Source of the DNA: a virus
Length of the DNA stretch: 23,784 nt
Virus record (IMG/VR): IMGVR_UViG_3300045131_000344
Span: 1 to 23,784 of that record
Reading direction: 5' to 3' (one strand)
In this document: in pieces, positions 1 to 23,784 of the stretch
How the letters are laid out: each line of letters opens with the position of its first letter
How positions within the stretch are numbered: position 1 is the first letter of the stretch
Made by a program: the position numbers and the translations under genes
Notes under the pieces: generated by a model
What the model was told of the DNA's origin: nothing
Seen by the model: only the letters and a program-made list of their open reading frames with translations
Databases searched by the model: none

Positions 1-117
1 ATGGGCCTCCAAGAGCCACTTGGCCCTCTTGGCGAAGGCCATCTTGTGTGTGTCAGGGGCTGCGCTCAGGGCTTGCAGGATCTGCGGGTCGCGCAGGGTG
101 TCGAGCAAATCATTCAT
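1..117 (-). CDS. terL: Terminase large subunit, N-terminal fragment (cut by window edge)
   Basis: The reading frame starts with ATG at 117 and is open to base 1, giving 39 codons beginning MNDLLDTLRDPQILQALSAA. This opening (short leucine-rich helix, then a KRAKWLLEA segment) resembles the N-terminus of phage large terminases that follow Sf6-like small terminases. The large subunit is the ATPase and nuclease that packages DNA into the prohead, but its Walker and nuclease motifs lie outside the window, so the call rests on the N-terminus and position. The start overlaps the end of the small terminase gene by 8 bases (ATGAATGA), consistent with coupled translation of a TerS/TerL pair. Confidence 0.75.
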   Translation of the reverse strand, partial: MNDLLDTLRDPQILQALSAAPDTHKMAFAKRAKWLLEAH

Positions 118-748
118 TGGCTGTCTGGCGCTTGAGTTCCAAGTTCTTCACCGCAGCAGCCAGTATCTCCATTGCCCCGTTCTGGATCTCCAGCGGGTTC
201 TCGGCGTCCCCAGCATGTACAAGCCGCTCGCCATACTTCTTGGGCTTGAGCTTCATGGCCGTCCACTTGCGGGCATCGATTCGGTTCTTCTGCCACTGAA
301 GGAACGCCCCATCCAACTTATGCTCGATCAGCTCACCAGTGCGGCGGTCGATCACAGGGATGATTTCGGGCTGTTCGTCAGCGATGGCGATGATCTCGTC
401 AGCCAGAGTGTCAGCCTGATCTTCCCGAGCGCGAGCGTAAAGGTCGCAGAATTCAGGGTAAGCAGCCAACCATCGGTACACGGTGGCCCTGTCTGGCATC
501 TCGTCATCCTTGGTGATTGTCTTGAGACTCTCTCCTTCTGACAGCCTTACACAGATCACTGTTGCTAGGTGTTGCGTGAAAGATGATGGCCTTCCCGCCT
601 TTTTCTCTTTTGCGGGGATTTTTAGGGGTTTACCCTCAGCATCCTGCATATCGAGGATTTGAGCGATTGAAGTCAGCGAGGGCGTGTCTACCCCTACTGA
701 TGCTGGATCGATGGCCTGTGAGGCCGTTTTGGTGCTTTTGCGTGGCAT
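110..748 (-). CDS. terS: Terminase small subunit
   Basis: This 212-residue protein is probably the DNA-recognition subunit of the packaging terminase. After a polar N-terminus, residues about 50-110 form a helix-turn-helix region (GRPSSFTQHLATVICVRLS, then a segment ending RATVYRWLAAYPEF). It is followed by a helical DLYARAREDQADTLADEII stretch, typical of oligomerising small terminases of the Sf6/DUF-type family, and by a C-terminal DARKWTAMKLKPKKYGERL motif also typical of the family. The length fits the family. The gene overlaps terL by 8 bases. The leader reads CTGAAAGTACGAG before the ATG, a weak ribosome-binding site related to the TGAAAGAC leaders elsewhere. I found no convincing promoter in 749-805; transcription may come from read-through or a phage-specific signal. 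Confidence 0.88.
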   Translation of the reverse strand: MPRKSTKTASQAIDPASVGVDTPSLTSIAQILDMQDAEGKPLKIPAKEKKAGRPSSFTQHLATVICVRLSEGESLKTITKDDEMPDRATVYRWLAAYPEFCDLYARAREDQADTLADEIIAIADEQPEIIPVIDRRTGELIEHKLDGAFLQWQKNRIDARKWTAMKLKPKKYGERLVHAGDAENPLEIQNGAMEILAAAVKNLELKRQTANE

Positions 749-805
749 CTCGTACTTTCAGAGACATGTAGATGCCTGAAGTTTACCCCGTAGTTCAAGA
801 AACGC

Positions 806-825
806 AAAAAAGGGGCCGAAGCCCC
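806..825 (-). terminator. Rho-independent terminator after the 831-1139 gene
   Basis: On the minus strand the sequence reads GGGGC-TTCG-GCCCC followed by six T. It is a perfect 5-bp GC stem with a UUCG tetraloop and a U tract, six bases downstream of the stop codon at 831. It separates the 831-1139 transcription unit from the terminase genes. Confidence 0.9.
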
Positions 826-830
826 ATCGA

Positions 831-1139
831 TCAGAAGTTGTAGTCGTAGAACTTGACTGGCTTGTCGCTCAGGCCAAACCTTTGGCCGTGCTTGTCTTTC
901 CAACCCTGCTTGCCCAAACGGATGCGTACCACTGGGTTGCTGCCATTGCTGGCGATGCTCCACTTCTGTTCGCGCTGATTGGAGCAGTGGGCACTGAAGC
1001 CACCGACATGAAACTCCAGCTTAACGCTGTCATCGCGCTCTGCATCCATCTCGCGCACTTCAATTGTTTTGTCACTGATGACCTTGACCACCTCAAAAGG
1101 GGTGATGTCAGAGTAGCCGTAGTGGTTTGCGTAGTTCAT
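831..1139 (-). CDS. Conserved phage hypothetical protein
   Basis: The product is 102 residues, beginning MNYANHYGYSDITPFEVVKV. It is a compact, mostly beta-predicted basic protein with an SDKTIEVREMDAE segment and an aromatic C-terminus (KPVKFYDYNF). I recall similar uncharacterised proteins in proteobacterial phages but know no function. The frame is open 34 codons further upstream, but the ATG at 1139 is chosen because it follows a predicted promoter, a 5' hairpin and the GGTAACTGAAAGAC leader also found before the gene at 4312; the upstream extension would cross the promoter itself. The gene is monocistronic, bounded by its own promoter and terminator, and under the shared operator, so it is probably expressed early. 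Confidence 0.8.
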   Translation of the reverse strand: MNYANHYGYSDITPFEVVKVISDKTIEVREMDAERDDSVKLEFHVGGFSAHCSNQREQKWSIASNGSNPVVRIRLGKQGWKDKHGQRFGLSDKPVKFYDYNF

Positions 1140-1158
1140 GATGTGTCTTTCAGTTACC

Positions 1159-1171
1159 CGCCTTGTTGGCG
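1159..1171 (-). promoter_or_regulatory. 5' leader hairpin L1
   Basis: On the minus strand CGCC-AACAA-GGCG forms a 4-bp stem beginning at about the second nucleotide of the predicted transcript (start near 1172). It is followed by GGTAACTGAAAGAC and the ATG at 1139. The same arrangement occurs before the genes at 4312 and 7961. It may stabilise the mRNA or present the ribosome-binding site. Confidence 0.55.
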
Positions 1172-1208
1172 TGATGTGATTATAGAACACAAAATTCAAT
1201 CTGTGCAA
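1172..1208 (-). promoter_or_regulatory. Promoter P1 (-35 TTGCAC, 18-bp spacer, -10 TATAAT)
   Basis: On the minus strand the -35 is at 1208-1203 and a perfect TATAAT -10 is at 1184-1179, with a predicted start near 1172. The same -35 and spacer length occur in the rightward promoter at 7894-7923. The spacer and -10 are overlapped by operator 1183-1199, so bound repressor would block polymerase. Confidence 0.75.
1183..1199 (+). promoter_or_regulatory. Operator O3, within promoter P1
   Basis: TAGAACACAAAATTCAA matches 16 of 17 bases of the site at 4354-4370. It has imperfect dyad symmetry (TAGAA-N7-TTCAA) and covers the spacer and the edge of the -10 of P1. Confidence 0.7.
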
Positions 1209-1224
1209 TACTCTTTCGCATCGC

Positions 1225-1241
1225 TTGGTCTTTGTGTTCAA
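1225..1241 (-). promoter_or_regulatory. Operator O5, upstream of P1
   Basis: On the minus strand TTGAACACAAAGACCAA matches 14 of 17 bases of the 4354-4370 site. It lies 42 bp start-to-start from O3, about four helical turns and close to the 43-bp spacing of the two operators at the repressor gene. This fits cooperative binding on one DNA face. Confidence 0.55.
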
Positions 1242-1250
1242 TTGCCTTTG

Positions 1251-1496
1251 TCAAGTTGACTCCAGCCCCCGATCGAATGCCCACTGATTGGGGTCTATAT
1301 TTTCTTCCGTCAACCTAAATGGCGCCGTCTCTCCGACTGTCACGCATTTGCCGCCTGCGTTTGGCGTACTTACCGGCTCGGTAGGAAATCCGTAAAAAGC
1401 CTGTGAACCGGCTGCAATCGGTGGTGTGCATGTGTGAATCGTGGTCAGGTCAGCAGTGCGCTTGCCGCAGCGCGGGCAGAAGTTATTGTCGCTCAT
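1251..1496 (-). CDS. Small zinc-ribbon-like protein
   Basis: The product is 81 residues starting MSDNNFCPRCGKRTADLTT. It has a CPRCGK knuckle followed by an H-T-C pair (IHTCTPP), suggesting a single zinc-binding finger, then a polar tail without recognised domains. The ATG at 1496 is chosen over an upstream Met because it has an AGGAGAAGAACAC ribosome-binding site and overlaps the preceding gene's stop by 4 bases. The finger is encoded by a 65-bp segment duplicated at 1919-1983, where it forms the C-terminus of a different protein. It is the last gene of the small-gene operon. Function unknown; nucleic-acid or protein binding is only a guess. Confidence 0.72.
   Translation of the reverse strand: MSDNNFCPRCGKRTADLTTIHTCTPPIAAGSQAFYGFPTEPVSTPNAGGKCVTVGETAPFRLTEENIDPNQWAFDRGLEST
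1420..1484 (-). repeat. 65-bp direct repeat, copy A (zinc-finger module)
   Basis: Bases 1420-1484 and 1919-1983 differ at only three positions. Both encode the FCPRCGKRTADLTTIHTCTPP stretch, at the N-terminus of one protein and the C-terminus of another. This is a recent module duplication. Confidence 0.9.
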
Positions 1497-1906
1497 GTGT
1501 TCTTCTCCTGCCCCACCTTTGTCAGCGTCCACAGCGCACGCTCTTGCTTCATGCCTTGTTGTCTGCCTTGCTCAAATGCGTCTGGCTGTGCCAAGGCTTC
1601 TATCCATTCGCGTACCTGTGCATCGTCAAGTGACAAGCCTCGTTTCGTTGCAAAGTCTCTGATTGCATCTACGGCTGGCGCTGCGTCATCAGAAGCCGAC
1701 AACACGATACGTTCTCTGCGTGATGTAAGGTAGCCCATAAAGTCAAACAATGCGCCAGCAATAACAGTGTGCGTTACCTGCACTGGCTGTGCCAAGGCCA
1801 TGCCGCCAACAACGTCGATCAGCCTGCGTATCTCAGCCACCAGCGCGGCTGTCGTTTCAACGTCTACTGGGACTACGGCCCCAGACATTAGCCATTCTTC
1901 TTTCAT
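1493..1906 (-). CDS. Conserved phage hypothetical protein with ALAQP motifs
   Basis: The product is 137 residues starting MKEEWLMSGAVVPVDVETTA. Residues about 10-60 look helical and hydrophobic, with an AQPVQVTHTVIAGALFDFMGYL stretch that is not long enough for a confident membrane helix. The C-terminal half contains VREWIEALAQPDAFEQGRQQG. The ALAQP block is encoded by a short DNA repeat that recurs at 1783-1798 in this gene and at 1991-2011 in the next one upstream. The start at 1906 has a GGGAGAACAC ribosome-binding site and a 4-base overlap with the preceding stop. No function recognised; it belongs to the mosaic accessory proteins of the leftward operon. Confidence 0.72.
   Translation of the reverse strand: MKEEWLMSGAVVPVDVETTAALVAEIRRLIDVVGGMALAQPVQVTHTVIAGALFDFMGYLTSRRERIVLSASDDAAPAVDAIRDFATKRGLSLDDAQVREWIEALAQPDAFEQGRQQGMKQERALWTLTKVGQEKNT
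1581..1601 (-). repeat. Dispersed short repeat encoding EALAQP (copy 1)
   Basis: A 21-bp sequence (starting tctggctgtgccaagg on the plus strand) is identical here and at 1991-2011. A 16-bp core (ctggctgtgccaaggc) recurs at 1783-1798. All copies encode A-L-A-Q-P in the same frame of neighbouring small genes. Confidence 0.8.
1783..1798 (-). repeat. Dispersed short repeat encoding ALAQP (copy 2, core only)
   Basis: The 16-bp core ctggctgtgccaaggc is shared with 1581-1601 and 1991-2011. Here it lies inside the gene at 1493-1906, encoding the first of its two ALAQP motifs. Confidence 0.75.
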
Positions 1907-2142
1907 GTGTTCTCCCTTGGTGGTGTGCATGTATGAATTGTGGTCAGGTCAGCAGTGCGCTTGCCGCAGCGGGGGCAGAAGTTGCGCTCCTCTGGCTGTG
2001 CCAAGGCTTCTTTGATGGCGGCAATGGCTTCATGCATCATTTCTGCTGATGCGTTGAACTCATCATTGTTTGTCCAATCAATACACAACTCGGTTTCCAA
2101 TGCCTCCAGCGCCAGCTTCAGTGCTTCTTGTTCTTTAGTCAT
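1903..2142 (-). CDS. Small helical protein with C-terminal zinc-finger module
   Basis: The product is 79 residues. The N-terminal part (MTKEQEALKLALEALETELC) and the following DEFNASAEMMHEAIAAIKEALAQPE form the helix-pair module very common in small early proteins of betaproteobacterial phages. The C-terminus is the CPRCGK...HTC finger that also starts the product at 1251-1496. The junction between the two parts falls at the ALAQPE repeat, so this looks like a two-module fusion made by recombination. The ATG at 2142 has an AGGGGACAAGC ribosome-binding site and a 4-base overlap with the upstream stop. Function unknown. Confidence 0.75.
   Translation of the reverse strand: MTKEQEALKLALEALETELCIDWTNNDEFNASAEMMHEAIAAIKEALAQPEERNFCPRCGKRTADLTTIHTCTPPRENT
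1919..1983 (-). repeat. 65-bp direct repeat, copy B (zinc-finger module)
   Basis: This is the partner of 1420-1484, with 62 of 65 bases identical. Here the module encodes the C-terminus of the 79-residue protein. Confidence 0.9.
1991..2011 (-). repeat. Dispersed short repeat encoding EALAQP (copy 3)
   Basis: Identical over 21 bp to 1581-1601. It lies exactly at the junction between the helical module and the zinc-finger module of the gene at 1903-2142, a natural seam for module swapping. Confidence 0.8.
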
Positions 2143-2369
2143 GCTTGTCCCCTTGCTCGGATGGCTTTGCCTACACCAAAACTTTTCCCTTCACACTCCT
2201 GCATGTGTTCGTCAGCCGTCACAGCACACGCCTCGTTCTCTGTGTCACTGCCCAGTTTCACCCCTGATTTAAACGCCGCGCTCACCAAGTCATAACAGCC
2301 CTGCTCTTTTGCCACCTTGACAAGCTCGGCAAACTTGTCAAGGTTCTCCATGTCAATTGCTGTAGTCAT
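2139..2369 (-). CDS. Hypothetical small protein
   Basis: The product is 76 residues starting MTTAIDMENLDKFAELVKVA, a predicted amphipathic helical protein. Two cysteines in the second half (ENEACAVTADEHMQECEGKS) do not form a recognisable metal site. The ATG at 2369 has an AGGAGATGGGCA ribosome-binding site and lies inside the last codons of the preceding small gene (17-base overlap). The stop overlaps the next start by 4 bases. I do not recognise the family. Confidence 0.7.
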   Translation of the reverse strand: MTTAIDMENLDKFAELVKVAKEQGCYDLVSAAFKSGVKLGSDTENEACAVTADEHMQECEGKSFGVGKAIRARGQA

Positions 2370-2532
2370 TGCCCATCTCCTGTGCAAAATGAGCAACGTA
2401 GCCCTCGTAACAGGCCAGTCGAAAGGCAAAAATCTTGTTGTCAGGGTCTGCCTCCAACTTGACCTTGAACTCCTCTATCCTGCGCTTCCAATGTTCAATG
2501 ACTGCTGGTGGTGGTGCGTCTTCTGTAGTCAT
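2353..2532 (-). CDS. Hypothetical 59-residue protein
   Basis: The frame starts at ATG 2532 and gives MTTEDAPPPAVIEHWKRRIE, continuing through an EADPDNKIFAFRLACYEGYVAHFAQE segment to a TGA at 2355-2353. It overlaps the preceding gene's stop by 4 bases, as do its neighbours, and fills what would otherwise be a 160-base hole in a tightly packed operon. Composition is natural for a soluble helical protein, with charged and aromatic residues alternating. The first codons (ATGACTACAG) are the same as those of the next gene at 2369. Function unknown. Confidence 0.72.
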   Translation of the reverse strand: MTTEDAPPPAVIEHWKRRIEEFKVKLEADPDNKIFAFRLACYEGYVAHFAQEMGNDYSN

Positions 2533-2825
2533 TCTTCTTCCCCCGTCAGGTTTCTAATCTCATCTTGCAGGCCAACGATGCGGGCTGTTTGGCGCTCAAT
2601 CATTGCGTCTTGGTCGGATATGATTTTCTTGTAGCCAAGCAACTCACCTTCAAGTTCATGGATGCGATGCTTCAAGGCTCGGATGTCGCCTGCTGGTGGT
2701 GTAGTCCGGTCAACGCCGCGCTGAATCATTGCTTGGTGTTCAGGCAACACCCGTATCCGGTCAAACATCGCCTTGCCCAAGTCGTAGAACTCTTTGTTCT
2801 TTCCTGTGCTGTTGTCCTTAGTCAT
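2529..2825 (-). CDS. Hypothetical coiled-coil protein
   Basis: The product is 98 residues. After a polar N-terminus (MTKDNSTGKNKEFYDLGKAM), residues about 45-98 show heptad spacing of L and I (IRALKHRIHELEGELLGYKK, then IERQTARIVGLQDEIRNL), which predicts a parallel coiled coil. The acidic end is GEEE. The ATG at 2825 has a GGAGGGGTTCAA ribosome-binding site and a 4-base overlap with the upstream stop. It may be an oligomeric accessory factor; no specific function is indicated. Confidence 0.75.
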   Translation of the reverse strand: MTKDNSTGKNKEFYDLGKAMFDRIRVLPEHQAMIQRGVDRTTPPAGDIRALKHRIHELEGELLGYKKIISDQDAMIERQTARIVGLQDEIRNLTGEEE

Positions 2826-3142
2826 TTGAACCCCTCCGCTTTGGCAATTGCATCACGCGCCAAGTCAAACGCTTCATACGCTTCGCCCTCGGTCAACGCG
2901 GGGTCAAAGCAACTGCTCATCATGGCGTACAGCGCAGTCAGTAGATCAGGTGCAGCCGCAATCAAATGCGCGTTTGCTTTGGCGTCTTTCAACGTCGAAC
3001 GCTTGTCGCCCTTGACCCTTGCTATCGGCGCGAACCCAAACGACTCGCAGCTTACGAGAAACTCTCCGTGATTACCTTGGTGGCATCTCCACACCCCTGT
3101 CGTGTACGGCCCAATGTCTTTTGGGAATGTGTTCATATTCAT
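2822..3142 (-). CDS. Conserved phage hypothetical protein with NAHLIAAAPDLL motif
   Basis: The product is 106 residues starting MNMNTFPKDIGPYTTGVWRC. The centre carries the ANAHLIAAAPDLLTALYAMM motif, which recurs in many small accessory phage proteins (Ea8.5/Ead-like groups) and whose role is unknown. The C-terminus is helical (YEAFDLARDAIAKAEGF). The ATG at 3142 is preferred over one two codons later because it has GGAG nine bases upstream and overlaps the preceding stop as ATGA. Expected to be an early accessory protein expressed with its neighbours. Confidence 0.75.
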   Translation of the reverse strand: MNMNTFPKDIGPYTTGVWRCHQGNHGEFLVSCESFGFAPIARVKGDKRSTLKDAKANAHLIAAAPDLLTALYAMMSSCFDPALTEGEAYEAFDLARDAIAKAEGFK

Positions 3143-3393
3143 ATCAGCAAACTCCAAATCCAAACGCCAGTAAAGAACAACAGGATGCAGACCACGGCCA
3201 GCGCACCCATGATGGCGGTCAGCATCACCGTGCCAACTGTCTGCCATGTGTCCGGCACGGGCTTGATATCAACGGGAACAATCGGGTACGGCTTGACCTT
3301 GCGGACTGTTGCGTTGTCGTACTTGCAGTCCCAGATGCACTCGGGCAGGTGCGGGCAGTCAATGCGGCCCGTGTCGCAGTAGCGGCGCGTCAT
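3139..3393 (-). CDS. Small membrane protein with cysteine-rich N-terminus
   Basis: The product is 84 residues. Cysteines at 6, 13, 19 and 23 (RRYCDTGRIDCPHLPECIWD) form a compact cluster that could bind metal or be disulphide-linked. Residues about 53-84 are one hydrophobic segment (TVMLTAIMGALAVVCILLFF continuing to WSLLI), predicting a C-terminal transmembrane helix. With a tail-anchored arrangement the cysteine domain could face either side. The ATG at 3393 has a GAGGAGAAGAC ribosome-binding site. It overlaps both neighbours by 4 bases. It is not a typical holin (single span, cysteine cluster), and no function is assigned. Confidence 0.75.
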   Translation of the reverse strand: MTRRYCDTGRIDCPHLPECIWDCKYDNATVRKVKPYPIVPVDIKPVPDTWQTVGTVMLTAIMGALAVVCILLFFTGVWIWSLLI

Positions 3394-3578
3394 GTCTTCT
3401 CCTCAGTTGGCGTCTGGTACGCCTTCAAACGCTTCACGCGGTTCTTGTTGTAGGTCACCAGCGCCTGCGCGTATTCGACGCCTGTCTCTGCTCGCAGAAG
3501 GGCGTGTTCAGCCTCTGCCAGCTCGGCAGCAATGGCCTGCGCTGGTGTGACCACTTTAAAGATGTCTCGTATGTTCAT
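3390..3578 (-). CDS. Conserved phage hypothetical protein (coiled coil)
   Basis: The product is 62 residues starting MNIRDIFKVVTPAQAIAAEL. A long amphipathic helix follows (AEAEHALLRAETGVEYAQAL and on to NRVKRLKAY). I recall this MNIRDIFKV...YxxxRxxRLxAY layout in other proteobacterial phage operons, where it is uncharacterised. ATG 3578 is chosen over an in-frame GTG four codons upstream because GAGG lies eight bases before it. Between this start and the preceding stop (3587) there are eight bases. Confidence 0.75.
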   Translation of the reverse strand: MNIRDIFKVVTPAQAIAAELAEAEHALLRAETGVEYAQALVTYNKNRVKRLKAYQTPTEEKT

Positions 3579-3586
3579 GGCGATCC

Positions 3587-3721
3587 TCACTTCACTAGAA
3601 CGTCAAAGAAAACCAGCATCAGGATCACTCCTAAGCCAACCAGAACGATAGCCCCCAATACGCTGATCAACAATGATCTGGCTTGATCATGGTTTTGCTG
3701 AGTAAAGTAGGTCTGTTTCAT
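3587..3721 (-). CDS. 44-residue single-span membrane peptide
   Basis: Starts at ATG 3721 with a strong CGGAGGAAAA ribosome-binding site and overlaps the preceding stop as ATGA. The sequence begins MKQTYFTQQNHDQARSLLIS and continues with about 24 hydrophobic residues (VLGAIVLVGLGVILMLVFFD) to VLVK, predicting one transmembrane helix with a polar N-terminus. It fills a gap between two clear genes. Two membrane proteins close together in the operon (this and 3139-3393) might act at the host envelope, but that is inference. Confidence 0.75.
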   Translation of the reverse strand: MKQTYFTQQNHDQARSLLISVLGAIVLVGLGVILMLVFFDVLVK

Positions 3722-4005
3722 TTTTCCTCCGAGAACTCAACAGCCAGAAGTTTGCTGATGCGCTCGTTGATTTCGGCGACTGACTTTTGAAAGTCGGCCA
3801 TGACTTTTTGCTTCTGCTTTTCCAGCGCTGCAATCTGCTGGGCGCGTGGGTCATAGTTATCTGGCACTTCGACCTCGACCTCTTGCTCGCCAACGTAGGT
3901 GCGGTAGTCGGTGTCATCCAGCTTGACGCTGAACAACTCGAACCTGCCCTCGGTCTCCCATGAGTACTTGACGAAGTGAATGTGTGTGGTGAGTTTGATT
4001 TTCAT
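3718..4005 (-). CDS. Hypothetical protein with C-terminal coiled coil
   Basis: The product is 95 residues starting MKIKLTTHIHFVKYSWETEG. The first half is beta-rich and acidic (SVKLDDTDYRTYVGEQEVEV). The second half is a heptad-like helix (IAALEKQKQKVMADFQKSVA and on to EFSEEK). The ATG at 4005 has a CAGGAGATCATC ribosome-binding site; the frame is open further upstream, but that reading lies antisense-like inside the next gene's frame and is discarded. It resembles a known type of small phage protein of unknown role. Confidence 0.75.
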   Translation of the reverse strand: MKIKLTTHIHFVKYSWETEGRFELFSVKLDDTDYRTYVGEQEVEVEVPDNYDPRAQQIAALEKQKQKVMADFQKSVAEINERISKLLAVEFSEEK

Positions 4006-4018
4006 GATGATCTCCTGA

Positions 4019-4312
4019 TTAACGGCTGGTGGTCTTGATGCTGAACACAGCGGTGACGGTAGTGTTGGCAATGACCACTTCGTCAGGAATGTTGCAGACC
4101 TTGGCAACAGCCTTCCAGTCGGTGACCTTGCGGTTAGATTCCGAATAAGTGGCTTTGAAGAGATTGCCCTCGATGACTGTTGGGCCACCTTTGCTGGCAG
4201 TGTCTTTCATCTCGTCTTTGATGGCGTCAGCCTTGAGGGTCAACTCAGCAATCTGAGCCAAGAGCATGCCCAGTTGGTCAACTTGGGTCAGAGCGATGTC
4301 GTTTGCATTCAT
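4019..4312 (-). CDS. Phage hypothetical protein, first gene of small-gene operon
   Basis: The product is 97 residues starting MNANDIALTQVDQLGMLLAQ. An N-terminal helix is followed by a compact mixed domain (TVIEGNLFKATYSESNRKVT, then DWKAVAKVCNIP), similar to a widespread small phage protein whose helical N-terminus precedes a single beta-hairpin. It is the promoter-proximal gene of the leftward operon 4312-1251. The leader GTAACTGAAAGACCATC before the ATG is nearly the same as before the gene at 1139. It should be among the first products made from promoter P2 and is predicted to be repressed through operator 4354-4370. Confidence 0.8.
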   Translation of the reverse strand: MNANDIALTQVDQLGMLLAQIAELTLKADAIKDEMKDTASKGGPTVIEGNLFKATYSESNRKVTDWKAVAKVCNIPDEVVIANTTVTAVFSIKTTSR

Positions 4313-4329
4313 GATGGTCTTTCAGTTAC

Positions 4330-4345
4330 ACAGCGTCTTTGCTGT
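4330..4345 (-). promoter_or_regulatory. 5' leader hairpin L2
   Basis: On the minus strand ACAGC-AAAGAC-GCTGT forms a 5-bp stem near the predicted transcript start, then GTAACTGAAAGACC and the ATG at 4312. The stem sequence differs from the CGCC/GGCG stems of the other two leaders while pairing is kept. Confidence 0.6.
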
Positions 4346-4348
4346 AAG

Positions 4349-4379
4349 AGTATTTGAACACAAAATTCAAGGTTCTCAA
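4349..4379 (-). promoter_or_regulatory. Promoter P2 (-35 TTGAGA, -10 near AATACT)
   Basis: On the minus strand TTGAGA is at 4379-4374 and a weaker -10-like AATACT at 4354-4349 (19-bp spacer). It aligns base for base with promoter P1 through the shared operator core in the spacer. It drives the operon from 4312 to 1251. The exact -10 is uncertain. Confidence 0.6.
4354..4370 (+). promoter_or_regulatory. Operator O1 (perfect dyad), within promoter P2
   Basis: TTGAACACAAAATTCAA, a perfect TTGAA-N7-TTCAA inverted repeat, is the best copy of the shared 17-bp site. It fills the spacer of P2, so occupancy should exclude RNA polymerase. The probable ligand is the Cro/YdaS-like protein at 7635-7835. 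Confidence 0.75.
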
Positions 4380-4398
4380 CACCTTTTGATAAATAAAT

Positions 4399-4686
4399 CT
4401 AGGTGGTTTCCCTAGTCTTCGAAAGAACCCAGTCCAGCAGATCTTGCTGGGTGACTTCGTAATGCGCTTCAAAGGCTTTTGTCCCCAGCCCATGGATGCC
4501 TGTATTGCCCCTGTGGTGCTCAATGCACAAGCCCATGACCGTAAGGTAGCCGCCCTTGCCCCAGCCCCCTGAGCGCAGGTGGTGTAGCTCCACAGGACCC
4601 GGCTCGTGGGGGCCATGGATGCGGTGACACAGGCAACAACCCAGCTCGGCCACCCGCGTGTAGTGTTTGCGCTCCGCCAGTTTCAC
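4399..4686 (-). CDS. Ref-like HNH nuclease-family protein
   Basis: The product is 95 residues with a GTG start at 4686, overlapping the preceding stop as GTGA. Visible motifs are GCCLC (Cys 17, 18, 20), the HHLR pair at residues 35-38 followed by a glycine/lysine-rich loop (SGGWGKGG), then GLCIEHHRGNTGIHGLG around residues 52-68. This matches the RecA-dependent nuclease Ref family, a circularised HNH-type fold (HHLR and HHRG metal-binding histidines). Phage P1 Ref cuts at RecA-made displacement loops; small relatives lie in many phage recombination regions. A longer upstream reading exists but overlaps the previous gene by more than 80 bases. The family call is from motifs; activity is untested. 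Confidence 0.8.
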   Translation of the reverse strand: MKLAERKHYTRVAELGCCLCHRIHGPHEPGPVELHHLRSGGWGKGGYLTVMGLCIEHHRGNTGIHGLGTKAFEAHYEVTQQDLLDWVLSKTRETT

Positions 4687-5027
4687 ATCGTTGCCTTGAT
4701 GATGTGTCGATTGCTGGCCTCCTGAGACCTCCAGACCTCGATACGAGCCTCTGCTGCTATCAGCATCCACCGCAGCTTCTCCTCGGCCTCTACGGCCGCT
4801 TGGTAGGCCTTCAGGTGGTCCATGTACCTTGCGCTGGCATACGCCTCCCTCTCCTGCGCGTTGACAGCGCTGTGGCCGTCTACCATCGACTCCTTCATGA
4901 TCAGAGCCTTGAGGGACTTGCGGAACTCCTCGCAGTAGATGCGGTTGGCCTTGGCCTGCGCAAACTCACCAGACTTGGCGATCATGTACGTCACCGCGTC
5001 CATCGGGTCAATTTCTTTTTCACTCAT
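4683..5027 (-). CDS. Conserved phage protein of replication region
   Basis: The product is 114 residues starting MSEKEIDPMDAVTYMIAKSG and is almost entirely helical. Signature segments are CEEFRKSLKALIMKE, NAQEREAYASARYMDHLKAY and AEARIEVWRSQEASNR, an arrangement I recall from many siphophage and podophage replication operons. Its function is not established. It sits between a Ref-like nuclease and another conserved hypothetical, with 4-base overlaps at both ends, which suggests a DNA-metabolism role by context only. Confidence 0.8.
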   Translation of the reverse strand: MSEKEIDPMDAVTYMIAKSGEFAQAKANRIYCEEFRKSLKALIMKESMVDGHSAVNAQEREAYASARYMDHLKAYQAAVEAEEKLRWMLIAAEARIEVWRSQEASNRHIIKATM

Positions 5028-5497
5028 GCTGTTTTCTCCCTAAAAGATCTCATTTTTTTAAGCTCAAATTCTCTTGAGATCAGCTTGATGGCACGCTCCA
5101 TGTCTTTGATTGTGATCAATTCCATCTGGGCATCGTGCAGCTCCATCACAAGGTTCAGATCGTTCATCTCTTGCGCCTTGACGACAAATCTTGCTGTCTC
5201 TACTCCGCGCTTTCCAACCTCATGCAAGGCGTCGAGCCCAGCATTGACAACATCCTTGTAGTCCTCGCCGAAGCCGAGCCGATACAAGGCCTCGGTTAAG
5301 TTGACCATGTTGACAAGCAAATCCATGTCCCGCCTTGAAGCCACGCCTTTGGTCAGATTGCTCATGGCGCCATGGTTCTTGATCTTCGCGTCGATCAAGT
5401 AGCTGTCATGCAGCTTGACGGGAATGAGCCCCTCCATCACGTAATGCAACGGGTTTACAAGAACAGGCTTGGGCTTGTATCGGCTGCGCTTTTTCAT
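5024..5497 (-). CDS. Conserved phage hypothetical protein
   Basis: The product is 157 residues starting MKKRSRYKPKPVLVNPLHYV. The basic N-terminus (RSRYKPK) is typical of a family seen in proteobacterial phage replication modules. The body is helical with an IKNHGAMSNLTKGVASRRDM motif near residues 39-58 and a long C-terminal helix (MELITIKDMERAIKLISREF). It is probably an accessory protein of DNA replication or its control, by location only. The ATG overlaps the RusA stop by 4 bases. No catalytic motif is visible. Confidence 0.8.
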   Translation of the reverse strand: MKKRSRYKPKPVLVNPLHYVMEGLIPVKLHDSYLIDAKIKNHGAMSNLTKGVASRRDMDLLVNMVNLTEALYRLGFGEDYKDVVNAGLDALHEVGKRGVETARFVVKAQEMNDLNLVMELHDAQMELITIKDMERAIKLISREFELKKMRSFREKTA

Positions 5498-5847
5498 TGC
5501 CCAACATCCACAATCATTTTCCCGGGCTTCGATCCGTACTCACGGAAGATGACCAGCGGCTGGAACTGGCGGTCGTTCACGCCCAGCGCGTCAGCCATAC
5601 CATCAAGCCCAGCCTTGGCGGCAGCAAGGCAGTTGTCGGTGTCTCTCAGGCGCTTGTCAGGCATCACGAAGGTCACCGTCAGCTTGATCGGCTGATCCGT
5701 GGTCACCCAACCTTTGAGCTGGCCCTTGGTCAGCCATCCGCTGTTGTCACGGTACAACGTCTTGGCCTTGTGTGTCACCGTCCAGTGCGTGCCCTTGGCC
5801 CTGTTGGGGAACAGGCAGGCTGGCGGGAAGTCAAGTTCGATTCTCAT
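5494..5847 (-). CDS. rusA: RusA-family Holliday junction resolvase
   Basis: The product is 117 residues, the usual size for RusA. RusA is a dimeric, metal-dependent endonuclease that resolves four-way junctions made during recombination or replication. The active-site block is clear: PDKRLRDTDNCLAAAKAGLD, with Asp69 and Asp71 and a lysine at 78, then the third acidic residue in GVNDRQF (Asp92). The N-terminal FPPACLFPNRAKGTHW segment matches the substrate-binding strand that begins most members. It overlaps neighbours by 4 bases on each side. All catalytic positions expected for the family are present, so it should be active. Confidence 0.92.
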   Translation of the reverse strand: MRIELDFPPACLFPNRAKGTHWTVTHKAKTLYRDNSGWLTKGQLKGWVTTDQPIKLTVTFVMPDKRLRDTDNCLAAAKAGLDGMADALGVNDRQFQPLVIFREYGSKPGKMIVDVGQ

Positions 5848-6122
5848 GAACTGATGCGCTTCCTAATGGCCTCAGAGGCGTTTTTCAGGGCTGTGGCTAC
5901 CTCACCCTCATCTTCCTGCGCTGCAAGCTCTGCAACAAGATCTGAGCAGGCCTCGTTGGTAATTTTGATGGCCTGCTTGGTGGTCTGGATTGCCACGGTC
6001 ATGATCTCGGCCTTGCCCAACGCCAGCGCTTCATCAAACTCGGACTGGGTGAACATGGTGACATGACCACCACCAGACAGGATCTGTCGAGCCAACTGGC
6101 TCAGTTCTTTTTTTTCAGACAT
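5844..6122 (-). CDS. Hypothetical helical protein
   Basis: The product is 92 residues starting MSEKKELSQLARQILSGGGH. It appears all-helical and acidic, with a long central helix (ALALGKAEIMTVAIQTTKQA and on). The ATG at 6122 has an AAGGAAAAAC ribosome-binding site and overlaps the preceding stop by 8 bases. No motif recognised. Position immediately before rusA suggests it belongs to the replication unit. Confidence 0.72.
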   Translation of the reverse strand: MSEKKELSQLARQILSGGGHVTMFTQSEFDEALALGKAEIMTVAIQTTKQAIKITNEACSDLVAELAAQEDEGEVATALKNASEAIRKRISS

Positions 6123-6396
6123 TTTGTTTTTCCTTGTTCATGCGTTGTCGTAGATCTTCAAGAGCTTCGGGCCCCCGTCTTTTTTCAATGTCATCGCAGA
6201 CTTGCGTCCACCATGATCTGGCGCAGGCGTAGCCTACCTCTCCAGTCTTGCGGGTGAATCTCGTCAACCACTCGCGTGCTTCGCAGGCTTTCATGTGATC
6301 TAAGGTCTCCAGTGACCCATAGGGATCGTCGTACAAGGGACGAGGGGATGTTGGCACCCTCACGAACTGAATCGAGGATTTTTTTGGCTTCTTCAT
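6115..6396 (-). CDS. Conserved phage protein (CEAR...KRRGPEA type)
   Basis: The frame gives 93 residues from ATG 6396. The C-terminal two thirds (MKACEAREWLTRF, then DDIEKRRGPEALEDLRQRMN) match the CEaR...KKRGpeA pattern of a small uncharacterised phage family that I associate with DUF7696. The N-terminal 34 residues coincide with another convincing frame (6191-6403), and the ATG at 6396 has no visible ribosome-binding site, so translation may really begin at Met35 (position 6294) or a rare start between. The core reading is well supported and the start is not. Confidence 0.65.
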   Translation of the reverse strand: MKKPKKSSIQFVRVPTSPRPLYDDPYGSLETLDHMKACEAREWLTRFTRKTGEVGYACARSWWTQVCDDIEKRRGPEALEDLRQRMNKEKQNV

Positions 6397-6403
6397 AAGT
6401 CAT
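6191..6403 (-). CDS. Small protein overlapping the 6115-6396 frame
   Basis: The product is 70 residues beginning MTYEEAKKILDSVREGANIP, followed by SSLVRRSLWVTGDL. The EA-x3-LD-xVREG...ALxxTGDL pattern recurs in small phage proteins of unknown role, and the start overlaps the preceding stop as ATGA, the spacing used throughout this operon. The C-terminal half (after TGDL) is arginine-rich and looks non-conserved. It shares most of its DNA with the 6115-6396 frame, so either the two genes overlap over about 100-200 bases or a frameshift separates parts of one gene. Confidence 0.5.
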   Translation of the reverse strand: MTYEEAKKILDSVREGANIPSSLVRRSLWVTGDLRSHESLRSTRVVDEIHPQDWRGRLRLRQIMVDASLR

Positions 6404-6813
6404 CGCATAGCCTTCGAGAACGATTTGCTTTCAAAATCACGCTTTAAATCAGCCAGCTTGGCAAGGGCTTCTGACTTGATTATTTCGGTGCGTGCTCGTT
6501 GGTACTGGGTCTGCTGGCTCTCAATTTGCTTAAGAGGTTTGACAGGGATGGCAGGGCCAGCCTTGCAGGCGTTCCTGAAGGCAATGGCCGAAGGTGGCAT
6601 GTTTGGCGGCAGGAGGGCCAAGGCGTATTCGAGCGAAGGCCTGTAAGTCAGGAAGTTGCCAAGCTCTTTTTGCCAGACAGAGCGCACCAACTCAGGCTCA
6701 ACCTGCTCCCAGTGACGAGTGAAGCTGGCGCCGTAGACAGCCTGCATGTAAGCGAAGATGTAGTCCAGCCCCTCCTCAGGGGTGCAGAAATCAGTTTCCA
6801 AGTAGTTTGACAT
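6400..6813 (-). CDS. Conserved phage replication-region protein
   Basis: The product is 137 residues starting MSNYLETDFCTPEEGLDYIF. Conserved-looking segments are YMQAVYGASFTRHWEQVEPE, LVRSVWQKELGNFLTYRPSL and ALALLPPNMPPSAIAFRNAC. Proteins of this type follow the helix-turn-helix replication protein in several phage groups, a position held by helicase loaders (lambda P, DnaT-like) in other phages; that role is inference from order. ATG 6813 has GGGGAG before it and overlaps the replication gene by 23 bases. An upstream Met at 6864 would lie deep in that gene and is rejected. Confidence 0.75.
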   Translation of the reverse strand: MSNYLETDFCTPEEGLDYIFAYMQAVYGASFTRHWEQVEPELVRSVWQKELGNFLTYRPSLEYALALLPPNMPPSAIAFRNACKAGPAIPVKPLKQIESQQTQYQRARTEIIKSEALAKLADLKRDFESKSFSKAMR

Positions 6814-7501
6814 TCTTGCCACTCCCCAAAAGTCCACGAGTAAGGCCACGGATGACCTCAGCATTGCGATCGCCTTGGGTCTTGAATGAGCTTGAAGGCA
6901 CCTTGCCAGCCTGATCCTGAGCTTTGGACAGCCAAGCGTTTACAAACCGAGGGATGCCCGTAGTAGTTTTCTGCATGGTTGGGTTTGACATGGCCCAGAC
7001 CCTCATCTTCTGCAACTCAGCAACCACGTTGACAGCGGGGTACGCCTTAGACCACTCATCGGCCATCACTTGGCTGACACCAAAAACCTTGCCGCCAAGA
7101 ATTGGAACTTCGACAACCGGCTGAGAGACGCTTTGCGGCTCGACGCTTAACTCTGTCTTTGTCTCTTTCTCTATCTCTGTCTCTGTCTCTGTCTCTAGTA
7201 GATCATCTTGATATCGGGTTGATATCGCGTTGATATCATCCTGTTCCAGCCAGTGAGACAGCTTGATAAGTGATGCTTCCGTATCCTTTTCTGTCATCCT
7301 TAGACGAAAAGCCAATCTTTTGGCATCAGGAATTTTTCCGTCATCTTCACTGGCGATGAGCCAGATCATCACAAGAATTTTGGCTGACTTTGGATCAAGC
7401 TCGTGCCACTCAATGTCGTCAAGGATGTCCCTGTACAGCTTGATCCATGGTGGTTTACGGTCTTTGAAATGTTGAAACTGCGACCAATTTTTGATCTTCA
7501 T
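6791..7501 (-). CDS. Phage replication protein, helix-turn-helix N-terminus
   Basis: The product is 236 residues. The N-terminus (MKIKNWSQFQHFKDRKPPWI, then LYRDILDDIEWHEL) and residues to about 90 are a winged-helix-like module common at the start of phage replication initiators. Residues about 103-117 are a Glu/Thr repeat (ETETETEIEKETKTE). The C-terminal region (MADEWSKAYPAVNVVAELQK, then GIPRFVNAWLSKAQ) resembles the helicase-loader or primosome-binding part of such proteins. The gene contains three 11-bp direct repeats at 7208-7240, reminiscent of lambda gene O, where origin iterons lie inside the initiator gene. The ATG at 7501 lies nine bases after the U tract of a strong structured terminator, so expression is probably subject to attenuation. 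Confidence 0.8.
   Translation of the reverse strand: MKIKNWSQFQHFKDRKPPWIKLYRDILDDIEWHELDPKSAKILVMIWLIASEDDGKIPDAKRLAFRLRMTEKDTEASLIKLSHWLEQDDINAISTRYQDDLLETETETEIEKETKTELSVEPQSVSQPVVEVPILGGKVFGVSQVMADEWSKAYPAVNVVAELQKMRVWAMSNPTMQKTTTGIPRFVNAWLSKAQDQAGKVPSSSFKTQGDRNAEVIRGLTRGLLGSGKNVKLLGN
7151..7196 (-). repeat. Pyrimidine/purine hexanucleotide tract inside replication gene
   Basis: Plus-strand TCTCTG repeats are perfect three times from 7174, with degenerate units back to 7151. On the coding strand GAGACA units encode Glu-Thr repeats. Unit length is a multiple of three, so expansion would lengthen the linker without a frameshift. The tract lies next to the 11-bp direct repeats. Confidence 0.75.
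7208..7240. repeat. Three 11-bp iteron-like direct repeats
   Basis: TTGATATCGGG, TTGATATCGCG and TTGATATCATC follow each other with an exact 11-bp period (starts 7208, 7219, 7230), one per helical turn. Each has a palindromic GATATC core. They sit within the replication-protein gene, a typical place for a lambda-type origin. Confidence 0.7.
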
Positions 7502-7509
7502 AAAAATCC

Positions 7510-7622
7510 AAAAAAAAAGGGGCTACACCTGCTGTCTCGCTCTTTCGAGCGTTGGCGGACTGGCGTAGTACCAGCAGACAGCATGTGTAACCCCACTACG
7601 AAAACGCCGCCAAGCGCTATTT
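7510..7622 (-). ncRNA. Structured RNA / candidate transcription attenuator ahead of replication gene
   Basis: On the minus strand two 19-base arms (7594-7576 and 7537-7519; GGGGTTACACATGCTGTCT and AGACAGCAGGTGTAGCCCC) pair at 18 positions, one of them a G-U pair, followed at once by nine U. The 38-base loop holds two small hairpins: CTGG/CCAG with loop TACTACG (7574-7560) and CGCTC-GAAA-GAGCG (7551-7538), making a three-way junction. A second inverted repeat interleaves with the first: segments AGCG, TTGGCGG and CGTAGT at 7618-7595 complement ACTACG, CCGCCAA and CGCT at 7569-7548. The order b'-a'-b-a-U9 is that of an attenuator with exclusive terminator and antiterminator, or of a pseudoknot. 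The U-G pair becomes a C-A mismatch on the other strand, which favours the minus strand as the RNA. Confidence 0.7.
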
Positions 7623-7628
7623 TTGAAA

Positions 7629-7658
7629 ATCATATCACCCAAACAGGTCTGGGCGCAA
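7629..7658 (-). promoter_or_regulatory. Candidate promoter of the structured RNA (TTGCGC, 18 bp, TATGAT)
   Basis: On the minus strand TTGCGC at 7658-7653 and TATGAT at 7634-7629 are 18 bp apart, the same spacing and a similar -35 to promoters at 1208 and 7894. It overlaps the 3' end of the repressor gene and carries no operator copy. Predicted start is near 7622, giving a transcript of about 113 bases if it stops at the U tract. Confidence 0.45.
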
Positions 7659-7835
7659 GTCCTTACGGGTCACCAAGCCACCAGTGGCTTCTTCCAAGGC
7701 TCGTGCCAACAAAGGGCTAGGCTTCTTCTTGCGGGTGATCAGCTTGGACATCCACTCAGCACTGATCCCAAGATGCAGGGCCATCTCAATCTTTGCGCCA
7801 CGAGGCTCTTCGGAGAAGTACTGTTGCAGGTTCAT
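7635..7835 (-). CDS. Cro/YdaS-like repressor
   Basis: The product is 66 residues starting MNLQQYFSEEPRGAKIEMAL. A small helix-turn-helix domain (GAKIEMALHLGISAEWMSKL, residues about 13-32) is followed by the TGGLVTRKDLRPDL ending seen in YdaS/Cro-type regulators. It is the only DNA-binding regulator visible and lies beside the divergent control region with operators at 7851-7867 and 7894-7910, so it is the likely reader of the TTGAA-N7-TTCAA sites and should repress its own promoter. The frame is open upstream to 7982, but that would run through promoters and operators; ATG 7835 also coincides with the predicted transcript start. No larger CI-type repressor with a peptidase domain is present. 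Confidence 0.8.
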   Translation of the reverse strand: MNLQQYFSEEPRGAKIEMALHLGISAEWMSKLITRKKKPSPLLARALEEATGGLVTRKDLRPDLFG

Positions 7836-7842
7836 GCGGAAG

Positions 7843-7870
7843 AGTATAGCTTGAAGGCTGAATTCAACAA
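7843..7870 (-). promoter_or_regulatory. Repressor promoter (TTGTTG, 16 bp, TATACT), leaderless
   Basis: On the minus strand TTGTTG is at 7870-7865 and TATACT at 7848-7843. The predicted start at 7836-7835 falls on the ATG of the repressor gene, so its mRNA would be leaderless, as for lambda cI from PRM. This fits the absence of a Shine-Dalgarno sequence. The spacer is filled by operator 7851-7867. Confidence 0.6.
7851..7867 (+). promoter_or_regulatory. Operator O2 (perfect dyad), within repressor promoter
   Basis: TTGAAGGCTGAATTCAA has perfect TTGAA-N7-TTCAA symmetry and matches 13 of 17 bases of the 4354-4370 site. It lies between -35 and -10 of the repressor promoter, implying autoregulation. 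It is 43 bp from the next operator at 7894. Confidence 0.65.
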
Positions 7871-7879
7871 GCCCCTTCA

Positions 7880-7904
7880 TTCTTGTCAAGTACTTGCACA
7901 AGAA
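7880..7904. promoter_or_regulatory. Central palindrome in the divergent control region
   Basis: TTCTTGT and ACAAGAA form a perfect 7-bp inverted repeat around an 11-bp centre containing the palindrome CAAGTACTTG. It overlaps the right operator and lies between the two divergent promoters. It could bind a second regulator or be a composite operator. Confidence 0.5.
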
Positions 7905-7910
7905 ATTCAA
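7894..7910 (+). promoter_or_regulatory. Operator O4, within rightward early promoter
   Basis: TTGCACAAGAAATTCAA matches 14 of 17 bases of the 4354-4370 site. It covers the -35 and half the spacer of the rightward promoter. Confidence 0.65.
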
Positions 7911-7930
7911 GATGTGATCTAATGCACGTA
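7894..7930 (+). promoter_or_regulatory. Rightward early promoter PR (TTGCAC, 18 bp, TCTAAT)
   Basis: TTGCAC at 7894-7899 and TCTAAT at 7918-7923 (5 of 6 consensus bases) have the same -35 and spacing as promoter P1. The predicted start is A7930, one base before a CGCC/GGCG hairpin, as at P1. It would drive the operon from 7961 to about 11656. Confidence 0.75.
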
Positions 7931-7942
7931 CGCCATGTGGCG
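7931..7942 (+). promoter_or_regulatory. 5' leader hairpin L3
   Basis: CGCC-ATGT-GGCG at the predicted 5' end of the rightward transcript, then GGTTATTTGAAAGAC and the ATG at 7961. It is the third copy of the leader arrangement seen at 1159-1171 and 4330-4345. Confidence 0.55.
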
Positions 7943-7960
7943 GGTTATTTGAAAGACAAC

Positions 7961-8188
7961 ATGACGAAAGTGAAAGAAGCATACATGCAAGCCTTCCCGT
8001 TTATCGAGCCTCAAGAGGACGACAACATCAAGGCCTACCACTCTGGCATGACCATGCGCGACGAGTTCGCCAAGATTGCGATGCTGGGCATGTTTCGGTA
8101 CTGGGATGAAAACCCAGATTTGGAATTTGCGCACATCGCCGATTGTTCTTACGACATGGCTGACGCCATGCTGAAAGCGAGGAAGTGA
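7961..8188 (+). CDS. Conserved phage early protein
   Basis: The product is 75 residues starting MTKVKEAYMQAFPFIEPQED. It contains HSGMTMRDEFAKIAMLGMFR and ends ADCSYDMADAMLKARK. The GMTmRDyFAaKAM and YxxADAML elements are those of a widespread small early protein of proteobacterial phages whose function is unknown. ATG 7961 is chosen because it follows the shared TGAAAGAC leader; an in-frame ATG at 7922 overlaps the -10. It is the first gene of the rightward operon, so it should be made immediately on infection unless repressed. Confidence 0.8.
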   Translation: MTKVKEAYMQAFPFIEPQEDDNIKAYHSGMTMRDEFAKIAMLGMFRYWDENPDLEFAHIADCSYDMADAMLKARK

Positions 8189-8499
8189 TGCTCACCCCAA
8201 TCAAATGCAGATGGTTCAACAGTCGCGGGACAGTTGGAATTGTCATGGCCGAGGACGAGCTTGGTGAAATTTTCTACCTGATTGGAGCTGGTGATGGACT
8301 CAACGAAAACATTGACGTCAACCTCATCACGTCATTTGGAGCACGGTTTCCCAATGATCTCGGCGATGCTCTCTTTGGAAGAACAAGAGCACCAGCAGTG
8401 GCTAAACGACCCGCAAGCGCAAAAAGAGTATCAACAGTGGCTAGAAAAGGAGTACCCATCAAGAAAGCAAAACCATCACTTAGAAAGTCTGGAAAGTAA
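8188..8499 (+). CDS. Hypothetical protein with basic C-terminal tail
   Basis: The product is 103 residues starting MLTPIKCRWFNSRGTVGIVM. Residues 1-66 are a small beta-rich domain (GEIFYLIGAGDGLNENIDVN, then SFGARFPNDLGDALFG), similar to a known uncharacterised phage family that usually ends near the DALFG block. The remaining 37 residues are Ala/Lys/Arg-rich (AVAKRPASAKRVSTVARKGV) and use many rare A-ending codons (AGA, CGA, GGA). The ATG at 8188 overlaps the preceding stop by one base and has GAGG five bases before it; a GTG three bases upstream is possible. The tail's DNA reads better in the +1 frame (8354-8527), so the basic tail may be an artefact or an overprinted region. Confidence 0.7.
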   Translation: MLTPIKCRWFNSRGTVGIVMAEDELGEIFYLIGAGDGLNENIDVNLITSFGARFPNDLGDALFGRTRAPAVAKRPASAKRVSTVARKGVPIKKAKPSLRKSGK

Positions 8500-8527
8500 A
8501 TATGCAGGTAATTTTTGGAGAAATAGC
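8354..8527 (+). other. Open +1 frame with protein-like coding character overlapping 8188-8499
   Basis: From ATG 8354 (or 8366) the frame reads MISAMLSLEEQEHQQWLNDP, then QAQKEYQQWLEKEYPSRKQ and on, and runs without a stop into the NGO0469-family gene at 8528. Codon choice (GAA, CAG, TGG, GAG, TAC) and the regular Q-W-L pattern look more natural than the Lys/Arg/Ala-rich reading in the other frame. No good ribosome-binding site precedes it. It could be a separate overlapping gene, a +1 frameshift continuation of 8188-8499, or the remnant of a gene that lost its stop codon. Confidence 0.4.
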
Positions 8528-9181
8528 ATGAGTTTTTTTGTTGAAAGCACAGGAAATAAAGAGTTCAAGATGGTTCCTCCGGGCAGTCATCTTGCCCGTT
8601 GCTACCGCATCGTGGACGTGGGCACGCAATCGTCTGAGTGGCAGGGCCAGCAAAAGTTTTTGCGCAAAATCATGATCGGCTGGGAGATCCACAGCGAGGA
8701 GGAGAACGGCGCCCCGCTGCTGACCGACGAGGGTGAGCCGCTGGCAATGTTTAAAAACTACACCTTCTCATGGAGCGAGAACGCCAACTTGCGCAAGGAT
8801 CTGCAAGGCTGGCGCGGCACCCCGTGGACAGACGCAGAAGCTGATCGCTTCGATTTGAAGAACATTCTGGGCCAGTGGTGCATGTTGAATGTCATCCACG
8901 CCGAGGGCAAGAACAACAAGGTCTATGCGAATGTCGCCAACATTACGCCCGTCCCCGGCATCATCAAGAAGTCTGGTCTGCCAACTGGCGTTAACTCGCT
9001 CCAGATGTTTCGCTTGGCCGAGCCTGACTGGGCTATGTACGAGACCTTCTCGAAGGGCCTCAAGGCAAAGATCGAGGCGTCCCCAGAGTTCCGCATGGCA
9101 TCGAAGGGTCGCTCCTCCGCAGCCTCCGCCTCTGCGCCGTCCTCTGGCTTTGACGACATGGCCGACGATCTGCCCTTTTAG
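8528..9181 (+). CDS. NGO0469-family phage replication / ssDNA-binding-like protein
   Basis: The product is 217 residues starting MSFFVESTGNKEFKMVPPGS. The opening, HLARCYRIVDVGTQSSEWQG and the central GWEIHSEEENGAPLLTDEGE block match the NGO0469 family, annotated as phage replication initiation proteins. The C-terminus is low-complexity (SAASASAPSSGFDDMADD) and ends DDLPF, like the acidic tail of bacterial SSB that recruits partner proteins. I infer an SSB-like role working with the PD-(D/E)XK nuclease two genes downstream. ATG 8528 is preferred (GGAG eight bases upstream, family N-terminus); the frame is open 82 codons further upstream. Confidence 0.85.
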   Translation: MSFFVESTGNKEFKMVPPGSHLARCYRIVDVGTQSSEWQGQQKFLRKIMIGWEIHSEEENGAPLLTDEGEPLAMFKNYTFSWSENANLRKDLQGWRGTPWTDAEADRFDLKNILGQWCMLNVIHAEGKNNKVYANVANITPVPGIIKKSGLPTGVNSLQMFRLAEPDWAMYETFSKGLKAKIEASPEFRMASKGRSSAASASAPSSGFDDMADDLPF

Positions 9182-9184
9182 ACC

Positions 9185-9514
9185 ATGCAAATAGATCTCT
9201 TCAGTGCATCAGAAAAAGGTCATGCTGCTGCAAAAGCATCGGCTGACCGCGCTGACCGTGAGATTGACGAATGGACTGAAAAGGCGGTGGCTTTGTTTGC
9301 AGATTATGCAAAACAGGCACCGTTTCCATTTCTCACGGAAGATGCTCGGGAATTTGCCGAGTTTTGCGGCCTTCCCAGCCCTCCAGACGGACGGGCATGG
9401 GGGCACGTAGCCAAGCGATGTCAACGAAGCGGCCTGACCGTGTCTGCTGGCTTCGCATCGGCCAAGTCGTCCAACGGTTCTCCCAAAGTTTTATGGAAAG
9501 TCAAAACCCAATGA
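9185..9514 (+). CDS. Conserved phage hypothetical protein, winged-helix-like
   Basis: The product is 109 residues starting MQIDLFSASEKGHAAAKASA. It has an N-terminal charged helix (DRADREIDEWTEKAVALFAD), a central FLTEDAREFAEFCGLPSPPD, then GRAWGHVAKRCQRSGLTVSA and a C-terminal GSPKVLWKV. The order 'helix, xDDv-like helix, RAxGxVxxRaxxxGl, P..vW' is that of a phage family whose shape suggests a small winged helix; role unknown. It starts four bases after the previous stop without a clear ribosome-binding site, so translational coupling is likely, and ends overlapping the nuclease start by 4 bases. Confidence 0.75.
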   Translation: MQIDLFSASEKGHAAAKASADRADREIDEWTEKAVALFADYAKQAPFPFLTEDAREFAEFCGLPSPPDGRAWGHVAKRCQRSGLTVSAGFASAKSSNGSPKVLWKVKTQ

Positions 9515-10281
9515 TTGTCGAACGACCACAAGAAAGTACGCACTGGTACGCCAAAGACGGCTCACCAGCCTACACGGTGACTGCAAAGAACGGTGAGCAG
9601 CGCAATACGACCCTCAGAGACGCCAAAAAGATGGGGCTGCTACCTTCGGTCACCACCATCATGAAAGCCGCTGCAAGCCCCGGATTAGAGGCTTGGAAGA
9701 TGAACCAGATGATGCTGGCAGCCTTGACCCTCCCAAGGGGTGACGGCGAAGGCGAAGAGTCGTTCATCAAGCGCATTCAGAGTGACTCGCGGGAGCACGC
9801 CAAGATGGCTGCTGAACGAGGGACAGCGGTCCATGCGGCAATTGAGCGCTTCTACGAGGGGCACATCGAGGCCGACAGCCTGCCTTACCTCGAGGCTGTC
9901 TACAGAGCAGTTGATGAAAAGTTTGGCAATCTGAACTGGTCGGTTGAGAAGTCATTTGCCTACACCTCGTCGCCGTTCGGCTTTGCTGGAAAGATCGACA
10001 TGCACAGCATGGACGGCGAGGGTGTGGTCATTGACTTCAAGACCAAGGAGTTCACAACCGAATCACTGGAAAAGGTCACAGGCTTTGACGAGAACGTCAT
10101 GCAGCTCGCAGCCTACAGGGCGGGCTTGGCAATAACCAAAGCACGCTGCGCAAACGTCTTTGTCTCGGTCACTGAGCCGGGGCTTGTCGTGGTCAAGGAG
10201 TGGACGCAAGAAGAGCTGGACCGTGGCTGGTCGATGTTCGATGCACTCAAGACCTTTTATTACGCCAAATCACAACTCTAA
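9511..10281 (+). CDS. PD-(D/E)XK nuclease (Cas4/RecB-like exonuclease)
   Basis: The product is 256 residues. All elements of a RecB/Cas4-type nuclease are visible: His108 in GTAVHAAIERFY, Asp163 in FAGKIDMHS, Asp175 and Lys177 in VVIDFKTKEF, and the QLAAY motif (Gln198, Tyr202). Such phage enzymes degrade or process DNA ends for recombination or replication, and here it pairs with an NGO0469 ssDNA-binding-like protein. No iron-sulphur cysteine cluster is seen, so it is nearer to phage exonucleases than to Cas4. ATG 9511 overlaps the preceding stop as ATGA with GGAAAG ten bases upstream; an in-frame ATG at 9493 is the main alternative. Confidence 0.88.
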   Translation: MIVERPQESTHWYAKDGSPAYTVTAKNGEQRNTTLRDAKKMGLLPSVTTIMKAAASPGLEAWKMNQMMLAALTLPRGDGEGEESFIKRIQSDSREHAKMAAERGTAVHAAIERFYEGHIEADSLPYLEAVYRAVDEKFGNLNWSVEKSFAYTSSPFGFAGKIDMHSMDGEGVVIDFKTKEFTTESLEKVTGFDENVMQLAAYRAGLAITKARCANVFVSVTEPGLVVVKEWTQEELDRGWSMFDALKTFYYAKSQL

Positions 10282-10291
10282 GGATTCCATC

Positions 10292-10507
10292 ATGGCAACA
10301 GCACCCTTCCGCATTTACATAGTGACCGACAGCAGCAATGACTCCCGCCTTGTCAAAGCTCAGAACCCACAGCAGGCCATCAGCCATGTTGCTGGCAGCA
10401 CCTTCACCGTGCGCAAAGCAACGCCTGAGGATGCGTTTACAGCCGCCCAGCAGGGCAAGCAAATCGAGCTGTACAAAGACACGGCACAACAAGAGCTTGA
10501 AATCTGA
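10292..10507 (+). CDS. Conserved small phage protein
   Basis: The product is 71 residues starting MATAPFRIYIVTDSSNDSRL. Predicted beta-alpha-beta: FRIYIVTD, a VKAQNPQQAISHVAGSTF helix, then FTVRKATPEDAFTAAQQGK. This FxxYIVTDs.ndsRLVrA...A..HVA pattern recurs in phage early operons and has no known function. The start has AAGGA eight bases upstream (taaggattccatcATG), a leader nearly the same as that of the gene at 10666. It ends with a one-base overlap with the next start. Confidence 0.8.
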   Translation: MATAPFRIYIVTDSSNDSRLVKAQNPQQAISHVAGSTFTVRKATPEDAFTAAQQGKQIELYKDTAQQELEI

Positions 10508-10656
10508 TGGGCTGGGTCATTGGCTTGGCCTGCCTTCTGGCTTGGTTCACTCACATCTTCACTTGCTTCTCGCAAGGGCTGTGGGGCTTTCTTTTAGCGG
10601 GGGCAATCATGTTCCCAATCGGCATTCTTCACGGCATCTGGCTGTGGTTTAACTAA
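10507..10656 (+). CDS. 49-residue two-span membrane protein
   Basis: Starts at ATG 10507, overlapping the preceding stop as TGATG, and ends at TAA 10654-10656. The peptide reads MGWVIGLACLLAWFTHIFTC, then FSQGLWGFLLAGAIMFPIGI and LHGIWLWFN: two hydrophobic segments joined by a short polar turn. I recall a closely similar small membrane protein (LLAWFTHI..., FPIGIIHG) in other betaproteobacterial phages at the same place in the early operon. Role unknown; it is shorter than usual holins and sits with DNA-metabolism genes rather than lysis genes. Confidence 0.8.
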   Translation: MGWVIGLACLLAWFTHIFTCFSQGLWGFLLAGAIMFPIGILHGIWLWFN

Positions 10657-10665
10657 GGATTCATC

Positions 10666-11439
10666 ATGTTCATCTCAAAATACGAGAAAGAAAAACTTCA
10701 GCAAAAGGTAGACGACCTGTCGCTTCTTGTGACTCAAGCAACAGACCGCGCCAACAGGTCTGAAGAAAAGCTCTTGGAGCTGTCTTCGAAACTTTTAAGC
10801 ATCGAAGAGGTGCAAATAAAGCATCGGTTAAAAGTCACCGAAGTTATCAACGAGTTTGACGAGATTGAGGGATTGAGCGATGAAGTCGTTGCAAAGATCA
10901 CAACCTGTGACTCTCGGATTCAAGGGCTGGAGAATTTTTTTGCATCACGCTATCGTCACTACGATGACATGGACAAAGAGTTGCAGTCTTTGTCCAAAAC
11001 AAGCAAGGGTGCAACCGTAGATATTTTAGAACTCAAGGAAAGACTTGATAAGTTTATTGACCGGCAAAATCTCTGCAACTCAAAGTTTGGTGAACACATA
11101 AAAACACTGTTTGCCGACCAAAAGATAACAAGAGGTGTTCTTTTTGGATTGAAAAAAGACGTAACAGACAACAAGAAAGATTTTCACAAACTTTGCAAAA
11201 TTGCAGTCACTCGTGATGATCCTGTTTTTGTTTTTGGAGGTGAAGAAAACTTGCCCGCCAAGGTAGTTGGCAAGGCAAGAAAAATTAAATCAACAAAGGG
11301 CATCAAGTCTGGGCCACTGGTCAAAACACTTGAAGCTCCTTGGGGGGTCAAAAAAGATGGCTCACCACGCAAGCGCCCCGGCAGACCAACCTTGATCAAG
11401 CTAGAAGGAGCAAAGAATGCGCAACCCGTATCTGTCTAA
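10666..11439 (+). CDS. Coiled-coil protein with C-terminal AT-hook
   Basis: The product is 257 residues. Residues 1 to about 135 show near-continuous heptads (KEKLQQKVDDLSLLVTQATD, then RSEEKLLELSSKLLSIEEVQ), predicting long coiled coils. The last 35 residues are basic and contain RKRPGRP (235-241), an AT-hook core that binds AT-rich minor groove. The combination suggests an oligomeric DNA-binding or nucleoid-associated protein; partner and function are unknown. The DNA is visibly more A-rich than flanking genes, a possible sign of separate origin. Start ATG 10666 has AAGGA eight bases upstream. The C-terminus overlaps the next gene by 23 bases. Confidence 0.75.
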   Translation: MFISKYEKEKLQQKVDDLSLLVTQATDRANRSEEKLLELSSKLLSIEEVQIKHRLKVTEVINEFDEIEGLSDEVVAKITTCDSRIQGLENFFASRYRHYDDMDKELQSLSKTSKGATVDILELKERLDKFIDRQNLCNSKFGEHIKTLFADQKITRGVLFGLKKDVTDNKKDFHKLCKIAVTRDDPVFVFGGEENLPAKVVGKARKIKSTKGIKSGPLVKTLEAPWGVKKDGSPRKRPGRPTLIKLEGAKNAQPVSV

Positions 11440-11656
11440 GGAGGAGGTCGTTAAGACCTTCCTGAGCAAGATTGCAGTTCACCTCGACGAGAGCCACGAG
11501 TTCTCGGCAGAGGACTTGGAGAAGATCGCTACGGGATTCATCATGGAAGCGATGCCAGCGATTGTTCGCCTAGAGCGCCAGCAGTGTATTGACTTCGCCA
11601 AAAGCCTGAACAGGTTTGTTGGCGAGAAGCTGCAAGAAAAGCGCGGCAGTCTGTAA
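11417..11656 (+). CDS. Hypothetical small protein, last of rightward operon
   Basis: The product is 79 residues starting MRNPYLSKEEVVKTFLSKIA, all-helical, with VHLDESHEFSAEDLEKIATG and RLERQQCIDFAKSLNRFVGE segments. A strong AGAAGGAG ribosome-binding site lies inside the end of the preceding gene. The stop is directly followed by an A8 tract and the hairpin that terminates the converging late transcript. The hairpin has no T tract on this strand, so how the rightward operon ends is not clear from the sequence. Confidence 0.75.
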   Translation: MRNPYLSKEEVVKTFLSKIAVHLDESHEFSAEDLEKIATGFIMEAMPAIVRLERQQCIDFAKSLNRFVGEKLQEKRGSL

Positions 11657-11682
11657 AAAAAAGGCCCCCAGAGATGGGGGCC
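11655..11682 (-). terminator. Rho-independent terminator of the leftward late operon
   Basis: On the minus strand GGCCCCC-ATCTCT-GGGGGCC is followed by eight T: a perfect 7-bp GC stem 15 bases after the transglycosylase stop. It lies between the converging early and late operons. Confidence 0.92.
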
Positions 11683-11696
11683 GAACCTTGCATGGC

Positions 11697-13118
11697 CTAC
11701 GGTCTAGCATACCTGAACGATGGCGTCTGCGTTTGCAGAATTTCTTCTGGCGTAAGTGGGATCTCTGCATCGTCTGGCACGCTGCGCAGCTTGTCGCGCA
11801 AATACTGCGTCAGGGGCGATGCTGCCGACACTACGGCACCGATGGCACGTATCTTCGGGTTGGGCATCATTTGCATCGCACCGCCTATGCCGCCTGCGGC
11901 AGCAATAGTAGCGCCAGTGGTGTCACCCTGCCGTAGCCTTGCATCAGCTTCCTGTGCGGCCATAGCTGCTGAGAGGCCACCCAGCCCGCCCATAGTGATT
12001 GGTGAGTTTAAAACGGCACCAGCGCCCCGCTTGGCGACTCCTGCGGCCTGCGACAGTGCGCTGGGTGGGGTGGGAGGTGGTAAAGCGGCGGATACGGGTG
12101 CAGCAACAGGTATTTGCGTAAGCCCACTGGGGCCTTGAACATAGTTCGCCCGTGGGACGCCGCCGCCACCTTGCTGGGGCGTCATGATCCCGCCAAAACG
12201 AGGGTTTTCCACAAACTGGTTGGGGAACAACTGTTGCACTCGGCCAAGACCCTCTCGCCGCTGAGTCGTCAGATCATGAACTCCACCAGCTTGTTTGGTC
12301 ATGTCCAGCGCCCGACCAGCTTCAATGTCAGACAGGCCAAAAGCCTTGCCGTAGTTGTAGGCGCCAGCCCCACCCATCTGCTGAAGAGGCGCAGCAGGCC
12401 CGCCAACAGGTCCAGCGGGCCCACCAGCAACTGGCCGAGCCATTGGACCACCAGCGGGAGCGCTGGGAGCGGTAGGCGAAGGAGCTTGTGCAGCGGCCAA
12501 TGCTCCGGGTATCTGCCGGATAGCAGCAGCCGTGTCGCCGACATTTTGGGCAACGTCCAGTCCTTTGGACAGCGCAGCGCCAGCACCCATGCCCATGGCG
12601 CCAGCAGCAATCCGCGCCTTGTTTGCCATGAAGTCGCTCTCGGACGCGGGGGTTGGCACCGGCTCGGGCACAGCCTCAGGCTTTGACTCGCTTGGGGCAA
12701 AGCCACCCAGACCTCCGATGTCTTTGAGGTAACCCTTGGTGGACTCTGGCAAAGCGTTTTTGTCAGGGTCTGTGAAGTACGGGTGGTTGTGCCCAGCGTT
12801 GTACCCAGCCGCAGCCAGTACGGGGTCGCCAAACTTGTCCAGACCCTGCTTGAGATAGGTCAGGCCGATTGTGATGTTCTTGTTTGGATCTTTCAGATCT
12901 TCAACAGTAAAGCCCATCATCTCGGCTGTCTTTGGCATGACCTGCATCAAACCAATTTCGCCGCTCGTGCCGTTTTTGGTGTTGGGGTTTAGACCACTCT
13001 CGCGGAAGGCCAAGGCCACGGCGAGTTTTGGGTCAATGCCCATCTCTTTGGCCTTGCGGGCAATATCTAGCGCAACCTGCGCTTGATCTTCATTGAGTTT
13101 TTTGAGTAGTTCGTCCAT
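11697..13118 (-). CDS. Virion-associated lytic transglycosylase (SLT domain)
   Basis: The product is 473 residues. The N-terminal ~130 residues are a soluble-lytic-transglycosylase domain: catalytic Glu40 in ALAFRESGLNP, GEIGLMQVMPKTA (53-65) and AAGYNAGHN (103-111). It would cleave the glycan strands of peptidoglycan, probably while DNA enters the cell. The rest is Ala/Gly/Pro-rich with short hydrophobic stretches (ARIAAGAMGMGAGAALSKGL and on) and no further enzyme motif. As last gene of a run of large virion proteins it fits the ejection-protein position of podophages (P22 gp16 or T7 gp16 analogues) rather than a lysis endolysin. The ATG at 13118 shares one base with the preceding stop (TAATG). 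Confidence 0.88.
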   Translation of the reverse strand: MDELLKKLNEDQAQVALDIARKAKEMGIDPKLAVALAFRESGLNPNTKNGTSGEIGLMQVMPKTAEMMGFTVEDLKDPNKNITIGLTYLKQGLDKFGDPVLAAAGYNAGHNHPYFTDPDKNALPESTKGYLKDIGGLGGFAPSESKPEAVPEPVPTPASESDFMANKARIAAGAMGMGAGAALSKGLDVAQNVGDTAAAIRQIPGALAAAQAPSPTAPSAPAGGPMARPVAGGPAGPVGGPAAPLQQMGGAGAYNYGKAFGLSDIEAGRALDMTKQAGGVHDLTTQRREGLGRVQQLFPNQFVENPRFGGIMTPQQGGGGVPRANYVQGPSGLTQIPVAAPVSAALPPPTPPSALSQAAGVAKRGAGAVLNSPITMGGLGGLSAAMAAQEADARLRQGDTTGATIAAAGGIGGAMQMMPNPKIRAIGAVVSAASPLTQYLRDKLRSVPDDAEIPLTPEEILQTQTPSFRYARP

Positions 13119-14698
13119 TACCGTACTCCAAGTTCTTCACGCAGCCTGCGCCCCGCTGGGCCATAATTTCCAGCCGCTGGGGACTGGGTTTTCGGTGCGG
13201 GCCTACTGACGCCGAAGCTGCCCGCTATCCCAGCTATTTTGTTTAGGTAATCTTGAGCCATACGCTGGCCCTGAGGCGTGTCCATAAACTCGTCAGCATC
13301 CATCTTGCTCGTACGAAGAGCAGAGGCACGCTTGCGATCAAAATCCGCACGAGCCTCCATCATGCTCAACTTGGACAAGATTGTTTGAGGATTGTCTTTG
13401 GGTGACAAGGTTGCGTCACCAAACAAACCACGCTCGAAGTTGGAAATTGCGCCCTGACCCGCAGCGAGCTTGGCCTGCTGGAGCTGGATGTTCGCCATTA
13501 TGGAGAGGCCAAACCGATAGCGGTCAATCTGGTCTTGCGGCAGGCCGAGGTTCCTCAATGTGTCTTCCAGCGCACCAGCACGAATGCTGGTGGAGCCGGG
13601 GCTTTGAACACCCTCTTGCACAAGATTCAACAGAGCCGTACCAAAATCTGGGCGGTTAAAAATACCAAAAATTTCTTTGGCATCGGGGCGACTTGCAATT
13701 GACCTAAGAGCGGAATACGAGGCCATGCGGCCAGTCGCATCTTTTCCTGCTTCAATTGCCTCCTGAGTTCTGCCTACTTCAGCTTCGGCGGTTTTCGTGC
13801 CTTTTGTCTTTGCCGCCGCAGCCTCAGCTTCTTGCTGCTGTACGGTCGGACGCAATTGCGGCTTTGCCCCGGCGGGTGCTGGAGGTGCTGCTCCATCGAC
13901 TGCTACTGGTGGAGGGGCGGCTGGGGTTGCGCCACGGAATACATCGATGAACTCTTTGCCCCTACCTTCCGAATCAGCCAGCTTGTACTGGCTGTACTCG
14001 TAAGGCGTCATGTTGAATGTGCCATAAGTAGTCGTAAACGGCTCTTGCTTCTGACCCGGTATTTCAAGGTTGAGATACTTCTGAGTGTCCTGATCAAAAA
14101 CAATTCCGTTCATAGAAATTTTGAAACGCTCACGATCTGACGTCACCATGTCTTGCAGGATCTTAGCCTTTTCAGCCATGCCCGGCATGCTGGCAAGGCG
14201 AGCAATGTCTTGAGAAGTAATCACACGGCCCTGAGGAGCGCTAACTGCTGGGGCTCCAGAAGTCGGTGCTGTTCCACCTAGCGTGCTTGCAGCGGGTGGA
14301 GCGGCGCCCGGTTGAGCTGCACTGGGTTGAGCTGCACCGGGCCGCCCACGAGACATCATCTCACGGAAAACTTTATCACCAGCGGTTGTTTGATAGGTCT
14401 GCAAGCCCTGCTGAGCAAGCTCCATGCGCATTCCCGCCAACTCACGCGCACGTTTTTGTTCGCCTTCTTGTGAGGTGCCAATTGCTCCAGCCACATTGCC
14501 AATAACCTCACCAAAAGAACCAGTCTTCGTTGGCGAAGCCAAGGCTTGAGAAATTGCCAAAAGCATCGGGTCAAATGCTTGATTTTCACGAGCACTAAGG
14601 GCTTGGCGCAAGTTCTCTTGCGCGTCCTTGTAGTCCTGAACGCGCTGCTGACCTTCTTCAGTGTCAGCATATAGGGATAAAGGTGATGTCTTGGCCAT
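13118..14698 (-). CDS. Internal virion / ejection-like structural protein
   Basis: The product is 526 residues starting MAKTSPLSLYADTEEGQQRV. Residues about 10-110 are helical with a PMLLAISQALASPTKTGSFG segment. Pro/Ala linkers follow near 120-150 and 255-280 (GAAQPSAAQPGAAPPAAS), and a helical C-terminal domain contains NIQLQQAKLAAGQGAISNFE, then RGLFGDATLSPKDNP. The sequence type (helical blocks joined by Ala/Pro linkers, no membrane spans) and its place between two other structural genes and a transglycosylase suggest an internal or ejected virion protein. No enzyme motif. The ribosome-binding site is AGGGAAAATT before ATG 14698. Confidence 0.7.
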   Translation of the reverse strand: MAKTSPLSLYADTEEGQQRVQDYKDAQENLRQALSARENQAFDPMLLAISQALASPTKTGSFGEVIGNVAGAIGTSQEGEQKRARELAGMRMELAQQGLQTYQTTAGDKVFREMMSRGRPGAAQPSAAQPGAAPPAASTLGGTAPTSGAPAVSAPQGRVITSQDIARLASMPGMAEKAKILQDMVTSDRERFKISMNGIVFDQDTQKYLNLEIPGQKQEPFTTTYGTFNMTPYEYSQYKLADSEGRGKEFIDVFRGATPAAPPPVAVDGAAPPAPAGAKPQLRPTVQQQEAEAAAAKTKGTKTAEAEVGRTQEAIEAGKDATGRMASYSALRSIASRPDAKEIFGIFNRPDFGTALLNLVQEGVQSPGSTSIRAGALEDTLRNLGLPQDQIDRYRFGLSIMANIQLQQAKLAAGQGAISNFERGLFGDATLSPKDNPQTILSKLSMMEARADFDRKRASALRTSKMDADEFMDTPQGQRMAQDYLNKIAGIAGSFGVSRPAPKTQSPAAGNYGPAGRRLREELGVR

Positions 14699-14709
14699 AA
14701 TTTTCCCTG

Positions 14710-15615
14710 TTATTCAATTGGGCCACTGAGCTGCTGTGGAAGGCCGGTAGGCAAATTGCTGCCAATAAAATCAATCAGCCTGTTGCCAACTGCGTCTTTG
14801 CCGCTGAACGCAGCGCCAACCAGAGTTCCAAGACTTCCGATTTGCGAAAGCGCGGATGGCGCATAAGAGGTTGGAAGCTCTTGTTTGACCGTGTTGGTAG
14901 TTGTTGGGTACGTGTAACCACGAAGAATCTGGGCAACGTTTTGCGCTCGAGTCAGTGGAGCTTCGATCTTAGATTGTTCGTAGCCCAACTCTTGCGTTCC
15001 GATGTCACCAAGGGCCTTGAGGCCTGTAAGACCTGCTTGCGACTCTTGCGCTCCAAGACCGCCCAAGGCTTGGCCTGCTTGGATGTCATAGCCGCGATCA
15101 CGAAGTGCCGCCTCAAGGGCAGACTTGTATCCTTCAGAGCGCAGTTTGGCTTGGTTGCCATAAAGGTCGCTCTGGACGTCCGCAAGGGTCTGTCCAGCCG
15201 CTCCCGCATACCGCTGGCTACCGAAGCCGCCAGTACCTGCAAAAGCGCCTCTAAGGGCTGGCAAAAGGTTCTGCTGTGTGTTCAAGCCGCTTTGGCGAGT
15301 CATCTCTCCAACAACGTCTTGCTCAAACGGGTTGTAGAACTGAGAAATATCAGCGGGAGATACGCCCTCGGCAGCCCCTTGCAGCGTTTGCAAGGACTGC
15401 TCCATCGGCGCCTGATAGCGATTGATGGTGCCCTGAGCCCCAGAATACAGATCTTGCAGGTTTTGTGGCAAGCCCGCGATCGTGCCTTGGTCCATCAAGC
15501 CCTGCCCAGTTGTTGCCAACTGAGTCAGGTAGTCCGTCAGGTATTGAGGCGCCACCTGTTGGGTGGAGGACTTCAGCTCAACTGGTGTGGGCGTGCCCGG
15601 ATCAAATAAACTCAT
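14710..15615 (-). CDS. Virion structural protein of podophage internal type
   Basis: The product is 301 residues starting MSLFDPGTPTPVELKSSTQQ. The ISQFYNPFEQDVVGEMTRQS segment, then RGAFAGTGGFGSQRYAGAAG and a periodic Ala/Gln-rich helix to about residue 230, match a pattern (YxNPYxxxVVdxxxr...AGAFGGSR.A) that I recall in internal or tail proteins of marine and freshwater podophages. The protein is probably packaged in the capsid or forms part of the DNA-delivery channel. A strong AAAAGGAGCGCCAA ribosome-binding site precedes ATG 15615, and the ATG overlaps the giant gene's stop by 4 bases. Confidence 0.72.
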   Translation of the reverse strand: MSLFDPGTPTPVELKSSTQQVAPQYLTDYLTQLATTGQGLMDQGTIAGLPQNLQDLYSGAQGTINRYQAPMEQSLQTLQGAAEGVSPADISQFYNPFEQDVVGEMTRQSGLNTQQNLLPALRGAFAGTGGFGSQRYAGAAGQTLADVQSDLYGNQAKLRSEGYKSALEAALRDRGYDIQAGQALGGLGAQESQAGLTGLKALGDIGTQELGYEQSKIEAPLTRAQNVAQILRGYTYPTTTNTVKQELPTSYAPSALSQIGSLGTLVGAAFSGKDAVGNRLIDFIGSNLPTGLPQQLSGPIE

Positions 15616-18600
15616 TTGGCGCTCCTTTTGCTAGATTTTAAGTAATCCAGCGGGGATTTCAAAGCTGGAGGTGGAAGATCTTTTGGCCCCTTGGATCTGG
15701 ATCTATCTCGAATGTTGTGCATCATCTCGTACAACTTGTCAGTTCCAGCCTTGGTTGAACCGTTGCCAAGGGCGGAAACTACGTCAGCAGGGAAGACAAA
15801 CTCTCCGTCTGCAAGCCATGCGGGGATGTCATCGGACTGGCCGTCACCCTTACCCGCCACATGCTTGCCATCCTTAAAGTCTTCGCGGCCGCTGTACTTG
15901 CCTAAAGCCCCCCCAGATTTTGACATCAGGGGCAGGATCATGCCGCCAGATGCCTTCAATGGCTCTACAAAACCACCTTCTTTGTAATTTGCCGAAGAGC
16001 CTGCGAGGATGTCATCGATGCTGTCTTCTGAGCCGTAAGAGTAATATTTACTATCGGGCTCAGGAGCGCTGGCAGTTTCGCCGCGCAACATTTTTGCTAG
16101 TGCGCCGATGTCTTCATCAAACTGCTTGGTTTGCTGCTCGGGGGAGGCCTTTTGCTGCATCAAGTCCAGCAAGCGTGGGTCGATTTCGTTCATCATGACG
16201 TCTCTTTCTAATTCTGCTTGGGCTTCCTTAACCCGAGCAAGTGGATCAATTGCTTGCTGCGTTTCACGCGATCTTAATGCTTCGCCCGTAGGATCGTTTG
16301 TCAGTGGAGCCCCTAGGGCGCCACCAAGCATTGCCAGACCTGTTGGGGCGTTTACCCTTGATGGGCGCACAGACTCAGGCTGAGCAACAGACTCAGTTGG
16401 CGTAGCTTGAGTTTTTGGTAGGTCAACAACCGGTTGTTTCCAGTCAGGTGGAATTTTCGTCTCTTCAAGATCAATAATCTCGCCAGTATCTGTGTTGACC
16501 TTAATCGTCGTCTGGGTGTCAGTATTGGGATCTGTTAGAACAGTGATTTGAGTATTACTGTCGATCGTGGTCTGAGTCGTTACGTTGTTGTTTGTATCAA
16601 TCGTTGTCGATGTGGTCGTGTTTGTGTTTGAGTTGACAACCGTCTGCGTGTTCGTGTTTGTATTGGCATCAACCACAATCGTAGTTTGCGTGTTGGTGTT
16701 TGGATCAACAGTGGTCTGAGTTGTGACGTTGGAATTTGCATCTACTACCGTATTTGTGTTTCCATCAACCGTTGTGACTACGTTGGCATCCTTGCCCGAA
16801 GCCTGAGCCGCGTCTACGCCTGTGACATCTTGGCCCGCCGTGCTGTCAGCAATTGCTTTTCCAGCGTCCGCTTCCGAGCCAACTGGAACAATTGTTTCTG
16901 GTTTGAATGAACCATCAGTAGATGCAAGACCTTGGGACGCAAACGATTGCGTCAAGTCAGCTTGAACGTCAGCAGCAGTTTGGATAGATCCAGATGTTTT
17001 TGCACCAATGAAACCGCCAACAACTGACTTGGTCAAGGCCTCGGCAAGAGAGTCACCCGTTGCAAGGGCGATAAGCCCTTCTTCAACGCTCTCTTGGCCG
17101 AATTCTTTACCTGCGCTGGAAACTTTTTTCCCAAGAAAATCTTCTATTGCCTTACCATATTTTTTGGCAACAGCCGCATCAACAATACCAGAGGTTGCCA
17201 TGGTGATGAGACCAGCAGTTCCAGCGCTTCTGTCTGCAATTCTTGCGGCCTCTGCTGGTGATGTGCCCTTTTCGATTTCCTCGGCATATATTTGACGACC
17301 AGTTGAGCCAGCCGACTCAAGAGAATTGAGCAGCGTGTCGGCAACAACCCCGGCCGAAATACCTGCAAACTTAATGATTTTGGCGGCGACTCCAACTGGC
17401 AGCGCCTCCTGAATAACTTCTTTGGCAACCTCAGTCAAGACCAACGGATTCTCAATGGCTCCCTTGACGCCAGCAGCAAGTTTCCCGTAGTAGGTGGGTT
17501 CATCCGAGACGCCCTTGACCCAATTGCTGACCGCTTGCTTGGTCTCCGGAAGCTCAAGCCTTTTTCCGATGTCTTCCAAATACTTGCCTGCGCTTACGCC
17601 AGCGTTATCACGGCTCACCAAGCCCATGTTGCCAAGACCAGTGCTGATGTCGGCGATCTGCTCACCAAACGCACCAAACAATGTTGCCAGCCCCTGCTTG
17701 GCAACATCCGATCCAGTGCCTTCAAGGCCGCCAACGCCTTCAACGATTGCGTCAGCTATGTTGGCTCCAATCTTGCCGCTCTCGCTATTAGAGTCAACGA
17801 CATCATCGCCGAAACCAACAACCTCTACTATTGGAATACCGCGCTCGTCGTACCTGAAGCCACGCTGATCAAACGGTGTTGATGCGTAGTTGCCAGACAA
17901 AATATCTTGAATGGAGGCTTTCTGTAAAACTGAAACCCCGCCAGAGTTTATGGCTGTACCAATTTTTTGGATGAAGGCATCGACCTCGTTCGGGTCGAGC
18001 GTGCCAACCGTTTTGCCAAGCGCATTTGCGTACTCGTCTGCCAAGCGCTCTACCTGAGCATTTTTTGAAGTTTCGACAGGCTCCAATTGGCCGAGATCAA
18101 CGCCAGTATTGACTGGTGTCGGAATCGCCCCACCCACAACAACAGCCGATGCTTCTGCTGCGGCAAGGGCTTCTTCATCAGTGGCGCCAGCGTTCTTCGC
18201 TCCGATAAAAGCAGCAGTGCTGGCATCATCTCGGGCCAACACATCCTTAGCCGTACCCTCAGCAACGGGAGCCCCCTCTATCACGGAGCTTATGGAGCTT
18301 CTGGGTTGCATCGTACTGAGGCCAGCACTTACATCAGTGAAGAGGTTGCCAAGGTAGTCGTACTTTTTGCGCCTGCCTGAAGGTGCGGAGTACCCTAAAG
18401 GTGCAGCCTGCGCCAGCCCTTTTCCAAGAGGGTCTAAATATCCGTACTGACCGCCAACATCTGACCCGCTACCATCCGGACCAGTTGCAACTGATGGGCC
18501 AGCGGCTCCTATGGATGGGGCTCCTGCGCCAGCTCCTGAGCCTCTTGCATCTCCAGCAGTAATGCCTGCTGTAAGGCCACTGGTTGCGGCGTTCACGGCC

Positions 18601-20081
18601 TGTCCGAGTGCGCTCTCGTTTATCGCTCCAGCCAGAGCCGATGGCATGCCAGTCGCAGAGGCAACTTGACCGAGTCCAAAATTCCCCAGAGCCCCAGCGC
18701 CCAATGTTTGAGACATCTCGCCCACAAGCGAACCAATTGCAGCGTTTGCAGCAGCAGCACCTAGATTTCCAGAGACCGCCGCATTTATAGCGCTCGGGCT
18801 TAGTCCTGTTTGTTCAGCCAAGTTGCCAACGGCAAAATCTATAGCGGCTTGACCGAACTGCCCATTCGCCAACGAGGTAACCGTTGCGGAACTAACTGGC
18901 AAACCAAGAGCATTTGAGATGGTCGTAGCAGCAATAGACGAAAACACTTGCTGGCCCACATCTAAAGGGCTGAGGCCCCGACCCATTCCACTTCCAATTG
19001 TTGCAACCAGTCCAGCGGCTGGACCACCAACAAGCCCAGCCAATGTGCCGATGTTTTCATTCATGTAGCCATGAAAGCTCTGAGCCGCAAGTGCTTGCCC
19101 AACTGTTTGGCCCGAATAACCGGGCACATCCATGTTTGACAATCCCAAATCAGACAATGTCTGAAGATCAGCATAGGAAAGATCGGAGTTGTACATCGCT
19201 CCCTGCGATGGCGCGGCAGCAGCTACGGCTGCATCTAGGGCTGCTGCTACTTCGGCAGCCGACATACCATACGCTGGCGCGGCTGCTTGGTCAGCAACCG
19301 CAGTGTCTACCCCAGTAAAGTCTCCTTGGTCATACGAAGGCGCAGGACCGGGATCAAAACCAACGGGACTGTCAAAGTTGTAATCGTTTACTGTGGGCTC
19401 AGTGGAGAACCCAAAACTACGGCTGCCGCCAGTGTCAGTCGCGCCAGAGCCTCCAACGCTAGGGCTGGCGCCTGCGGCAGCTTCAGCTCCAAAGCCGCCA
19501 ACGTCCCCATCGTAGCCCCCACCGGGGCTGCTATCACCGCCGCTAGGTCCATCACCACCACCACCACCACCGCCACCGTTGTCACCGCCACCACCACCAC
19601 TGTCGCCACCACCGCCACTGTCACTGCTGCCATCACCGCCGTCACCCTGATATGACGGGACGTTGTCTGGGCCGTAGTGGTCGTGCTTATCGACACCCGA
19701 ACCGTGGATGTCCATCTTCTTTAAGAACTGGGCCTGCTCATCTGTGACATAGACCAGACGAGCCATCGGATGATCGGAAGAGGATTTCCACTTGGCTGGT
19801 ACGTTATTGGCAGTCTCTTCACCGCCCTTGGTGTTTGACACTTGTGTGTCGGCAGTGGCGAAGAGCGGCAGACCAGACGGGCCTTGCCATGCTTTTAGGG
19901 GGTTGCCAGCTTGCTTGCCCTGCTTCTTCAGCAGTTCAATCTCTTGCTCGGTGATGTATGCCAGATGCGTTTCCAAGTCGCCCGGATTCCAATATCTTGG
20001 GGCGCTGCCGATCCTATGGTCGCTGTACCACTGCGAGCTTGTCCAAGAGCCATTTTTCAAAGCGGGTGTCTTTTTTTTCAT
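15612..20081 (-). CDS. Giant virion protein (1489 residues), possible ejection protein
   Basis: Starts MKKKTPALKNGSWTSSQWYS at ATG 20081; a Met 23 codons upstream would overlap the previous gene and has no ribosome-binding site. From the N-terminus: a duplicated motif (AYITEQEIELLKK near 41-53, VYVTDEQAQFLKK near 110-122), a Gly/Ser/Asp-rich linker (147-193), a long Ala/Gly-rich hydrophobic region (about 275-515), mixed helical domains including EFGQESVEEGLIALATGDSL, an Asn/Thr repeat region (about 1100-1200), and a C-terminal cassette (KHVAGKGDGQSDDIPAWLAD, then GEFVFPADVVSALGNGSTKA) that recurs at the ends of other large phage virion proteins. Length, hydrophobic stretches and neighbours suggest an internal protein injected with the DNA; a tail role is not excluded. 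Confidence 0.72.
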   Translation of the reverse strand: MKKKTPALKNGSWTSSQWYSDHRIGSAPRYWNPGDLETHLAYITEQEIELLKKQGKQAGNPLKAWQGPSGLPLFATADTQVSNTKGGEETANNVPAKWKSSSDHPMARLVYVTDEQAQFLKKMDIHGSGVDKHDHYGPDNVPSYQGDGGDGSSDSGGGGDSGGGGGDNGGGGGGGGDGPSGGDSSPGGGYDGDVGGFGAEAAAGASPSVGGSGATDTGGSRSFGFSTEPTVNDYNFDSPVGFDPGPAPSYDQGDFTGVDTAVADQAAAPAYGMSAAEVAAALDAAVAAAAPSQGAMYNSDLSYADLQTLSDLGLSNMDVPGYSGQTVGQALAAQSFHGYMNENIGTLAGLVGGPAAGLVATIGSGMGRGLSPLDVGQQVFSSIAATTISNALGLPVSSATVTSLANGQFGQAAIDFAVGNLAEQTGLSPSAINAAVSGNLGAAAANAAIGSLVGEMSQTLGAGALGNFGLGQVASATGMPSALAGAINESALGQAVNAATSGLTAGITAGDARGSGAGAGAPSIGAAGPSVATGPDGSGSDVGGQYGYLDPLGKGLAQAAPLGYSAPSGRRKKYDYLGNLFTDVSAGLSTMQPRSSISSVIEGAPVAEGTAKDVLARDDASTAAFIGAKNAGATDEEALAAAEASAVVVGGAIPTPVNTGVDLGQLEPVETSKNAQVERLADEYANALGKTVGTLDPNEVDAFIQKIGTAINSGGVSVLQKASIQDILSGNYASTPFDQRGFRYDERGIPIVEVVGFGDDVVDSNSESGKIGANIADAIVEGVGGLEGTGSDVAKQGLATLFGAFGEQIADISTGLGNMGLVSRDNAGVSAGKYLEDIGKRLELPETKQAVSNWVKGVSDEPTYYGKLAAGVKGAIENPLVLTEVAKEVIQEALPVGVAAKIIKFAGISAGVVADTLLNSLESAGSTGRQIYAEEIEKGTSPAEAARIADRSAGTAGLITMATSGIVDAAVAKKYGKAIEDFLGKKVSSAGKEFGQESVEEGLIALATGDSLAEALTKSVVGGFIGAKTSGSIQTAADVQADLTQSFASQGLASTDGSFKPETIVPVGSEADAGKAIADSTAGQDVTGVDAAQASGKDANVVTTVDGNTNTVVDANSNVTTQTTVDPNTNTQTTIVVDANTNTNTQTVVNSNTNTTTSTTIDTNNNVTTQTTIDSNTQITVLTDPNTDTQTTIKVNTDTGEIIDLEETKIPPDWKQPVVDLPKTQATPTESVAQPESVRPSRVNAPTGLAMLGGALGAPLTNDPTGEALRSRETQQAIDPLARVKEAQAELERDVMMNEIDPRLLDLMQQKASPEQQTKQFDEDIGALAKMLRGETASAPEPDSKYYSYGSEDSIDDILAGSSANYKEGGFVEPLKASGGMILPLMSKSGGALGKYSGREDFKDGKHVAGKGDGQSDDIPAWLADGEFVFPADVVSALGNGSTKAGTDKLYEMMHNIRDRSRSKGPKDLPPPALKSPLDYLKSSKRSAK
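16480..16785 (-). repeat. Asn/Thr/Val tandem repeat region in the giant protein
   Basis: About 100 residues of degenerate short repeats built on (V/I)DxNTNTxTT, for example VVDANSNVTTQTTVDPNTNT and STTIDTNNNVTTQTTIDSNT. Alternating hydrophobic and T/N positions predict a beta-solenoid or beta-roll. Confidence 0.75.
19503..19643 (-). repeat. Low-complexity Gly/Asp/Ser-rich linker (CCA/GCC-rich tract)
   Basis: Plus-strand ccacca and ccgcca repeats encode about 47 residues, mostly glycine broken by Asp and Ser. It separates the N-terminal duplicated domain from the rest of the giant protein and is probably a flexible linker. Confidence 0.8.
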
Positions 20082-20098
20082 CTCTATACCTGTCTGAC

Positions 20099-20368
20099 TC
20101 AAGTGCCGCCGTTCATTACATTCAGGACGGCAGAAGCCCAGTCCTGCCACTCATCAAAACCATACGGGTCAGGAATGTTTTGGTTGATGAACACATCAAT
20201 CGCCAGTAGACCCGCCGCCCAGCTCTTCCAGTCAGTGTCAGCATCAGGTATGGGCAAGGATTGGGCAGCGAATTGTTCGCAAACCAAACACCCCCATTGC
20301 TCAAACTCCATGTACCTTGGGTCATAGAGAATGGCCGAGCTACTAGCTGTAGCCACGCACATCCCCAA
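20099..20368 (-). CDS. Small structural-region protein
   Basis: The product is 89 residues from ATG 20368, or 70 from an internal ATG at 20311 (MEFEQWGCLVCEQF). It is acidic and Trp-rich: DWKSWAAGLLAIDVFINQNI, then PYGFDEWQDWASAVLNVMNG. The W-x2-WA pattern is repeated twice (DWKSWAAGLL and EWQDWASAVL), hinting at an internal duplication. The upstream ATG overlaps the gp10-like gene by 26 bases. It lies 17 bases before the giant gene. Possibly a minor virion or assembly protein; I do not recognise a family. Confidence 0.65.
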   Translation of the reverse strand: MGMCVATASSSAILYDPRYMEFEQWGCLVCEQFAAQSLPIPDADTDWKSWAAGLLAIDVFINQNIPDPYGFDEWQDWASAVLNVMNGGT

Positions 20369-22610
20369 GGTCAGCGTTCACAATCACTTTGCCCATCTGA
20401 AAGTCGCCACCCGCCACGTTGGACACAAACTTCAGCCTCAGCTCCCGCCTTTGCTCTCGCAGGTCAATTTTCGTTGTTCCGGGCTCAAAAGGATAGGGGC
20501 CAGTGGTTTTATCTTCAGCCTGTGCGTAGGGGCGGCCAGTAACGAACAGCTCCATGGTGCCCTCTTGTACGAAGTCAGGCTCCAGTCGCTCAACGTGCAG
20601 CCAGCGGTTCTCCCCTATGGCCGAAGGCTGGGCGGGCCCACCAGCAACCCAGCCAAGGTCGCTGGTCTCAATAAACGCCTCAATCGCGTTGGCATGGGTG
20701 AACCTGACCTCGTCAGTGCCGATCTCGTGCTGCCACAGGCTCACAAAGCTCATGGTAGTGCTCACCGTGAAGGCAAAGCCTGCCCCGCCGCCAAAGGTGG
20801 CGCTCAGGACATCATCTGGTTGATAGTTGACGCCACGGTCATTGATCACGACTGATACAACAATCCCGCCAGAAACCACCAAGGTGGCCGTTGCGCTGCT
20901 TCCAGAGCCGCCCGTAAGGGGCAGGTAGGTATAGGTGGCGTCCGCGTAGCCTGAGCCTGCATTCGTAATCGCTCCCGCCAACAAGCCCCCGACACTGTTG
21001 ATCTCGTTTCCAGCATTGATGGGGAATCGGAACACTTGCGAGAAGTAGCCAGCAGAGCGGCGGGCGCCCAAAGCGGTACCAACGTCATACCAGACGTTTT
21101 CACGAACGTTGTAGATGATGCAGTCGTTGCACTCTTCGGAGTTGCCCCTAGGATAGAACCACCAGATCTCTCCGAAGCGAGGAACCTTCGTGGCGTAGAC
21201 CTTTTGGCGCTGGGCGTAGTTTAGGTTGTCAAAGAAGTAGTTCTGGTTCATGGAGTTTGGAATCTCCTTGACCACGCCGTTGTAGAGCAAGAACCGATCA
21301 ACGCCGACCCAGTAGTAGATCCCGTCATACTCAATTACGGACTGGCTCGACAAGATGGAAGACTGGCTGCTGATCACGTCATAACGCCAGAACTGCGTCA
21401 CAGCGGTACTGCCCAAGGTGATGGACGTTGGGTTGTAGCTCACGCGGATGACGGAGTCCAGCGACCAGAACAGCCCAGAAGGTGCGTTCGAGCCACCTCG
21501 CACTGGCAATCCCTTGACGATCTTGCCGGTCGCCATGTTCGCCTCGTTGGCATCGGCCGAGACCCAGTCGTGGAAGTTGCCTGCTGCGCAGTTGCGGATC
21601 AAGCCGTTATCGCCGTACACGAAGAGGTACGGGTGCAGAGAAACAACCCCGCCAGAAACGGCCACATTGTTGTCAAAGATGACTGGCACGTTTGTATAGC
21701 TGGCCGTGGCATTTTGGTCCAGCACTACCGTTGTAGTAGAGACAGAGACCACGCGAGTACCTACGGGGATGCCCGGTCCGCGCACGGTTTGATTAAAGCC
21801 AACTTGGAAGTTTGCTGCCGCCAAAGTGATCGTCGAAGATCCGCTTGTGATGGTTGCTACCGTGGCCTCAAAAGCTCCCACAATAGCCATCGTGTCAGTG
21901 CCCAGAGGCGTTGCAATGACGCGAGTATCGATCTCGTTGCTGATGTCGCTTAGGTTCTTGCCAGCGTGCGCAATCAGGTAGTTCAGGCCGTTTCCAGAGG
22001 AGTCAGTGAACGAGTCAAACTGCCAGAGGTTTTCTCCTGACGGCGCAAAACAAGGAAGGATAGAGCTTACGATGACCGAAAATCCAGAACCAGTGCCGCC
22101 GATGAGAGCGGTTGCAGCCGTAAGGTATTCGCTTGGCAAGTACGCGCAGCCACCAGAAATGATGGTCACTGTGGTGACGGCGCCGCCAGAAACTGTAATG
22201 TCGGCAACGGCCGCGTAGCCATCGCCTGCGGTTACGTAGGACAGGGGCACGCCCGTGTATGTGGCGTTTGTGTATCCAGTACCGCCGCTGATGATCTGCA
22301 AAGAGGTAACAGCACCGCTGAACTTGACATCAGAGATGCCAGAACCGATGCCGTTGTTGTCAATCGGCAGAACCTGCAATCCGTCTGAGTACCCGTTGTA
22401 GACGTTGTTGGAATTGCTACGAGGAACAACGAAAATGCCCCGTGAGGGGCCTGCAAGGGAGTCTGTGATCTGACGATAGCCGCCAATCTTGCGAGGGCGA
22501 CCACGCTGAAATCTGACCCATTGCCCATCGACATAAAACTCTTTGTCGAACAGCGTTCCATCCCGCTGGATGCCGGGTTTGGTGTCGAGCGCAAAGACTT
22601 TTTTGGTCAC
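20343..22610 (-). CDS. Tail hub / DNA-stabilisation protein, P22 gp10-like
   Basis: The product is 755 residues with a GTG start at 22610, overlapping the previous stop as GTGA. The N-terminus (RDGTLFDKEFYVDGQWVRFQ, then RGRPRKIGGY) and the region 380-530 (SLDSVIRVSY, EYDGIYYWVGVDRFLLYNGV, RFGEIWWFYPRG, NVRENVWYDVG) match the beta-propeller-like tail proteins of podophages related to P22 gp10, which plug the portal and retain packaged DNA. Two copies of a Gly-Tyr/Val-Thr-rich beta module (about 101-182 and 545-619) are inserted, and a third beta insert lies near 249-311. The C-terminus (TGRPYAQAEDKTTGPYPF, then LREQRRELRLKFVSN) is typical of these proteins. The gp10 relation is by pattern, not alignment. 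Confidence 0.75.
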   Translation of the reverse strand: MTKKVFALDTKPGIQRDGTLFDKEFYVDGQWVRFQRGRPRKIGGYRQITDSLAGPSRGIFVVPRSNSNNVYNGYSDGLQVLPIDNNGIGSGISDVKFSGAVTSLQIISGGTGYTNATYTGVPLSYVTAGDGYAAVADITVSGGAVTTVTIISGGCAYLPSEYLTAATALIGGTGSGFSVIVSSILPCFAPSGENLWQFDSFTDSSGNGLNYLIAHAGKNLSDISNEIDTRVIATPLGTDTMAIVGAFEATVATITSGSSTITLAAANFQVGFNQTVRGPGIPVGTRVVSVSTTTVVLDQNATASYTNVPVIFDNNVAVSGGVVSLHPYLFVYGDNGLIRNCAAGNFHDWVSADANEANMATGKIVKGLPVRGGSNAPSGLFWSLDSVIRVSYNPTSITLGSTAVTQFWRYDVISSQSSILSSQSVIEYDGIYYWVGVDRFLLYNGVVKEIPNSMNQNYFFDNLNYAQRQKVYATKVPRFGEIWWFYPRGNSEECNDCIIYNVRENVWYDVGTALGARRSAGYFSQVFRFPINAGNEINSVGGLLAGAITNAGSGYADATYTYLPLTGGSGSSATATLVVSGGIVVSVVINDRGVNYQPDDVLSATFGGGAGFAFTVSTTMSFVSLWQHEIGTDEVRFTHANAIEAFIETSDLGWVAGGPAQPSAIGENRWLHVERLEPDFVQEGTMELFVTGRPYAQAEDKTTGPYPFEPGTTKIDLREQRRELRLKFVSNVAGGDFQMGKVIVNADLGDVRGYS
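20754..20978 (-). repeat. Beta module copy B in the gp10-like protein
   Basis: Encodes residues about 545-619, including AGSGYADATYTYLPLTGGSG and VVSGGIVVSVVINDRG. It is a diverged copy of the module at 22065-22310 and shares the GxGYxxATYTxxPL and VSGGxVxxVxI elements. Confidence 0.75.
22065..22310 (-). repeat. Beta module copy A in the gp10-like protein
   Basis: Encodes residues about 101-182, including GGTGYTNATYTGVPLSYV and ITVSGGAVTTVTIISGG. Paired with 20754-20978. Modules of this type are known from aquatic phage virion proteins, where they appear as add-on domains. Confidence 0.75.
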
Positions 22611-23784
22611 GAAAATACCCCGCCAGAAATGCCGGTAGTGAAATTTCCAGAACCAGTAACAGCTATCCCCGAGGCCTGAACATCTACGACCAAGTTGCCC
22701 AGCACCGAAATGCCAAAGCGACCAGCGCCGGGGCGATAGATACCAGTGTTGGTCTCGTTGCCAAAATTAAGCGATGGTGATGCGGCCGAGCCATTCACGA
22801 GGCTGAAGGCTGTACCGCCAGCTTGGGTGGTGTTGGCGTTCAAAACGTTTGTGGCATCGCAAACAAGCGTTGCCTGACCCGATGCTGGAACGGTGGCGGT
22901 ATTCGCACCAACCGAGCCCGTGGAGATCGTCAGCGTGAAGGCGCCTGCACTCGTCTGGTTTGAGATGACATACAGGTTAACCACTGGAGGAACGATGACC
23001 GTCACATTGCCCGTAAGCGTGCCGGTGTAAATCTGGATGGTGTTTGAGGCCTCGCTGGCTGTCAGCGTGTAAGTCCCAGTTACGACAGGCTTGGTGAGCA
23101 CACCAAATTCAAACTGGGTGCTTACGCCGTAACCAACGGTGACGTACTCTGTTCCCGTGGATGCAATGAACGCAGACTCGCCCGGATCAAACGACTTGGT
23201 AACCGCGCCATCAATAAATTGACCGCTTGTGGTACCGATGGTGACCGTGCCAGTTCCGTTGTTTTTGAACAGCGTAAACCAGTTGTCGCCAGTCGTAGAG
23301 GACAAGGGCAGCGTAACGCTGGTTGTACCACCAGACCAGATCATGACCTTGGCCCTGTCGGTGGTCAGGAAGGTGTACGCAGCGGTCACTGAGCCTACTG
23401 GATGGCTCTGGTTCAGAGTTGAGCCAGAAGCCAGCAAACCAGCTCCAGCAAGGCTTGCCGCGTCTGCCGCAGATGTGCCCGTGCCGAAAGCTATGTTGCC
23501 CCAAGTGCCCTGATCGGTCGGGTTGGTCTTGATGTAAACGTACTTGGCCTCGCCCGGGGCAATAGTGATGATGGTCGAAGTGCCGCCAAAAGTCTTGACC
23601 GTAAACGAATTGGCCCCAACGTTGCGAATCAGGGAGTCATTTCCAACTGAGGCTTGATTGGCTGGAGGCATGAACAGTGACAGGCCAGCGCTGGCCGTAA
23701 CGTCCATGATCCGAGCGACAAAGTCATCCGTAGCGTTGCCGTTGAGCGGCCACTCTAGTTGAGTGTTGGCTGTCAGAGTAACCG
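22607..23784 (-). CDS. Tail or head fibre-like protein, 5' end outside the window
   Basis: The frame is open through the right edge. The 25 codons above the Met at 23707 read VTLTANTQLEWPLNGNATDD, then FVARIM, in phase and with the same beta-rich character, so that Met is internal. About 392 residues are visible. The protein is Gly/Thr/Val-rich and almost all beta: repeated STTTGDNWFTLFKNNGTGTV-type and TASEASNTIQIYTGTLTGNV segments, then a C-terminal ETNTGIYRPGAGRFGISVLG motif that is common near the ends of phage fibres. It probably decorates the virion or contacts the host. It overlaps the gp10-like gene by 4 bases (GTGA). Confidence 0.78.
   Translation of the reverse strand, partial: VTLTANTQLEWPLNGNATDDFVARIMDVTASAGLSLFMPPANQASVGNDSLIRNVGANSFTVKTFGGTSTIITIAPGEAKYVYIKTNPTDQGTWGNIAFGTGTSAADAASLAGAGLLASGSTLNQSHPVGSVTAAYTFLTTDRAKVMIWSGGTTSVTLPLSSTTGDNWFTLFKNNGTGTVTIGTTSGQFIDGAVTKSFDPGESAFIASTGTEYVTVGYGVSTQFEFGVLTKPVVTGTYTLTASEASNTIQIYTGTLTGNVTVIVPPVVNLYVISNQTSAGAFTLTISTGSVGANTATVPASGQATLVCDATNVLNANTTQAGGTAFSLVNGSAASPSLNFGNETNTGIYRPGAGRFGISVLGNLVVDVQASGIAVTGSGNFTTGISGGVFS

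Follow-up and report, generated by a model that had tools for sequence, protein, structure and literature searches.

The window, by which is meant the whole stretch of DNA analysed here (23,784 nucleotides, IMG/VR virus record IMGVR_UViG_3300045131_000344), carries on its minus strand a repressor-like gene, a replication gene and, between them, an RNA of about 110 nt with its own predicted promoter and its own intrinsic terminator. The parts run in the order sigma-70 promoter, hairpin P1, PK2 5' strand, long stem P2 enclosing hairpins P3 and P4, and a U6-9 tract, and two pseudoknots join them: PK1, the P1 loop with the P3-P4 linker, and PK2, the strand after P1 with the P3 loop. The features in the window are listed below; types A to D are the four matched loop/linker pairs of the family.

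7635 to 7982, minus strand: YdaS/Cro-like repressor open reading frame, 5' of the RNA (YdaS_toxin PF15943, E 1.6e-9; phrog_35)
7653 to 7658, minus strand: -35-like hexamer TTGCGC, within the end of the cro-like gene
7629 to 7634, minus strand: -10 hexamer TATGAT, with a predicted transcription start at about 7622, the foot of P1
7604 to 7617, minus strand: hairpin P1 (GCGC-UUGGCG-GCGU), with compensatory changes in three of four pairs and 100% of cells paired
7608 to 7613, minus strand: P1 loop UUGGCG, the PK1 5' strand, invariant in type A (pattern-enforced)
7594 to 7600, minus strand: PK2 5' strand (CGUAGU plus G7594), directly adjoining P2, with compensatory changes in six of six core pairs
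7519 to 7594, minus strand: long stem P2, with compensatory changes in 17 of 19 pairs
7594-7586 with 7527-7519, minus strand: P2a, the lower part of P2 and the terminator stem
7584 with 7529, minus strand: conserved mismatch between P2a and P2b
7583-7576 with 7537-7530, minus strand: P2b, the upper part of P2
7560 to 7574, minus strand: hairpin P3 (CUGG-UACUACG-CCAG), invariant in type A (pattern-enforced), with other but still paired stems in types B to D
7564 to 7570, minus strand: P3 loop UACUACG, the PK2 3' strand, with PK2 covariation
7552 to 7557, minus strand: P3-P4 linker CGCCAA, the PK1 3' strand, invariant in type A (pattern-enforced)
7538 to 7551, minus strand: hairpin P4 (CGCUC-GAAA-GAGCG), with compensatory changes in four of five pairs
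7510 to 7518, minus strand: U9 tract of the intrinsic terminator, with at least five U after P2 in all aligned relatives
6791 to 7501, minus strand: replication protein gene, 3' of the RNA (phrog_26426, E 2.6e-16; phrog_186, E 5.6e-4)

The true start of the YdaS/Cro-like frame likely lies near 7835, and the replication gene encodes a PHROG replication protein with a weak DnaD-like helicase loader match. Within the replication gene stand three copies of TTGATATC at 11-bp spacing (window 7208-7240) and a 12-bp TCTGTCTC tandem (7148-7195), repeats which are likely iterons of an origin, in a position like that known from lambda O. Most of what the preliminary description had reported between the two genes is present, including the TTGCGC-18-TATGAT promoter and the 19-base arms enclosing two inner hairpins and followed by U9 (7518-7510), although the gap to the ATG at 7501-7499 is 8 nt and not nine. 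The interleaved order b'-a'-b-a-U9 proved not only present but conserved. Of the segments that pair b' with b, UUGGCG:CGCCAA does so in 58 of 58 aligned relatives, where the invariance of PK1 and P3 is partly due to a search pattern that fixes both, and CGUAGU:ACUACG is paired in 97% of cells. AGCG:CGCU, by contrast, does not belong to this second repeat as had been supposed: it is a chance match in the window, and in the relatives its bases pair separately in P1 and P4.

Folded from 7622 to 7510, the minus strand reaches -52.0 kcal/mol against -33.6 +/- 3.4 in shuffles (z -5.4, 0/200), and z is -7.8 without the first 28 bases; the plus strand folds more weakly (z -3.1). A scan of IMG/VR with the window's replication protein gave 80 loci, and about 35 of the 58 upstream regions examined at replication-protein loci contain this RNA, its parts in an unchanged order. 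A core pattern, CTGCTGG..CCAGTCCGCCAAC, matched at least 120 viral stretches; 110 distinct RNAs were taken from the pattern matches listed, and 58 representatives, less than 93% identical to each other, make up alignment A1. When both pseudoknots are counted in the fold, 96.3% of cells in these 58 relatives are paired (77.6% in shuffles), with 452 double-sided changes (136 in shuffles) and a covariation score of 0.503 (0.162 in shuffles), and none of 500 shuffles reached the observed pairing, double changes or covariation score. Shifting the pairing partners by 1-3 columns lowers the paired cells to 34-43%. The compensatory changes that had been proposed as a check are thus abundant, and P1, PK2, P2 and P4 each covary, PK2 with a score of 0.68 against 0.21 in shuffles, a measure that does not separate intra- from intermolecular pairing. 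Exactly one P2 mismatch, at column 40 or 41, occurs in 55 of the 58 and separates a 9-pair terminator stem from an 8-pair upper stem. On the minus strand G-U cells number 87 and A-C cells 7, which indicates that selection acts on the minus-strand RNA, the strand to which the preliminary description had pointed; for the same reason a DNA element (cruciform, att or ori hairpin) was rejected as the main reading. The likely iterons are elsewhere, within the replication gene.

The promoter and terminator are likewise features of the relatives. If a -10 hexamer must match at five or more of six positions and carry A second and T last, then 65 of 86 non-redundant relatives have one within the 20 nt preceding P1, as against 5 of 86 in a control window; most of the matches in these 86 upstream regions end 3-7 nt before the aligned start, so that transcription would begin at the foot of P1, and -35 hexamers are moderately enriched. 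At the other end, the U tract adjoins P2 with no spacing and contains at least five U in every aligned relative. An open reading frame starts 7-14 nt after it in about 150 of 177 contexts, and in a further 19 of the 177 was called 0-3 nt after it, probably an artefact of a script that prefers the longest frame. A gap of 7-14 nt leaves no room for another promoter, so that the gene could be expressed only by read-through of the terminator. In most of the 177 contexts an intrinsic terminator therefore lies between promoter and gene with no second promoter between them, which is the arrangement of an attenuator. Fold, covariation and promoter signature together sustain the earlier proposal that the leader of the replication gene holds a structured minus-strand RNA which has its own promoter and ends in an intrinsic terminator. 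One type B copy (L200, 2562-2450, minus strand) has another intrinsic terminator directly 5' of it and, unlike most copies, no recognisable promoter.

Divergent members of the family were found with covariance model R1, which has no PK1. Their P1 loops and linkers read UGGGGAG and CUCCCCA in L032, UUGGUC and GACCAA in L237, and UUGGACU and AGUCCAA in one copy at L382. By their matched loops and linkers the at least 138 distinct sequences fall into four types (105 of A, 27 of B, 5 of C and 1 of D among those found). The totals for B and C were reached with patterns requiring the pairing, but the first members were found without that requirement; the viral scans make abundance a lower bound, and the type frequencies are biased by the patterns used. 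Loop and linker swap jointly in types B, C and D, and the P3 stems differ by type and are all paired (CUGG/CCAG, GCGG/CCGU, GCCGG/CCGGU, CAUCG/CGGUG, CGGUG/CACCG); as comparative evidence, these swaps are independent proof of PK1 and P3. In each of the four types the 5' strand of PK2 runs right up to P2. Type C has an exact second copy of the P1 hairpin sequence GCTGGGGAGC just after the U tract, about 100 nt after P1. This copy overlies the ribosome-binding site of the next gene in L032, L244, L272, L295 and L340 and is missing from L315; the type C linker could pair with either copy.

The genes that follow the RNA fall into 25 sequence clusters (177 contexts) of many unrelated families, mostly of replication. 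The largest cluster, with 101 members, consists of replication proteins; the others, named by sequence inspection, include HNH and GIY-YIG endonuclease-like proteins, helicase/methylase, ParB-like proteins and small unknowns. Endonuclease genes inserted before the replication gene keep the same distance to the RNA (L034, L032 and L407). Three loci carry two copies of the RNA each, L200 and L407 with both in series and L382 with one before a leftward replication operon and one before a rightward Erf operon, and the loops differ between the copies of one phage (A+B, A+B and B+D). Varied followers, the same spacing and double copies show the RNA to be a portable leader at the 5' end of early genes, most often of a replication gene. 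Its preliminary designation as a replication-gene leader is right here but fails as a general rule, the same RNA preceding unrelated early genes. Second in frequency among the followers in the 177 contexts come HNH and GIY-YIG endonuclease genes, which keep the exact spacing, as if endonuclease gene and RNA had moved together as one cassette. No shared trans-acting phage gene was found within 4.5 kb of the RNA beyond the usual Cro-like, Erf and exonuclease genes, and a ToxIN-like binding of the RNA to its own downstream protein was rejected because the downstream proteins are unrelated.

On balance, and with somewhat better than even confidence, we favour a cis-acting leader in which a promoter, a double-pseudoknot RNA of about 110 nt and a terminator made from the same RNA form a pseudoknot/terminator switch, that is, an attenuator. 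In the presumed order of folding, P1, the PK2 5' strand, P3 and the linker would leave the polymerase first, and PK1 and PK2 would form; as the last strand emerges P2 would zip from the top, its lower half and the U tract making the terminator. The nascent RNA would thereby choose between two states. In the pseudoknotted one the polymerase would read through, with regulated expression of the gene that starts 7-14 nt downstream; in the other, transcription would terminate and a stable short RNA be released. PK2 and the lower half of P2 are expected on steric grounds to exclude each other in one molecule. The preliminary description had left a choice between competing pairings and a pseudoknot; there are two pseudoknots, and by geometric estimate PK1 looks compatible with the terminator and PK2 sterically incompatible with its lower half. 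The partner of PK2, the P3 loop, sits at the far end of the 19-pair P2, and no linker separates PK2 from P2. By a simple geometric bound, in which the thickness of the helices is left out, one backbone step would have to bridge 21-31 A, and PK2 could form only if 2-3 or more of the lower P2 pairs opened; on this crude estimate PK2 and the terminator stem look mutually exclusive in one molecule. Their base-pair overlap is confined to one nucleotide, column 31, which pairs with column 56 (PK2) or column 114 (P2), and the minimum-energy folds of nascent RNA pair b' with b at 60-85 nt and form P2 from 95 nt on. Since PK2 and the terminator stem both covary, and the geometric estimate and nascent-length folds set them apart, both states would be under selection, which implies either that the RNA switches or that PK2 joins two molecules. 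Mean bare-duplex strength is -12.1 kcal/mol for P2a and -6.0 kcal/mol for PK2; termination should therefore win at equilibrium without a stabilising factor, and read-through calls for either such a factor or rapid elongation. The strengths of PK2 and P2a showed no correlation across the relatives. Gating by translation, which had been suggested, finds no conserved reading frame in the 58 relatives: 15 of the 58 have no ATG in the leader, and the lengths and frames of the open reading frames vary. Attenuation by a leader peptide is consequently unlikely and was rejected.

The short RNA might itself be the product, a stable phage sRNA acting in trans on its own nascent copies through its loops (immunity or dosage, as with P4 CI RNA or IsrK), on a host target or on a protein, in which case PK1 or PK2 would be intermolecular. 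Such an RNA would fit the own promoter, folded 5' end and terminator, the covariation, which suits intra- and intermolecular pairing alike, the direct adjoining of PK2 and P2, which suits pairing of two molecules, the different loops of copies in one phage, and the recurrence of the type C P1 hairpin GCUGGGGAGC at the next gene's ribosome-binding site in five of six loci. It is nonetheless unlikely: in most contexts the RNA stands 7-14 nt before the start codon of unrelated genes, a placement that a purely trans-acting RNA does not need, and the phages show no other site at which the P1 core CTTGGCGG recurs consistently. The idea that this core has another fixed target was rejected, for although CTTGGCGG occurs 62 extra times (14 expected from base frequency), the positions are not consistent, and several are the same coding sites repeated in related contigs. 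We think it rather improbable that both ideas hold together, such that double pseudoknot and terminator form from the same strands and the short RNA acts back type-specifically on the leaders of incoming or replicating phages.

Were the nascent RNA to bind RNA polymerase and render it resistant to downstream terminators without an antiterminator protein, it would resemble the put RNAs of HK022, which are folded RNAs at the start of phage early transcripts that change termination and are characterised by binding to the beta' zinc-binding domain of the polymerase. The RNA does stand at the start of early transcripts, and the L382 copies on the leftward replication and rightward Erf operons recall putL and putR (PMC9378689). 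Put RNAs, however, are about 70 nt long, with two stem-loops and no terminator of their own (PMC9378689), whereas here there are four hairpins or stems, two pseudoknots and a core built into a terminator with U6-9, so that the RNA does not classify as put and this reading is very unlikely. Highly improbable, finally, is a translational regulator whose linker has two alternative partners, the P1 loop and the ribosome-binding site on read-through mRNA, the terminator only limiting the amount. The type C linker CUCCCCA is complementary to the P1 loop and to the copy at the ribosome-binding site, and UUGG opens the P1 loop of types A, B and D and usually the ribosome-binding region as well, even if the U run has a break in it (28 of about 48 cases; background, 6% TT before the Shine-Dalgarno GG). 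But UUGG arises in part simply where GG comes after a U tract, the type C locus L315 has no such copy, and the complementarity in type A amounts to four bases.

Among known RNAs, the fluoride and preQ1-I riboswitches also set an early pseudoknot against a late terminator upstream of a gene; the present RNA differs from them in having few conserved unpaired bases and followers that share no pathway. Phage c4 antisense RNA is a small phage RNA of the early control region, as is the present RNA, which has no Rfam match, c4 included. In position and logic the closest systems are P4 CI RNA and IsrK. The former is a short RNA in the leader of the replication (alpha) operon that controls by premature termination (PMC4825925), and it shares with the present RNA a phage replication operon leader, complementary leader segments and control by termination, here predicted. 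P4 CI RNA, however, arises by processing of a longer transcript and has seqA and seqC as its antisense targets, whereas the present RNA has its own promoter and terminator and holds its complementary segments inside one compact pseudoknotted RNA. For IsrK, of the Salmonella Gifsy-1 prophage, read-through of a terminator yields the mRNA of downstream phage genes (PMC4825925); promoter, short RNA with terminator and read-through into phage genes (here predicted) are common to both, but IsrK acts on translation through pairing with orf45, and the present RNA has another fold, varied followers and no Rfam match to IsrK. The fold thus differs from those of P4 CI RNA, IsrK and put RNAs alike. Rfam at gathering thresholds gave no match to any family, T-box and riboswitches included, in the window or in 10 loci, and at E up to 10 only spurious matches in the window region, so that a known RNA family was rejected as the identity; a literature search for a matching phage motif found none. 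The earlier statement that no such element had been described agrees with the Rfam results, and the RNA appears to be an attenuator-type leader in kind and new as a family.

A second, unrelated structured RNA occurs at the same kind of place (alignment A2; L272:998, L318:13226, L195:4295, L028:2580, and also L034, L036, L040, L043, L046, L049, L053, L055, L058, L060, L064, L066, L080 and L081). Its layout is GAAACANGGCUAGG-hairpin-GAAAAG-[X]-CCCCGCCUGCC-NNGUUUC-U run-[X']-start codon, where X and X' remain complementary though changing (CUCCC/GGGAG, ACACCUU/AAGGUGC, CCACC/GGUGG, ACUUGUC/GACAAGU) and, on this pattern of sequence change, likely form a pseudoknot before the ribosome-binding site. 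The hairpin loop is often palindromic (CAUG, AAUU, AGCU, GAUC), and several loci of this class gave no Rfam match at the gathering threshold. Both classes occur in one operon of a contig (L034:2334-2440 and about 2906-2990; L272:68-174 and about 998) and so are not alternatives to each other.

Among bacteria, strong matches were found in the chromosome of Polynucleobacter sp. UK-Kesae-W10, 5' of the same replication gene, and in one other genome of the same order, Burkholderiales, that is, in 1 of 186 genomes of the genus Polynucleobacter and in 2 of 399 sampled genomes of the order; the pattern scan also matched a Betaproteobacteria MAG contig (L221). No new strong match was found in 398 genomes of the phylum, and no meaningful match in plasmids. 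Being so rare in bacterial genomes, the RNA belongs to phages and is only occasionally carried by a prophage. Among GenBank phages, matches came only from two virome records, from Manatee Spring, and none with queries for other variants. The record of Limnohabitans phage DC33 (L005, PQ492659.1), a 39-kb circular phage, is classified under Inoviridae; its size and its relatives here look like those of a tailed phage, and the classification is probably a taxonomy error in the record.

Represented in uncultured freshwater phages by 138 or more distinct sequences, the family is almost absent from sequenced isolates and is not in any RNA library, and the RNA is usable as a marker for the starts of early operons in unannotated phage contigs. 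What is proposed for it is a compact and testable model in which the expression of early phage genes would be set by RNA alone. If the exclusion of pseudoknot and terminator is true, the leader would be a minimal natural switch useful to RNA engineers. If type-specific feedback is true as well, these phages would possess a protein-free RNA control of copy number or superinfection, and an interchangeable leader cassette for their early genes.
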